Below are positions 1 to 64,000 of a stretch of 64,000 nucleotides of DNA, one piece after another; the first letter of the stretch is position 1; every line of letters starts with the position of its first letter. A program made the position numbers and the translations under genes. The notes beneath the pieces were generated by a model that was given only the letters and a program-made list of their open reading frames with translations, was not told where the DNA came from and did not search any database. Source of the DNA: Marinobacter maritimus (GTDB lineage: Bacteria > Pseudomonadota > Gammaproteobacteria > Pseudomonadales > Oleiphilaceae); NCBI RefSeq assembly GCF_007671675.1, contig NZ_VCGW01000002.1, forward strand, positions 62,001-126,000, written 5' to 3'.

Positions 1-2
1 CC

Positions 3-1166
3 CTGACCCGCGCCCGCTTCGCCACCTGGGTGGGCGTTGCCGATATTGATAATTGGCACCTCAGCGGTCTGGGGTATCTGCTGGGCGGTGAACCCGCAGC
101 GCAACAGCCGCTGAGTGAGGTGCTGAAGCAGCTGGTTGATGGCCACAGCGAGCTGCGTACCGAAACGCTCCCAGAAGCGGCTGAAGAGCATTACACCGAA
201 GAAGCTCCCGCAACACTGGGGCCAGCGCTGACTTCAACCCGTGAAGCGAGGGAAGACTGGTGGATTGCCAGCTACTCCTCACTGGAATACACCGGGCTCT
301 CCGGCACCGGCATCGTCTTCGCCGGTGAAGTGGAAGATGCCGAAACCCAGAACCTGCTGGAAGAGGGTGCCCACAACCCGGAGGATGAGGACACACCCAT
401 TCCGCTCAGCCACAGCCTGCACAACTTTCCGAAAGGCGCTGGCCCGGGCACCTTCCTGCACGATCTGCTGGAGTGGTGTGTACAGCAAGGCCTGCAACAC
501 ATTGTGGATAACCCCTCGCAACTGCGTGAGCAGCTCACCCGCCGTTGCAGTACGCGGGGCTGGAGTGACTGGGTAGATACTCTTGAACAATGGATACTCG
601 CACTCATCTGCCAACCGCTGCCACTAAGCCGCAACGGCGGTGAAAGCGTCAGCCTCGCCAACCTTGGCACTCTGCGCGCGGAACTGGAGTTCTGGTTCGA
701 AAGCCGCAACGTGAGCACCCGCGCCATGGACAGCCTGGTTACCCAACACACCCTCAACGGCGCTGATCGGCCGCGGGTGGATGCCGGGCGCTTCAATGGC
801 ATGCTGAAAGGCTTTATCGATCTGGTGTTTGAACACAACGGTCAATATTACGTGCTGGATTACAAATCCAATTATCTCGGTGACAGCGACAGCGCTTACA
901 CAGATCAGACCATGGGCGAGGCGATTCTGGAGAAACGCTACGACCTGCAGTACATCCTTTACCTTCTGGCTCTGCACCGCTTGCTGAAAGCTCGCCTGCC
1001 GGATTACGACTACGACCAACACATAGGCGGCGCGGTGTATCTGTTTTTACGCGGCGTGAATGCCCCCGGGGCAGGGGCGTTTACCGACAAACCACCCAGA
1101 GCACTGATCGAACAACTGGATGCCATGTTCGACGGCAAGGTAACCCCCGGGGAGGTGGCGGCATGA
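3..1166 (+). CDS. recB: Exodeoxyribonuclease V beta subunit, C-terminal part (partial)
   Basis: This is the C-terminal 387 residues of RecB; the reading frame is open to the window edge, so the gene starts upstream. RecB is the 3'-5' helicase and nuclease subunit of RecBCD, which resects double-strand DNA ends and loads RecA at Chi. The first residues, LTRAR, match the last superfamily-1 helicase motif. The C-terminal nuclease domain shows GFIDLVF and, shortly after, LDYKSN, which carry the metal-binding Asp and catalytic Asp-Lys of the RecB nuclease. YDLQYxxYxLALHR and YLFLRGV are also typical of this domain. The stop overlaps the recD start by 4 bases (ATGA), so the two are translationally coupled. 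recC is probably further upstream, outside the window. Confidence 0.95.
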   Translation: MTRARFATWVGVADIDNWHLSGLGYLLGGEPAAQQPLSEVLKQLVDGHSELRTETLPEAAEEHYTEEAPATLGPALTSTREAREDWWIASYSSLEYTGLSGTGIVFAGEVEDAETQNLLEEGAHNPEDEDTPIPLSHSLHNFPKGAGPGTFLHDLLEWCVQQGLQHIVDNPSQLREQLTRRCSTRGWSDWVDTLEQWILALICQPLPLSRNGGESVSLANLGTLRAELEFWFESRNVSTRAMDSLVTQHTLNGADRPRVDAGRFNGMLKGFIDLVFEHNGQYYVLDYKSNYLGDSDSAYTDQTMGEAILEKRYDLQYILYLLALHRLLKARLPDYDYDQHIGGAVYLFLRGVNAPGAGAFTDKPPRALIEQLDAMFDGKVTPGEVAA

Positions 1167-3448
1167 GCAAAACACGGAATACCGATAACCAGTTTGCCTT
1201 TGATCTGGATGAAGCCGTTGATGTGAATAAACCATCTTCAACTTCTCCGGGCCGGGACAGCAGCCTTTCTCTGAACGAGACCGAGACCGTTCTGGAGCTT
1301 CTGGATAGCTGGCAGCAAGCTGGCTGGATTCGCCCGCTGGACGTGCGCTTTGCGCGCCTGATTCAGGATCTATCGGAAGAGCAGGGCGAAGCACCGCAAC
1401 CGCTGGTTTTGCTACTCGCTGCACTGACGTCTCACCAGGTTGGCCGGGGCCACGTGTGTATGGACCTGGCCACCCTGTTAGCCGACGCACACAACACGCT
1501 CTCGCTGCCAACTGAAGAGCAAGAAAACGCCGACAGTAACCTCAATGGCCCCGGAGAACTCCTGGCTCACGTCTCTACCCAGGAATGCATGACTGCTCTG
1601 GGCAATGCTTTGGCCGTAAGTGATGGTTCACATACAACGCCCTTGGTATTGAATGGTAGCCGGCTTTACCTGCGCCGCTTTTGGCGCTACGAGCAGCAGA
1701 TCGCCACCGGAATTCTGCAGCGTCTGGTGCAGCCGTCCCCCCTGACTGACCCGTCTTCAGCCGCTGCCACAACGCTGAGCAAATCTCTGGACGTACTGTT
1801 TAAACCAAAAGATGCTGCGGACTCTTCTGTTGATTACCAAAAGCTCGCTTGTGCCCTGGCCGCCCGCAGCCGGTTCGCCGTCATTACCGGCGGCCCTGGC
1901 ACCGGCAAGACCACCACGGTGGTGAATTTACTGGCCGCCCTGCAGTCCGTCGCGGGCGAATCTGCCGAGCGCGATGGGCGCAAATACCGCATCCGCCTGG
2001 CTGCCCCCACCGGCAAAGCTGCTGCGCGACTGAACGAATCCATCGGTGGTGCCGTCAGTCGTCTGCCACTGGCGCAGTTACCGGGGCAGGTGTCTCTGGC
2101 CGATATTCCCACCAAAGTGACCACCCTGCACAGACTGCTGGGCAGCCGCCCGGACACCCGCAAATTCCGCCATAACCGCGACAATCCATTGCTGGTGGAT
2201 ATTCTTGTGATCGACGAAGCCTCCATGGTGGATCTGGACATGATGGCATCGGTGTTTGACGCCCTGCCCGCAAACGCCCAACTGATTTTGCTGGGCGATA
2301 AAGACCAGCTGGCCTCGGTAGACGCCGGCGCAGTGCTGGGCGAACTGTGTCAGCGCGCTCCAGAAGGTCATTATCAGCCGGCCACAGTGCAATGGTTGCA
2401 AGCCATAACTGGCACCGACATCCCGGCAAGACTGCAGGAAACCGAAGGCCAGCCGCTGGACCAGGCAGTCGCCATGCTCCGTAAAAGTTACCGCTTTGCC
2501 GAAGGCAGCGGTATTCGCCAGCTGGCCGAAGCGGTCAATACCGATACCTTGAGCGCCAGCACCCTTCAGCAGGCCCGTAGTGCCGGTTTTGAGGATGTGG
2601 TGTGGCTCAATGGCCACAGCAACAAACCACCGCTGGAAGACACTCAGGCGCTGATCTGCCGCCATGCGGTCAGCGGAAGCCCGGAAGCCTTCAACAATAA
2701 CGGGGAAGGGCGAGCAGATAACAACAACCAACCCCTGCCGCCACCGGTAGGTTACTGCCGCTACTTATCGCTGATGCAGGATCACAGCCTCGACAGCAAT
2801 AGCACAACGGAGCAGTGGGATGAGCTGGCAAGATCTGTATTGCAGGGCTTCAGCGATTTTCAGGTGCTCTGCGCCCTGCGTCGCGGCCCTTGGGGTGTAG
2901 AGGGGCTGAACGAGCTGATCGCCCATCACCTGCTGAAACAAAAGCTGATTCCCCGAGCCGAAGGCTGGTACGCCGGGCGTCCGGTGCTGATTACCGGCAA
3001 CGATTACAACCTGGGCCTGATGAACGGTGATGTGGGCATCACCTTCAGCCTGCCCAGGGCCTCTGACGCACAAGCCAGCGGCGAACAACCGAAGCCGGTG
3101 CTGCGCGTAGCCTTTCCCAGCAGCGATGGCAGTGGCGACATCCGCTGGATATCACCCAGTCGGCTGCAGCAACTGGAAACCGTGTACGCCATGACAGTGC
3201 ATAAATCCCAGGGCTCGGAGTTTAATCACACCTGCCTGGTGCTGCCGGATCGCCTCAGTCCTGTGCTCACGCGCGAGCTGGTGTATACCGGCATCACCCG
3301 GGCAAAAAACTGGTTCAGCCTGATAACCGGCAACGCCAGCGTGTTCAGCGACGGCGTAGGCCAGAGGGTGGTGCGCGCCTCCGGGTTGGCTTCGGTGCTG
3401 ACTTCGGGGCTGGCTGGGAGGCCAGGCTCTGCTGAACCTTCAGAATGA
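1163..3448 (+). CDS. recD: Exodeoxyribonuclease V alpha subunit (5'-3' helicase)
   Basis: A 761-residue RecD, the fast 5'-3' helicase of RecBCD. The Walker A motif GGPGTGKTTT is near residue 242, the Walker B/DEAS motif VIDEASMVD near 348, and GDKDQLASVDAG near 376. The C-terminal motifs YAMTVHKSQGSEF and VYTGITRAK lie near 675 and 706. The protein is longer than E. coli RecD (608 residues), with extra sequence in the N-terminal domain and between the two RecA-like domains, for example a Gly/Asn-rich stretch near 513. The ATG overlaps the recB stop. The last 104 bases overlap, in the opposite direction, the reading frame of the sheath-like gene on the minus strand. Confidence 0.95.
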   Translation: MSKTRNTDNQFAFDLDEAVDVNKPSSTSPGRDSSLSLNETETVLELLDSWQQAGWIRPLDVRFARLIQDLSEEQGEAPQPLVLLLAALTSHQVGRGHVCMDLATLLADAHNTLSLPTEEQENADSNLNGPGELLAHVSTQECMTALGNALAVSDGSHTTPLVLNGSRLYLRRFWRYEQQIATGILQRLVQPSPLTDPSSAAATTLSKSLDVLFKPKDAADSSVDYQKLACALAARSRFAVITGGPGTGKTTTVVNLLAALQSVAGESAERDGRKYRIRLAAPTGKAAARLNESIGGAVSRLPLAQLPGQVSLADIPTKVTTLHRLLGSRPDTRKFRHNRDNPLLVDILVIDEASMVDLDMMASVFDALPANAQLILLGDKDQLASVDAGAVLGELCQRAPEGHYQPATVQWLQAITGTDIPARLQETEGQPLDQAVAMLRKSYRFAEGSGIRQLAEAVNTDTLSASTLQQARSAGFEDVVWLNGHSNKPPLEDTQALICRHAVSGSPEAFNNNGEGRADNNNQPLPPPVGYCRYLSLMQDHSLDSNSTTEQWDELARSVLQGFSDFQVLCALRRGPWGVEGLNELIAHHLLKQKLIPRAEGWYAGRPVLITGNDYNLGLMNGDVGITFSLPRASDAQASGEQPKPVLRVAFPSSDGSGDIRWISPSRLQQLETVYAMTVHKSQGSEFNHTCLVLPDRLSPVLTRELVYTGITRAKNWFSLITGNASVFSDGVGQRVVRASGLASVLTSGLAGRPGSAEPSE

Positions 3449-4559
3449 CGAATTCCGCCGGGCGCATCGGGGCGAAGCCTGCCATCAGATTAACGCGGCC
3501 CCGGTCGATATCGCTCTGCGTGGTAGTGCTGGAATCGCAGCGCACAAACCAGGCGTCAGATGCCTTGGCCCCCTGGAATGCACCTTGTTGAAACAGGTTC
3601 TGCATAAAGGCGCTGGTGGCTGACCGTATCTGCGCCCACAAGTGCTCGCCGTTTGGTTCAAACCGGGCAAACTCCAGCCCTCGGAAAAAACTTTCTTCGA
3701 GGAACAGCGCTGTACGGCGCACTGAGATATACCGGTATTCATGTTCGCCCGAGTGTTCAAAGCCCGCCATGGTGCGCGCACCCCACACCATCAAACTGCC
3801 CGCAAATTGCTGCAGCGCGTTGACCCCCTGCCGGTTCATAGTGTCATGCTCGGTGTTTATAACCTGATGCTCCAATCCGGTCACACCCAGAATGGATGCA
3901 TTCCGTCCTGCCGGGGGCTTCCAGACACCGCGCTGAGCATCCGTACGCGACATGATGCCGGCTATGGTTCCGGACGGATCAATCGGCAGGGCCCCAGAGA
4001 CCGACAGGATGCGGGGCCAGTAGATGCCGGCATGATCAATAACCACACCCGTTCGCAACCCTACTATCCCTGCAGCGGCATCAGCAGGCGTTTGCCAGTC
4101 GCCCCGGGGGTCCACGATCAGGAACGCCCGTTGGCGCTGACAGAATACGCTGGCCACGCCCCACAGGCGTTGCCGTTGGTCATCCGTCTGCCCAAAACCC
4201 CGAGGCAAGGTCAGTAAGTTGAATGTATCAACTTCAGACTCAACCGAACTGTATGCGTTTTCGTAGTCGGCCAGTTCAGGCGTACCTCCGTCGCTGCCTT
4301 CAATGCGCACGACGATGGCCTCGGAACCACCGTTGAGGAAAAACTGTTTAACCTGTAACGCCATCTCACCATAAGCAACATCGACGCCGAAGATCTGCTC
4401 AAACTCGCCAAACCCGTAAATATTGGTCGGGCGGTTAAAATCACCTTCACGGGCCATACCGACAAAGAGCGTTATTGATGTGGGCACACCCGCTATGGTT
4501 TTGACTCCCGAGGATGTCTCCTCTACATAAACACCTGGGTATCTCAGACGCGCTGGCAT
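3345..4559 (-). CDS. Lone phage-tail-sheath-like protein
   Basis: A 404-residue protein that resembles contractile tail sheath proteins (phage FI/T4 gp18-like family). The N-terminus RYPGVYVEE, followed by GVPTSITLFVG and a GFGEFEQIFG segment, is the classic sheath start. The C-terminal part has the sheath core pattern, including YRYISVRRTALFLEESF and the ending RPAEFVILKVQQ. The chosen ATG has AGG about 9 bases upstream; an ATG six bases earlier is too close to it. Normal sheaths end soon after the VQQ segment. Here about 24 further basic, Pro-rich residues are encoded antisense to the recD 3' end, which suggests a lost original stop. No tube, baseplate, spike or ATPase gene is adjacent, so its role is unknown: a prophage or injection-system relic, or a domesticated protein. 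Confidence 0.8.
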   Translation of the reverse strand: MPARLRYPGVYVEETSSGVKTIAGVPTSITLFVGMAREGDFNRPTNIYGFGEFEQIFGVDVAYGEMALQVKQFFLNGGSEAIVVRIEGSDGGTPELADYENAYSSVESEVDTFNLLTLPRGFGQTDDQRQRLWGVASVFCQRQRAFLIVDPRGDWQTPADAAAGIVGLRTGVVIDHAGIYWPRILSVSGALPIDPSGTIAGIMSRTDAQRGVWKPPAGRNASILGVTGLEHQVINTEHDTMNRQGVNALQQFAGSLMVWGARTMAGFEHSGEHEYRYISVRRTALFLEESFFRGLEFARFEPNGEHLWAQIRSATSAFMQNLFQQGAFQGAKASDAWFVRCDSSTTTQSDIDRGRVNLMAGFAPMRPAEFVILKVQQSLASQPAPKSAPKPTRRRAPPSGLRRR

Positions 4560-4642
4560 AGTCATTACCTGCAAACAATCCATCGAACAGCTTAAACAAA
4601 CCATAGACCACAATGCCGAGCACTACATACAGTGCCCTTTCC

Positions 4643-6448
4643 TTAAACGCTCTCCTCTTCTTCAGTGCTGTGCTGTTGCTGCAGCCACAATCTGGCGTAA
4701 TAACCGTTCTGTGCCAGCAACTCACTGTGGCCGCCGCTTTCTACAATCTGGCCGTGATCCATTACCAGAATCGTATCGGCATCGCGCACGGTGGATAAAC
4801 GGTGGGCGATAACAAGGGTAGTGCGCTGGCGGCTGACTTCGTTCAACGCTTCCAGAATCGCCTGTTCGGAGATGGAATCCAGCGACGAGGTAGCTTCGTC
4901 CAGAATCAGTAACGGCGGGTTTTTCAGCAGCACCCGGGCAATGGCGACACGCTGCTTTTCACCGCCGGAGAGCTTCAGGCCGCGTTCGCCGACTTTGGTG
5001 TCGTAACCTTCCGGTAAGCTGCGGATGAAGTCGTCCAGACGCGCCTGTTTCGCGGCGTGATGGACCTCGGCTTCGGTGGCCTCCGGGCGGCCGTAGGCCA
5101 GATTGCGATACAGCGTATCGTTGAACAGCACTGTGTCTTGCGGCACTACACCAATGGCCGCGCGAAGGCTGTCCTGGCAGACCTCACGAATGTCCTGGCC
5201 ATCAATGGTGATGTAGCCTTTATCCACGTCAAAAAAACGGAACAGCAGGCGGGCGAGGGTGGATTTGCCCGCTCCGCTGGCACCTACAACAGCCAATGTG
5301 TGCCCCGCGGGTATCGAGAAGTCCACATCCTGTAAAATCCGCCGATCTGCACGGTAGGCGAAATGCACGTGATGAAAGCCAACCTCACCTTTATCCACAA
5401 CCAGTGCCGCGGCTTCCGGTGCATCTTCAATCGCTGGCGTTTCACCCAGCAAGCCGAACAGGCGCTCCACGTTTACCAACGCCTGACGGATTTCCCGGTA
5501 CACAAAGCCCAGGGCGTTCAGAGGAATAAACAGCTGCAGCAGGTAGGCGTTGATCATGGTGAAGTCACCCAGGGTAATGGCGCCACTGGCCACTTCCCTT
5601 ACGGCCATCACCATCATGGTTATCATGGCCAAACCAATGATTAACGCCTGGCCGGTATTGAGCGCAGCCAGAGACAGGCGGTTTTTCAGGCGCGCCTGCT
5701 CCCAGCCTTCCAGGTTCTCGTCGTAGAGGTCGGCTTCAAATTTTTCGTTATTGAAGTACTTTACGGTTTCGTAGTTGAGCAGGCTGTCTATGGCGCGGGA
5801 ATTGGACTGATTATCCCGGGCGTTGGCCTCACGTACGAACTTGGTTCGCCACTCGGTAACCACAATGGAAAACACGATATACACCACTACAGCTATCAGA
5901 ATTGCCAACACGTAGCTGGCGTTAAACGCCACCAGTAAAATGCCCGCCACCATCAGAATTTCCAGCAGAGTGGGAACAATGTTGAACAAGGTAAAGCGCA
6001 GCAGAAAGCTGATACCGGTGGTTCCCCGCTCGATGTCCCGAGCCAGCCCTCCGGTTTTGCGATCGAGATGGAACGCCAGTTCGCGGTCATGGAGGTGGCG
6101 GAACACTCTTAGTGATACTCGCCGCATGGCGCGCTCGGCGACCCGCGCAAACACGGCATCTCGCAGCTCACCGAACAAGGTGCTGCCAAACCGTAACGCA
6201 CCATAGGCGACTACCAGCACCACGGGAATCCACAGCAGCAGCTCGCCTTCGCGGCCCTGATCGAGATAGTCGACAATGTATTTCAGCGCCACAGGGGTTG
6301 CGACGGTCGCCAGCTTCGCCAATATCAGGAAGGCGACAGACAGCGCAACCCGCCCACGGAACTCGGCAAGATAAGGCCAGAGCCCGGCGATCACTTTCCA
6401 GTCAGGTTTGTGGTTAGCCGGGTAATCACTGTCAGCGTATGCGCGCAC
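4643..6448 (-). CDS. ABC exporter, ATM1/HMT1-type (fused permease-ATPase)
   Basis: A 601-residue half-transporter with an N-terminal six-helix membrane domain and a C-terminal ATPase. Walker A VGASGAGKST is near residue 386, the signature LSGGEKQR near 493, and Walker B LLILDEATSSLD near 517. The membrane domain carries SLLNYETVKYFNNE, the hallmark of the ATM1 branch, whose members export glutathione conjugates or Fe-S-related thiol compounds. The GTG at 6448 is chosen because a good ribosome site (GAAGGA) lies 6 bases before it. The longer frame starting at 6559 would add a Cys-rich stretch without a ribosome site. It is divergent from the second ABC exporter; the sheath-like gene lies 83 bases downstream. 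The substrate is not determined. Confidence 0.88.
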   Translation of the reverse strand: MRAYADSDYPANHKPDWKVIAGLWPYLAEFRGRVALSVAFLILAKLATVATPVALKYIVDYLDQGREGELLLWIPVVLVVAYGALRFGSTLFGELRDAVFARVAERAMRRVSLRVFRHLHDRELAFHLDRKTGGLARDIERGTTGISFLLRFTLFNIVPTLLEILMVAGILLVAFNASYVLAILIAVVVYIVFSIVVTEWRTKFVREANARDNQSNSRAIDSLLNYETVKYFNNEKFEADLYDENLEGWEQARLKNRLSLAALNTGQALIIGLAMITMMVMAVREVASGAITLGDFTMINAYLLQLFIPLNALGFVYREIRQALVNVERLFGLLGETPAIEDAPEAAALVVDKGEVGFHHVHFAYRADRRILQDVDFSIPAGHTLAVVGASGAGKSTLARLLFRFFDVDKGYITIDGQDIREVCQDSLRAAIGVVPQDTVLFNDTLYRNLAYGRPEATEAEVHHAAKQARLDDFIRSLPEGYDTKVGERGLKLSGGEKQRVAIARVLLKNPPLLILDEATSSLDSISEQAILEALNEVSRQRTTLVIAHRLSTVRDADTILVMDHGQIVESGGHSELLAQNGYYARLWLQQQHSTEEEESV

Positions 6449-6580
6449 GGGTATTCCTTCATTTTCTTGAAGAGGACAAGCGTATGATAAGGCTTGTTGA
6501 AAGCAGGGTTCGTATAGTGTCCTGAGTTTACAGCACTGGAACTTTTTACAGCAGCTCAACGTTTACACTACTTCCAGTCC

Positions 6581-6586
6581 AGGAGG
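6581..6586 (+). promoter_or_regulatory. Shine-Dalgarno AGGAGG ahead of a probable ATC start
   Basis: A perfect AGGAGG is followed by 6 bases (CACACC) and then ATC at 6593, in frame with the ABC exporter. No ATG, GTG or TTG is near this spacing. The next in-frame conventional candidate is TTG at 6617, which has no good ribosome site. Confidence 0.75.
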
Positions 6587-6592
6587 CACACC

Positions 6593-8350
6593 ATCAACAC
6601 TCGTCACCGGCAGGCCTTGAAACTCGTTATAGGGTTTATACGCCCTTATCGCAAAGCTGTTGCGGGAGCGCTCGTCGCGCTGATTATCACTGCGGGGATT
6701 ACGCTCGGATTGGGGCAGGGTCTTCGGGTTCTGGTTGATCAGGGCCTGGCTACGGAATCTCCTGGCAACCTGGCCCGCGCCATGGGCCTGTTTTTCATTT
6801 TGGTGCTGGGGTTGGCGCTCGGGTCCTTCGCGCGGTTCTATCTGGTGTCCTGGATAGGCGAAAGGGTGGTGGCGGATATCCGTAAACAGGTGTTCAACCA
6901 TCTGATTGATCTGCACCCGGGATTTTTCGAGGAGAACCGGGCGCTGGAAATACAGTCGCGCTTCACCGCCGATACCACGGTGTTGCAGTCGGTGATCGGC
7001 TCAACGGTCTCCATTGCCTTGCGCAACGCGCTCATGCTGGTGGGTGGCCTGCTGTTGCTGTTTATTACCAACGCCAAGCTCGCCGGAATCATTCTGCTGG
7101 GCTTTCCCCTGGTGATCGTTCCCATCCTGTTTTTCGGACGGCGAGTAAGACAGCTTTCAAGGCTCAGCCAGGACAGAGTGGCGGATGTGGGCAGCTACGT
7201 GGGAGAAAACCTCACCCAGATCAAAACCGTTCAGGCTTTTAACCATCAACCCCACGACCGGCGCTTTTTTGCGGACGTGTCGGAGCGAGCCTTCGACATT
7301 GCCCGCGCCCGCATCAAACAGCGCGCCTGGCTGACCACCATAGCCATTTCCCTGGTGATGGGGGCTGTGGGCGTTGTGATCTGGATTGGCGGTCTTGATG
7401 TTATTCAAGGTCGCATTACCCCGGGTGAGCTGGCGGCTTTTGTGTTTTACAGCTTGCTGGTAGGCGTTGCCGCAGGTGCCATTAGCGAAGTGATCGGGGA
7501 ACTGCAAAGGGCTGCCGGTTCCGCAGCGCGGCTTTTTGAACTGCTGCAAACGGAACCTGCATTTAACCGGCCTGTGGACGTGGCAAACGGTTTTCCAAAG
7601 CCCATCACGGGCGATATTGCCATCGAAGGCCTGAATTTCAGCTATCCCGGTCGTCGCGAACACCCGGCGCTGGCCGATATCTGCCTGCACGTCCGTGCCG
7701 GGGAAACGCTGGCCCTGGTTGGCCCCTCTGGGGCCGGAAAATCCACGTTGTTTGATTTGCTGCTGCATTTCTATCAGCCCGACAGTGGCACTATCCTCAT
7801 CGACGGCACCGACAGCGCCACGGTTTCTCTGGAGGCGCTGCGCAACTGCTTTTCGCTGGTGCCCCAGAACCCCGCTCTGTTCCATGGCACCGTGGCAGAC
7901 AACATCCGCTACGCAAGCCCTGACGCCAGCCAGGCCGATGTTGAAAATGCAGCCCGCATCGCACACGCCCATGAATTTATCGAAAAACTTCCGAACGGTT
8001 ATCTTACGCGTCTGGGCGATGCGGGGCTGGGGCTCTCAGGCGGCCAAAAACAGCGGCTGGCCATTGCCCGCGCGCTACTCGCCGATGCGCCCATATTGCT
8101 GCTGGATGAAGCCACCAGTGCGCTGGATGCGGAAAGCGAAAGCCTGATTCAGCAAGCCATGCCGGCACTTACCTCTGGCAGAACCACACTTGTGATAGCC
8201 CACAGGCTTGCCACCGTGCGGGATGCTGATCGCATTGCCGTTCTGGATCAGGGCCGGCTTCTAGCCGTCGGTACTCATGAAGAGTTGATACAGAAAAACG
8301 AGCTTTACCGGCGTCTGGCTGCGTTGCAGTTCCGGGAGCAACCCGCATGA
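6593..8350 (+). CDS. ABC exporter, MsbA-like (fused permease-ATPase), probable ATC start
   Basis: A half-size lipid/multidrug-type exporter of 585 residues if it starts at ATC 6593, or 577 if it starts at TTG 6617. The membrane domain begins at LVIGFIRPYRK and spans roughly residues 10-310. The ATPase has Walker A VGPSGAGKST near 377, signature LSGGQKQR near 481, and Walker B LLLDEATSALD near 502. The frame is open upstream only to a TAG at 6515 and holds no ATG or GTG there. The perfect Shine-Dalgarno 6 bases before ATC argues for that unusual start. It is divergent from the ATM1-type exporter across about 144 bases. MsbA-like is a family assignment only; lipid A export is not implied. Confidence 0.85.
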   Translation: MNTRHRQALKLVIGFIRPYRKAVAGALVALIITAGITLGLGQGLRVLVDQGLATESPGNLARAMGLFFILVLGLALGSFARFYLVSWIGERVVADIRKQVFNHLIDLHPGFFEENRALEIQSRFTADTTVLQSVIGSTVSIALRNALMLVGGLLLLFITNAKLAGIILLGFPLVIVPILFFGRRVRQLSRLSQDRVADVGSYVGENLTQIKTVQAFNHQPHDRRFFADVSERAFDIARARIKQRAWLTTIAISLVMGAVGVVIWIGGLDVIQGRITPGELAAFVFYSLLVGVAAGAISEVIGELQRAAGSAARLFELLQTEPAFNRPVDVANGFPKPITGDIAIEGLNFSYPGRREHPALADICLHVRAGETLALVGPSGAGKSTLFDLLLHFYQPDSGTILIDGTDSATVSLEALRNCFSLVPQNPALFHGTVADNIRYASPDASQADVENAARIAHAHEFIEKLPNGYLTRLGDAGLGLSGGQKQRLAIARALLADAPILLLDEATSALDAESESLIQQAMPALTSGRTTLVIAHRLATVRDADRIAVLDQGRLLAVGTHEELIQKNELYRRLAALQFREQPA

Positions 8351-8441
8351 GATTGCACATTGTCAATTTGTGTCAGGCCTCGCGACTCCCTACACTGTAT
8401 CAATCAAACTGATAAACCAAAGACACAGGGAGAATCGCAAA

Positions 8442-9719
8442 GTGAGCAATAAAGAATTGCAAGCACTCAAAGAACGCTATGTTGCAGCGGGCGCGGCAAG
8501 TCCCAATGAACAATTTGCCGACCACGCAACAAACGCAGAACTGTGGGACGCAGACGGCAAGCGCATGATCGACTTTGCCGGCGGTATCGGTGTACTCAAC
8601 ATTGGTCACCGACATCCGAAAGTGGTTGAGGCGGTAAAAGACCAGCTTGATAAACTGATGCACACCTGCCAGACGGTTATGTCCTATGAGGGCTACGTGC
8701 GTCTGGCACAGAAGCTCAGCGAAGTTTCACCGGTGAAAGGGCACGCCAAGGTCATGCTGGCTAACTCTGGTGCAGAAGCTCTGGAAAACGCCGTCAAAAT
8801 TGCACGTGCTGCTACCGGCCGTACGAACATCATCTGCTTCGACGGTGGTTATCACGGCCGTACCTTCATGACCATGGCCATGAACGGCAAGGCTGCACCT
8901 TACCAGACGGATTTTGGCCCTATGCCGGGAACCGTCTTCCGTGCACCTTACCCCGTGCCGTACCACGGCGTAAGCGAAGACGAAGCCCTGCGTGGGCTAA
9001 TGATGACCATGAAGGCAGATTCACCCGCAAACCAGACCGCCGCTATTGTTATTGAGCCGGTGCTGGGTGAGGGTGGTTTTTATCCTGCACCTGCGAGTTT
9101 CCTCAAGAAACTCCGCGAGATATGTGATGAAAACGGCATTCTGCTGATCGTCGACGAAGTTCAGAGCGGCTTTGGTCGTACCGGCAAGTTGTTTGCCATC
9201 GAGCACAGTGGTGTTGAGCCAGACATGATGACCATGGCCAAGAGTATGGCTGATGGCATGCCTATCTCGGCTATCGTCGGAACAGATAAACACATGGATG
9301 CCTCTGGCCCGAACTCGCTTGGTGGCACCTATACCGGTAGCCCCACCGCCTGTGCTGCCGCCTTGGCTGTATTCGACGTGTTCAGGGACGAGGATATTCT
9401 GGGTCAGAGCCAGCGTCTCGGCAAGAAGCTGGAAGTTTGCTTCACCAAGTGGCAAGAGCAGTTCACACATGTGGATAACGTCCGCTGCCTTGGCTCCATG
9501 GCGGCGTTCGAACTGGTCGAGAGCAAAGAAAACCGTAAGCCCATGCCGGAACTCGCAGCAGCGATTACGAAAAAGGCCAAAGAAAAGGGCCTGATTCTTC
9601 TGAGCTGTGGCATGTATGGCAACACCCTGCGCTTCCTGATGCCCGTCACCATTGAGGATAATATCCTTGAGGAAGGTCTGGCGATTCTTGAGGAAAGTAT
9701 GAAAGAAGCGGGCGCCTGA
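8442..9719 (+). CDS. gabT: 4-aminobutyrate aminotransferase (class III, PLP-dependent)
   Basis: A 425-residue class III aminotransferase that fits GabT in length (E. coli 426). GabT moves the amino group of GABA to 2-oxoglutarate, giving succinate semialdehyde. Visible signatures are the cofactor-binding NSGAEALENAVKIAR, GGYHGRT, the Asp in LLIVDEVQSGFGRTG, and the Schiff-base lysine in MTMAKS at about residue 267. The GTG at 8442 has AGGGAGA 9 bases upstream; the frame opening at 8370 would add an unlikely N-terminal tail. No gabD is adjacent. A strong terminator follows 18 bases after the stop, so this is probably a single-gene unit. Related diamine or beta-alanine transaminases are possible alternatives. 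Confidence 0.87.
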   Translation: MSNKELQALKERYVAAGAASPNEQFADHATNAELWDADGKRMIDFAGGIGVLNIGHRHPKVVEAVKDQLDKLMHTCQTVMSYEGYVRLAQKLSEVSPVKGHAKVMLANSGAEALENAVKIARAATGRTNIICFDGGYHGRTFMTMAMNGKAAPYQTDFGPMPGTVFRAPYPVPYHGVSEDEALRGLMMTMKADSPANQTAAIVIEPVLGEGGFYPAPASFLKKLREICDENGILLIVDEVQSGFGRTGKLFAIEHSGVEPDMMTMAKSMADGMPISAIVGTDKHMDASGPNSLGGTYTGSPTACAAALAVFDVFRDEDILGQSQRLGKKLEVCFTKWQEQFTHVDNVRCLGSMAAFELVESKENRKPMPELAAAITKKAKEKGLILLSCGMYGNTLRFLMPVTIEDNILEEGLAILEESMKEAGA

Positions 9720-9737
9720 GATTTAGCATCTGCTGGT

Positions 9738-9769
9738 AAAAAAGCCGAACCTCAGGGTTCGGCTTTTTT
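9738..9769 (+). terminator. Intrinsic terminator after gabT
   Basis: Stem GCCGAACC / GGTTCGGC (9744-9751 with 9756-9763) with a 4-base loop, followed by TTTTTT. An A-run lies in front of the stem, so it may work in both directions. Confidence 0.92.
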
Positions 9770-9820
9770 ATGTCGTTCGTCGTATACTGCCTTCAGTTGT
9801 TTCACCAACCAGGCATAATC

Positions 9821-10582
9821 ATGACCTCACCGAACACCACCACATCCGCGCCCGACCATAAGCCCAGACCCTGGGTTGATCTGCTGGTCAGTATTATCAT
9901 TCCCTCCGTTATTCTGATGAAATTCAGCGGCGATGAGCATCTTGGCAGCGTTAACGCTCTGATTCTCGGACTTGCGTTTCCCCTAGGCTGGGGGCTGTTC
10001 GAGCTGGTCCGCTACAACAAGAAGAATTTTATCGCTTTGCTGGGTCTGGTGAGTGTAGGGCTAACCGGTGGTATCGGTTTGCTGGAGCTGGATGCCGGTT
10101 GGTTAGCGGTAAAAGAAGCCGCTATTCCCGCAATTATTGGCCTGGCCGTACTTGTGTCCACCCGCACAAAATACCCGTTGGTGCGCACGCTGCTTTATAA
10201 CCCGAACGTGCTTGATGTTAAAAAGATCCACGGAGCGCTGGAAGAAAAGAATTGTGTAGGGCAGTTTGAAGCGCGCTTGTTGAAGGCCAGCTATTTCTTC
10301 GCCGGCACCTTTCTGTTCTCATCCATCATGAACTACGTTCTCGCCCGCTGGATTGTGGTCAGCCCCTCAGGTACCCAGGCCTTCAACGAGGAGCTCGGCA
10401 GAATGACCCTGGTCAGTTATCCGATGATCGCCATCCCTTCCATGGTGATGATGATGCTTATCTTCTACTACCTGTGGAGAACCATCCGTCGCCTGACAGG
10501 TTATACGCTGGAGGAGGTGATGGCGCCGCACTTGGCAGAGAAAGAGAAAGCCAAGCCCTCAGGCTCTTCCTCTGGTAAATAG
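9821..10582 (+). CDS. VC0807-family inner-membrane protein
   Basis: A 253-residue integral membrane protein. After a short polar N-terminus (Thr/Pro-rich) there are about six hydrophobic segments, beginning with LLVSIIIPSVILMKF and ending with MIAIPSMVMMMLIFYYLW. The tail is charged and Ser-rich. It matches my memory of the VC0807 family, which has no established function; intracellular-septation-like proteins have a similar fold pattern. The ATG at 9821 is preferred over the frame opening at 9770, because the earlier codons overlap the gabT terminator. It stands alone between two terminators. Confidence 0.7.
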   Translation: MTSPNTTTSAPDHKPRPWVDLLVSIIIPSVILMKFSGDEHLGSVNALILGLAFPLGWGLFELVRYNKKNFIALLGLVSVGLTGGIGLLELDAGWLAVKEAAIPAIIGLAVLVSTRTKYPLVRTLLYNPNVLDVKKIHGALEEKNCVGQFEARLLKASYFFAGTFLFSSIMNYVLARWIVVSPSGTQAFNEELGRMTLVSYPMIAIPSMVMMMLIFYYLWRTIRRLTGYTLEEVMAPHLAEKEKAKPSGSSSGK

Positions 10583-10620
10583 TTCTCTAATTCAATAATT
10601 TACCGGCGTTTTCCGGGAAC

Positions 10621-10658
10621 AAAAAACGGCCAGGGTGGTGATACCCTGGCCGTTTTTT
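10621..10658. terminator. Bidirectional terminator between the VC0807-family gene and gyrB
   Basis: A 10-bp stem (10627-10636 with 10643-10652) around a 6-base loop, with six A before and six T after. It can end both the plus-strand membrane-protein gene and the minus-strand gyrB, whose stop is 20 bases away. Confidence 0.93.
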
Positions 10659-10677
10659 GTTACTGCTTAAAACGTTA

Positions 10678-13173
<2,496 letters not shown>

Positions 13174-14307
13174 TTATTCTTCCTTCAATTTTCCATGTTC
13201 CACGTGGAACATTCGATAATCAGGTATCTGCCTACCCTGCCACAGAGACTCCGGATCGGGATGCTCAATGGAGGTAATGAATACCTGGCAACGCAATGCC
13301 TGTAACTTGCGAGCCAACATCGTTCGATGGCTCTCATCCAGTTCGGCGTTAATGTCATCGACCAGAAAGCTGACCTGCTTTCCAAGATCATTCAACACCA
13401 TGCTCTGGGCAATCTTCATCAGAATAACGAGAGTTTTTTGCTGGCCGCGAGAAAAGGTTTCCGCCACCGGCCGTCCCTGAAATCTGATCCGGATGTCCGC
13501 CCGGTTTGGCCCATAGAGCGTATGCCCCATGCGAGCTTCCTGCTCCCTGTGCCGAACAAGTACATCTACCAGGGACTGACTGGTATCCCACCCGGGATAA
13601 AACTCAAGCTTCAACCCCTCCGTCCAATTCATATCTACTTCATGAACCAGACTGTCAAATGCGCTTTTGAATTGATCAAAGGCGATTTTCCGAGCCTCGC
13701 TTATTCTCTCGCTCAGTGCCGCGTACTGCGTATCCCAGATGCGCAACAAGGATTCGTCCAGTCTACCATTTCTCAGCGTTTGATTCCGCTGTGATGTGAC
13801 TCTCTGACACTGTTGCCAACTCGATGCGAAAGAAGGTTCCACGTGGAACACTGCCCAGTCGAGGAATTGTCGACGCTTCCCAGGTCCTCCGGCGACAATA
13901 TCAAATACGCCCGGATCAATAACCGAGACGGGTAGATGCTTGGCAAGAGAAGACAAACTTCGAACGCCTTCGCCATCTACCCGAAGCGTGGTTTCTTTCT
14001 GGGCAACATCCCGGGAGATACCTAAGCGGTGAGCAAGCACTCCAGTGGATCGCGCATTGCGTTCCTTATCAAACCCGTGATCGAGACCACCAAACACCGT
14101 GAATCGCTGTTGCCCATGTTGGACAACAGCCTGATGGCGATTGATGCGGAACGAACGTCCAAGACCCAAATAACCAATCGCCTCAAGAACGCTTGTTTTG
14201 CCGCTTCCGTTTGCACCATGAAGAAAATTGAAAGACGGCGAGAACGACGCGGGTTCATCTGGTGACAGGTTGCGAAAAAACTCGGTATGAAGTTTTACCA
14301 GCGCCAT
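13174..14307 (-). CDS. recF: DNA replication/repair protein RecF
   Basis: A 377-residue RecF, an SMC-like ATPase that helps RecFOR load RecA at single-strand gaps. The Walker A motif HGANGSGKTSVLEAIGYL follows the N-terminal strand segment. The signature FSRGQQKTL and the Walker B segment SFLVDDINAELD are in the C-terminal half. The ATG at 14307 gives the usual N-terminus MALVKLHTEFF; the frame extends 9 codons further without family support. Two parS-like palindromes are embedded in its coding sequence. It is separated from the upstream kinase gene by a terminator, so it probably has its own promoter. Confidence 0.96.
   Translation of the reverse strand: MALVKLHTEFFRNLSPDEPASFSPSFNFLHGANGSGKTSVLEAIGYLGLGRSFRINRHQAVVQHGQQRFTVFGGLDHGFDKERNARSTGVLAHRLGISRDVAQKETTLRVDGEGVRSLSSLAKHLPVSVIDPGVFDIVAGGPGKRRQFLDWAVFHVEPSFASSWQQCQRVTSQRNQTLRNGRLDESLLRIWDTQYAALSERISEARKIAFDQFKSAFDSLVHEVDMNWTEGLKLEFYPGWDTSQSLVDVLVRHREQEARMGHTLYGPNRADIRIRFQGRPVAETFSRGQQKTLVILMKIAQSMVLNDLGKQVSFLVDDINAELDESHRTMLARKLQALRCQVFITSIEHPDPESLWQGRQIPDYRMFHVEHGKLKEE
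13196..13211. other. parS: parS site 1 (ParB-binding palindrome)
   Basis: A perfect 16-bp palindrome, TGTTCCACGTGGAACA, inside the 3' end of recF. It matches the parS consensus of pseudomonads and relatives, where such sites cluster close to oriC. ParB from this window is the expected ligand. Confidence 0.92.
13835..13850. other. parS: parS site 2 (ParB-binding, one base off consensus)
   Basis: GGTTCCACGTGGAACA, identical to parS site 1 except for the first base. It lies in the middle of recF, 639 bp from site 1. The 14-bp core GTTCCACGTGGAAC is intact, so ParB binding is likely. Confidence 0.85.
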
Positions 14308-14354
14308 AGAAGGGACAGCTCGTCGCGGCAGCAAGAGGAATGGAGGATCTCCAC

Positions 14355-14395
14355 GAAAAAAGGCAGCATCTCACTGCTTTGTGAAATGCTGCCTT
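14355..14395 (-). terminator. Intrinsic terminator between the ABC1 kinase gene and recF
   Basis: Read on the minus strand, a stem AGGCAGCAT paired with ATGCTGCCT (14361-14369 with 14386-14394) has an inner TCAC/GTGA pairing and is followed by TTTTTT. It separates dnaA-dnaN-kinase from recF-gyrB. Confidence 0.88.
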
Positions 14396-14429
14396 AGTGT
14401 ACAAAACCATACCGCTGAAGGCGACCGCC

Positions 14430-15704
14430 TCAGTGAAGCATATTCAATCGCTCATCCATGAACACGTCCATTTCCGGAGCCAGAATATGAACATAGCGAT
14501 CAAAATACAGGAACTGCTTCAGCAACAAGGCAAACTCCCGCGGGAAGTGCAGGCCGTGGCTTTCACCCACCTTCACCATGTCCATCAGAATGCTGTTCAC
14601 ATCGTCTTCTGCCTGATCGGCCTGATAGGGCACATGGTCCGGAACCATCTTATCCATCTGCTGGTAAAGCTTACGCAAGTCCGCTGCCAAATCTTCTGTC
14701 TTGACAGTATGGTTGGTAATGCCAATGCGGATCATCGCCTCAGCCATGCCGTCAAAGTTGCCCACCATCACCGATGAAATAAAATCGCTGACAGCCTGCC
14801 AAGTATCCGGGCGAATCCGCCCTACAATACCAAAGTCAATGAAGCCTACTCGACCATCTTTTAATACCATGAGATTACCGGCGTGCACGTCGGCATGGAA
14901 AAATTCGCACTGGGTAAGGCTGGCAAACCAGGTATTCATGGCCGTGATCAGCGTCCGCTCCGGATCTTTGGCGTAGCCCCGGATACTTTCAAGATCGGTT
15001 AAAGGCACACCGTAGAACCGTTCCATGGTCAATATTCTTCGGGTGCTGCAATGCTCGTAAACCAGAGGGACCGTCGCATCTTCGTTATGAGTATCGTGCA
15101 GGAAATTACGGAACACCTTGAGGTTATTTGCTTCCTTGATGAAATCACATTCTTCCATCATGGTGCGCTGGATTTCTTCCACGATACCGGACAGCGACGT
15201 CCAGGAGAGCTTTGGCGCCAGGGTTTCAAGAACGCGTGCCGAGAGGTACAGGAAGTTCAGATCCGTCAGCAAAATATTCTCAACGCCCGGCTTTTGCACT
15301 TTGATCACAACATCTTCACCGGTAACCAACCGCGCCGCGTGCACCTGTGCAATCGAGGCAGAAGCCAGGGCCACCGGATCGATTTCGGAGAACACCTCAT
15401 CAATTGGCCGATCCAGTTCCGCACGGATAATTCGTTTGATCACACCAAACGGGAGGTTAGGAGTCCGATCCAGACAGTACTGAAACTCTTCAACATATTC
15501 TTTCGGGAAGAAGGTCGGGGAGCTGGCGATGAATTGCCCCAGCTTGATGTAGGTTGCGCCCAGGGATTCAAACGTCTGACGCAGTAAACGTGGAGCAGGG
15601 GGCCGCTCACCCCCGACCCATTTGGCACCCGTCCGACCCAAAACAGAAAGTGTTTGTCCGATTCTGAAAGCGCCTTTGATTCCGTTCGTTACGGTGCCCA
15701 TCAT
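14430..15704 (-). CDS. ABC1/UbiB-family atypical protein kinase
   Basis: A 424-residue member of the ABC1/ADCK/UbiB family. The family motif KLGQF occurs near residue 53, and an Ala-rich nucleotide loop ALASASIAQVHAARL follows. The lysine is in VVIKVQKPG, the catalytic-loop-like segment in FFHADVHAGNLMVL, and the DFG equivalent in GFIDFGIVG. Relatives support ubiquinone synthesis or lipid handling as ATPases rather than classical kinases. The C-terminal membrane anchor of UbiB is not obvious, so this is probably a UbiB paralogue. It begins 7 bases after the dnaN stop and is followed by a terminator, so it appears to be the last gene of a dnaA-dnaN operon. Its role there is unknown. Confidence 0.87.
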   Translation of the reverse strand: MMGTVTNGIKGAFRIGQTLSVLGRTGAKWVGGERPPAPRLLRQTFESLGATYIKLGQFIASSPTFFPKEYVEEFQYCLDRTPNLPFGVIKRIIRAELDRPIDEVFSEIDPVALASASIAQVHAARLVTGEDVVIKVQKPGVENILLTDLNFLYLSARVLETLAPKLSWTSLSGIVEEIQRTMMEECDFIKEANNLKVFRNFLHDTHNEDATVPLVYEHCSTRRILTMERFYGVPLTDLESIRGYAKDPERTLITAMNTWFASLTQCEFFHADVHAGNLMVLKDGRVGFIDFGIVGRIRPDTWQAVSDFISSVMVGNFDGMAEAMIRIGITNHTVKTEDLAADLRKLYQQMDKMVPDHVPYQADQAEDDVNSILMDMVKVGESHGLHFPREFALLLKQFLYFDRYVHILAPEMDVFMDERLNMLH

Positions 15705-15711
15705 AGTATTC

Positions 15712-16815
15712 CTAAAGCCTCATCGGCATAACCACATAGAGGCAGCGGTTATCGATTTGAGATTCAATCAGTGCGCTGCTGTTTGGATTGGAGAGGGTTA
15801 TCTTCACCTGATCCTCTTCCAGCGCGTTCATTACATCCACCAGATAGCCTACATTAAAACCGATCTGCAGGGATTCGCCCTGATAGTCAACCGGGAGCGC
15901 ATCTTCGGCCTGTTCCTGATCCGGATTATTGGCAAATACCTGAAGCTCATTTGTCGCCAGATTCAGGCGAACGCCACGAATGTTCTCGTGGGAGAGAATG
16001 CCCGCCCGCTGAAGCGTGTTTTTCAGAGTGGCACGGTCTGCCAGAACGATCTTGTCGCCACCACGGGGAATCACACGGTTGTAGTCCGGGAACTTGCCTT
16101 CAATGAGCTTGGAGGTAAACGTGTAAGAGCCCACGGTCGCGCGCAGATGATTGTCGCCGATAACCAGCGTGACGGGGGTTTCCGCATCGTCCAGCAAACG
16201 TGAAAGCTCCAGAACGCCTTTGCGGGGCACGATAACCTGACGTGGTTCAGCGCAACCGGTATCCAGCTCGACGTGAGCCATGGCCAGCCGGTGGCCATCT
16301 GTTGCCACTGTACGTACATGATCCTTGTCCACTTCCAGCAAGAGCCCGTTCAGATAATAACGGACGTCCTGTTGCGCCATGGCGAAGGCAGTGGCGTCGA
16401 ACATTCGCCGCAACTCCTTCTGCGGCAGTTCCAAGCGGAAACTCTCGGGCTCATCTTCCACATTCGGGAAGTGCTCTGCGGGCAATGTGGAAAGCGTGAA
16501 ATGGCTTGCGCCGCATCGCACATGAAGCCGATCGCCCTCAAGCACCAGCTCTATCGGGGCTTCATCGCCCAGCGCACGGCAGATATCTGAAAGCTTTCGA
16601 GCCGGAACGGTAATCCGTCCGGGCTGGTCCACATGGACAGGTGTAACCCGTCCCACCAGCTCAACTTCCATATTCGTACCGGTCAGGACCAGTGTATTGT
16701 CTTCGGCCACCAGCAGCACGTTAGACAGTACTGGCATGGTTTGCTTTTTCTCAACAACACCGGCAATGCTTTGCAACGGTGTGAGCAAGGATTCACGGCT
16801 GATCGTCAGTTTCAT
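15712..16815 (-). CDS. dnaN: DNA polymerase III beta subunit (sliding clamp)
   Basis: A 367-residue clamp, the usual length. It begins MKLTISRESLLTPLQ and ends with the conserved YVVMPMRL. The dimeric ring tethers DNA polymerase III and other partners to DNA. The ATG at 16815 gives the canonical start; the frame runs 16 codons further upstream without family support. The gene lies 71 bases downstream of dnaA and 7 bases upstream of the ABC1-type kinase gene. Confidence 0.98.
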   Translation of the reverse strand: MKLTISRESLLTPLQSIAGVVEKKQTMPVLSNVLLVAEDNTLVLTGTNMEVELVGRVTPVHVDQPGRITVPARKLSDICRALGDEAPIELVLEGDRLHVRCGASHFTLSTLPAEHFPNVEDEPESFRLELPQKELRRMFDATAFAMAQQDVRYYLNGLLLEVDKDHVRTVATDGHRLAMAHVELDTGCAEPRQVIVPRKGVLELSRLLDDAETPVTLVIGDNHLRATVGSYTFTSKLIEGKFPDYNRVIPRGGDKIVLADRATLKNTLQRAGILSHENIRGVRLNLATNELQVFANNPDQEQAEDALPVDYQGESLQIGFNVGYLVDVMNALEEDQVKITLSNPNSSALIESQIDNRCLYVVMPMRL

Positions 16816-16886
16816 GTCACTCAGCTTTCTATTGTTGGAAGGATGAATGTTGTGTCGCCTCACAAGGTCACGCGAAACAACCCGAT

Positions 16887-18353
16887 TCAGGTGGTCAGCA
16901 ACCTCATAAAGTTCTGGTAGTCTTCGCGGATGCCCGGGTCAGTTTCCTTAAGCTCCACGATCTTCTTGCACGCATGCAAAACCGTTGTATGGTCACGACC
17001 GCCAAACGCATCCCCGATTTCCGGGAGACTGTGATTGGTCAGTTCCTTCGAGAGTGACATTGCCACTTGCCGGGGCCGGGTCACCACACGGGTTCGCCTC
17101 TTAGAGTGCAGGTCTGCAACCTTGATCTTGTAGTACTCAGCCACTGTGCGCTGAATATTATCAATGCTCACCTGTTTTTCATGCAGGGCAAGCAGATCTT
17201 TCAGGCTTTCGCGGATAAACGGCGGCGTAATTTCAGAGCCCGTGAAGTGAGCATTCGCTATCACCAGGCGCAGCGCCCCTTCCAGTTCTCTTACGTTAGA
17301 CCGGATCTTCTGGGCAATAAAAAAAGCCGCTTCGCTGCTGAGTTTCACGTTAACCTGGTCGGCTTTCTTCATCAGGATTGCGACCCGCGTTTCCAGCTCA
17401 GGTGGCTCAACCATAACCGTCAAACCCCAGCCAAAACGGGACTTGAGGCGCTCCTCCATATCCACAATTTCTTTCGGAAACCGGTCACAGGTTACGATTA
17501 CCTGCTGCCCACCTTCAAGAAGCGCATTAAAGGTATGAAAGAACTCTTCCTGAGAGCGCTCTTTACGGGCGAAAAACTGAATATCATCGATCAGCAACGC
17601 ATCAACCGACCGGTAATACCGCTTGAATTCATTGATGGCATTCAGTTGCAACGCTTTCACCATATCGGCAACGAACCGCTCAGACCGCAAATAAGCCACC
17701 TTTGCGTTGGGATTGCGTCGCACAATATCATTTCCGATTGCGTGCATCAGGTGGGTTTTACCCAGGCCAACACCACCATATAAAAACAGTGGGTTATATG
17801 CACCACCGGGGTTTTCCGCTACCTGCATCGAGGCTGCGCGGGCAAGCTGGTTTGACTTGCCCTCAACAAAGGTCTCAAAGGTAAAGCCTTCATTAAGAAA
17901 GCTCTGGTGTTTGATATCGCCTTCTACCTGAACTGGCCGCCGCCCACCGTTCGACCGGTATTCATTAAGCTGTGCCTGGCGGTTGCCACCGGAGGTTGCC
18001 GCAATGCCTTTTTCTTCTTCAGTAACCCTGCCGCCCGATTCTTCCTGAACCCGTTTGACAGAATCCTGCTGAACCAGTTCCGAACGCAGCACCGGCTCAC
18101 TTTCACGGGGAGCAGATCCAACTTTCATTCCGACTCTAGGAGCCTGACCACCGTTCAGATCCTTGAGCACCTCTTCTATACGCCGGAGGTACTTTTCATT
18201 GACCCAGTCCATAACAAAACGATTGGGCGCAAACAGCATCAATTGCCCTTCACGGTCATCGGACTGAAGGGGCCGCAACCAGGTATTGAACTGTTGTGCG
18301 GGAAACTCGTCCCGGAGTACTTCAAGACATTGATGCCACATACTGTTCGGCAC
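16887..18353 (-). CDS. dnaA: Chromosomal replication initiator protein DnaA
   Basis: A 488-residue DnaA, the AAA+ initiator that binds DnaA boxes at oriC, opens the duplex and recruits DnaB. Domain I ([24 protein letters not shown]) is followed by a variable, Gln/Arg-rich domain II. The Walker A motif [10 protein letters not shown] is near residue 192, Walker [11 protein letters not shown] near 250, and the C-terminal box-binding signature ends in [15 protein letters not shown]. The GTG at 18353 is chosen because it gives the family N-terminus PNSMWHQC and has GGGAG about 10 bases upstream. The frame opens 24 codons earlier, at 18425. Confidence 0.97.
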
Positions 18354-18490
18354 GACAGTCCGCTCCCGATAACCCATAGATTTCTCAAACCGGACAAGGG
18401 GCGTCCGATTCCGAAAGATGACCACGGATTCTAACCCGCCGGCTCCCCCAGTGAAAGAGTAAACGCCTCATCATAAACAGCCTGTGGAAA

Positions 18491-18518
18491 TTTATAATGT
18501 TATTTATCAATTTGTTAA
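18491..18518 (-). promoter_or_regulatory. Candidate dnaA promoter
   Basis: On the minus strand, TTAACA (18518-18513) and TATAAA (18496-18491) are separated by 16 bases, each one base off consensus. A DnaA-box-like TGTGGAAAT (18483-18491) touches the -10, consistent with DnaA autorepression. Confidence 0.6.
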
Positions 18519-18927
18519 CGAGTTATATACAACCTTGTGTACAGAAATTTCTTTGCAATAGAGTTACTCACACACCTGTGTGTACAACCGGCCACCAACC
18601 CTGTGTGCAAACCAGGGAAGTGCAGTGGATAACTGGGCACATTCCAGCAACCGCAACTTCTCCACAATCCGTCATGCGCTTATGCACAGGGCCCAAGGGT
18701 ACTTTTGCTCAGCCTTATGAATGCCCCAATATACTGATTCAAATGAGATAAAATGGCTTTTCCACAGAAAATAGCCTGCGTAATAACAGTAATAATAGAT
18801 CTTTAAAAGAATTCTAAAGAAACCTATAAATACTGTTACTCAACACAGGGCGCTGAAATTTCCGTAGCTTTTCGCAACCTCCTGAAGATCACAATTTCGC
18901 ATCGGCACAAGCGCGTACCAATAAACA

Positions 18928-18956
18928 TTGAACCCGCGACAGAATTTGCATAGAAT
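18928..18956 (+). promoter_or_regulatory. Candidate rpmH promoter
   Basis: TTGAAC (18928-18933), a 17-base spacer, then TAGAAT (18951-18956). It lies about 75 bases before the rpmH ATG. The near-consensus layout suits a strongly expressed ribosomal gene. Confidence 0.72.
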
Positions 18957-19030
18957 GCCGCTCCTGTTTTGGTTATTAATTTTTAAGCCAACTCCCGAAT
19001 GTCCAACACACGAATTGTGAGATAGTCACC

Positions 19031-19165
19031 ATGAAAAGAACGTTTCAACCAAGCGTCCTGAAGCGTAAGCGCGTTCACGGTTTCCGTGCCCGTATGGCAA
19101 CTGCCAACGGCCGCAAGGTAATTTCCCGTCGTCGTGCCAAAGGCCGTGCACGTCTGTCCGCGTAA
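19031..19165 (+). CDS. rpmH: 50S ribosomal protein L34
   Basis: A 44-residue, highly basic protein starting [18 protein letters not shown] and ending GRARLSA, the standard L34. It is part of the large ribosomal subunit. It is the first gene of the plus-strand set moving away from oriC, followed 15 bases later by rnpA. Confidence 0.98.
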
Positions 19166-19180
19166 TCTGTCGTTCGCCTC

Positions 19181-19588
19181 ATGAAGGCTTTGAATTTTCC
19201 GAAATCGCATCGTCTACTGCGACCAGCTGATTACGGCAAAGTCTTCAACGACGTACAGTTAAAGGTTCCGCACAAAAATTTTCTGATCCTGGCAACTCCG
19301 AATAATCTCGGACATGCCAGGATCGGTCTTGTTTTTGCAAAAAAGAACCTGAAACTTTCAGTACAGCGAAACCGGATCAAACGCCAAGTGCGGGAAACAT
19401 TCCGGCATCAGCCTGAGCTTCCTGGAATGGATATTATTATTCTGGGGCGTCAAGGGCTTGCAGCTATGGATAATCAAGCTGTTCGCCTGTCTCTGAATGG
19501 CCTTTGGCAGCGGCTAGCGAAAAAGTATCATCAGCTCCCCACATCTAAACCTGCAGTATCGTCATCTGCCGGTGAGGGAACAGGTTAA
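19181..19588 (+). CDS. rnpA: Ribonuclease P protein component
   Basis: A 135-residue basic protein that supports RNase P RNA in trimming the 5' ends of precursor tRNAs. The family signature is visible as [18 protein letters not shown] around residues 60-78. The length fits the family (about 110-140), with a Ser/Pro-rich C-terminal tail. Its TAA overlaps the yidD ATG by one base. Confidence 0.96.
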
Positions 19589-19881
19589 TGCGTAACTTGC
19601 TGCTTCTGCCTATCCGCTTTTACCAATATGCCATTAGTCCTCTGATGGCTAGCCATTGCCGCCATTACCCCACCTGCTCACAATACGCTGTGGAAGCCAT
19701 AACTCATCACGGTGCGCTGAAAGGTCTGTATCTTTCTGCGAAACGCTTACTGAGATGCCATCCATGGGCAGAAGGCGGATATGATCCGGTGCCGGGTACC
19801 ATGCAATCCGGGCAAGAAGAAGCGATCGATTGCTGTTCGCAGGCTGACCACTCCTCAATAACAACCCAGACCAGACAGTAA
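19588..19881 (+). CDS. yidD: Membrane protein insertion efficiency factor YidD
   Basis: A 97-residue YidD. The family pattern YQYAISPL, followed by [15 protein letters not shown] and [17 protein letters not shown], is clear. It assists YidC-dependent insertion at the inner face of the membrane. It sits in the conserved rnpA-yidD-yidC order, overlapping rnpA and 4 bases from yidC. The tail after VPG is longer than usual, polar and probably disordered. Confidence 0.95.
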
Positions 19882-19885
19882 CCTT

Positions 19886-21613
19886 ATGGATATTCAACGC
19901 ATCGTATTATTTGCCGGCCTGGCTATTGTCAGTTATCTGATGGTGCTCGCCTGGAATGATGATTATAACCAGCCAGTGCCGACTGAGCAGGTAGCAGAAT
20001 CTTCACGCATCAAAGCAGACAACAGTTCTGTCGGTTCGGATTCTATGGTGCTTCCAGGTGAATCATCACAGGGAACCTCTACCACAAGCCGTGCAGACGA
20101 AGAGTTTGCAACTCCGGAAGGTGGTCAGTCAGTCTCCAGCGCTGCCAATACTGATGTCAGCGTAAGCGATCAATACATAACAGTTCGAACAGATGTGCTT
20201 GATCTCGTTATTGATCGTGTAAGCGGTAATCTTGTCAGAAGCTCTCTGCTTTCTTATGACAAGACCCTGAACAGCAATGAGCCGCTCAAACTTCTGAACA
20301 ATACCGAAAACCGGTTTTATGTCTTGGAAAGTGGGCTTATTGGACAGAACGGGCCAGACAGTGCAAAAAATGGCGAAGCCCCCGTCTACAACACCGATGC
20401 AACAAGCTATGAGTTGTCGGAAGGCGAGAATGAACTGACCGTCAACCTCACACACACCATGGATAACGGTGTGAAGATCACGAAACGTTATCAGTTTGTG
20501 CGTGACAGCTACGAAATCAGCGTTCGTTATCTGATTGATAACCAGTCCAGTGAAAACTGGCAGGCCAATTTTACCGGCAAAATTGTTCGCGATCAGTCTC
20601 CGGATCCTACCTCCGGGCCCAGCATGGGTATCAAAGCCTTCCTTGGTTTGGTGACCAGCTCTCCTGAAGATCCTTATGAAAAGTTTGATTTTGGAGACCT
20701 TGAAGAGAAACGCATCAATCAGACAGTAACCAACGGCTGGATGGCGTTTTTGCAGCACTATTTCCTTGTAGCCTGGGTACCTGAAAGAGATCAGCCTGCG
20801 CAGTTCCAGACCACTCGGCGTGGCCTGTTACATGTTATGGGCTTTGTTTATCCGGCAACGACCGTAGCGCCCGGAGAAACTACAGAGATAGGTGCACGTG
20901 CCTATGTAGGGCCAAAGATCATCGACCGTCTTGAAGCGGCTGCGCCAAATCTTGATCGCACTGTGGACTTTGGGTGGCTGTTCTTCATCTCACTGCCGTT
21001 GTTTATCATTCTGGAATGGTTCCACGGCCTGGTAGGCAACTGGGGCGTTTCCATTATCTTGCTAACAGTTCTGGTAAAAGCCGTATTTTTCAAGCTTTCA
21101 GCCACGAGTTACCGTTCCATGGGCCGTATGCGTGCAGTAGCGCCGCAGCTCACCAGGTTGAAAGAGCTTTACGGTGATGATCGCCAGCGTATGTCCCAGG
21201 AAATGATGGCGCTGTACAAGAAAGAAAAAATCAATCCTCTGGGCGGTTGTTTACCTATTCTGGTCCAGATGCCGGTGTTCATTTCCTTGTATTGGGTACT
21301 GTTCGAAAGTGTGCAACTGCGCCATGCACCCTTCATGCTGTGGATTCACGACCTGTCGGTTATGGACCCTTACTTCATTTTGCCAATCCTGATGGGTGCC
21401 AGCATGATGTTGCAGATGCATCTGAACCCGACTCCGCCGGATCCGATGCAAGCCAAGATCATGAAGTTGATGCCTATTGTATTTACCATCTTCTTCCTCT
21501 GGTTCCCCGCCGGTCTGGTACTTTACTGGCTGGTAAACAACATTCTGTCGATCAGTCAGCAGTGGTACATTACCCGTAAGATCGAGCTGGAAATGGCCAC
21601 CAAGAAGCACTGA
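19886..21613 (+). CDS. yidC: Membrane protein insertase YidC
   Basis: A 575-residue YidC, the inner-membrane insertase that works with SecYEG or alone. An N-terminal membrane segment (IVLFAGLAIVSYLMVLAW) precedes a large periplasmic domain (about residues 60-350). The conserved core starts at WGVSIILLTVLVKAVFF, continues through NPLGGCLPILVQMPVFISLYWVL, and ends in LVNNILSISQQWYI. The Ser/Thr-rich region at residues 45-85 is variable in the family. A hairpin follows the stop. Confidence 0.97.
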   Translation: MDIQRIVLFAGLAIVSYLMVLAWNDDYNQPVPTEQVAESSRIKADNSSVGSDSMVLPGESSQGTSTTSRADEEFATPEGGQSVSSAANTDVSVSDQYITVRTDVLDLVIDRVSGNLVRSSLLSYDKTLNSNEPLKLLNNTENRFYVLESGLIGQNGPDSAKNGEAPVYNTDATSYELSEGENELTVNLTHTMDNGVKITKRYQFVRDSYEISVRYLIDNQSSENWQANFTGKIVRDQSPDPTSGPSMGIKAFLGLVTSSPEDPYEKFDFGDLEEKRINQTVTNGWMAFLQHYFLVAWVPERDQPAQFQTTRRGLLHVMGFVYPATTVAPGETTEIGARAYVGPKIIDRLEAAAPNLDRTVDFGWLFFISLPLFIILEWFHGLVGNWGVSIILLTVLVKAVFFKLSATSYRSMGRMRAVAPQLTRLKELYGDDRQRMSQEMMALYKKEKINPLGGCLPILVQMPVFISLYWVLFESVQLRHAPFMLWIHDLSVMDPYFILPILMGASMMLQMHLNPTPPDPMQAKIMKLMPIVFTIFFLWFPAGLVLYWLVNNILSISQQWYITRKIELEMATKKH

Positions 21614-21635
21614 TACAGTGGCAAGTTGATTGTTC

Positions 21636-21664
21636 AGTAAAGGCTCCGTTACGGAGCCTTTACT
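21636..21664 (+). terminator. Palindromic hairpin between yidC and mnmE
   Basis: A 14-bp perfect inverted repeat, AGTAAAGGCTCCGT with its complement, around a single central base. Only a short T-run follows the stem, so termination may be partial. Confidence 0.6.
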
Positions 21665-21706
21665 GTTTCAGGAACACACAAAAATCCTGTGTAAGAGGCA
21701 TTTGTC

Positions 21707-23104
21707 ATGAACCAGAGCCCCGGAACTCTCCAGGCACCCCATACTCCCGATACCATCGCCGCCATAGCGACGGCGCCTGGCCAGGCCGGCGTGGGTATCG
21801 TGCGGGTATCTGGCCCATTGGCAAAGTTCATTGCTTCCACAATGTTGGGGTATATGCCAAAGCCCAGGTATGCGCATTACGGAGCGTTTCTCGATCAGCA
21901 GGGTGTGCTTATTGATGAAGGCATCGGTCTGTTCTTCCCAAACCCCCATTCCTTTACAGGCGAAGACGTATTCGAGTTACAGGGGCACGGTGGCACCGTC
22001 ATTCTGGACTTGCTGTTGCGGGAAGTTTGCCGCCTGGGGAGCCGTTTGGCGCGCCCTGGAGAGTTCTCTGAGCGGGCATTTCTTAACGACAAACTGGACC
22101 TCGCTCAAGCGGAAGCCATTGCTGATCTGATTGAAAGCAGTTCGGAGCAGGCCGCTCGCTGTGCCGTACGATCCATGCAAGGAGTATTTTCTCGGCGCAT
22201 TGAAACTCTGGTTGAAGCCGTTACTCACTTGCGGATTTACGTGGAAGCCGCCATTGATTTCCCCGAAGAGGAAATTGATTTTCTGGCAGATGGCAAGGTT
22301 GCAACCGATCTGCAGACACTGCTCGAACAGCTTCGAGGTATTTTGGGGGAGGCCCAGCAGGGCACGATACTGCGCGACGGTATGAAAGTAGTGATTGCAG
22401 GCCGTCCGAATGCCGGTAAATCAAGTTTGCTAAATGCGTTGGCAGGCCGTGAAGCGGCGATAGTGACTGCTATTGAAGGAACTACCCGGGATGTACTGAG
22501 GGAACATATTCACATTGATGGTATGCCCCTGCATATCATTGATACTGCAGGTCTGCGTGACAGCCCGGACGAAGTGGAACAGATCGGCATTGCCCGTGCC
22601 TGGGATGAAATCCGCCAGGCTGACCGCATTCTGCTTATGGTAGATGCCACCACTACAGATAAAACCAAGCCGCACGAAATCTGGCCGGACTTTATAGATC
22701 AACTGCCGGCTTCAGCACCGGTTACGGTGATCCGTAACAAGGTAGACCTGAGCGGAGAACCCGTGGGGCTCTCAGAGTTATCCACAAACCAGACACCCGT
22801 AATACGCCTTGCCGCAAAATCAACGGAAGGACTGGATGTGCTGCGGGATCACCTGAAGCAATGCATGGGTTTTGCCAGTACCACCGAAGGTGGCTTTCTG
22901 GCTCGTCGCCGGCATCTGGGCGCTCTGGAGCGGGCCAGGGAGTCCCTGTTACAAGGTCAGGCCCAACTGGAGGGCTACGGCGCTGGCGAGTTGCTGGCCG
23001 AAGATTTACGAGCGGCTCAGGATGCGCTCGGAGAGATCACAGGGCAGATTACACCGGATGAGTTGTTAGGGAAGATCTTTGGTTCCTTCTGTATCGGGAA
23101 GTGA
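21707..23104 (+). CDS. mnmE: tRNA modification GTPase MnmE
   Basis: A 465-residue MnmE. With MnmG it adds the aminomethyl-type group to U34 of certain tRNAs. The N-terminal folate-binding domain starts at [21 protein letters not shown]. The G domain shows [14 protein letters not shown] near residue 232, GTTRD, DTAGLRD and NKVD. The C-terminal FCIGK holds the conserved cysteine. A ribosome site (AGAGG) precedes the ATG. Its partner mnmG is about 25 kb away here, with accessory genes in between. The last 39 bases overlap the antisense ArsR-type gene. Confidence 0.97.
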
Positions 23105-23404
23105 ACACTCAGCAGTTTGAACGCCTACGCAGCATTCTTCCCGCAAGAAGCTGATTAACGTCTCCAAATGCTGATATTCAGGTATACAGACAATGGTGCG
23201 GCTGTGCTTTTTCTGCCTGATCAGTCCTACTTTGGCCATGCGCGCCAGGTGGTGCGAGAGTGTTGAGGCAGGGATACCCAGCGCTTTCTGTATTTCACCC
23301 ACGGGCGCGCCATTGTGACCCGCTTTAACTAAAAACCGAAAAGCCGCCAATCGGTGAGTATTGCCCAGTTCAGCCAAGCTGGCTGCGACTGCTTCATGAT
23401 CCAT
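23066..23404 (-). CDS. ArsR-family transcriptional regulator
   Basis: A 112-residue winged-helix regulator. The helix-turn-helix is in [30 protein letters not shown], typical of ArsR/SmtB proteins. Near the C-terminus a Cys-Cys pair (EECCVGVQ) and a further Cys could bind arsenic or another soft metal. The ATG at 23404 has AAGGGA 7 bases upstream; an in-frame ATG nine codons earlier is the alternative. It is divergent from the permease and probably represses it. Its 3' end overlaps mnmE convergently. Confidence 0.85.
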
Positions 23405-23447
23405 GATTATCCCTTGGTTCAATATTTCCATATTTCTAGAATTATAG

Positions 23448-23497
23448 TTGACACGCAGAAAGAAGGCAATTTATCCTTTTGTTTTAATTCTATTAAA
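23448..23497 (+). promoter_or_regulatory. Permease promoter and candidate ArsR operator
   Basis: TTGACA (23448-23453) is followed 18 bases later by TATCCT (23472-23477). Just downstream lies an inverted repeat, TTTAAT-TCT-ATTAAA (23483-23497), well placed for repression. A second small palindrome, TTCTAGAA, is at 23434-23441. Confidence 0.55.
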
Positions 23498-23518
23498 CGA
23501 GAACTACAGGAAAGTTAA

Positions 23519-24469
23519 ATGTCCCCTCAGTTGCAAGATGCCTTAGGTATGTTTGTCTTTCTAGCTGTCGAGCTATCGGCTTTGTTCATTGGCATCAGCC
23601 TGTTGGTTGGAGCTCTTCAACGGCATATACCGCCATCCACGGTAGAAGCTTTACTGAGTTCCAGTCGAAGGAGAGGCTATTTTCTTGCCGCTGGCCTGGG
23701 GGCTATCACACCTTTTTGTAGCTGCTCGACTATTCCCATGCTTAAAGGTTTGATTAAAGCGCGTGCCGGTTTTGGGCCGATGATGGTGTTTTTATTCGCC
23801 TCTCCGTTGCTGAACCCCATTATTGTTGTTTTGCTGGTTGCCACCTTTGGTTTAACCCTCACCACCATCTATGTAGGTGCGGCACTGGTAGTTTCACTTG
23901 GCTCCGGATGGCTACTACAAGCACTGGGTTTTGAGCGTTATATCCGCCGGGAGGCAAAGGGAGAGATTGTTGAATGCGGAGGCTCTGCAAATACCTGTAA
24001 CACCGGGCCAGTGGTATCAAGGTGCGACAGCAATCAAACTACTGACTCAGCTCCCGGAAAAAATAAGTACGGTGGCTTATGGCAAGACGCCTGGTCTGAC
24101 TTTAAGGGTGTTTTGCCGTATATGCTTACAGGCATTGCGATTGGCAGTGTGATTTATGGCTTTATGCCTACGGACCTATTGGAGCAATATGCTGGCCCGA
24201 GTAATTCCTTTGCCATCCCGATTGCCGCGTTCATTGGTGTGCCGTTGTATATCCGTGCTGAAGCTGTAATACCGCTGGCAGCCGCTCTGATGGCTAAAGG
24301 GGTAGGTGCAGGAACGGTACTGGCGTTGATCATAGGCAGTGCCGGGGCCAGCCTGACCGAGTTGATCCTGTTGCGCTCACTCTTCACGCTTAAGCTATTG
24401 GCTGCCTTTGTAGCTGTTATCTTTGCCATGGCAATGATTGCAGGTTACGCCACTTTCCTGTTTTTCTGA
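23519..24469 (+). CDS. ArsP/YraQ-family permease
   Basis: A 316-residue membrane protein with about eight hydrophobic segments in two halves, separated by a hydrophilic loop at about residues 150-195. The first half carries TPFCSCSTIP, the hallmark of the COG0701 permeases. ArsP members export methylated or aromatic trivalent arsenicals; other members have unknown substrates. The central loop contains several Cys, including CGG and NTC contexts. The divergent ArsR-type gene supports a metal or metalloid role. No arsC, arsB or arsM is nearby. Confidence 0.8.
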   Translation: MSPQLQDALGMFVFLAVELSALFIGISLLVGALQRHIPPSTVEALLSSSRRRGYFLAAGLGAITPFCSCSTIPMLKGLIKARAGFGPMMVFLFASPLLNPIIVVLLVATFGLTLTTIYVGAALVVSLGSGWLLQALGFERYIRREAKGEIVECGGSANTCNTGPVVSRCDSNQTTDSAPGKNKYGGLWQDAWSDFKGVLPYMLTGIAIGSVIYGFMPTDLLEQYAGPSNSFAIPIAAFIGVPLYIRAEAVIPLAAALMAKGVGAGTVLALIIGSAGASLTELILLRSLFTLKLLAAFVAVIFAMAMIAGYATFLFF

Positions 24470-24527
24470 ATGTGACCCGGGATAAACGGATTTCCATTAA
24501 GTGTTGTAGGGCTGCCCGAAAAGACCT

Positions 24528-24992
24528 TCACTTTGGCCCCTCGCACGCCTTGAACTTTCTGCCGCAGCCACAGGGGCAGGGTTCATTGCGTCCAGGCTTA
24601 AGAACGCCTTCATGGGGTTGGCCTTCCAGGTAATACCAGCGCCCGTTTTCCCGGACAAAATGTGACCGTTCCTGCAGGTAACCCCAGCCCGGATTAAGCC
24701 GATAGATGGCTTGAAAATGGACATGACCGGTGTTGCCATTTTCGTCGCTGTCCAGAATGCGCAGCGACGCCCAGTCTGGAGAGTGGTGCAGATCAAGCGC
24801 CGTTGGTCGGGTGCTATCGTGCCAGCTGGCGCGCAGGTAGTCCTCGAGTTTCAGCACAAACGCGGTGAAACGCGAACGCATCAACGCCTCTGGCGTAGGG
24901 GCGTTTTCGCCCGCATGGTAGCGTTGGCAGCATTCTGCGTAACGGCGCTGGCTGCCGCAAGGGCAGTGTGGGATAGTCGTATTCTCAGACAT
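24528..24992 (-). CDS. ychJ: YchJ-family SEC-C motif protein
   Basis: A 154-residue protein with two zinc-binding SEC-C-type motifs, CPCGSQRRYAECC at the N-terminus and CPCGCGRKFKACEG at the C-terminus. The middle domain has the family pattern PEALMRSRFTAFVL and an NTF2-like fold is expected. The molecular function of YchJ proteins is not established. It stands alone, convergent with the permease. Confidence 0.9.
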   Translation of the reverse strand: MSENTTIPHCPCGSQRRYAECCQRYHAGENAPTPEALMRSRFTAFVLKLEDYLRASWHDSTRPTALDLHHSPDWASLRILDSDENGNTGHVHFQAIYRLNPGWGYLQERSHFVRENGRWYYLEGQPHEGVLKPGRNEPCPCGCGRKFKACEGPK

Positions 24993-25071
24993 TGATCGGT
25001 GATGTTTGCGTCAGGGGTTTAAGCCTGCAGTATAACAACCGCACTCATACACAAAAGGATTGATTCAAACC

Positions 25072-25749
25072 ATGTTCAAACAACCCGGCAAAGTTTCTGT
25101 AGTCACCCGGTTCGGCAGTTTGTTTTGCCTGTTGCTGATATTCAGTGGTTGCAGTTCGATGTATTACAGCACCATGGAAAAGCTTGGTGTTGAAAAGCGT
25201 GACATTCTGGTGGACAGGGTTGGAGAAGCGCGCGATGCCCAGAGCGATGCCCGGGAAACCTTCCGTTCGTCGCTGGATCGGTTTCAGAGTGTAGTGGATA
25301 CACCTGACAGCGGATTGCAGCAAAAATATGACGTTATCAGCGATGCCTACGATGACAGCCTGAAGTCGGCGAATAAGGTACGGGATCGCATTGAGGCGGT
25401 CGAAGACGTATCCGGGGCACTGTTTGACGAGTGGGAAGACGAGCTGGATCTTTACGAAAGTGCGTCACTGCGCAAAACCAGTAAGCGCAGGCTTGATGAA
25501 ACCCGCGAGCTTTACGACAGCTTGATTGCCCGCATGCATCAGGTGGAAAAACGCATGGATCCCGTCCTGGAAGCGTTTGAAGATCAGGTACTTTTCCTGA
25601 AGCATAATCTCAACGCCCAGGCGATTGGTTCGCTGGAAGATGAATTGGGGCAGATTCGCCAGGATGTGGACAGCCTGGTTCGCGATATGGAAGCATCGAT
25701 AGCGGAATCAGAGGCGTTCATACAGCGGTTTCGTGAAGGATCCGTTTAA
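25072..25749 (+). CDS. DUF2959-family lipoprotein
   Basis: A 225-residue predicted lipoprotein. The signal peptide ends in LIFSGC, a good lipobox. The rest is almost entirely alpha-helical and charged, with heptad-like stretches (residues about 40-220) that suggest a long coiled coil in the periplasm. It resembles the DUF2959 family from memory; the function is unknown. The ATG at 25072 is used; a TTG four codons earlier sits directly on the AAGGA and is unlikely. Confidence 0.78.
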   Translation: MFKQPGKVSVVTRFGSLFCLLLIFSGCSSMYYSTMEKLGVEKRDILVDRVGEARDAQSDARETFRSSLDRFQSVVDTPDSGLQQKYDVISDAYDDSLKSANKVRDRIEAVEDVSGALFDEWEDELDLYESASLRKTSKRRLDETRELYDSLIARMHQVEKRMDPVLEAFEDQVLFLKHNLNAQAIGSLEDELGQIRQDVDSLVRDMEASIAESEAFIQRFREGSV

Positions 25750-25790
25750 TGGATCAAGCGGCTTCTAAAAGATCCGTTTGGTAATAACTG

Positions 25791-25834
25791 ATTATGCCGG
25801 AATATAACGCGTAGTTATATTCCGGCATTTTATT
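25791..25834 (+). terminator. Intrinsic terminator after the DUF2959 gene
   Basis: A 15-bp perfect stem (25794-25808 with 25814-25828), a 5-base loop, and a following TTTATTT run. Confidence 0.88.
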
Positions 25835-25865
25835 TAAAAATAAAAATGAGTATAAAATTAATCTT

Positions 25866-26183
25866 TTACTGTTCGCTGTAATAAGCAGACATGTCCGCAA
25901 TATCTTCATCGGTCAGTTTTGTTGCCTGCGGTGTCATAACCGCTGACATACCGCCAGTGCGCTCACCCTCACGATAAGCTTTAAGCGCCAGTTCAAGATA
26001 CGCGGATGGCTGGCCAGCAAGGTTTGGGTATATTGGAGCGCTGGACTGGCCATCAACGCCGTGACAGGCGATACAAGTCGCGATTTTTTCCGCACCGGCT
26101 GCCGCATCAGCCGCCAAGTTGGGCAAGGCAACACCGCCAAAAATAACTGCGATCAATATTTGCTTTATGTTTATTAATTTCAT
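25866..26183 (-). CDS. Small class I cytochrome c
   Basis: A 105-residue periplasmic c-type cytochrome. A signal peptide (IAVIFGGVALPNLAA) precedes a single heme site, CIACH, at residues 37-41. The methionine ligand is probably within GGMSAVMTPQA. The pattern YPNLAGQPSAYL is common in cytochrome c4/c553-type donors. It is divergent from the molybdoenzyme operon across a region with an FNR/Anr-type site. It may be the electron partner of the molybdoenzyme or the donor for the di-heme peroxidase; the sequence does not decide. Confidence 0.9.
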   Translation of the reverse strand: MKLINIKQILIAVIFGGVALPNLAADAAAGAEKIATCIACHGVDGQSSAPIYPNLAGQPSAYLELALKAYREGERTGGMSAVMTPQATKLTDEDIADMSAYYSEQ

Positions 26184-26542
26184 TTCTATCTCCCTACCTG
26201 GCTAAACGTGCAGATTTTATGAGTATAAAAGTAACTGCCGGGAAGTGCTGCTTTACAAGCAGGAAATAAATGCGAGGTGCCTGAATCTTGACGTGTATCA
26301 AGATTACGCTAGCGATTCCTGGCAATAGGTATTTAACGTCATCTTAAAGTTTTTAACCTATGCTAGTTTTATAAGCGTTGACCGGTGAAGAAAGCGTTTG
26401 AGTTAGTTTATTATTCTAGCTCCTATCTAATAATTATTCCCATCGGACAACTCGTTAATTTCGAGTGTGACTAACAGGTCATATGTCAGCCGTTGCCGGT
26501 TTTAGCCGGCGACATAAGGCGATTGTCGATGAGGAGAAAGTC
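26184..26542. promoter_or_regulatory. Divergent control region of cytochrome c and molybdoenzyme operon
   Basis: This 359-bp non-coding stretch is rather AT-rich. It holds the FNR/Anr-type site at 26288-26301. A small hairpin in the likely leader (about 26494-26515) pairs GTTGCCGG with CCGGCGAC. The alpha-subunit ribosome site GAGGAG is at 26531-26536. An upstream frame opening at 26483 is not a credible gene start. Confidence 0.6.
26288..26301. promoter_or_regulatory. FNR/Anr-type binding site
   Basis: TTGACGTGTATCAA differs from the FNR/Anr consensus TTGAT-N4-ATCAA by one base. Its centre is about 111 bp from the cytochrome start and 248 bp from the alpha-subunit start. This suggests oxygen-responsive control of one or both genes. 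Confidence 0.8.
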
Positions 26543-29314
26543 ATGGGAATGTGGAAGCTGAAGCGCCGCGATTTCCTCAAAGGTTTGGGCGCAACTGGCA
26601 CCGGTGTGATGCTCAGTGGCAATGTTTGGGCACTGAACCGGCTACAGCCGATCGCAGACACCCTGGCCACAGAATATCCCTACCGCGACTGGGAAGACCT
26701 GTACCGCAACGAGTGGACCTGGGACAGCGTTGGTCACGCTGCGCACTGTATTAACTGCATGGGTAACTGCGCCTGGGACGTGTACGTTAAAGACGGCATC
26801 GTCATTCGCGAAGAGCAGATTGCAAAATACCCCCAGATACATACAAACATTCCGGACGCCAACCCCCGTGGTTGCCAGAAAGGCGCTATTCACTCCACGT
26901 CCATGTACGAAGCTGACCGCTTGCGCTACCCGCTCAAACGTGCCGGCGAGCGCGGCGAAGGCAAATGGCAGCGTATCTCCTGGGATCAGGCCACAGAAGA
27001 AGTGGCTGATAAAATTATCGATATTTTCGTCAAACACGGCCCCGGCAAGCTGAAAACTCACCAGGGATCTGGCAACCAGACCATGGTTCGCCAGTCCGGT
27101 CCTGCCCGCTTTGCCGCCCTGGTTGGTGGCATTCAGCTTGACGGCTTTACCGTGGTTGGCGATTTGATGACCGGCGCCCATTTGGCGTACGGCAACCCGC
27201 TGGAAAGTTTCTCTTCTGATGCCTGGTTCGATGCCGATTACATCATGCTCGGCATGATCAACCCTAACGCTACCCGTATCCCTGATGCCCACTATATCTG
27301 GGAAGCCAAATACAACGGCGCGCGTATTGTCAGTACCTCACCGGATTACAACCCCAGTGCTATTCACACCGACCTGTGGATACCCATCGAACAGGGTTCC
27401 GACCCGTTCCTGGCCATGTCGTTTGTGAACGTAATCATTGAAGAAAAGCTGTACAAGCCGGCGTTCATGAAGGAACAGACCGACTTGCCCATGTTGGTGC
27501 GTGTCGACAACGGACAGCTGCTGCGTGAAAAAGACCTGGTGGAAGGCGGTTCCGACGAAGTGTTCTACCACTGGGACCTGAACACCAACAAGGCAGTTAA
27601 AGCCAAGGGTTCAATGGGTGACGACAACAAAACTCTGGACCTGGGCGACGTAGATCCGGCGATTGAAGGCACTTTCAAAGTGGACGGCATAGCCGTGACC
27701 ACCTCGTTTGAATATGTGAAAAAAGAAGCGGCCAAATACACACCGGAAAAAACCCGGGAGCAAACCGGTATTCACCCGGATATTGTGCGCCAGGAAGCAC
27801 GTCTGCTGGCGAAGTCCAAAAAAGCCATCATCATGCTGGGTTACGTTACCTCCAGTTACTCCAACTGCCTTTACACCGGCTGGGGATATGCACTGACGCT
27901 GGCACTGACCGGGCACGGTGGCCGTACCGGTGGCCTGGATACCTCCTGGGTGGTGTGGAATCATCCGCGCTGGTGGGAACTGGCAGGCTTTGAGGGCAAA
28001 AAATCAGCCCGTCTGGAAGCCGGTGGTTTAGGTGAATTCCTGCGTGGCGGTATGATGGAAGGCGCCCGTAAGCACTTCGACAACAAGAAATTGAAAAAAC
28101 GCGTCGGCTTCGATCTCGATGAGATGGAAGAGATGATGAATGAGTCGATGGATAAAGGCTGGATGCCGTACTACGGCGAAATCAAAGGTATGATTTCGAT
28201 CGCAGACAACACCTTCCGTCGCAACAAAATGAGTAACAAGTATCGCGAAGAGCACCTGCGTCAGGCAGAAGAGCTGTACGTGAACATCAACGTGCGTATG
28301 GACTCCACAGCTGAATGGGCCGACTACGTTCTTCCCGCGGCCAGCCACTATGAAGCCTGGGATATACGTACCCAGGGTTACCACCGCTTCGCCAACATCT
28401 TTACCCGCTCGGTAGAGCCGGTGGGTGAGTCCAAGCCGGACTGGGAAATCATGGCGTTGCTGACCAGGAAGATTCAGGAGCGAGCCATCGCCCGCGGCAT
28501 TGGCCCGATTCAGGATGGTGACGTTACCCGTGATCTGCACACCATTCACGATGACTTCACCCGTCAGGGCACCCTGAACACGGATTACGATGTGCTCAAG
28601 CACATCATCGAAGATTCCCCCGAATTCGGTGGCGTTACGATTGAAGAAGCTGCCGAAAAAGGCTTCATCACCATGAACGAGCACGCTGGCCTGAACCAGC
28701 CGCTCAAGCCAAATGAGGGATACAACCCGTTTACCGCGCAAACCGATGGCAAAACGCCCTATGAAACCCTGACCGGTCGCATCACCTTCTACTGTGACCA
28801 CCCGTGGTTCAAGAAGCTGGATTCTGTAGTACCCACAGCTCGGTTGCACGCAGGGCCCAAAGCATCCAACTATCCGTTGGAGTTTTATTCGCCACACGCG
28901 CGCTGGGGTATCCATTCCAACTGGCGCAGTAACAAGTACTTGCTGCGGTTGCAGCGTGGTGAACCGAACATCTACATCAACCCGCAGCTGGCTGAGCAAC
29001 GGGGTATCAAGGACGGTGACACGGTTCGGCTGTTCAACGCCAACGGTGACTTTTTTGCCCAGGCCAAGTTCTATCCAAGCATTCCGGTGAACTCGATCAT
29101 GATGGAGCACGGCTGGGAGCCGCATCAGTACATTCATCGCAGAAACATGAACGTGTCCAACGCCGTGTTCCTGCAACCGCTGGAACTGGCGGGCGGTTGG
29201 GGGCACCTGAAGTTTATTTACGCCAAATGGAACGCCAACCAGCATATCCATGAAAGCTGCTACGACATAGAGCTGGCAAAACCTGAAGACATCACCGACC
29301 CACGAGCCGTTTAA
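26543..29314 (+). CDS. Type II DMSO-reductase-family molybdopterin enzyme, alpha subunit
   Basis: A 923-residue catalytic subunit exported folded by the Tat system (KLKRRDFLKGLG at the N-terminus). The first Fe-S cluster is bound by His68, Cys72, Cys76 and Cys111, the same H-x3-C-x3-C-x34-C spacing as in NarG. The probable molybdenum ligand is Asp207 in GDLMTG, as in the type II group. That group includes ethylbenzene, dimethylsulfide and steroid C25 dehydrogenases and selenate, chlorate and nitrate reductases. The subunit set and length fit the periplasmic members. The start at 26543 has GAGGAG 6 bases upstream. The substrate, and whether it oxidises or reduces, cannot be read here. Confidence 0.92.
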   Translation: MGMWKLKRRDFLKGLGATGTGVMLSGNVWALNRLQPIADTLATEYPYRDWEDLYRNEWTWDSVGHAAHCINCMGNCAWDVYVKDGIVIREEQIAKYPQIHTNIPDANPRGCQKGAIHSTSMYEADRLRYPLKRAGERGEGKWQRISWDQATEEVADKIIDIFVKHGPGKLKTHQGSGNQTMVRQSGPARFAALVGGIQLDGFTVVGDLMTGAHLAYGNPLESFSSDAWFDADYIMLGMINPNATRIPDAHYIWEAKYNGARIVSTSPDYNPSAIHTDLWIPIEQGSDPFLAMSFVNVIIEEKLYKPAFMKEQTDLPMLVRVDNGQLLREKDLVEGGSDEVFYHWDLNTNKAVKAKGSMGDDNKTLDLGDVDPAIEGTFKVDGIAVTTSFEYVKKEAAKYTPEKTREQTGIHPDIVRQEARLLAKSKKAIIMLGYVTSSYSNCLYTGWGYALTLALTGHGGRTGGLDTSWVVWNHPRWWELAGFEGKKSARLEAGGLGEFLRGGMMEGARKHFDNKKLKKRVGFDLDEMEEMMNESMDKGWMPYYGEIKGMISIADNTFRRNKMSNKYREEHLRQAEELYVNINVRMDSTAEWADYVLPAASHYEAWDIRTQGYHRFANIFTRSVEPVGESKPDWEIMALLTRKIQERAIARGIGPIQDGDVTRDLHTIHDDFTRQGTLNTDYDVLKHIIEDSPEFGGVTIEEAAEKGFITMNEHAGLNQPLKPNEGYNPFTAQTDGKTPYETLTGRITFYCDHPWFKKLDSVVPTARLHAGPKASNYPLEFYSPHARWGIHSNWRSNKYLLRLQRGEPNIYINPQLAEQRGIKDGDTVRLFNANGDFFAQAKFYPSIPVNSIMMEHGWEPHQYIHRRNMNVSNAVFLQPLELAGGWGHLKFIYAKWNANQHIHESCYDIELAKPEDITDPRAV

Positions 29315-29326
29315 GAGGAGATTATC

Positions 29327-30307
29327 ATGACTGTTAAACGCCAACTCAGCATGGTCATGGATTTGAATAAATGCATCGGCTGCCAGACCTGTACAGCAGC
29401 GTGCAAACTGATGTGGACCAACCGTAACGGCCGAGAGTTCATGTACTGGAACAACGTGGAATCCCAGCCAGGTAAAGGTTACCCAAGGGATTACGAGAAT
29501 ATGGGCGGTGGTTTCGACGCCGACGGTGCTTTGCGTCTCGGGCGTCAGCCCAGCCAGGAAGACTATGGTATTCCCTGGGAGTATAACTACGAAGAAGCGC
29601 TGATGACCGGCACCGATCCCTGGTTGCGCCCCAATGTGAAGCCCACCTGGGGCGCCAACTGGGACGAAGACGAAGGCACAGGTGACTACCCCAACAGTTA
29701 CTATTTTTATCTGCCGCGTTTGTGCAACCACTGCGCCAACCCGGCGTGTCTGGCGGCCTGTACCCGCAACGCCATCTACAAGCGCCAGGAAGACGGCATT
29801 GTGTTGGTGGATCAGGAGCGTTGCCGTGGCTATCGCTACTGCGTTAATGCGTGCCCGTACAAGAAAATCTACTTCAACGAGGAGATTTCCAAATCCGAGA
29901 AGTGCATTTTCTGTTACCCGCGGATTGAAAAAGGTTTGCCCACCGCCTGCGCCCAGCAGTGTGTAGGGCGTATTCGCTGGATAGGTTACCGCGATGATGA
30001 AGACGGACCGATTCATCAGCTGGTCGATAAATACAAAGTGGCGTTGCCGCTGCACGCAGAGTGGGGAACCCAGCCCAACGTGTTCTACGTGCCGCCCACG
30101 TCACCGCCGAAGTTTGGCGAAAACGGTGAGCAGCTGGACGAGTCCCGCATTCCGCTGTCGTACCTGGAAAGCCTGTTTGGCCCCCGTACCGGCGAAGCTC
30201 TCGATACTCTCGCAGAAGCTCGTCAGGCGAAAGCCGATGGCAGAGGCAGTGAACTGATGGACATTCTGATTGGCTACAAACATTCCGAAATGTTCAAGCT
30301 GAGCTGA
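29327..30307 (+). CDS. Type II molybdoenzyme, iron-sulfur beta subunit
   Basis: A 326-residue electron-transfer subunit with four cysteine groups for Fe-S clusters. The first group, CIGCQTCTAAC, starts at residue 16. CNHCANPACLAAC, CRGYRYCVNACPYKK and CIFC with CAQQC follow. In CRGYRYC a tyrosine replaces the central cysteine, which predicts one [3Fe-4S] cluster, as in EbdB and NarH (where the residue is Trp). It has no signal peptide and should travel through Tat with the alpha subunit. It lies 12 bases after alpha, with GAGGAG upstream. Confidence 0.93.
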   Translation: MTVKRQLSMVMDLNKCIGCQTCTAACKLMWTNRNGREFMYWNNVESQPGKGYPRDYENMGGGFDADGALRLGRQPSQEDYGIPWEYNYEEALMTGTDPWLRPNVKPTWGANWDEDEGTGDYPNSYYFYLPRLCNHCANPACLAACTRNAIYKRQEDGIVLVDQERCRGYRYCVNACPYKKIYFNEEISKSEKCIFCYPRIEKGLPTACAQQCVGRIRWIGYRDDEDGPIHQLVDKYKVALPLHAEWGTQPNVFYVPPTSPPKFGENGEQLDESRIPLSYLESLFGPRTGEALDTLAEARQAKADGRGSELMDILIGYKHSEMFKLS

Positions 30308-30323
30308 AGCCGGGAGGCACGCA

Positions 30324-31067
30324 ATGACGCAATTAACAGCCCCCGCTGTTCGGCAGTATGAATTTGAGCGTGCCGGGGCCCGCGGGGCGATTTATCGCCT
30401 CGCAGCCGTAGCCCTGGGTTACCCGTTGGACGAAACCTGGGAGGCACTGGCCGATGGCCGCTTGCAAGCGGCCCTGAGCGGCGCCTTGCAAACACTGGGT
30501 GATGAACCCTGGCCTACGGTTGATGCAAGCTTCAGTTCAGAAGATCTGCAAGTGGGCTACATGGCTACCTTTGTTCACGGCAAACTGGGTAAGCCCAGAG
30601 TGCCACTGGTGGCAAGTGCCTACGGCGGGCTGATTGGCGGCCTGACACCGGGCGCCTATATGCTGAATGTGCAGGCGTTCTACACCCACTTTGGCCTGAC
30701 GGCGGCGGTGGAAGATGAAGGGCACAAGGATCAGCCCGATCACCTGTTAGCGATGCTGGAATTTTGTGCGCTGCTGTGCCATCTGGAGGCTCAGGCCCTG
30801 GAAAACAGCCGCGACGCCGCGCCCTATCGGCGCGCTCAAAGGGATTTTCTGGTGCGATACCTGAGACCCTTGCTACAGGCCATTCGCGCAACATATGCCC
30901 AAGAGAATCAGTACGGGCTGGATGCCAACCTGGCACATCTGGTGAAGGTGCTTCCGGACTGGACCCATACCCAACAGCTGGCGCTGGAAACCCAGGTAGG
31001 GCCAAGCCCCGAAGAGGGTGTGAAAAAAGCCGGATCCGAACTCGCCAGCCAGCCCATGTGGGACTGA
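30324..31067 (+). CDS. TorD-family chaperone for the type II molybdoenzyme (delta)
   Basis: A 247-residue cytoplasmic helical protein of the TorD/NarJ/DdhD type. These bind the Tat signal and help load the molybdenum cofactor before export, and are not part of the mature enzyme. The segment EDLQVGYMATFV followed by PRVPLVASAYGG, and the helix QPDHLLAMLEFCALLCHLE, fit the family (the D/NH-L-x-x-x-L-E-F pattern). GGGAGG precedes the ATG. It sits between the beta and gamma genes, as in ethylbenzene and dimethylsulfide dehydrogenase operons. Confidence 0.87.
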   Translation: MTQLTAPAVRQYEFERAGARGAIYRLAAVALGYPLDETWEALADGRLQAALSGALQTLGDEPWPTVDASFSSEDLQVGYMATFVHGKLGKPRVPLVASAYGGLIGGLTPGAYMLNVQAFYTHFGLTAAVEDEGHKDQPDHLLAMLEFCALLCHLEAQALENSRDAAPYRRAQRDFLVRYLRPLLQAIRATYAQENQYGLDANLAHLVKVLPDWTHTQQLALETQVGPSPEEGVKKAGSELASQPMWD

Positions 31068-31097
31068 ATCCAATCGATTAGCATGAGGAACCATGCC

Positions 31098-31928
31098 ATG
31101 ACATCGCAAGACATAAAAAACGGCCTTCTGGTAAACCGTATTGGCCGGTTAACAGGCTCGCTTACCCTGGCGGCTTGTATGTTGGCAAGCGCTAATGCGT
31201 TGGCTGATCAAAGCGACATGAACCCCAACGTGACGGAAATAAAAGCCTGGGATACGGTGAAGGTTTCACGCATTCCTGCCAGCATCTATTTGCGCACCCA
31301 GGATGACCCGGACGACCTGATCTGGGATCGTGTGCCGGAATACCGAACAGCTTTGCTGCCGGCGCCACCCGTGCATCAATCCGTTGGCCTGCGCTTTGAA
31401 GAAGGCTCTACCCGTACCAAGCACCTGTATTTTCAGGTAGCCCGCTCCGATGAACGTTTTTACATTCGCTTGCGCTGGAAAGACGCCACCGAAGATAGGA
31501 ACACCACCGTTGATCGATACCGTGACGGCGTTGCGGTGCAATACGCCCTGAATGATGTGGATACCTCGTACATGATGGGTTCCGGCCACGATGACCCGGT
31601 GAACATCTGGTACTGGCGCGCTGACAAAGAACAGATCGAGAATCTGGCCGCCGGCGGTTATGGCAGCACGACCACCTTGCCGCAACAGAATGTCTCAGGC
31701 GCCAGCGCCTATTTTACCGACCCGGTTCCTGCAGACAGGGAGTGGCACGTGGTGATGTCACGGCCGTTTGAATCTGACGGCGAGTACGCTGTGAATCTTG
31801 ATCGCGAAACCGTACCCATGGGCTTTGCCGTGTGGCAGGGTAGTGATAACGAACGCGATGGCAACAAACGCGTGACCCACACCTGGATCCTGTTGGACAC
31901 AAGTCTGGACAGTGATACTGCGAAGTAA
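31098..31928 (+). CDS. Type II molybdoenzyme, heme-b gamma subunit
   Basis: A 276-residue periplasmic protein related to the heme-b-binding subunits EbdC, DdhC, SerC and ClrC. A Sec signal peptide (LTGSLTLAACMLASANALA) is cut near residue 38-40. The mature part is beta-rich with VGLRFEEG, FYIRLRWKDAT and the late FAVWQGSDNERDG, which fit this family. The heme ligands (Met and Lys in EbdC) cannot be assigned without alignment. The ATG at 31098 has AGGAA 7 bases before it; an ATG at 31083 lacks a ribosome site. It probably passes electrons between the beta subunit and a cytochrome c. Confidence 0.86.
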   Translation: MTSQDIKNGLLVNRIGRLTGSLTLAACMLASANALADQSDMNPNVTEIKAWDTVKVSRIPASIYLRTQDDPDDLIWDRVPEYRTALLPAPPVHQSVGLRFEEGSTRTKHLYFQVARSDERFYIRLRWKDATEDRNTTVDRYRDGVAVQYALNDVDTSYMMGSGHDDPVNIWYWRADKEQIENLAAGGYGSTTTLPQQNVSGASAYFTDPVPADREWHVVMSRPFESDGEYAVNLDRETVPMGFAVWQGSDNERDGNKRVTHTWILLDTSLDSDTAK

Positions 31929-31937
31929 GGACCTGAT

Positions 31938-33029
31938 ATGTCGGTTTCCCATTTCCCACCCCGTGATCCGCTGGCTTTGGTGCCAGAGGACTGCGGCCTG
32001 GGCCATGCCTGCCAGTTTTGCCCGCACGAAGAAGAGTGCGAGCTGGATAAGGGCCAGCACGAAAAACGGCTGATTGAATCCCGGCTGGCGCAGGTGGGCC
32101 AGATCATAATGGTTATGGCCAACAAAGGCGGAGTGGGCAAAAGCACCGTGTCCGCCAACGTAGCGGCGGGTCTGGCGGTACAGCGTTACCGTGTAGGGGT
32201 AGCCGATGCCGACATTCACGGTCCGAATCAGAGCCGTTTTTTTGGTTTTGTGGGCCAGCGGGTGCGCTTGGGTAAACACGGTCTGCCACCGAAAGACTTT
32301 GAGTTTTTTGGTCTGGAACATCCGGTGAAAGTAGGCTCACTGGCGTTTATGATGGAGCGTGATGACACGCCCATTGTCTGGCGTGATGCCTACAAACACG
32401 ACTTTATGCACCACCTGATCGGATCCTTTGACTGGGGTCCGCTGGATTTTCTTGTTATCGATATGCCGCCGGGCACAGGTAACGAATTGATCACTCTGGC
32501 AGACATGCTTGAGGGTCATGATGTCGCTGCATTACTGGCCACGACACCACAGGAAGTGGCGTTGATGGACAGCCTGAAGGCCGTGCGTTTTTGCCAGGAG
32601 CGTGGCATGCCGTTGATTGGCGTGGTGGAAAATATGGCAGGCGTAACCTGCCCCCACTGCAGCGGTCATTTTCATGTATTCCCACGCTCTCATCTGGCGG
32701 AAGCTCTGGCAGCAGCCGATGTGGAGTCCTTGGCACAAATCCCCTTGTCGCTGGCGCTTTCCAGTGGCTCCGATACGGGCGTGCCGATTGTACTCTCAGA
32801 ACCTGATGGCCCTGAGGCGCAAGCCTTCGCCCCCGCTGTCGCTGCGTGCGTTGCTCATGCCCGGGCCGGTTTTGCTGAAGCTGCAAAGCAATCCCTGCAT
32901 GGGCTCACCCAGGCAGGACTGCAGAGTGAAGAGCTTGAGCTGGCACTGGGAGCAGTTCCACCAGAGCAAAGAGAAGCTCTGCGCCAACAGCTGGAATCTT
33001 TGTTGGGTAACAGTAACGAGCCTTCCTGA
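31938..33029 (+). CDS. Mrp/Nbp35-like P-loop ATPase with N-terminal Cys cluster
   Basis: A 363-residue MinD/ParA-superfamily ATPase of the Mrp (ApbC/Nbp35) type, whose members carry and transfer Fe-S clusters. The deviant Walker A motif NKGGVGKST is at residues 62-70. VIDMPPGTGNE and the CPHC pair at 238-241 match Mrp/Nbp35. Unusually, Cys19, 25, 28 and 34 form C-x5-C-x2-C-x5-C, resembling the N-terminal cluster site of eukaryotic Nbp35 in the last three spacings. The gene starts 9 bases after the gamma subunit and is clearly in the operon. A role in Fe-S assembly for the enzyme is an inference. Confidence 0.88.
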   Translation: MSVSHFPPRDPLALVPEDCGLGHACQFCPHEEECELDKGQHEKRLIESRLAQVGQIIMVMANKGGVGKSTVSANVAAGLAVQRYRVGVADADIHGPNQSRFFGFVGQRVRLGKHGLPPKDFEFFGLEHPVKVGSLAFMMERDDTPIVWRDAYKHDFMHHLIGSFDWGPLDFLVIDMPPGTGNELITLADMLEGHDVAALLATTPQEVALMDSLKAVRFCQERGMPLIGVVENMAGVTCPHCSGHFHVFPRSHLAEALAAADVESLAQIPLSLALSSGSDTGVPIVLSEPDGPEAQAFAPAVAACVAHARAGFAEAAKQSLHGLTQAGLQSEELELALGAVPPEQREALRQQLESLLGNSNEPS

Positions 33030-33054
33030 CACACCCTTATTCGAGAGTATTGCC

Positions 33055-34926
33055 ATGTCTGACACTCGCGCGCCAGAACGCCGTCGCTTTTTCCAACAAC
33101 TGCTCGGGACGGATAATGCCTCTGCGCCTGGCCGTGCCCCCTGGCACCGGGTACCGGAAGTGGGTGCCGGCGATGGCGATGTGCTGTGGTCGGGCTGGAC
33201 CGGTAACGGTGAACTGTTTGTTGTGGGTGATGAAGGTATGGTGCTGCGTTATACCGGTAGCGCCGATGCTGGCGGGCCGCAGTGGCAGCCCATGACGCTG
33301 CCCACACGGTTGCCGCTGCACGGTATCTGGGGACCGGCTGCCGATAACCTCTTTGCCGTCGGCTGGATGGGTGCGCTGCTGCACTATGACGGCGCCCAAT
33401 GGCAATTGCTACGGGGTGGGGTGATTAATGAGAAAGGCGGGCGCTTTGCCGCTTGTGAAGAAAACACTCCGTTATTTGCCATTGATGGTAATGACCAGGG
33501 CCAGGCCTGGGCGGTCGGTGACGATGGCATAATTCTGCATTTTGACGGCGCTGACTGGCAGCGCGAACAAAGCCCGACACAGGTCAATTTACGAGCGATT
33601 GCATGCGCGCCCAATAATACGGTTTACGCCGCGGGTGGCGAAGGCACCGTGCTTCGACGCGACAGCGACGGGTTGTGGACAAAACTGGATTGCCCGCTGG
33701 GTTCCGGGTTTCACTCCTTGCTGGTAATGGACGATGGCACATTGCTGTTAGGCGGTGGCCGGTACTTCGTTGATCAGGGCGGTTTTCGGGGCGAACTGGT
33801 GCGCTACCAGAACGGCCAGTTCCAGGCGCTCAAATTTGACGATCCGATGCCACGCCTGAGGGCCCTCAAGCCTTACAAGGATGGCGTGCTGATTGTTGGC
33901 GATCAGGGCCATTTATACTATTTCAAGGATCTGCGGCTGGACAAGCTCGAGAGCAACAGCCACCACGATCTGATGGATATTATCGTGTTATCCACAGGCG
34001 AAGCTCTGGTGGTCGGTGACTTTGGCACCATCATGACCGCGGCAGAGGATTTCACCCAGGCACTTGCGCCGCCGCCTATGGCCGCTGCTGCCAGCCCCTG
34101 GGAAGCCATGGTCGTGCCGACCAAAGGTCAGCTCTGGGGGTTTACTGAAGGCCTTGATGGCACTTGTTATGCCTGTGGTGAATCCGGCACGGTGATGCGC
34201 CTGCAAGGTGAGAGCTGGGAGTTGTTGCCGGCGCCCAGTGATCTGGCGGTGCACTGTCTGTGGGATACCGGCGCCGGTTTATTTGCGGCGGGTCAACTCG
34301 GGCGCATTTACCGCTTCGACGGCCAGCAATGGACCCTGCATTACGACCTGAATCTGGATCTCACCATTCTTGCCATGTGGGGCAGCAGCCCGGAATCCCT
34401 GTATGCGGTGGGCGATGAAGGTCTGGTGCTGCACTTTGACGGTCTGCGCTGGCAGCGCATGCCCAGCGGAACCCAGTCGGCGCTTTACAGTCTTTGGGCC
34501 CTGGATGACAAACACATGCTGGCACCCGGTGATTTCGGGTTGGTGCTGAGATACAACGGCAAAGACTGGAGTGACTTCAATGTGGGCACCGAGAATTTTC
34601 TCTACGGTATCTGGGGTGACAGCCTGAGTAACATTTACGCCGTCGGCCTGTCGGGCACCCTGGCTCACTTCAATGGTCAGCGCTGGCAGATGATGGCCAC
34701 TCGTTTGCGGGAAGATTTGCTGTCGATCTCCGGCTCGGACGCTGCAGGCGCCTTTGCCGTTGGTACCCGAGGCTGTGTGCTGCGCCTTGATGGCGATCAG
34801 TGGGAGCCGGAACCCAGCGCCAGTGATGCCGGCTTGCGCGCGGTTTGCGCCACCCGTAGCGGAGCGGTTTACGCCGTGGGTGATAGGGGAACAGTTTTGC
34901 GTCGGAAGAACCCGGGAACGCTCTGA
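33055..34926 (+). CDS. Protein of 14 tandem beta-propeller-type repeats
   Basis: A 623-residue protein made almost wholly of repeats of about 40-45 residues with the core pattern (V/A)xGxxGxxLxxxGxxW. I count 14, from about residue 45 to the end, which would make two seven-bladed propellers. Examples are LFAVGWMGALLHYDGAQW, SLYAVGDEGLVLHFDG and NIYAVGLSGTLAHFNG. No signal peptide is visible: the N-terminal RRRFFQQLLG recalls a Tat motif but no hydrophobic stretch follows. The ATG at 33055 is 25 bases after the ATPase stop. A frame opening at 32674 overlaps the ATPase and is rejected. The function is unknown; a cytoplasmic assembly or scaffold role for the molybdoenzyme is possible. Confidence 0.85.
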   Translation: MSDTRAPERRRFFQQLLGTDNASAPGRAPWHRVPEVGAGDGDVLWSGWTGNGELFVVGDEGMVLRYTGSADAGGPQWQPMTLPTRLPLHGIWGPAADNLFAVGWMGALLHYDGAQWQLLRGGVINEKGGRFAACEENTPLFAIDGNDQGQAWAVGDDGIILHFDGADWQREQSPTQVNLRAIACAPNNTVYAAGGEGTVLRRDSDGLWTKLDCPLGSGFHSLLVMDDGTLLLGGGRYFVDQGGFRGELVRYQNGQFQALKFDDPMPRLRALKPYKDGVLIVGDQGHLYYFKDLRLDKLESNSHHDLMDIIVLSTGEALVVGDFGTIMTAAEDFTQALAPPPMAAAASPWEAMVVPTKGQLWGFTEGLDGTCYACGESGTVMRLQGESWELLPAPSDLAVHCLWDTGAGLFAAGQLGRIYRFDGQQWTLHYDLNLDLTILAMWGSSPESLYAVGDEGLVLHFDGLRWQRMPSGTQSALYSLWALDDKHMLAPGDFGLVLRYNGKDWSDFNVGTENFLYGIWGDSLSNIYAVGLSGTLAHFNGQRWQMMATRLREDLLSISGSDAAGAFAVGTRGCVLRLDGDQWEPEPSASDAGLRAVCATRSGAVYAVGDRGTVLRRKNPGTL

Positions 34927-34962
34927 CCCTCGGGATTTTGATATTGATTGCTATTTGTAAAC

Positions 34963-34981
34963 GATAAGTAATATCATTCGA
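34963..34981. promoter_or_regulatory. Candidate Fur box before the TonB receptor
   Basis: A 19-bp site matches 12 of 19 positions of the Fur consensus: GATAA at the left end and ATCATT at positions 11-16. It lies 34 bp before the receptor ATG, in a small AT-rich gap. Iron repression of the receptor would fit. Confidence 0.6.
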
Positions 34982-35014
34982 AACTTTCTGACATTGATCG
35001 AAAGGAAGGATGAT

Positions 35015-37123
35015 ATGTTGTTTTACCGGGTATTGATGGGTGCGGCCTGCAGCGCATTGGTGTTCAACCCGTCTGCACTGGCACAACCCACGGAGTTGGG
35101 AGAGCTGGTCGTAACCGCGTCCGGTTTTGAGCAGAGCCAGACCGCTGCGCCAGCCAGCATCACGGTTATTTCCGGTGAGCAGATCCGCAACGAACAGGCA
35201 TTCAGCCTCACCGATATTCTGGATGATGTGGAAGGCCTGGACGTTAGCGGCGCAGCCGGTAAAACCGGCGGCTTTGATATTCGTATGCGCGGTATGCCGT
35301 CAGAATACACGCTGATTCTGATCGACGGTCGCCGGCAGAACACCGCCGGTAGTGTTACCCCCAACGGCTTTGGTCAGACTGCCACCAGCTTTTTGCCACC
35401 ACCTTCAGCCATTGAACGCATAGAAGTTGTGCGTGGCCCCATGTCGACTCTTTATGGTTCTGATGCCATGGGCGGTGTTATCAACATCATTACCCGAAAA
35501 GTAAGTTCCGAATGGGCATCTACAGTCACCGCAGAAACGACCCTTAATCAGGACAGCGATTTTGGCGATAGCCGGGCCTACAGCGCTTATACCAACGGTC
35601 CACTTGTGGATGACCTGATTGGTTTTCAGCTTCGTGGTCGCTGGTTTGAACGGGATGAGTCCACGCTGGAATATCTTGATCTGAATGGTGATCCAATTGA
35701 AGTCAGCACCCGCGGGCCCAGCCCGGTAGAGTCTGAACAGTATACGGTTGGAGGCCGCTTTACCGTAACGCCGGGTGAGTCAAATGACTTCTGGCTGGAT
35801 ATCGAAAGCAGCAGGCAGGATTACGATAACTCGGAAGGTCAATTGGGCACCTTAGGTGTACAAGGTTACGGCTCTGAGCTGGAATTTGATCGCGACCAGT
35901 TTGCAGTGGGCCATACTGGCCGTTTTTCTATCGGCACGCTGGAAACCAGCATCATGAGAAACGTCACTGAAACCGGTGGCCGGATTATTCCTAATGGTGT
36001 ACCTGGAAAAGTTGCGGGTTCTGACCGGGAACTGAAGGCGGAAAATCGGGTGATCGACAGCAAGCTGGTTATGCCTGTTGCTAACCATGTGGTGACTGTG
36101 GGTGGCCAGTGGTTTGATGCGCGGATGACCGATGGTGTCGCCGTGGACGAGTTCAAGCAGAAAACCAAGGCAGTGTTTGTTGAAGACGAGTGGTTCCTTA
36201 CTGGCGATCTTGCACTTACTCTTGGTGGACGATACGACCACCACGATTCCTTCGGAGGTCAGTTCAGCCCGCGGGCTTATCTGGTTTGGAACTCCACATC
36301 TGAACTGACCATCAAAGGTGGCGTAAGCCGCGGTTATAAAACACCCGGGCTTGAGCAACTTGCGCCAGGTATTGTCGGTTTTAGCGGGCAGGGAACAATC
36401 CCGTTGTTTGGTAACCCGGATCTCAAACCGGAGAAATCAACGTCAACTGAACTGGCTGTGGTGTACGAAAAGCCGGCCGGCTATCGCGTGAGTGCGACAG
36501 TTTTCTACAATGAGTTCACCGATAAAATTGCTGAAGGGCCTGACCTGCTGAATTGCAGTTACGCAGCAGACCCCAATCGCCCGGGTTGTGTGGATAAAGG
36601 CAACTGGCCATTGACGGATGTATTTGGCCAGGATCTGAATATTGATGAGGCCATCACCCAGGGTGTTGAGCTAAGTGGTTCAGTGCCCTTTGCTCAGGAC
36701 TGGCGTCTGGCTGCGAACTACACCTACACCGACAGTGAGCAGAAATCCGGAGAGAGCAAAGGTGAGCCGCTTACGGATACGCCGGAGCACATGGCCAATA
36801 TCTCCTTGCGCTGGGCGCCTTCGTTGCGCTGGTCGGCCTTTGTGAAGGCCCAGTACGAAAGTGAGCGTTATCGTGCCCGGGACCGTATACGGGGAGCCGC
36901 ATCCTTTGCCGATCTCGGAGACTTCAAATCCGTCACCCTTGTACATCTGGGGGGGCAATTCAAGGCGTCAGAAAACCTCGGCTTCAGTGCCACGATATAC
37001 AATCTTCTCGATGAAGACTTCATCGAATACCGCGCCTATGACAATGGCGCGCAATACGGAAACCTCTACGCCAACACAGAAGAAGGCCGGCGCCTGTGGC
37101 TATCGGCGACCTACGCGTTCTGA
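35015..37123 (+). CDS. TonB-dependent outer-membrane receptor (siderophore type)
   Basis: A 702-residue receptor of the FepA/CirA type. A signal peptide (about residues 1-24, ending ALA-Q) is followed by a TonB-box-like LGELVVTAS. The plug domain has DILDDVEGLDVSGAAGK, IRMRGMPSEYTLILIDGRRQN, and RIEVVRGPMSTLYGSDAMGGVINIITRK. The barrel ends in the aromatic terminus ATYAF. Likely ligands are ferric catecholate-type siderophores. A Fur-like box precedes it. The ATG at 35015 has AAGGAAGGA upstream. It has no TonB, ExbBD or ABC genes beside it. Confidence 0.92.
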   Translation: MLFYRVLMGAACSALVFNPSALAQPTELGELVVTASGFEQSQTAAPASITVISGEQIRNEQAFSLTDILDDVEGLDVSGAAGKTGGFDIRMRGMPSEYTLILIDGRRQNTAGSVTPNGFGQTATSFLPPPSAIERIEVVRGPMSTLYGSDAMGGVINIITRKVSSEWASTVTAETTLNQDSDFGDSRAYSAYTNGPLVDDLIGFQLRGRWFERDESTLEYLDLNGDPIEVSTRGPSPVESEQYTVGGRFTVTPGESNDFWLDIESSRQDYDNSEGQLGTLGVQGYGSELEFDRDQFAVGHTGRFSIGTLETSIMRNVTETGGRIIPNGVPGKVAGSDRELKAENRVIDSKLVMPVANHVVTVGGQWFDARMTDGVAVDEFKQKTKAVFVEDEWFLTGDLALTLGGRYDHHDSFGGQFSPRAYLVWNSTSELTIKGGVSRGYKTPGLEQLAPGIVGFSGQGTIPLFGNPDLKPEKSTSTELAVVYEKPAGYRVSATVFYNEFTDKIAEGPDLLNCSYAADPNRPGCVDKGNWPLTDVFGQDLNIDEAITQGVELSGSVPFAQDWRLAANYTYTDSEQKSGESKGEPLTDTPEHMANISLRWAPSLRWSAFVKAQYESERYRARDRIRGAASFADLGDFKSVTLVHLGGQFKASENLGFSATIYNLLDEDFIEYRAYDNGAQYGNLYANTEEGRRLWLSATYAF

Positions 37124-37143
37124 GGGTTTTACCTTGCTTGTTG

Positions 37144-37171
37144 AGTAAAGTTGACGGTCGTCAATTTTACT
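37144..37171. promoter_or_regulatory. 28-bp palindrome with an FNR/Dnr-like core
   Basis: A near-perfect inverted repeat (13-bp arms, one G-T mismatch) ends 21 bp after the receptor stop begins its downstream gap. Its core at 37151-37164 is TTGACGGTCGTCAA, which fits TTGAT-N4-(A/G)TCAA with one or two changes. It may be the Anr/Dnr site for ccp, a terminator for the receptor gene, or both. Confidence 0.55.
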
Positions 37172-37197
37172 TTCGGTAATTATTTCAACAGCTCCCG

Positions 37198-37217
37198 GTT
37201 CATTTACAAACATGAAC
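37198..37217. promoter_or_regulatory. Inverted repeat upstream of ccp
   Basis: GTTCAT and ATGAAC form a perfect repeat around an 8-base spacer, 63 bp before the ccp ATG. The size suits a dimeric repressor such as a TetR type. No regulator gene is adjacent. Confidence 0.45.
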
Positions 37218-37279
37218 GTTCTGTTAGTTTTAGGCCAGAAGGACCTGCAATTGAAACAGATGAACCGGGAGAGGAAAAA

Positions 37280-38332
37280 ATGGAACGAAAATCATTGATG
37301 CTGGCACTTGCTGTCGGTCTGGGCTTCTATGCCGGAGTGGCCACGGCTGATGATTTACAGGAGCGTGCGCAGGACATGTTTGCAGCGGTACCTCAATACC
37401 CACCGGTTATTGATGGTAATGAGCTTACGGAAGCAAAACTCGAGCTTGGCAAAATGCTGTTTTTTGAGCCGCGTTTGTCTGCAAGCCATCTGATCAGCTG
37501 CAATACCTGCCACAATGTAGGCATGGGCGGGCATGATTATCTCCCCGTCTCTATTGGCCACGGCTGGCAAAAAGGACCGCGTAACTCGCCAACGGTGTTT
37601 AACGCAGTCTTTAACGCCGCTCAGTTCTGGGATGGTCGGGCTGCGGATCTGGCGGAACAGGCCAAGGGGCCCGTTCAGGCTGGCGTTGAAATGAGCAGCA
37701 CGCCAGAGCGGGTTGTTGCAACTTTGTCGAGCATGCCCGCTTATGTTGAAAAGTTTGGCAATGCGTTTCCTGGTGAGGATGATCCGGTAACCTTCAACAA
37801 TATGGCGATCGCCATTGAGGCCTTCGAGGCAACGCTGATCACGCCAGATGCTGACTTTGACACGTTCCTGCGCGGTAATACTTCGGCGCTTGATGAGCAG
37901 GAAAAAGAAGGTTTGGCGCTGTTCATGGACAAAGGCTGTGTGGCTTGCCATGCCGGTACCAATCTGGGTGGCCAGGCTTACTATCCGTTTGGTCTGGTGA
38001 CCAAACCCGGTGCTGACATTCTGCCCTCCGGTGATAAAGGCCGCTTTGCAGTGACCTCTACCGCCTCGGATGAGTATGTATTCCGGGCCTCACCGCTGCG
38101 TAACATCGAGCTGACCGCCCCATACTTCCATTCCGGAGCCGTTTGGAGTCTGGAAGAAGCCGTTGCCGTTATGGGTACGGCTCAGTTGGGTGCCGAATTG
38201 AACGATAAGGAAGTAAAGTCCATAACAGCATTCCTGAAAACGCTGACCGGCAAGGTCCCGGAAATCCGTTACCCCGAGTTGCCTCCCAGCACAGACGATA
38301 CCCCAAGACCCGAATCCATGGTTCTGCAGTAG
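37280..38332 (+). CDS. ccp: Di-heme cytochrome c peroxidase
   Basis: A 350-residue periplasmic peroxidase that reduces hydrogen peroxide with electrons from a small cytochrome c. A signal peptide (LALAVGLGFYAGVATA) is followed by two heme c sites, CNTCH near residue 74 and CVACH near 217. The stretches ELGKMLFFEPRLS, GHGWQKGPRNSPTVFNAVFN and AEQAKGPVQAGVEMS agree, from memory, with the Marinobacter hydrocarbonoclasticus enzyme. The ATG at 37280 has GAGG 5 bases before it; the frame opening at 37151 runs through the control region and is not used. Such genes are commonly FNR/Anr-controlled. Confidence 0.95.
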   Translation: MERKSLMLALAVGLGFYAGVATADDLQERAQDMFAAVPQYPPVIDGNELTEAKLELGKMLFFEPRLSASHLISCNTCHNVGMGGHDYLPVSIGHGWQKGPRNSPTVFNAVFNAAQFWDGRAADLAEQAKGPVQAGVEMSSTPERVVATLSSMPAYVEKFGNAFPGEDDPVTFNNMAIAIEAFEATLITPDADFDTFLRGNTSALDEQEKEGLALFMDKGCVACHAGTNLGGQAYYPFGLVTKPGADILPSGDKGRFAVTSTASDEYVFRASPLRNIELTAPYFHSGAVWSLEEAVAVMGTAQLGAELNDKEVKSITAFLKTLTGKVPEIRYPELPPSTDDTPRPESMVLQ

Positions 38333-38347
38333 TTATGTGAATATCCT

Positions 38348-38388
38348 TGGCTCATTACTCCAGGTAGCACGCAGGGGGTAATGAGCCA
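38348..38388 (+). terminator. Hairpin after ccp
   Basis: TGGCTCATTAC (38348-38358) pairs with GTAATGAGCCA (38378-38388) around a 19-base loop, 15 bases after the ccp stop. No clear T-run follows, so it may only be a weak terminator or an RNA-stabilising element. Confidence 0.5.
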
Positions 38389-38550
38389 CAGGACCCTCCT
38401 TCAAGCTCGCTCCCACCCTGTTAACGTTTTTACATAACGACACAGGGTTAAACACTAAACTGTATTGACCTTGAGCTACACTCCGGATTAACACTTTATA
38501 TATTTATTGAAGCATTTTTTCCCGGAACGTCTTTTAAAGGAGACTTTTCC

Positions 38551-39297
38551 ATGCAGTTCATGTCTTTATTCCTCTTGGCAATTCTGTCGTTTTTCAGTAC
38601 GTCCCAGGTTTTTGCGGCTGAAAGACTGTACATGTACACCGAAAACTTTCCGCCTTACAACATGAGTACGAACGGCCGAGCGTTTGAACACAGTGCGGAC
38701 AAGATTGACGGTATTTGTACAGAAAGAGCGAAAGCGGTTCTGGATCAATCCGGCTACGATTACCGGATAAAGCTGCGTAATTGGAACTACGGCTATAACC
38801 GCGCCCTGTCGAAAGCCAACCACGGTATCTTTTGCACCACCTATACCGAAGAGCGGGCTCCACTGTTCAAGTGGGTAGGGCCGCTGGCGCAGAACCTGTG
38901 GACGATTTTTGCAGCGCCGGGAAGCACTTTTACAATGGAAAAACTCGAAGATGCCAAAGGCAAAACGATTGGAGGGTATCGCAACGATGTCAGGAGTGAG
39001 TACCTTCTGAAGCGTGGTTATAAAATGTCGGTGATCGACAGTGACGATCTCAACCCGAAGCGCCTGGCGCTGGGACAGATTGATCTGTGGATTGCAGAAC
39101 GCCTGGGTGGGCCGTACCTGGCATCCCAGCAGGATATTGAGGGGCTGGTTCCGGTGTTTTCCTTCAACGATGTTGACCTGTATCTGGCGATGAGCCCGGA
39201 TACACCCGATGAAGTTATTGAAGACCTGAACAAAGCTCTTGAAACCATCAGAAAAAATGGCACTTATGATGCCATTGGAACCAAATACGGTCTGTAA
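38551..39297 (+). CDS. Orphan periplasmic solute-binding protein (SBP family 3 type)
   Basis: A 248-residue secreted protein. A signal peptide (FLLAILSFFSTSQVFA) precedes a two-lobed binding fold of the amino-acid-type family. Typical segments are YMYTENFPPYNM, the hinge region IGGYRNDVRSEYLLKRGY, and DLWIAERLGG. It has no transporter partner nearby, so it could be a sensor-type or accessory binding protein. AAAGGAG precedes the ATG. The ligand is unknown. Confidence 0.85.
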   Translation: MQFMSLFLLAILSFFSTSQVFAAERLYMYTENFPPYNMSTNGRAFEHSADKIDGICTERAKAVLDQSGYDYRIKLRNWNYGYNRALSKANHGIFCTTYTEERAPLFKWVGPLAQNLWTIFAAPGSTFTMEKLEDAKGKTIGGYRNDVRSEYLLKRGYKMSVIDSDDLNPKRLALGQIDLWIAERLGGPYLASQQDIEGLVPVFSFNDVDLYLAMSPDTPDEVIEDLNKALETIRKNGTYDAIGTKYGL

Positions 39298-39313
39298 TCC
39301 TCGGGTGTGAAAC

Positions 39314-39349
39314 TGAAAAATCCCGGGTAACGGCTCTGCCGCCCGGGAT
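39314..39349 (-). terminator. Intrinsic terminator after the acyl-CoA dehydrogenase gene
   Basis: ATCCCGGG (39320-39327) pairs with CCCGGGAT (39342-39349), with inner CGGC/GCCG. On the minus strand the stem is followed by a T-run, so it serves the dehydrogenase gene. Confidence 0.82.
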
Positions 39350-39367
39350 ATAAAGTCACCGGATACC

Positions 39368-41188
39368 TTATTCAGTGAAGGCCATATCTTCTGCACTCAG
39401 TTGCATCAGGTTTTTGCTGGGGCTCAACATGCTGCTGGCATGGGCCTGGGCCCTGGGTAGCAATCGCTCGTAATAAAATTCCGCTGTGGCCAGTTTGGCC
39501 TTGTAGAAAGCCTCTGACTCATCGCCGCCGTTATCCAGACGATCTGCCGCTACTGCAGCCTGCCGTGCCCACATGTAAGCCATGGTCACGTAGCCGCTGT
39601 ACATGAGGAAATCGTACGAGGCGGAGCTGACAACGTCGCGATCCTTGCGAGCTGCAAGCATGATTCTCACGGTAAGCAGATTCCACTGTGCGGTAAGCTT
39701 GAGCAGATCCAGAGCAAACGGGCGTAAACGGCTGTCTGTCAGGTGCTTACGGGCAAAGTTGGCGACCCGGGCGGTGAAGTCACGAACCGCCCCACCTTTG
39801 GTCGTCAGCAGTACCTTGCGACCAAGCAGATCCAGTGCCTGAATACCGGTGGTGCCTTCATAAAGCGTGGCAATCCGGGTATCCCGCGCTATTTGCTCCA
39901 TACCGTGTTCTCGAATATAACCATGGCCACCAAAGACCTGCATGCCAAGGTTAGCTGCCTCATTGCCCAGTTCGGTAAGGAACCCTTTCAAAATCGGGGT
40001 CAGGAAGCCCAACTTGTCATCGTATTTTTCGGCTTTTTCAGTATCACCGGTGGCGTGGCCCTCAACCATATGGTCTGCCAGGCGAGCGGCGTCATAGAGC
40101 ATGGCGCGGCCACCTTCCGCAATGGCTTTCTGGGTCAGCAGCATGCGGCGTACATCGGCGTGGTGAATCAGGCTATCGGCCACCTGATCCGGCTCCTTCT
40201 TGCCAGAAAGGGCGCGCATGGAGCGACGCTCTTTCGCGTAGTCCAGAGCCCACTGGTAGGAGAGCTCGGCGGGCCCGACGCCCTGAATGGCGGTGCCGAT
40301 ACGGGCCGTGTTCATAAAGGTGAACATGCACTCCAGACCTTGATTTTCAGGGCCGATCAGGAAACCTGTTGCGTCATCAAAGTTCATCACGCAGGTGGCG
40401 GAAGCCTTGATGCCCATTTTCTTTTCCAGGCTGCCACATACCACTGTGTTGCGTTCACCTACGCTGCCGTCTTCGCCGGGCATGAACTTCGGCACGATGA
40501 ACAGGCTGATGCCTCGGGTGCCCTTGGGCGCGCCGGGCAGGCGTGCCAGAACAATGTGGATAATGTTCTCGGTCAGATCGTGGTCACCGGAGGAGATAAA
40601 GATCTTGGTGCCCGTTACCTTATAGGTTCCATCGGCCTGTGGTTGCGCCTTGGTCTTTACCTGGCCCAGGTCCGTACCGCACTGAGGCTCCGTCAGGCAC
40701 ATGGTGCCGGCCCAGCGGCCTTCTGTCATGGGAAGCAGATAAGCGTCTTTCTGTTGGTCAGAGCCGTGCATAAAAATGGTATTCATGGCACCCATGGACA
40801 GGCCCGGGTACATGGAAAACGACCAGTTTGCAGTGCCCATCATTTCCTGTTTCAGCAGGCCCATGGAAGCAGGCAGGCCCTGGCCGCCATACTCCTCGGG
40901 TGCTGAAAGGCCCTGCCAGCCACCCACCACATATTGATCGTAAGCTTCTTTGTAGCCTTTGGGGGTAGTTACTACGCCGTCTTTCAGCGAGCAGCCTTCT
41001 TCATCGCCGGGCTGGTAGAGCGGGCTCAGCTGTTCTTCACAGAACCGGCCGCACTCGATCAGGATGGCATCCACGATATCCGGTGTTGCGTTTTCCCCGC
41101 TGGCCAGTGAGGCATAGTGCTTGGGATAATCAAACACGTCGTTGAGCAGAAACTTCATGTCACGCAGCGGCGCCTTGTATGCCGGCAT
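39368..41188 (-). CDS. Acyl-CoA dehydrogenase, about 600-residue type
   Basis: A 606-residue FAD-dependent dehydrogenase of the long form with an extra C-terminal domain. Family landmarks are CLTEPQCGTDLGQVKTKA, GTKIFISSGDHD, and NTARIGTAIQGVGPAELSYQWALDYAKERR. MQVFGGHGYIREHGMEQIARDTRIATLYEGTTGIQALDL completes the pattern and carries the catalytic region. The N-terminus PAYKAPLRDMKFLLNDV is typical of this subgroup, which includes the methylmercaptopropionyl-CoA dehydrogenase DmdC as well as fatty acyl-CoA enzymes. Substrate choice cannot be told. AGAGGATG precedes the ATG. It is divergent from the DUF3833 gene. Confidence 0.92.
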   Translation of the reverse strand: MPAYKAPLRDMKFLLNDVFDYPKHYASLASGENATPDIVDAILIECGRFCEEQLSPLYQPGDEEGCSLKDGVVTTPKGYKEAYDQYVVGGWQGLSAPEEYGGQGLPASMGLLKQEMMGTANWSFSMYPGLSMGAMNTIFMHGSDQQKDAYLLPMTEGRWAGTMCLTEPQCGTDLGQVKTKAQPQADGTYKVTGTKIFISSGDHDLTENIIHIVLARLPGAPKGTRGISLFIVPKFMPGEDGSVGERNTVVCGSLEKKMGIKASATCVMNFDDATGFLIGPENQGLECMFTFMNTARIGTAIQGVGPAELSYQWALDYAKERRSMRALSGKKEPDQVADSLIHHADVRRMLLTQKAIAEGGRAMLYDAARLADHMVEGHATGDTEKAEKYDDKLGFLTPILKGFLTELGNEAANLGMQVFGGHGYIREHGMEQIARDTRIATLYEGTTGIQALDLLGRKVLLTTKGGAVRDFTARVANFARKHLTDSRLRPFALDLLKLTAQWNLLTVRIMLAARKDRDVVSSASYDFLMYSGYVTMAYMWARQAAVAADRLDNGGDESEAFYKAKLATAEFYYERLLPRAQAHASSMLSPSKNLMQLSAEDMAFTE

Positions 41189-41429
41189 AATTCATCCTCT
41201 GTACTTGTCTGAAAGCCTGTGTGCGGGAGCTGTGCACCGCAAAGTTGCCTGCAGTTTTACGGCATTTGCCGCGGGTTTCCATTGACGAAAAGCGCTTATG
41301 GCGATGTCAAAAAAGACAGTTCGGACAGTGCCTTGGAACTTGCCCCTGATCGAAGCCGCCCCTTTTGGCGTATGCAGATAACGCACCTGAGTTGTGAATC
41401 CTGATGGAGAACATCCATGGAGAACCCCT

Positions 41430-42014
41430 ATGAATAGTGTAAAAAACATGCAAAGCCTGCCTGCCGGAATACCCAAAACCGGTCGGCGCTTTATACTCTT
41501 GTTGATAGCGGTTATAGCGTTGTTGAGTGGCTGTTCCGGGCCTGCCCTGACAGACTACGCCGACCGCGGCCCCCGGTTGGTTCCGGAACAATTCTTTTCT
41601 GGTGAACTTACCGCCCGCGGTGTGGTCAAGGATTTTTCCGGGGAAGTAATACGCACTTTTGATGCGGATATTGCAGCGTCCTGGGACAGCGCCGGGGTGG
41701 GCACATTGGATGAAGTGTTCCGCTTTGATGACGGTGAGGTCCAGAACCGGGTCTGGACTTTAACGCCATCGGAGAGCCACAACAGTTACCACGCGGAGGC
41801 GGGTGACGTGGTCGAGCCGGGAACCATGCGTTGGAGTGGCAACGCCATACACATGAATTATTTACTCCGGGTTGCTTACGGCGATGGAACCCTGGATGTG
41901 CGTATGGATGACTGGATGTATCTGGTAACACCCGACACCTTGATCAATCAGACCACCATGAGTAAATGGGGTATTGATGTCGGAGAGATCGTTCTGGTTA
42001 TTCAAAAACAGTAA
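41430..42014 (+). CDS. DUF3833-family lipoprotein
   Basis: A 194-residue predicted lipoprotein, with a signal peptide ending LLSGC. The mature part has QFFSGELTARGVVKDFSGEVIRTFDADI and a late DDWMYLVTPDTLINQTTMSKWGI, which fit DUF3833 from memory. The function is not known. The ATG at 41430 has GGAGA 6 bases upstream. It lies 39 bases before the efflux adaptor gene and may belong to the same operon. Confidence 0.82.
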   Translation: MNSVKNMQSLPAGIPKTGRRFILLLIAVIALLSGCSGPALTDYADRGPRLVPEQFFSGELTARGVVKDFSGEVIRTFDADIAASWDSAGVGTLDEVFRFDDGEVQNRVWTLTPSESHNSYHAEAGDVVEPGTMRWSGNAIHMNYLLRVAYGDGTLDVRMDDWMYLVTPDTLINQTTMSKWGIDVGEIVLVIQKQ

Positions 42015-42053
42015 CAAATATCTAAAAAAAGCGTGATGGACACTGGAAATTCT

Positions 42054-43148
42054 ATGCTGAAGCAATGGCTGATCGGATTGGTACTGGTGGTGGTCGCTGC
42101 AGGTGCTGCCTTTACCTACCGCTCACTGGATAGTGATGCGATGGAGCAAAGCAATCGCGAACGGCCTGCCAGCGTCGTTAATACGCGGTCACCTGAGTTG
42201 GCTACTGTGCGTGATGTGGTTAAGGCGGTTGGTAACCTCAAAGCCCTGAACGCGGTGGAGTTGACCACTGAAGTCAGTGGGCGCGTGGTATCACTCAATC
42301 TTGAAACGGGCCGTCGGGTGAAGCAGGGCGATGTGCTTTTGCGGCTTGATGATCGCCAGGCGAGAGCGGATCTCATGGTAATCGAGGCGCAATTGGCCGA
42401 TGCCCGCCGAAAGTTTGAACGTGCCAACAGCCTTCGCTCCAACAACAGTATTTCCCAATCCCTGGTGGACGAACTTCGTACTTCAGTTGACGTTTCGGAG
42501 GCCCAGCGCCAGGCCGTGCAGGTGCGTCTGGAGAACCACCGGATCGAAGCGCCGTTTGCAGGCGTTGTCGGGCTTAGTGATATCAGCATCGGTGCTTATG
42601 TCACAGCCGGCACGACCGTCACCACACTTGATAACACCGACAAAATGGAGCTCAACTTTACAGTCCCTGAGCGGTTCGTGGGGCAGGTTGGTCTCGGCCA
42701 ACAGGTATTTGGCAGCTCGCCTGCTTTTCAGGATACCCGTTTTTCCGGAGTGCTTACCGAGCTGGGCTCACGCATCAATGAACTCAGCCGAACCCTTCCA
42801 GTGCGGGCTCTACTCGATAATCCCGGCGGCAAACTGCGCCCCGGGCAATTCATCTCAGCGACGCTGACCCTGAGAGAGCGGCAAGCACTGCTGATTCCTG
42901 AGCAGGCGGTCATGATTCGCGGTGAGGAAAAATACGTGTTCGTGGCCGAGGACGGAATCGCAAGACGCTTATCGGTCGTTCTTGGTTCAAGGACGCCGGG
43001 TCTGGTGGAAGTGGCGGAGGGTCTGACTCTGGAGGACAGGGTGATCGTTACCGGGCAGGATCGCCTGAGCAGCGGCAATCGAATTCGGGTGGTGGATGAG
43101 GACAGCGCCATACCGGACAACCGTTTCGCCAAGACTGCGGATTCCTGA
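42054..43148 (+). CDS. RND efflux membrane-fusion (adaptor) protein
   Basis: A 364-residue periplasmic adaptor of the HlyD/AcrA family. An N-terminal membrane anchor (WLIGLVLVVVAAGAAFTY) is followed by a lipoyl half (VVSLNLETGRRVKQGDVLLRLDDRQARADL). A helical hairpin, the second lipoyl half (NHRIEAPFAGVVG) and beta-barrel domains complete it. The start is uncertain: ATG 42054 is preferred, with GGAAA 4 bases before it, and GTG 42033 or ATG 42036 are alternatives. The next gene, the RND pump, begins 2 bases after the stop. Confidence 0.92.
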   Translation: MLKQWLIGLVLVVVAAGAAFTYRSLDSDAMEQSNRERPASVVNTRSPELATVRDVVKAVGNLKALNAVELTTEVSGRVVSLNLETGRRVKQGDVLLRLDDRQARADLMVIEAQLADARRKFERANSLRSNNSISQSLVDELRTSVDVSEAQRQAVQVRLENHRIEAPFAGVVGLSDISIGAYVTAGTTVTTLDNTDKMELNFTVPERFVGQVGLGQQVFGSSPAFQDTRFSGVLTELGSRINELSRTLPVRALLDNPGGKLRPGQFISATLTLRERQALLIPEQAVMIRGEEKYVFVAEDGIARRLSVVLGSRTPGLVEVAEGLTLEDRVIVTGQDRLSSGNRIRVVDEDSAIPDNRFAKTADS

Positions 43149-43150
43149 CG

Positions 43151-46100
43151 GTGATCCTTTCAGATGTCTCCATAAAACGCCCCGTTTTTGCAACGGTTCT
43201 CAGCCTGCTGATTGTTGTATTCGGTCTGGCAGCGCTGTTCGGCCTTCCGGTTCGCGAATACCCGGATATCGACCCTCCTGTCGTGTCCATTTCCACCAAC
43301 TATACAGGTGCCGCAGCGGAAGTCGTGGATACACAGATCACTCAGGTGATCGAAGGTACTATCAGCGGTATTGAAGGCATCCGGTCAATTGAGTCTTCCA
43401 CTGAACAGGGGGAGTCGCGAACCAGTATAGAATTTTCCACATCCCGGGATGTAGACATCGCTGCCAATGACGTTCGTGATGCCGTTTCCCGGGTTGCTGA
43501 CCAACTACCCGATGAAGCGGATGCGCCGGTCGTGCGCAAGGCGGATTCCGATGCGCGGCCGATGATGTGGGTAACTCTGCGCAGTGATCTCTGGGACAGT
43601 GCTGAACTCAGTGACTTTGCAGATCGTGCCCTGGCTGACCGTTTGTCCGTGCTGGATGGAGTTGCGGACGTGCGCATCGGTGGGGAACGACGGTACGCCA
43701 TTCGGGTTTGGCTCGACAGGGAGAGATTAGCGGCCAGAAACATCACTGTAGCAGAAGTGGAAAGAGCGTTGCGCGCAAACAATGTAGAGTTGCCTGCAGG
43801 TTCCGTCGACTCCTCCACCCGTAACTTCACCGTTCGGGCCGAAGGCCGGCTATCCACCGTGGAAGAATTCCGCGAGCTGGTCATCCGCAGAAACAATAAC
43901 GAACTGCTGCGCCTGGGCGAAGTCGCCAATGTCTATATGGGGGTGGAATCCGATGTAGGTCGCCTGCGTGCCAACGGCCAGACAGCGATCGGTATGGGGG
44001 TTATCCGCCAGTCCAAAGCCAATACGGTCGCTGTGTCTGACGCAGTCAAGGCTGAGCTGGAGACAATCCGGGAAACCCTTCCGCCGGAAGTGACGATCGC
44101 TGAGAGCTACGACGAATCTATTTTTATTCGTGCTTCAATCAAGGAAGTGGTCATTACGCTCGCGATTGCTGTCTCTCTGGTGATTCTGGTGATCTTCCTT
44201 TTCCTTCGGTCCTGGCGGGCTACCCTGATTCCGGCAGTGACTATTCCGGTTGCAGTCATCGGTGCTTTTATCGGCCTGGGCTTCCTGGGCTTTTCCATCA
44301 ATGTGCTGACATTGTTAGCTGTAATCCTGGCGATAGGCCTGGTGGTGGACGATGCGATTGTCATGCTGGAAAACATCCAGCGCCGAATAGACGAGGGTGA
44401 GCCGCCGCTGCTGGCCTCCTATCGGGGTGCCAAGCAAGTAGCTTTTGCCGTTATTGCCACCACCCTGACGCTGGTGGCGGTGTTTGTGCCCATTTCGTTT
44501 ATGGGGGGCAATATTGGCCGCCTGTTTGCTGAATTCGGCTTCACTCTTGCGGCTGCCGTGGTGGTGTCCAGCCTGGTTGCACTAACTCTCGCGCCCATGC
44601 TGTGTTCAAAATGGCTCCGGCACAGCCCGGAATCGGTCGAGGGGCATCGCCTGTGGGCGGCGAGCGAGAACGTTCTGAATGGCCTCACCCGGGGGTACGA
44701 CCGGCTATTGCGCTTCTCCCTGAATCAGCCTGGCTTGCTGATTGGCCTGGGTGTTGTGGGGCTGATCATTGCGGCAGTGATTTACCCAAAGCTGCCCCAG
44801 GAGCTGGCGCCTACTGAAGATCGTGGCATTATCATCATGCCTGCCAGTGCCCCCCGGGGCTCGACCGTGGAGTTCACAGACCACTATGTCCGCAAGGCGG
44901 AAGAAAACCTGTTGCCCTATATCGAGTCCGGCGTAGCCAACCGTTTGCTCTCAATCGTCGGTTTTCGTGATGAAGAAGATAATGCCTTCATGATCATGGG
45001 CCTGGCGCCTTGGGAAGAGCGGGACATCAAGCAACAGCAGATTACAAGCGAGCTGCGGGATAAACTGAGCGAGGTTACCGGTATCCGGATCGTGGCCGTG
45101 AACCCTCCGGGGCTGGGACAAAGAGGGTTTAACCAGCCCGTGGAGTTTGTCATTGCCGGTCCGGACTACGAATCGGTTCAGGCATGGAGTGAGGAGATTG
45201 TTGAGCGGGCGAAGGAGAATCCGGACTTACTGAATCTTGAAACCGACTTTGAGCTGACCCGACCGGAACTGCGACTGACAATCGATCGTGAGCGGGCTGC
45301 AGACCTGGATATAACCGTCGAGGATGTCGGCCTGACCCTGCAAACCATGCTTGCCTCGCGCCAGGTGACGACCTATCTGGATCGTGGCCGCGAATACGAT
45401 GTAATTGTGCAGGCGGCCGATGCTGACCGTGCCACCCCGGCTGATCTGGGGCAGATTTTTCTACGGCCGAGAGAGGGCGGTTCGCTCATACCCCTTCAGG
45501 CACTGGTATCAATTGAAGAAGTAGGCGCGAACCCGGACTTGCGGCGCATCGACCGGCTACCGGCAGTGATCATCAGCGCCTCTCTGGCTGATGATTATGA
45601 TCTTGGCTCGGCGCTGACCTACCTGAACAATCTGTCTGTGGATAACCTGCCACCGGAAGCGCGGGTGAGTTACCGGGGGTTATCTCGGGAATTTCAGGAC
45701 TCTTCCGCTGCTATCTATGTCACTTTCGGTTTGGCCTTTATCATTGTATTTCTGGTGCTGGCAGCCCAGTTTGAAAGCTGGATTCACCCTCTGATCATCA
45801 TGCTTCCGGTGCCACTGGCTGTAACCGGCGCACTGCTGGCCCTCTGGTGGAGCGGCATCAGCCTGAACATATACAGCCAGATCGGGATCATTATGTTGCT
45901 CGGGCTGATGTCGAAAAACGGCATATTGATTGTCGAGTTTGCCAACCAGCTCCGTGATGACGGCTACGCGGTAAAAGACGCCATTCTGGCCGGCGCGTCC
46001 CTGCGTTTCCGGCCGGTACTGATGACTACCATATCCACGGTCTTTGGTGCTGTGCCACTGGTCATTGCCACCGGTGCGGGCGCTGAGAGCAGGGCGGCGA

Positions 46101-46264
46101 TTGGTATGGTGATTCTGGGCGGGCTGATTTTTGCGACCACGCTTACGTTGTTTATCATCCCGGTGCTCTATAATCTGCTGGCCGGCTTTGCCAAATCAGC
46201 CAATGCGATTGAACATGAACTGGAACGCCAGGCATCTTTGTCCCAGGCCAGCTCGTCGGATTGA
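43151..46264 (+). CDS. RND efflux transporter, HAE1-type inner-membrane pump
   Basis: A 1037-residue proton-driven pump with 12 predicted membrane helices and two large periplasmic loops. VREYPDIDPPVVSISTNYTGA near residue 35 and the fourth-helix charge pair in GLVVDDAIVMLENIQRR near 400 are family hallmarks. GLMSKNGILIVEFANQ occurs in the second half. Translation starts at GTG, tightly coupled to the adaptor gene. No outer-membrane channel gene is nearby, so it probably uses a TolC-type protein from elsewhere. Substrates are unknown. Confidence 0.95.
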   Translation: MILSDVSIKRPVFATVLSLLIVVFGLAALFGLPVREYPDIDPPVVSISTNYTGAAAEVVDTQITQVIEGTISGIEGIRSIESSTEQGESRTSIEFSTSRDVDIAANDVRDAVSRVADQLPDEADAPVVRKADSDARPMMWVTLRSDLWDSAELSDFADRALADRLSVLDGVADVRIGGERRYAIRVWLDRERLAARNITVAEVERALRANNVELPAGSVDSSTRNFTVRAEGRLSTVEEFRELVIRRNNNELLRLGEVANVYMGVESDVGRLRANGQTAIGMGVIRQSKANTVAVSDAVKAELETIRETLPPEVTIAESYDESIFIRASIKEVVITLAIAVSLVILVIFLFLRSWRATLIPAVTIPVAVIGAFIGLGFLGFSINVLTLLAVILAIGLVVDDAIVMLENIQRRIDEGEPPLLASYRGAKQVAFAVIATTLTLVAVFVPISFMGGNIGRLFAEFGFTLAAAVVVSSLVALTLAPMLCSKWLRHSPESVEGHRLWAASENVLNGLTRGYDRLLRFSLNQPGLLIGLGVVGLIIAAVIYPKLPQELAPTEDRGIIIMPASAPRGSTVEFTDHYVRKAEENLLPYIESGVANRLLSIVGFRDEEDNAFMIMGLAPWEERDIKQQQITSELRDKLSEVTGIRIVAVNPPGLGQRGFNQPVEFVIAGPDYESVQAWSEEIVERAKENPDLLNLETDFELTRPELRLTIDRERAADLDITVEDVGLTLQTMLASRQVTTYLDRGREYDVIVQAADADRATPADLGQIFLRPREGGSLIPLQALVSIEEVGANPDLRRIDRLPAVIISASLADDYDLGSALTYLNNLSVDNLPPEARVSYRGLSREFQDSSAAIYVTFGLAFIIVFLVLAAQFESWIHPLIIMLPVPLAVTGALLALWWSGISLNIYSQIGIIMLLGLMSKNGILIVEFANQLRDDGYAVKDAILAGASLRFRPVLMTTISTVFGAVPLVIATGAGAESRAAIGMVILGGLIFATTLTLFIIPVLYNLLAGFAKSANAIEHELERQASLSQASSSD

Positions 46265-46302
46265 TGCAAAGTCTGGCGTAACCCAGCAACCCGGATGTTT
46301 TC

Positions 46303-47601
46303 ATGGCCATACACAGTCAGTTCCGTTTACTGGGGCAGCGGCGTTTCTTGCCGTTTTATCTCACCCAGTTTTCCGGCGCGTTCAATGACAACCTCTATAA
46401 GAATGCGCTGCTACTGCTGATTGCCTATCAGACCACCGGCCTGTTCGGGCTTTCAGTGAACACGGTGATAAATCTGGCTGCCTTCCTGTTTATCCTGCCG
46501 TTTTTCCTGTTCTCCGGTATTGCAGGGCAAATGGCCGATCGCTATGAGAAAGCTGCCATTATCCGCAAGGTAAAGCTGGCTGAAATCGGCATTATGGCTA
46601 TTGCTGCGCTGGCGCTCTGGCTTGGTTGGTACGAAGGGCTGTTAGTACTTTTGTTTCTGATGGGTACCCAGTCCACTTTCTTCGGGCCGGTGAAGTACGC
46701 CATTTTGCCGCAGGTGCTTGGCGATGATGAGCTGGTTGGAGGCAATGGCCTTGTGAGCATGGGCACCTTCGTGGCCATTTTGCTTGGCACCATAGTGGCC
46801 GGTTTGCTTATGGGGCTTGAGGCGGCGGCAAAACTCACGGCGGTAAGCGTGCTGGTGATGTCGGTTCTGGGTTATCTGGCGGCACGACAGGTACCGGAAA
46901 CCGTCCTGGATGTTGCCGGGCAGGCGGTGCGCTTCCGGCCGGTTCTGGAAACCTGGCGCCTGATGGGCGTCGCGGCGGAGCGCAAGCCGGTGCTTTGGGC
47001 AATTCTGGCCATATCCTGGTTCTGGTTTCTTGGCGCCGCTTATCTCACCCAGTTCCCCAGCTTTGCCCGCAGCAATCTTCAGGGCGACGAAACCGTGGTT
47101 ACCCTGCTGCTGTCCATGTTTATTGTCGGTATCTCCATCGGCTCGATGATGTGCGAACGTCTCACTCGGCATCGCATTACTCTGGTGCCTGTGCCCTGGG
47201 GTGCCCTTGGCCTTACCCTGTTAGGGGTGGATCTGTTCTTTGCGGTGCCGGTCGGCCAGGAGCCAACAATCTGGTGGACACTGGTGACAGACCCTGTGTA
47301 CATACGGGTATTGCTCGATCTGGTCGGCATCGGGGTTTGCGGCGGCTTGTTTATTGTGCCCCTGTACGCGTTTATTCAGCATGAAACCCCAAAACATAAA
47401 CGTGCGCGAATCATTGCAGCACTGAACGTGATCAACGCGCTGTTCATGGTGATGAGTGCACTGACGGGAATTCTCGTGCTTGGGGTTCTTGATGTCGGTA
47501 TTCCGGGGTTTTTCCTGCTGCTGTCTTTGGCTAACGGGCTTGTGGTAATAGCCGTGTGGCGCCTTAGACGAAGAACACAACAAGTATCTGTGGATAAATA
47601 G
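46303..47601 (+). CDS. MFS transporter, LplT-like
   Basis: A 432-residue 12-helix protein. The N-terminus RRFLPFYLTQFSGAFNDNLYKNALLLL is characteristic of LplT-type lysophospholipid flippases and the matching domain of LplT-Aas fusions. GQMADRYEKA and FFGPVKYAILPQVL also fit. The acyltransferase and acyl-ACP synthetase domains of Aas are absent, so it is a stand-alone transporter. Its last codons overlap a DnaA-box-like TGTGGATAA. Confidence 0.85.
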   Translation: MAIHSQFRLLGQRRFLPFYLTQFSGAFNDNLYKNALLLLIAYQTTGLFGLSVNTVINLAAFLFILPFFLFSGIAGQMADRYEKAAIIRKVKLAEIGIMAIAALALWLGWYEGLLVLLFLMGTQSTFFGPVKYAILPQVLGDDELVGGNGLVSMGTFVAILLGTIVAGLLMGLEAAAKLTAVSVLVMSVLGYLAARQVPETVLDVAGQAVRFRPVLETWRLMGVAAERKPVLWAILAISWFWFLGAAYLTQFPSFARSNLQGDETVVTLLLSMFIVGISIGSMMCERLTRHRITLVPVPWGALGLTLLGVDLFFAVPVGQEPTIWWTLVTDPVYIRVLLDLVGIGVCGGLFIVPLYAFIQHETPKHKRARIIAALNVINALFMVMSALTGILVLGVLDVGIPGFFLLLSLANGLVVIAVWRLRRRTQQVSVDK

Positions 47602-47707
47602 TTGGATAAGCTGCGGATAAGCTTTGAATGAATTTTTTAAACTCAGTAAAAACAAAGCGTTAATGGTCTATGAGGGGTGCCGGACAAGTGTTGGTTAATG
47701 TGGATAA
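47589..47707. other. Cluster of DnaA-box-like motifs upstream of mnmG
   Basis: Four same-direction motifs: TGTGGATAA (47589-47597), TTGGATAA (47602-47609), TGCGGATAA (47612-47620) and TGTGGATAA (47699-47707). Two are perfect DnaA boxes. An AT-rich stretch (about 47625-47655) lies between them. The first overlaps the end of the MFS gene. E. coli has its oriC next to mnmG, so this may be an ancestral or auxiliary origin element. Confidence 0.6.
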
Positions 47708-47940
47708 CTTTCTTGAAAACTTTTGTGAAGAGAGTGACCCAAGCCTATGAAAACCCGCTGATTTCGATTTTATGTAGCGCGAATATAGGTATCCAGGAAG
47801 GGTTTTCCCGGCGCACTCTGGCCGACGGCTTTTCTCCGGAAACGCTTCTGGTTAAAATTTGCACATCCAGACTGCATTTTCACGGGTGAAACGTTATACT
47901 CCCCGCCCTGTTTTTATACCCCCGAATTCCGAGGTGAACT
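47602..47940. other. Non-coding gap before mnmG
   Basis: A 339-bp gap. Its first third holds the DnaA-box-like cluster and an AT-rich stretch. The rest contains no convincing gene; a 70-codon open frame (47677-47889) has no family features. The mnmG ribosome site GAGGTGA is at 47930-47936. Confidence 0.55.
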
Positions 47941-49827
47941 GTGGATTTTCCAACGCGTTTCGATGTCATTGTCATTGGTGGCGGCCATGCCGGTACCGAA
48001 GCCGCGCTTGCGGCTGCGCGAATGGGCTCGCAAACCCTGCTGCTGACTCATAACATTGAAACCTTGGGCCAGATGTCCTGTAACCCGGCCATCGGGGGCA
48101 TTGGCAAAAGCCATCTGGTCAAGGAAATTGACGCTCTTGGCGGCGCCATGGCTCAGGCCACAGACTTGTCCGGAATCCAGTTTCGCGTGCTCAACAGCCG
48201 TAAAGGCCCTGCGGTGCGGGCCACCCGTGCCCAGGCCGACCGGGTCCTGTACAAGGCCGCGATTCGCCACACACTGGAAAACCAGCCCAACCTGACGCTG
48301 TTCCAGCAAGCAGCAGACGATCTGATTGTCGAAAACGATCAGGTTACCGGAGTGGTGTCCCAGACCGGTATCCGTTTCAATGCCAAAACGGTGGTATTGA
48401 CGACCGGTACCTTCCTGGGCGGCGTTATCCATATTGGCATGCAGCACCACGCGGGTGGCCGTGCCGGTGATGCGCCTGCCAACGCACTGGCGCAACGTCT
48501 GCGGGATCTGCCTTTCAATGTGGGCCGGCTCAAAACCGGAACACCGCCGCGTATTGATGCCCGCAGTGTCGATTTTTCCGTGATGCAGGAGCAGTGGGGC
48601 GATAACCCTACTCCGGTCATGTCGTTTATTGGCAGCCGTGATCAGCACCCTGAGCAGGTCTGCTGCTATGTAACCCGCACCACTGAGCAGACCCACGATA
48701 TTATCCGCAGTGGTTTTGATCGCTCGCCCATGTTTGCCGGCAACATTGAAGGCATTGGGCCGCGCTACTGCCCGTCTATTGAAGACAAGGTCAGTCGCTT
48801 TGCCGACAAGGATTCGCACCAGATTTTTGTGGAGCCTGAGGGCCTCACTACCCATGAGCTATACCCGAACGGTATTTCTACCAGCTTGCCGTTTGACATT
48901 CAGCTTGCGGCAGTCCGTACGATTCCGGGCTTTGAAAACGCCCATATCACACGGCCTGGCTACGCTATCGAATACGACTATCTGAACCCACAGGACTTGC
49001 GCCACACGCTGGAAACCAAGTTCATTCAGGGTCTCTATTTTGCTGGCCAGATCAATGGCACCACTGGTTATGAAGAAGCCGGAGCCCAGGGCTTGCTCGC
49101 GGGCATTAACGCAGCCCTGCGCTCACAGGAGAAGAGTGAATGGTATCCACGCAGGGATGAAGCTTATCTGGGTGTGCTGGTCGACGACCTGATCACTATG
49201 GGCACCAGCGAGCCATACCGCATGTTTACCAGCCGGGCTGAGTACCGTCTGATTTTGCGCGAAGACAACGCCGATCTGCGATTGACCGAAGCCGGCCGCA
49301 AGCTTGGCTTGGTTGATGATGAGCGCTGGAAGAAATTCAATGACAAGTTTGAAGCCATAGCGACTGAGCGTAAGCGCCTGGAGTCCACCCGTATTCATCC
49401 TGCAACCGAGGCTGGTGAACGCGCCAATGGCTTTCTCAAGCAGCCAATGACCCGGGATCACACCCTGGCGGAACTGCTTCGTCGCCCGGAGGTTGTGTAC
49501 AGCCATATTGCCGAGATCGGCGCCGCCCAGGCGGATGACCCGGTTGTGGCAGAGCAGGTGGAAATCGAAATCAAATACGAAGGCTACATTTCACGCCAGA
49601 CTGAAGAAATTGAGCGCCTGCGCCGGAATGAGAACACCGCGCTGCCCATAGATCTGGATTACGATGTCATCGGCGGCCTGTCCAACGAGATCAAACAGAA
49701 ACTGAAAGAGGTTCGCCCCGAAACGGTGGCTCAGGCCTCGCGGATTCAAGGGGTTACGCCGGCTGCGATCTCGCAGATTCTGGTGAATCTGAAAAAGCGC
49801 GAGCTTCTGCGCAAACAGAGCGCCTGA
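47941..49827 (+). CDS. mnmG: tRNA uridine-5-carboxymethylaminomethyl modification enzyme MnmG
   Basis: A 628-residue FAD protein that, with MnmE, modifies the wobble uridine of several tRNAs. The dinucleotide site [21 protein letters not shown] is at residues 9-29. [24 protein letters not shown] and [24 protein letters not shown] are further signatures. It starts with GTG after a GAGGTGA site. rsmG follows 8 bases later. The usual near neighbour mnmE is 25 kb upstream. Confidence 0.98.
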
Positions 49828-49835
49828 GCACATCT

Positions 49836-50474
49836 ATGACCCAAACACTATGGCAACGGCAGCTACGGGAAGGGCTGTCCGCGATGCAGCTTTCCCTGAG
49901 CGAAGCCCGGCAACAACAGCTGCTGGCATTTCTGGCCCTGCTCAATAAGTGGAACAAGGCTTACAACCTCACGGCTGTGCGCAACGAAGGGGAGATGGTC
50001 TCCCGACAATTGCTCGACAGCCTCAGCATTATGCCCTGGGTAACCACGGAGCATCTGCTCGACGTTGGCGCCGGCGGCGGCTTGCCGGGTATCCCTCTGG
50101 CTATTGTGCTGCCAGAAACGCGCTTCACCCTGCTGGACAGCAACGGTAAGAAAACCCGTTTTCTGAATCAGTGTGTGCTGGAGCTGGGCCTGAACAACGT
50201 GGATGTTATCCATGGCCGTGCAGAAGACTGCAAGCCGGAACAACCGTTCAGCCAGATAAGCAGCCGTGCGTTTACCGCGCTGGATAACCTGGTGGGTTGG
50301 TGTGGCGATCTGCTGGCAAATGAAGGCAGTTTCCTTGCCATGAAAGGCCAGTATCCGGATGATGAGATAGCTGCGCTTCCTGCCGGCTGGCAGGTATCAT
50401 CCAGCCATTCCCTTGAAGTCCCCGGCGCCGGCGGTGAGAGACACCTGCTGGTCGTGACCCGAGCAGAGCAGTAA
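49836..50474 (+). CDS. rsmG: 16S rRNA 7-methylguanosine methyltransferase RsmG
   Basis: A 212-residue SAM-dependent enzyme that methylates G527 of 16S rRNA (E. coli numbering). KWNKAYNLTAVR precedes the SAM-binding DVGAGGGLPGIPLAI, and the later ISSRAFTALDNLV is also characteristic. It lies between mnmG and parA, the normal order. Confidence 0.96.
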   Translation: MTQTLWQRQLREGLSAMQLSLSEARQQQLLAFLALLNKWNKAYNLTAVRNEGEMVSRQLLDSLSIMPWVTTEHLLDVGAGGGLPGIPLAIVLPETRFTLLDSNGKKTRFLNQCVLELGLNNVDVIHGRAEDCKPEQPFSQISSRAFTALDNLVGWCGDLLANEGSFLAMKGQYPDDEIAALPAGWQVSSSHSLEVPGAGGERHLLVVTRAEQ

Positions 50475-50501
50475 CTGTATTCAATAATAAGGAGGCGAGA
50501 G

Positions 50502-51296
50502 ATGGCGCGCGTGATTGCAGTGACCAATCAGAAGGGTGGTGTTGGCAAAACCACCACTTGCGTCAACCTTGCCGCTTCACTGGCCGCCACCAAGCGCCGG
50601 GTTCTGCTGGTGGATATGGATCCCCAGGGCAACGCCACCATGGGCAGTGGTGTGGATAAAAGCGGGCTCGAGCTCTCAGGGTACGACCTGCTCACCAAAC
50701 GGGCGACTGCGGCCGAGGTGATTGTCCATGCCGAAGCTTCCGGCTTCGATATCATGCCCTCGAATGGCGACCTGACAGCTGCAGAAGTGGCACTGATGAA
50801 CGAAATCGGCCGTGAGCACCGGCTGAGACTTGCCATCAACAGCGTCCGCGATAATTACGACTACGTTCTGATCGATTGTCCGCCCTCACTCAGCCTGTTA
50901 ACCGTAAATGCGCTTTCTGCGGCTGACTCGGTGCTTATCCCCATGCAGTGTGAGTACTACGCACTGGAAGGACTGGCCGCACTGATGAATACCGTGGAGC
51001 AGATCAAGGAAACGGTCAATCCGGATCTGGAAATTGAAGGCATTCTCAGAACCATGTACGACCCCCGGAACAGTCTTACTCTGGATGTGTCCGGCCAGCT
51101 TACCGAGTATTTCGGGGAAAAGGTCTATCGCGCCGTCATTCCACGCAACGTGCGCCTGGCCGAAGCACCCAGTTACGGAATGCCGGCACTGAAATACGAT
51201 AAGGCATCCAAGGGCGCCATTGCTTACCTGGCGCTGGCCGGAGAAATGGTGCGCCGCCACAGGGCAGAAAAGACATCCGCGGAGGTTGCGGTGTAA
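50502..51296 (+). CDS. parA: Chromosome-partitioning ATPase ParA (Soj)
   Basis: A 264-residue Walker-type ATPase. The deviant Walker A motif NQKGGVGKTTTCVNLAASLA begins near residue 8, DMDPQGNATMGSG follows, and LIDCPPSLSLLTVNAL is the later motif. It acts with ParB and parS to move newly copied origins apart. AAGGAGGCG is the ribosome site. parB is 63 bases downstream. Confidence 0.97.
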   Translation: MARVIAVTNQKGGVGKTTTCVNLAASLAATKRRVLLVDMDPQGNATMGSGVDKSGLELSGYDLLTKRATAAEVIVHAEASGFDIMPSNGDLTAAEVALMNEIGREHRLRLAINSVRDNYDYVLIDCPPSLSLLTVNALSAADSVLIPMQCEYYALEGLAALMNTVEQIKETVNPDLEIEGILRTMYDPRNSLTLDVSGQLTEYFGEKVYRAVIPRNVRLAEAPSYGMPALKYDKASKGAIAYLALAGEMVRRHRAEKTSAEVAV

Positions 51297-51359
51297 CATG
51301 GCGGCCTGTCTCTCTTAAAAGATGCACAACGACTATCAACGGGAAGAATGACTGATACC

Positions 51360-52235
51360 ATGGCGGCGAAGAAACGAGGATTGGGCGAGCGCGGGCTGGG
51401 AGCCCTGCTGGCCGGATCCAGGGTTAACCTGGATCAGGAACTGAAAGACCACGACGGTGAGTTGCGACAGGTTCCCATCGATCTGATCCAGCGCGGCCGC
51501 TTTCAGCCACGTCGTGATATGGATCCCGCCGCTCTGCAGGAACTGGCGGATTCGATCCGTCAGCAAGGCGTGATGCAGCCTGTAGTGGTGAGGCCCATTG
51601 CCGAAGGCCGGTATGAGCTGATCGCCGGGGAGCGTCGTTGGCGTGCCACCCAGATGGCGGAACTGGACAGCATACCCGCTATTATCCGGGATGTTCCCGA
51701 TGAAGCGGCCATCGCCATGGCGCTTATCGAGAACATTCAACGCGAAAACCTCAACCCTATTGAGGAAGCCTTCGCCCTTCAGCGCCTGCAGGAAGAGTTT
51801 GGCCTCACCCAGGCCCAGGTGGCCGAGGCTGTGGGTAAATCCCGCACCACCATCACTAACCTTCTGCGTCTGATAGGTCTGACCGAAGATGTGCGTCTGA
51901 TGCTGGAACACGGCGATCTCGAAATGGGCCATGGTCGCGCTATGCTGACACTCTCGCCGGAACAGCAGATGCAGGTCGCAAAACAGGTGGTCGCCAAGTC
52001 GCTGTCAGTGAGGCAGACTGAAGCGCTTGTGCGCCGGGTTCAGCAGGAAACGGAAACCGGGAAACCGGCTAAATCAGAGGCCATCGATCCCAACATCCGT
52101 TCCCTGCAGGATGACCTTGCCGAGCGTCTGGGGGCCAAAGTGTCCATTGCCCACGGGCAACGTGGCAAAGGTAAACTGGTCATTGAGTACAGTTCACTGG
52201 ACGAGCTGGACGGTATTCTGGGCCATATCCGGTAA
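51360..52235 (+). CDS. parB: Chromosome-partitioning protein ParB (Spo0J)
   Basis: A 291-residue ParB, the CTP-dependent parS clamp. The N-terminal KKRGLGERGLGALL is the ParA-interacting end. LIQRGRFQPRRDMD and GERRWRATQMAEL are the CTP-binding boxes. The helix-turn-helix lies near FGLTQAQVAEAVGKSRTTITNLLRL. The C-terminal dimer domain ends the protein. ATG 51360 gives the standard start; ATG 51348 (four codons earlier) is possible, and neither has an ideal ribosome-site spacing. Likely targets are the two parS sites inside recF. Confidence 0.95.
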   Translation: MAAKKRGLGERGLGALLAGSRVNLDQELKDHDGELRQVPIDLIQRGRFQPRRDMDPAALQELADSIRQQGVMQPVVVRPIAEGRYELIAGERRWRATQMAELDSIPAIIRDVPDEAAIAMALIENIQRENLNPIEEAFALQRLQEEFGLTQAQVAEAVGKSRTTITNLLRLIGLTEDVRLMLEHGDLEMGHGRAMLTLSPEQQMQVAKQVVAKSLSVRQTEALVRRVQQETETGKPAKSEAIDPNIRSLQDDLAERLGAKVSIAHGQRGKGKLVIEYSSLDELDGILGHIR

Positions 52236-52426
52236 ATCGGAAATAAAATCAGCGCCTTGACTAAATAGCTGAAAACCACCATATGTCGTGATACTAAAAG
52301 ACGGCAGCCACAAGTTGTGTGATAGTTGCAGGTTTCTGGTACTATTCTGGTGAAATTTTGGCCAGGTTTCGCGCATAGGCTGGTTGAACACCTATTGCTT
52401 AAAACATATAATTTCGCGCGATTGGA

Positions 52427-52834
52427 ATGATGGCTGGTGAAATGAAACCTCGGCGACACCAAATAACCTACGTTCCTTTGGCTCGCTGGTTGATCATTGA
52501 GTTCACAGGGCTTGTTGTTATCAGCCTGATCTGGTCGCTTCAAAGCTTTTTGGCCGGTTATTCCGCATTTATCGGCGGTCTTATTTTCATTGTGCCAAAT
52601 GCCTGGTTTGTACATCGGGTTTATCGTTATCAGGGCGCCCGTCAAACGCGTCTTATGGTGGGAAATCTATTTCGGGCGGAATCCACCAAAATCGCCCTGA
52701 CCGCTGTCTTTTTCGCGGCTGTATTCACTTTAATGGAGCCGGTACATGTGCCGGCTCTGTTATTCACTTTTGCTGTGATGGTTGTAACAGGTGGTGCACT
52801 GCGCTGGCTGATACGACCGCAAACACGGCGATGA
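52427..52834 (+). CDS. atpI: ATP synthase accessory protein I
   Basis: A 135-residue membrane protein with four predicted helices and a basic N-terminus. Its place at the head of the atp operon and its length fit AtpI, which helps c-ring assembly. Several ATGs lie close together (52427, 52430 and 52442), so the exact start is uncertain. The 191-bp gap after parB should hold the operon promoter. Confidence 0.88.
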   Translation: MMAGEMKPRRHQITYVPLARWLIIEFTGLVVISLIWSLQSFLAGYSAFIGGLIFIVPNAWFVHRVYRYQGARQTRLMVGNLFRAESTKIALTAVFFAAVFTLMEPVHVPALLFTFAVMVVTGGALRWLIRPQTRR

Positions 52835-53701
<867 letters not shown>

Positions 53702-53735
53702 TTACCCGTTAAAAAGCAAACCCTTAACTATCTGA

Positions 53736-53981
<246 letters not shown>

Positions 53982-53997
53982 CACAGCCTCTAGATGC

Positions 53998-54041
53998 GGG
54001 CGCTGTTCTGATCGTCATCAGATCCGGGCGCCCGGTTTTTT
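53998..54041 (+). terminator. Terminator-like hairpin inside the atp operon (atpE-atpF)
   Basis: GGGCGC (53998-54003) pairs with GCGCCC (54028-54033), with an inner TCTGAT/ATCAGA stem (54007-54012 with 54017-54022). A GG and TTTTTT follow. A shorter rival stem, CCGGGC/GCCCGG (54024-54035), abuts the same T-run. It may reduce transcription past atpE or protect the upstream mRNA end. Confidence 0.82.
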
Positions 54042-54080
54042 GGTCTCCAGCACGCAACGAATAGCAAGAGGTATATTGCC

Positions 54081-54551
54081 GTGAATATAAACCTTACGTT
54101 GATAGGGCAATCGATTGCCTTCGCTATTTTCGTCTGGTTCTGCGTGAAATATGTTTGGCCGCCGATCACGGCTGCCATGCAAGCGCGCCAGAAGAAAATT
54201 GCAGATGGTCTTTCTGCTGCTGACCGGGCCTCGCTGGATCTTGAGCTAGCTCAGGAAAAAGCCGCCCAGCAAATGCATCAAGCCAAAGAAGACGCTGCTG
54301 CTCTTATCGATCAGGCTAACAAGCGCGCCGCCCAGATTGTGGAATCATCCAAAGACGATGCCCGCAAAGAAGGTGAAAAGCTCATCGAGCAAGCCCGGGC
54401 GGAAATTCAACAGGAGCGTGTTCAGGCTCGCGACGCACTCAGAACAGAAGTGGCATTGCTTGCCATTGCCGGTGCCGAGAAGATTCTGGAAACCTCTGTC
54501 GATGCCAAAGCTCACAGCGAGATGCTGGACAAGCTGGCAGCACAACTCTAA
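54081..54551 (+). CDS. atpF: F0F1 ATP synthase subunit b
   Basis: A 156-residue stator subunit: one N-terminal membrane helix ([19 protein letters not shown]) and a long charged helix for dimer formation. The length equals that of E. coli. AAGAGG precedes the ATG at 54081. It links F0 to subunit delta. Confidence 0.97.
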
Positions 54552-54562
54552 GCGAGGGTCCC

Positions 54563-55099
54563 ATGGCAGAACTGATTACGTTAGCCCGGCCCTACGCGAA
54601 AGCCGTTTTCGATGCCGCTAAAGAGCAAGACACCGTTGGATCCTGGGATCAGGCACTTGCTCTCGTTGGTCTGCTGGCAGCTGACGGCGCTGTGAAGAAA
54701 ATTCTGGCCAATCCTGGCCTGTCTGAGCAACGGAAGGCAGAACTGTTCTTCGATACTGCTGAAGAACAGATGCCCGAAGCGCTCAGAAACTTCCTGTTGA
54801 TTCTTGCTGAAAACAAGCGCCTGGCGTTGCTGCCGGAAATTTCAACGCTGTTCACCTTCTACCGCGCCGAACTTGAGCGCACGGTAAATATGAAGGTAAG
54901 TACAGCGTTTGAAATGACTCCCGAAGAGCAGCAAAAGCTGGCAGAAGCATTGTCCAGGAAACTGGAGCGTAAAGTCGCCCTGGAAACCGCCGTTGATCGC
55001 TCGTTGATCGGTGGCGTGGTGGTAAATACCGGCGATCTGGTTATTGACGCTTCAGTCCGTGGCAAGCTGGCCAAAATGGCTAAAGCTCTGGGCTCCTGA
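54563..55099 (+). CDS. atpH: F0F1 ATP synthase subunit delta
   Basis: A 178-residue stator cap. The N-terminal [13 protein letters not shown], the central [20 protein letters not shown] and the C-terminal [20 protein letters not shown] are family hallmarks. It is 11 bases after atpF and 28 before atpA. Confidence 0.97.
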
Positions 55100-55127
55100 T
55101 TTCAGCAAAAGGTTTGAGGACAAAGGC

Positions 55128-56672
55128 ATGCAGCAACTGAATCCATCCGAGATCAGTGACATCATTAAAAAGAGAATCGAAAAGCTCGATATCTCTTCTG
55201 AAGCAAAAAATGAAGGCACCATTCTGTCTGTTGCAGACGGCATTGTGCTGATTCACGGCCTGGCCGACGTTATGTCTGGCGAAATGATTGAATTTGCCAA
55301 CGGCTCATTCGGCATGGCGCTGAACCTGGAGCGCGACTCTGTCGGCGCCGTGGTACTGGGCGATTACGAAGACCTGGCCGAAGGCCAGAAAGTCCGTTGC
55401 ACGGGTCGTATTCTTGAAGTTCCGGTTGGTCCGGAACTGCTGGGCCGCGTTGTTGACGGTCTGGGTAACCCGATCGATGGCAAGGGCGATCTGGGCACCA
55501 GCATGACCGAGCCGGTCGAAAAAGTTGCGCCAGGTGTTATTGAGCGTCAGTCCGTTGACGAGCCGGTACAGACCGGCCTGAAAGCCATCGACACCATGGT
55601 GCCGATCGGCCGAGGCCAGCGTGAGCTGATCATTGGTGACCGTCAGATCGGTAAGACCGCTGTCGCCATTGACGCGATCATCAACCAGAAGAACACCGGC
55701 ATTAAGTGTGTCTACGTTGCCATCGGCCAGAAGCAGTCTTCGATTGCTGCGGTTGTACGCAAGCTGGAAGAGCACGGTGCAATGGACCACACCATCGTGG
55801 TTGCCGCTGGCGCAGCAGATCCGGCCGCCATGCAGTTTCTGGCGCCTTACTCCGGTACCACCATGGGCGAATACTTCCGCGACCGCGGTGAAGACGCTCT
55901 GATCGTATACGATGACCTGTCAAAACAGGCCGTTGCTTACCGTCAAATCTCCCTTCTGCTGCGTCGTCCGCCAGGTCGTGAAGCTTATCCGGGTGACGTT
56001 TTCTATCTGCACTCCCGTCTGTTGGAGCGTGCATCCCGTGTAAACGCGGACTACGTTGAGAAGTTCACCAACGGTGAAGTGAAAGGCAAGACCGGTTCTT
56101 TGACCGCACTGCCAATCATCGAAACCCAGGCGGGTGACGTGTCGGCTTTCGTACCGACCAACGTAATCTCCATTACCGATGGTCAGATCTTTCTTGAGAC
56201 CAACCTGTTCAACTCCGGTATTCGTCCGGCGATGAACGCCGGTATTTCGGTATCGCGGGTAGGTGGTGCAGCTCAGACCAAGATCATGAAGAAACTGGGC
56301 GGTAACATCCGTCTGGCTCTGGCTCAATACCGCGAGCTTGCAGCTTTTGCCCAGTTCGCCTCGGATCTGGACGATGCTACACGTAAGCAGCTTGAGCACG
56401 GTCAGCGCGTTACGGAGTTGATGAAGCAGAACCAGTACAGCCCGATGACTGTGGCTGAAATGGGTACTGTTCTGTACGCCGCCAACGAAGGCTTCCTCGA
56501 TGATGTAGACGTCACCAAGGTTGTCGACTTTGAAGCCCAGTTGTTGGATTGGGTGCGGGCAGAGCAAAAAGAACTGCTTGAGAAGATCGGTGCCGCCGGC
56601 AACTACAACGATGACGTTGCCGCAGATCTCAAAGCTGCGCTGGAGAAATTCAAGACCACTCAAACCTGGTAA
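55128..56672 (+). CDS. atpA: F0F1 ATP synthase subunit alpha
   Basis: A 514-residue regulatory nucleotide-binding subunit. Walker [16 protein letters not shown] is near residue 169. [16 protein letters not shown] is the usual N-terminus and [11 protein letters not shown] the usual end. The ATG at 55128 has GAGGA upstream; the frame opening at 55044 lies inside atpH. Confidence 0.98.
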
Positions 56673-56739
56673 CACCGCTGGCCCGCTGCGGCGGGCCTGT
56701 TGGTCCAAATGAGTGTCTAACTTGAAAGGGCAGTGATCT

Positions 56740-59048
<2,309 letters not shown>

Positions 59049-59084
59049 TCCTCTTTCAATTTCTGACCCAAGAGGCTTAGAGAT

Positions 59085-59507
59085 ATGGCTATGACTGTAC
59101 ATTGTGACGTCGTGAGTGCTGAGAAGAAGATTTACTCCGGGCTGGTAGAGATGCTTATCGCTACCGGCACCGAGGGTGAGTTGGGCATTCAGCTTGGCCA
59201 TGCTCCGTTGCTGTCCGCGCTCAAACCGGGGGCAGTCCGGATCATCAAACAGGGTGGCGAAGAGGAGATTCTGTACGTGTCCGGGGGATACCTGGAAGTA
59301 CAGCCGAATCTTGTGACCCTGATGGCTGATACGGCGGTGCGTGCGAAAGACGTTGATGAGGCTGCAGCATTGCAGGCTCAGAAAGACGCCGAAGCAACAC
59401 TGGCGAATAAAACGGGCGAGTTCGAGTATTATCGTGCTGCTGCGGAGCTGGCCGAAGCGGCCGCTCAGTTGCGTACTTTGCAGAAGCTGCGCAAGAACGT
59501 TCGCTAG
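59085..59507 (+). CDS. atpC: F0F1 ATP synthase subunit epsilon
   Basis: A 140-residue subunit. The N-terminal beta sandwich holds [25 protein letters not shown], then [12 protein letters not shown]. The C-terminal helical hairpin ([19 protein letters not shown] onward) is the inhibitory part. It is the last gene of the operon and is followed by a branched terminator-like structure. Confidence 0.96.
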
Positions 59508-59531
59508 AACGGTTTGCAAGAGCTTGCCCCG

Positions 59532-59621
59532 AAAAGCCGCATCCCGCATGGGTGGCGGGTGCTGTTTCGCCCTACAAGGTGATTACAGCGCCGGTTTCCA
59601 TTGCACGGATGCGGCTTTTTT
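59532..59621 (+). terminator. Branched terminator-like structure after atpC
   Basis: AAAAGCCGCATCC (59532-59544) pairs with GGATGCGGCTTTTT (59607-59620), closing a loop of about 62 bases that holds a smaller CCCGC/GCGGG hairpin. A T-run ends the structure. It is unusually large for an intrinsic terminator. Confidence 0.75.
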
Positions 59622-59664
59622 ATTGACGTAAATTTTATTGATATTGCTGTTATTGATATCACAC
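59620..59664 (+). repeat. Three 15-bp-spaced TTATTGA repeats before glmU
   Basis: TTATTGA starts at 59620, 59635 and 59650. The last two extend to a 10-base identity, TTATTGATAT. The even 15-bp spacing just upstream of glmU could be a regulatory array or chance in an AT-rich gap. Confidence 0.55.
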
Positions 59665-59691
59665 AGACCACGTAAAGGGAGCTGTTGCCCC

Positions 59692-61056
59692 ATGTCACCG
59701 TTGCACGTTGTAATTCTGGCTGCCGGCCAGGGCTCAAGGATGAAATCATCGCTGCCGAAGGTGCTGCACAAGGTGGCGGGGCGACCCATGCTTCATCACG
59801 TGATCGATACGGCACTGACTCTGGGTGCCGAGAGCATACATGGGGTGATTGGACACGGTGCTGATCAGGTAAAGGCTGCTACTAAAGCGCACAATGTTAG
59901 CTGGGTGATGCAGGACCAGCAGTTGGGGACCGGCCACGCGGTCGCCCAGACATTGCCGGAATTACCGGATGATGCCCGGGTGTTGGTGCTATACGGTGAC
60001 GTACCGCTGACGACTGCGGAAACGCTACAGGGGCTGGTTCAGAATCTTGATGAGCAAACCCTGGGGTTGTTGACCGTTACTCTCGATAACCCCCAGGGCT
60101 ATGGCCGTATCCTGCGCGACGAGGCCGGAAACGTCACTGCGATTGTGGAGCAAAAAGACGCCAGCGTTGAACAGCTGGCGATTTGCGAAGTAAATACCGG
60201 CATTCTCGCCGTCAGTGCGCGGCGTCTGAAAACCTGGTTGCCGCAGCTGTCCAGCAGCAATGCCCAGGGTGAGTATTACCTCACCGACATCATTGCCATG
60301 GCGGTGCAGGCTGGTATGGCGGTGAACGTAGCCCAACCGGGGAATCCATTTGAAGTGCAGGGCGTCAATAACCGCCTGCAGCTGGCCGAGCTTGAGCGTT
60401 GGTATCAGAGCCGGGAAGCCGAGCGTCTGATGACTGAGGGCGCGACGCTTGCTGATCCGGCACGGGTAGATGTGCGCGGCCAACTCACCATTGGCAACGA
60501 CGTACTGATTGATGTGAACGTGGTGTTTAACGGTAAGGTGACTCTGGGCAGCCATGTGTCCATCGGGCCAGGTTGTGTGATTACCGATGCCAATATAGCT
60601 GATGGTGCTCAGATTCATGCCCACAGCGTAATCGAGCAAGCCAGTGTGGGCCCCAACGCCCAGGTCGGACCGTTTGCGCGCTTGCGCCCCGGCACACAGC
60701 TGGCCGCTAACACCAAGGTGGGTAATTTTGTTGAAACCAAAAAAGCGATCGTCGGTGAAGGGAGCAAAATTAACCATCTCAGCTACGTTGGTGATGCTAC
60801 GCTGGGAACCGATGTGAACGTGGGTGCAGGCACAATCACCTGCAACTATGATGGTGTAAATAAATACCAGACAGTGTTGGGCGATAGCGTGTTTGTTGGT
60901 TCCAACAGCTCGCTGGTTGCGCCCGTTACGGTTGCCGCTGGCGCCACGATTGGTGCCGGCTCCACCATCACCAGGGATGTGCCCGAACAACAACTGGCAG
61001 TGGCCAGGGGCCGGCAGCGCAACATCTCCAGTTGGCAGAAGCCGGAAAAACACTGA
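59692..61056 (+). CDS. glmU: Bifunctional N-acetylglucosamine-1-P uridylyltransferase / glucosamine-1-P acetyltransferase
   Basis: A 454-residue enzyme making UDP-GlcNAc for peptidoglycan and lipopolysaccharide. The N-terminal uridylyltransferase has [21 protein letters not shown] and YGDVPLTT. The C-terminal left-handed beta-helix carries hexapeptide repeats and [17 protein letters not shown], with the acetyltransferase active site. The ATG at 59692 gives the family start and has AAGGGAG 11 bases upstream. glmS follows 57 bases later. Confidence 0.97.
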
Positions 61057-61113
61057 GTAAGAATTTTTTCCAGACTTTTTACCCTCAGTTTTATTACGAA
61101 CAGGACAAGCAGC

Positions 61114-62946
61114 ATGTGTGGCATTGTAGGTGCGGTTTCAGAACGGGACGTTCAGGGCATTCTTCTTGAAGGCCTGCGCCGCCTCGAGTACCGGGGATAC
61201 GATTCTGCCGGTATGGCAGTTCTGGACGGCAAAAGCGTTGTTCAGCGCGCTCGGGAAGTCGGCAAGGTAGCATCGCTGGCTGCTGCTATCGAAACCAATC
61301 CGCTGTCAGGCTACCTGGGCATTGCCCATACTCGCTGGGCAACTCATGGAGAGCCTTCACAGCTCAACGCCCACCCGCACATGTCTGGCGACCACCTGGC
61401 CATCGTTCACAACGGAATTATCGAGAACTATCAGGAGTTGCGTGAAGAGCTGAGGGCCGACGGCTTTGAGTTTACCTCACAAACCGATACCGAAGTGGTC
61501 GTGCACCTGATCGAAAAGAACTACCGTGAACTGGGCAAGCTATACGATGCTGTGAAGACCTCCATTACCCGTCTTCGCGGGGCCTATGCTCTGGCCGTCG
61601 TGCATGCCGAAGAGCCCGATCACATGGTGGTGTGCAGGGAAGGTAGCCCGCTGGTCGTGGGCGTGGGTATCGGCGAGAACTTTATCGCTTCGGACCAGCT
61701 TGCATTGCTTCCCGTGACCGACCGTTTCATGTTTCTGGAAGAGGGCGATCTTGCCGATATTCGCCGCGACAGCGTTGAGATTCATGATCGTGAGGGTACG
61801 CGGGTAGAGCGTGTCATCAGCCGTTTTGAACACAGTGCAGACTCAGCAGACAAAGGCGAATACCGACACTTCATGCTCAAGGAAATCAACGAGCAGCCAA
61901 GGGTCATCAAGGCCACCATGGAAGGCCGTGTGACAGAGTCGCGGGTACTGGAGCAGGCGCTTGGTACGGCGGCTGGAGACCTGTTGAAAGATATCCGCCA
62001 CGTTCAGATCATTGCCTGTGGCACCAGCTATCACGCCGGAATGGTGGCCCGCTACTGGATTGAAGATCTGGCGGGCGTACCTTGCTCCGTGGAGGTGGCT
62101 TCCGAGTTCCGCTATCGCAAGCACGTGATCCAGAAAGACACGCTGTTTCTGTGCATTTCCCAGTCCGGTGAAACGGCTGATACCCTGGCGGCGCTGCGTC
62201 AGGCCAAAAAAGCCGGCTTCCGTGCCGCGCTGGCCATCTGTAACGTGCCGGGTAGCTCGCTGGTGCGGGAATCCGATCTTGTGATCATGACCCAAGCTGG
62301 GCCGGAAATTGGTGTTGCCTCCACGAAAGCTTTTACCACCCAGTTGGTAGCCCTGCTGATTTTCACCTTGGCACTGGCTCGTAAAAACGGCCTCAGCGAA
62401 GAGCGGGAAGCGGAAATAGTTAAAGCTCTGCATCGGGTGCCCGGTCAGGTCAGCGATGTGCTGGCGCTGGACGGTGAGATTGCAGAGATGTCCAAGCGGT
62501 TTATGGACAAAAACCACGCCTTGTTCCTGGGCCGTGGTTCTCAGTTTCCGGTAGCGATGGAAGGCGCGCTGAAACTGAAAGAAATCTCTTACATCCACGC
62601 TGAAGCCTATCCCGCCGGCGAACTGAAGCATGGGCCGCTGGCACTGGTGGACAGCGAAATGCCCGTGATTACAGTTGCACCCAATAACAGCATGGCCGAG
62701 AAGCTAAAATCGAATCTGGAAGAAGTTCGTGCCCGTGGTGGTGAACTGTTCGTGTTTGCTGATCGTGCCGCGAATGTGAAGCCGGAAGAAAACACCCACG
62801 TAGTGCAGTTGCCGGAAGTGCACGAAATCACAGCTCCAATTGTCTATACCGTCCCGTTACAGCTGCTTTCGTACCACGTGGCAGTGCTCAAGGGCACGGA
62901 TGTGGACCAGCCCAGAAACCTGGCGAAAAGCGTAACGGTTGAGTAG
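61114..62946 (+). CDS. glmS: Glutamine-fructose-6-phosphate aminotransferase (isomerizing)
   Basis: A 610-residue enzyme that makes glucosamine-6-phosphate from fructose-6-phosphate and glutamine. The N-terminal glutaminase uses Cys2 (MCGIVGAV). [18 protein letters not shown] is also typical. Two SIS domains follow, with CGTSYHAG and [24 protein letters not shown]. The C-terminus is LAKSVTVE. It forms a cell-wall precursor pair with glmU. No glmS riboswitch is visible in the 57-base gap. Confidence 0.98.
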
Positions 62947-62994
62947 TCTGGCACCCCGCTTGAGAGCAATGTAAGCCGACACGTTCACTAGAGT

Positions 62995-63038
62995 AAAAAA
63001 GGCCTCCTGCCGGAATAAGAACAGCAGGAGGCCTTTTT
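62995..63038. terminator. Bidirectional terminator between glmS and cynS
   Basis: GGCCTCCTGC (63001-63010) pairs with GCAGGAGGCC (63024-63033). Six A precede and five T follow, so it can end transcription from both sides. Confidence 0.93.
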
Positions 63039-63111
63039 AATGGTGGACCAGGTCATCAGGGTGCACGAAGCCCACTTTCAAATCGCTGTCTGTCTGCCTG
63101 AACGGTCTTTA

Positions 63112-63561
63112 TCAGTAGGCTTTGTATGGGAGAAACTTGCCAGACAAAACCACATTTACGCGATCGCCTTTGGGGTCATCTTCGCGCTGAATATCCATCG
63201 AAAAATCGATGGCGCTCATAATGCCGTCACCGAATTCTTCATGGATCAATTCTTTGATCGTACTGCCGTAGACGTTAACAATTTCGTACCAGCGATAGAT
63301 CAGCGGGTCGGTAGGAACCGCAGTGGGAAGCGAGCCTTTGTAAGGAGCCACCTGAAGCCAGGCAACCGCTTCGTCACTGAGTTCGAATAGCTCACCGACC
63401 TTTTCAGCCTGCTCCTTGTTCATCGCCATCTGGCCAAGGCAAGCAGACGTAGTCCATTCTTTGGACAAACCAATGGTCTCTGCCACGGTGCTCCACTTGA
63501 TGTCTTTGAGCACTTTGGCGGACATAATCATCTGGGTTACTTCATCGCGGCTATTAATCAT
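63112..63561 (-). CDS. cynS: Cyanate hydratase (cyanase)
   Basis: A 149-residue cyanase that turns cyanate and bicarbonate into ammonia and carbon dioxide. The catalytic Arg and Glu lie in the YRWYEIVNVYG segment and the Ser in EFGDGIMSAIDF, matching Arg96, Glu99 and Ser122 of E. coli. The C-terminus GKFLPYKAY is also conserved. No cynT or cynX is visible in the window. The flavoprotein gene is 76 bases upstream on the same strand. Confidence 0.96.
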   Translation of the reverse strand: MINSRDEVTQMIMSAKVLKDIKWSTVAETIGLSKEWTTSACLGQMAMNKEQAEKVGELFELSDEAVAWLQVAPYKGSLPTAVPTDPLIYRWYEIVNVYGSTIKELIHEEFGDGIMSAIDFSMDIQREDDPKGDRVNVVLSGKFLPYKAY

Positions 63562-63637
63562 AATGGCTTCCTTCTGTTTGTGGGGTTATTCGAACGTATT
63601 GGTGTAAGACGTATCGGGACGAATCCTGTTCTCACGC

Positions 63638-64000
63638 TCAGGCGGCCCGGCTCTGGGCTGAGGTGCCTATTTTCATCTGCGAGATCTTCTGACTACCCAG
63701 GTATTGTTCCATAACGAGTTCGTTGGCATCTTGCGAAATGATCCTCCAGGTCCCTTCAGCCACGGGCCGACCATGCAAAATCACGGGCATTGCACGGGTT
63801 TTCAGCCTTATGACCGGTTGGGTATGCTGGTACTTCACGGTGTCCAAACCGAATATCGCGTGAGCGATTGCTTGCGCCTGATGTTTTATAGGTTCAATAA
63901 AGCGACAGGGCATTCCGTCGATGCTGATGCAATCACCCAGTGCGTATATATTCGGATCACTGGTGCAGAGCGTTTTGGGGTCCACAGCAAGGCCAGACTC
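63638..64000 (-). CDS. Rubredoxin-reductase-like FAD/NAD(P)-dependent oxidoreductase, C-terminal part (partial)
   Basis: The C-terminal 120 residues of a flavoprotein; the frame runs to the window edge, so the N-terminus is missing. TSDPNIYALGDC is the FAD-binding motif of the pyridine nucleotide-disulfide reductase family. The following RFIEPIKHQAQAIAHAIFG and VIRLKTRAMPVILHGRP resemble rubredoxin reductases (AlkT type) from memory. These pass electrons from NADH to rubredoxin, for example for alkane hydroxylation. The nitrite-reductase-associated or assimilatory types are alternatives. Confidence 0.75.
   Translation of the reverse strand, partial: ESGLAVDPKTLCTSDPNIYALGDCISIDGMPCRFIEPIKHQAQAIAHAIFGLDTVKYQHTQPVIRLKTRAMPVILHGRPVAEGTWRIISQDANELVMEQYLGSQKISQMKIGTSAQSRAA

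Follow-up and report, generated by a model that had tools for sequence, protein, structure and literature searches.

The operon at positions 26543-34926 of a 64,000-nucleotide stretch of the Marinobacter maritimus genome (hereafter the window) probably encodes a Ddh-type molybdoenzyme together with its own cytoplasmic maturation module, in which an Mrp/Nbp35-type ATPase would serve as Fe-S carrier and a double beta-propeller as adaptor. The alpha, beta, delta and gamma genes of the enzyme are followed by those of the ATPase and the propeller protein (together, the pair); this content and order recur with alpha subunits of the Ddh/AW-1-Clr clade, to which the window alpha belongs, and the ATPases concerned share two cysteine motifs. 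By analogy with a reduced CIA pathway, the pair may load or check Fe-S clusters before Tat export. A target-specific carrier and adaptor encoded beside one enzyme clade would offer a system in which Fe-S placement could be tested by clean deletions. If the reading is correct, ddh and AW-1-type chlorate reductase units each gain two genes, which matter both for heterologous expression and for predicting dimethyl sulfide oxidisers or chlorate reducers from genomes.

A six-gene unit of the type II DMSO reductase family

All six open reading frames of the unit, as first delimited in a preliminary description, are confirmed on the + strand, and the intervals given there between gamma and ATPase genes (9 bases) and between ATPase and repeat-protein genes (25 bases) are exact. 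The features are as follows.

25866-26183, - strand: divergent gene for a small cytochrome of the c type (105 aa) with a CIACH haem motif (PF00034, 48.9 bits)
26288-26301, + strand: FNR/Anr-like site TTGACGTGTATCAA; the alpha start follows 255 bases later
26543-29314, + strand: alpha subunit with a Tat signal, of the type II DMSO reductase family (TIGR03479, 1223.7 bits; cut-off 984.75)
29327-30307, + strand: beta subunit, 15 Cys (TIGR03478, 576.1 bits; cut-off 480.7)
30324-31067, + strand: delta, NarJ/TorD-type chaperone (PF02613, 62 bits; TIGR03482, 140 bits)
31083-31928, + strand: gamma, heme b subunit, signal peptide by eye (PF09459; TIGR03477, 193.7 bits, cut-off 169.85)
31938-33029, + strand: Mrp/Nbp35-type P-loop NTPase, 363 aa (PF10609, 232.8 bits; cut-off 27.1)
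31992-32039, + strand: N-terminal motif C19-x5-C25-x2-C28-x5-C34 of the NTPase, in 57/57 dedicated NTPases among the matches listed
32649-32660, + strand: CPHC, the family CxxC motif (C238, C241), invariant in alignments
32844-33026, + strand: NTPase C-terminal tail, its start set by eye, found nearly only alongside the propeller gene
33055-34926, + strand: 14-repeat protein of 623 aa without an ordinary signal peptide, predicted to fold as two seven-bladed beta-propellers
33079-33084, + strand: R9 R10, the twin arginine of an N-terminus that is Tat-like but has no h-region, invariant in 32/32 and 50/50 among the matches listed
34090-34917, + strand: second propeller, residues 346-621

Alpha, beta and gamma each score above their curated NCBIfam cut-offs, which bears out their earlier assignment to the type II DMSO reductase family. 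Delta falls just under the TIGR03482 cut-off of 152.3 and is still a chaperone by family and position, because PF02613 matches it. An alternative in-frame ATG at 26483 would lengthen alpha by 20 residues; the longest alpha frame of one relative (locus L016) begins at the codon matching 26543. Residues H68-x3-C72-x3-C76-x34-C111 of alpha, invariant across six aligned rows, are presumably the ligands of cluster FS0, and we take the 15 cysteines of beta to be the pattern for three 4Fe-4S clusters and one 3Fe-4S cluster. Going by its family, the assumed cofactors of the alpha-beta-gamma enzyme are Mo-bisPGD, five Fe-S clusters and heme b.

The divergent cytochrome has a signal peptide by eye and is a possible electron partner of the enzyme. 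Of 58 in-clade loci searched by tblastn, 21 have a match to it, which lies just upstream of alpha in 18 and downstream of the operon in three (among the matches listed). FNR-like sites with at most one mismatch occur in 13 of 58 upstream regions against about 0.5 expected from mononucleotide shuffles (among the matches listed; the loci are related to one another), and a scan for promoter and terminator patterns gave no excess over shuffles (5 vs 5.9 and 10 vs 9.5). The FNR-like sites suggest that the operons are regulated, and two-component genes lie near about 20 loci, mostly in alphaproteobacteria and purple sulfur bacteria (among the matches listed, with Pfam domains assigned on one example of each). 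Both observations would suit a regulatory or sensing role for the pair, with the ATPase as Fe-S or oxygen sensor and the propeller as ligand sensor tuning expression or activity. We nevertheless consider such a role very improbable: the neighbourhood already contains conventional regulators, Pfam finds no DNA-binding or signalling domain in either protein, and the pair is tightly coupled to the structural genes.

The enzyme belongs to the Ddh/AW-1-Clr clade

In a quick tree of alpha subunits, built without bootstrap or SerA, PcrA and EbdA sequences and with long branches flagged, the window alpha and a Rhodovulum sulfidophilum protein share one 66-row clade that leaves Ideonella ClrA outside (SH-aLRT 100, among the matches listed). 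The enzyme encoded beside chlorite dismutase in the chlorate reducer Stutzerimonas chloritidismutans AW-1 falls in this clade too. The R. sulfidophilum member is very probably the alpha subunit of dimethylsulfide dehydrogenase, DdhA, and the putative substrate of the window enzyme is dimethyl sulfide or a small molecule akin to it. Of the range initially proposed, from hydrocarbons and dimethyl sulfide to selenate and chlorate, the part within the Ddh/AW-1-Clr clade stands, and hydrocarbons and selenate become less likely, with the proviso that SerA and EbdA are not in the tree. Ethylbenzene dehydrogenase is rejected by the alpha equivalog NF042978 (429 bits against a cut-off of 2000). Chlorite dismutase (Cld; PF06778) has no match in the window genome and was matched in 7/14 control genomes; a chlorate reductase role in this genome is accordingly not favoured, although chlorate might be reduced even where Cld is missing. 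Across the window and loci L027-L105, tblastn with the Ideonella Cld matched only its own locus and that of Stutzerimonas chloritidismutans AW-1 (L036). In the PDB, alpha is matched best by the type II chains 5e7o and 4ydd and then by ethylbenzene dehydrogenase, an order that mirrors which relatives have solved structures; we take 5e7o and 4ydd to be perchlorate reductase.

The pair accompanies the enzyme

We surveyed the 77 best-scoring loci, among which 61 in-clade entries represent 60 loci (the AW-1 operon is split between the contigs of L036 and L110 and is counted once); three of these (L034, L058, L094) stop inside alpha or beta or shortly beyond and lie outside the downstream counts, and two loci with distant Mrp proteins only (L028, L099) are excluded from the in-clade totals. 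Among the matches listed, the ATPase gene is present in 57/57 in-clade loci with downstream DNA, spanning alpha-, beta- and gammaproteobacteria, and the propeller gene in 51 of those 57, so that all six genes are found together in 51 in-clade loci (including L087, whose propeller match stops after 90 residues and was scored as present). The remaining six listed loci have the ATPase without the propeller, which is thus not essential to the ATPase; three of their genomes were searched whole, and one locus (L079) has just 625 bases beyond the ATPase. Spacing is tight, with a median gamma-ATPase gap of 10 over 57 loci and a median ATPase-propeller gap of 11.5, the two genes overlapping or abutting in 20/50 (among the matches listed; L044 has its propeller gene split between two frames and enters neither this count nor those of the N-termini).

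Genome-wide searches gave the same picture. Of the 293 genomes sampled from the order, five have an in-clade alpha, and these same five have the ATPase (E<=1e-60) and a full-length propeller, at adjoining coordinates. No ATPase of the dedicated family was found apart from the enzyme in samples of 293 (order), 398 (phylum) and 236 genomes, which partly overlap, the order and phylum samples sharing genomes, and no full-length propeller without a molybdoenzyme was found in the 293; the three ATPase matches among the 236 are the same DNA as L069, L068 and L078, the other 233 genomes giving none. The best matches to other Mrps in the phylum sample begin at residue 40 at the earliest and have E-values of 1.6e-53 or weaker, with a match at E<=1e-48 in 40/397 other genomes. 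The shared role of pair and enzyme that had been proposed from gene spacing is therefore strongly supported by co-occurrence, and neither the ATPase nor the full-length propeller gene, whose presence elsewhere without a molybdoenzyme had been named as a finding that would speak against it, turned up alone in the samples searched. For a separate promoter, which had also been named, the pattern scan described above gave no excess over shuffles.

The operon itself is patchy within the genus, an in-clade alpha being present in 5/61 genomes (its own included), and some species have tandem copies, as might be expected if the pair were passenger genes moved by horizontal transfer of the operon and without any role in the enzyme. 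Such passengers would hardly be kept, however, wherever downstream DNA is available across three proteobacterial classes (the 57 listed loci above), nor would the ATPase be confined to the neighbourhood of the enzyme in every sample searched, and we give this explanation the least credence of all.

The suggestion that no well-described type II operon includes the pair does not hold, as the two genes lie downstream of the probable ddhA of R. sulfidophilum and in the cld-linked operon of AW-1; no description of them was found in the open-access literature searched, which covers chlorate-reduction papers incompletely. Neither gene is present at ten Ideonella-type ClrA loci among the matches listed, nine of which are informative (L089 stops 6 bases past gamma). 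ClrABC and other type II enzymes have similar cofactors. Since the operons of Ideonella ClrABC and other type II enzymes lack the pair, the chemistry of the enzyme does not demand it.

The ATPase resembles an Fe-S carrier

Fe-S cluster transfer is known from members of this ATPase family (PMC6345978). The window protein has the deviant Walker A motif KGGVGKST at residues 63-70, invariant in the ATPase alignment. Dedicated ATPases form a clade apart from 18 other Mrps, none of which has the four-Cys N-terminus, several of those reading frames starting late or holding a stop. A search with residues 12-60 returned 38 matches, all PF10609 and 37 already among known relatives, from just 39 candidates that shared words, so a distant Nbp35 would be missed. 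MrpORP is rejected as an identity (NF041136, 235.8 bits; cut-off 450). A second Mrp in the same genome is 36% identical to the ATPase and could also serve the enzyme.

The C-terminal tail follows the propeller gene closely: 116-139 residues come after CPxC in 50/51 ATPases with a propeller gene and 65-80 in 6/6 without, among the matches listed. One locus (L077) has a propeller and a short tail, and together with a possible single deletion of tail and propeller in Rhodospira this means that the link may be mere adjacency.

The ATPase sequence also bears on a rival in which the pair and delta would use ATP to proofread and gate Tat export, as a quality control of the Mo cofactor or of folding in general, without transferring clusters. 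The Tat-like N-terminus of the propeller, a delta chaperone encoded in the same operon and the occurrence of such propellers in many protein complexes would all fit a gate of this kind. Membership of the ATPase in an Fe-S carrier family, PF10609, fits it poorly, and a CxxC plus an invariant four-Cys motif are hard to account for without a metal cluster, which makes the gate unlikely in our judgement.

The propeller protein is probably cytoplasmic

The 14 repeats reported earlier are recovered as 13 regular ones by pattern and one irregular one, recognised by eye, near residues 234-252. An AlphaFold2 model (mean pLDDT 90.5) has 56 strands, predicted to form 14 blades of four in two seven-bladed propellers. 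The fold is generic, CIAO1 tying with G-beta and designed propellers, and Pfam finds no Fer4 domain in the protein.

Where the propeller acts depends on how its N-terminus is read. The highest 14-residue hydropathy after the twin arginine has a median of -0.07, against 1.23 in 60 in-clade alphas (among the matches listed), and the same measure gives -0.39 for NapF. We infer a cytoplasmic site. The motif could instead mediate real export via an atypical signal, in which case the propeller would be periplasmic, as a Ycf48-like assembly factor or structural partner, leaving the ATPase alone as cytoplasmic maturation factor. The invariance of the twin arginine, the six listed loci with ATPase and no propeller, and the 2/50 listed propeller N-termini within the alpha hydropathy range lend this some support, as does a weak similarity to Ycf48 (PF14870, 28.2 bits, cut-off 27), although in the profile search Ycf48 chains (E 0.008-0.012) rank below other proteins at 5e-6 and 2e-4. 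Most of the N-termini nevertheless have no hydrophobic h-region and by eye their pattern resembles that of cytoplasmic NapF, so we regard a periplasmic propeller as quite unlikely, somewhat more so than a proofreading gate.

A proposed maturation route

On the favoured reading, of a cytoplasmic module dedicated to this enzyme, the ATPase would hold an Fe-S cluster through the bridging CxxC and probably also through the four-Cys N-terminal site, and apo-alpha, apo-beta or both would receive clusters from it ahead of Tat export. The double propeller may act as adaptor, with one surface that docks the ATPase by its C-terminal tail, while the Tat-like N-terminal peptide engages the signal-peptide machinery, either the delta chaperone or the alpha or beta precursor; loading and export could thereby be coordinated, in the way that NapF serves NapA. 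How Fe-S clusters are placed in NapA still poses open questions (PMC10609526), and their placement in Tat-exported molybdoenzymes in general is not settled.

Comparison with known systems

The closest enzyme operons are those of the same clade. R. sulfidophilum has a single genome match to the window alpha at E<=1e-100, 69% identical, followed by the same genes in the same order, six in all; the published ddhABDC unit reportedly has four genes, and protein P0166 of this species is very probably the purified DdhA. Many of the alphaproteobacterial loci have a two-component pair in their vicinity, whereas the window has a cytochrome c gene upstream. AW-1 is closer still (alpha 89%, ATPase 84% and propeller 80% identical), with the six genes as in the window, spread over a pair of contigs with a 1641-base overlap at 99.8%; it differs in having a cld gene 2-3 kb upstream, the window genome having no Cld match. 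ClrABDC of Ideonella dechloratans has its four enzyme genes in the window's order, yet alpha is only 44% identical, falls in a separate clade and is accompanied by neither ATPase nor propeller.

Among maturation systems, MrpORP of Desulfovibrio is likewise an operon-borne Mrp/NBP35 protein that delivers clusters to the complex it partners (PMC6345978), and unlike the window ATPase has a Di-Nase domain and another N-terminal cysteine pattern. NapF is cytoplasmic, binds NapA and thus serves the maturation of an Mo enzyme exported by Tat; it was required for in vitro Fe-S reconstitution of R. sphaeroides NapA, its effect is only marginal in E. coli and Wolinella, and some nap operons lack it (PMC10609526). 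By eye, NapF and the propeller share a short likeness, a twin-arginine N-terminus without h-region and a Trp about 20 residues later, but NapF binds four [4Fe-4S] clusters and the double propeller has no such motifs.

The CIA pathway combines Nbp35 with the WD40 propeller Cia1 and MMS19 (PMC6006210). Compared by fold and family, an Nbp35-type ATPase with a Cys-rich N-terminus goes with a seven-bladed propeller in CIA and, by prediction, in the window, where the fold is too generic to point to Cia1 in particular; the window differs in its two predicted propellers in one chain and its one dedicated target. The N-terminal ferredoxin-like motif of eukaryotic Nbp35 is CX13CX2CX5C; compared by motif spacing, the CX5CX2CX5C of the window ATPase has the CX2CX5C core and a different first spacing. 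Haloarchaeal plasmid operons of the wider enzyme type have HEAT-repeat and P-loop NTPase genes after the chaperone in 3/3 found (the NUBPL Pfam being shown for one operon). That ATPase is rejected as an orthologue, since it groups with other Mrps and has no four-Cys motif, and its pairing with a HEAT-repeat protein, itself a further parallel to the CIA pathway, apparently arose independently. It is conceivable, though we hold it only tentatively, that the window operon is an operon-sized bacterial counterpart of CIA targeting, with an Nbp35-like carrier, a Tat-mimic propeller and one molybdoenzyme, and that haloarchaea arrived at an independent solution, the two together mirroring Cia1 and MMS19.

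Organisation of the six genes

The preliminary description had placed six genes on a single strand and spaced the last two closely, 9 bases before the ATPase gene and 25 before the repeat-protein gene; all six open reading frames were found there, with that spacing. The nearest named relatives of the genome place it in Marinobacter. In tests against curated family profiles, the alpha, beta and gamma proteins of the window pass the cut-offs for the type II DMSO-reductase family, and the chaperone falls slightly under its own. By Pfam, the fifth gene product belongs to the Mrp/Nbp35 type of P-loop NTPases (PF10609); the product of the sixth is a repeat protein with weak propeller matches. The features concerned are:

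26288: FNR-like site, 255 bases before alpha
31938-33029, + strand: ATPase gene, fifth of the operon
33055-34926, + strand: repeat-protein gene (predicted propeller), sixth of the operon
34994-38332: TonB-dependent receptor and MauG/MbnH-like di-heme enzyme, downstream of the operon

The protein P0005, which shares 87% identity with the window ATPase, bears the actinobacterial name Streptosporangium jomthongense, probably in error.

The pair accompanies one enzyme clade

Scanning one genome per species (84,980 species) for alpha gave 77 loci from the best 80 matches. A quick tree built from 87 alpha rows puts the window alpha within a 66-row clade (SH-aLRT 100) that includes P0166, the alpha of Rhodovulum sulfidophilum, and that of Stutzerimonas chloritidismutans AW-1; the ClrA group of Ideonella dechloratans lies outside it. 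Sixty distinct loci among the best-scoring are in this clade (57 besides those of the window, AW-1 and R. sulfidophilum), and three of them stop at contig ends short of the place of the ATPase and propeller genes. The ATPase gene is present in all 57 informative best-scoring loci and the propeller gene in 51 of these; of the six propeller-less loci, two are from Rhodospira and the other four belong to Chromatiaceae or lie close to that family, and in three of the six cases a genome-wide search found no propeller match. Neither gene was seen in any of 10 ClrA-type loci, Ideonella included, one of which runs out of DNA.

In a sample of 293 genomes of the order, the same five contain the ATPase, the propeller and an in-clade alpha as adjoining genes. 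Four others yield only weak propeller-like matches, with E from 1.8e-13 to 5.1e-9; seven carry remoter alpha relatives (39-44% identity across the first half) without the ATPase. Within a phylum sample of 398 genomes, alpha at E<=1e-100 or ATPase at E<=1e-60 occurred only in the window genome. Three of the 236 genomes in the family of R. imhoffii, already counted among the 60 loci, carry the ATPase, with chaperone, gamma and propeller genes adjoining in each. Judged from these sequences, the pair belongs to the enzyme of the Ddh/AW-1 clade; it is dispensable for type II enzymes outside the clade.

Some copies of the operon are unusual. Three Oceanisphaera/Oceanimonas-type genomes (L046, L076, L049) hold it in tandem duplicate, with alpha and beta each present as two complete genes separated by 5 to 9 kb, and second copies partly cut or reduced. 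At the Labrenzia locus L087 (genome G350), the propeller gene looks split: the operon holds a match to residues 6-94, and residues 103-617 are matched on the same contig at a distance of about 103 kb. The propeller and beta genes of a metagenome-derived Halomonas locus (L044, 13273-18436) match as two pieces apiece, a sign of frameshifts or assembly errors.

Enzyme identity

The window alpha is 69% identical to P0166, the sole match at E<=1e-100 in its own genome and, judging by species and clade, very likely the studied DdhA; a relative in R. imhoffii carries the source label dimethylsulfide dehydrogenase. In AW-1, a gene 62.5% identical to Ideonella chlorite dismutase (Cld) lies 2-3 kb upstream of alpha. 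Because a search of the window's genome found no Cld match, we favour, with moderate confidence, a role in Marinobacter as a dehydrogenase of dimethyl sulfide or a similar substrate.

Signs of joint work

Among best-scoring in-clade loci, the median gap is 10 bases from gamma to ATPase (n = 57) and 11.5 from ATPase to propeller (n = 50); the latter two genes overlap or touch in 20 of the 50, by exactly four bases in 13. The operon-borne ATPases form a clade of their own apart from other Mrp proteins, and an N-terminal C-x5-C-x2-C-x5-C motif is found in 57/57 of them (best-scoring loci) versus 0/18 of the others. Fe-S clusters are the cargo of this ATPase family. Past the CPxC motif, the ATPase tail measures 116-139 residues in 50 of 51 propeller-bearing loci and 65-80 residues in all six propeller-less ones (best-scoring, in-clade), L077 being the single exception to the link. 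In Rhodospira, a single deletion could have caused both losses, of ATPase tail and propeller.

Regulation and neighbourhood

Of the 58 upstream regions compared, from best-scoring and mutually related loci, 13 contain an FNR-like site, against about 0.5 expected by shuffling. Two-component genes lie close to about 20 of 59 best-scoring compared loci (Pfam run on one example of each), and a small cytochrome c gene, divergent in the window, is near 21 of 58 best-scoring in-clade loci. The TonB-dependent receptor and di-heme enzyme are probably outside the operon unit, since they appear in just 4 and 3, respectively, of 59 best-scoring compared loci, the window counted.

The operon and its neighbours lie between mnmE (21707-23104) and mnmG (47941-49827), near rnpA-yidD-yidC, a parA-like gene and an ATP-synthase gene. 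Such a region is usually core and origin-near, and from these flanking genes the accessory respiratory operon is placed in it; six other best-scoring loci share the yidC-mnmE neighbourhood.

A putative maturation module and its parallels

The simplest reading of the pair is a dedicated maturation module for the enzyme, in which the ATPase would deliver Fe-S clusters and the propeller would join it to the precursor close to the Tat-signal checkpoint.

Three haloarchaeal plasmids (L028, L142, L143) each hold an operon of the broader type II family that includes Rieske and cytochrome b genes; in all three the chaperone gene is followed by genes for a hypothetical protein, a HEAT-repeat protein and a P-loop NTPase. 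The one ATPase scanned is a NUBPL with DUF59-type and DUF2249 domains. Since the two placed in the tree group among ordinary Mrps, the haloarchaeal ATPase looks like an independent recruitment. MMS19, of the eukaryotic Fe-S assembly pathway (CIA), is likewise a HEAT-repeat protein.

Precedent for an Mrp encoded in an operon and serving its own complex comes from MrpORP, as described in PMC6345978. In CIA, according to PMC6006210, Nbp35 acts together with the propeller Cia1 and MMS19. The window operon sets an Nbp35-type ATPase beside a predicted propeller and, by analogy rather than identity, the pair would resemble CIA in how it works.
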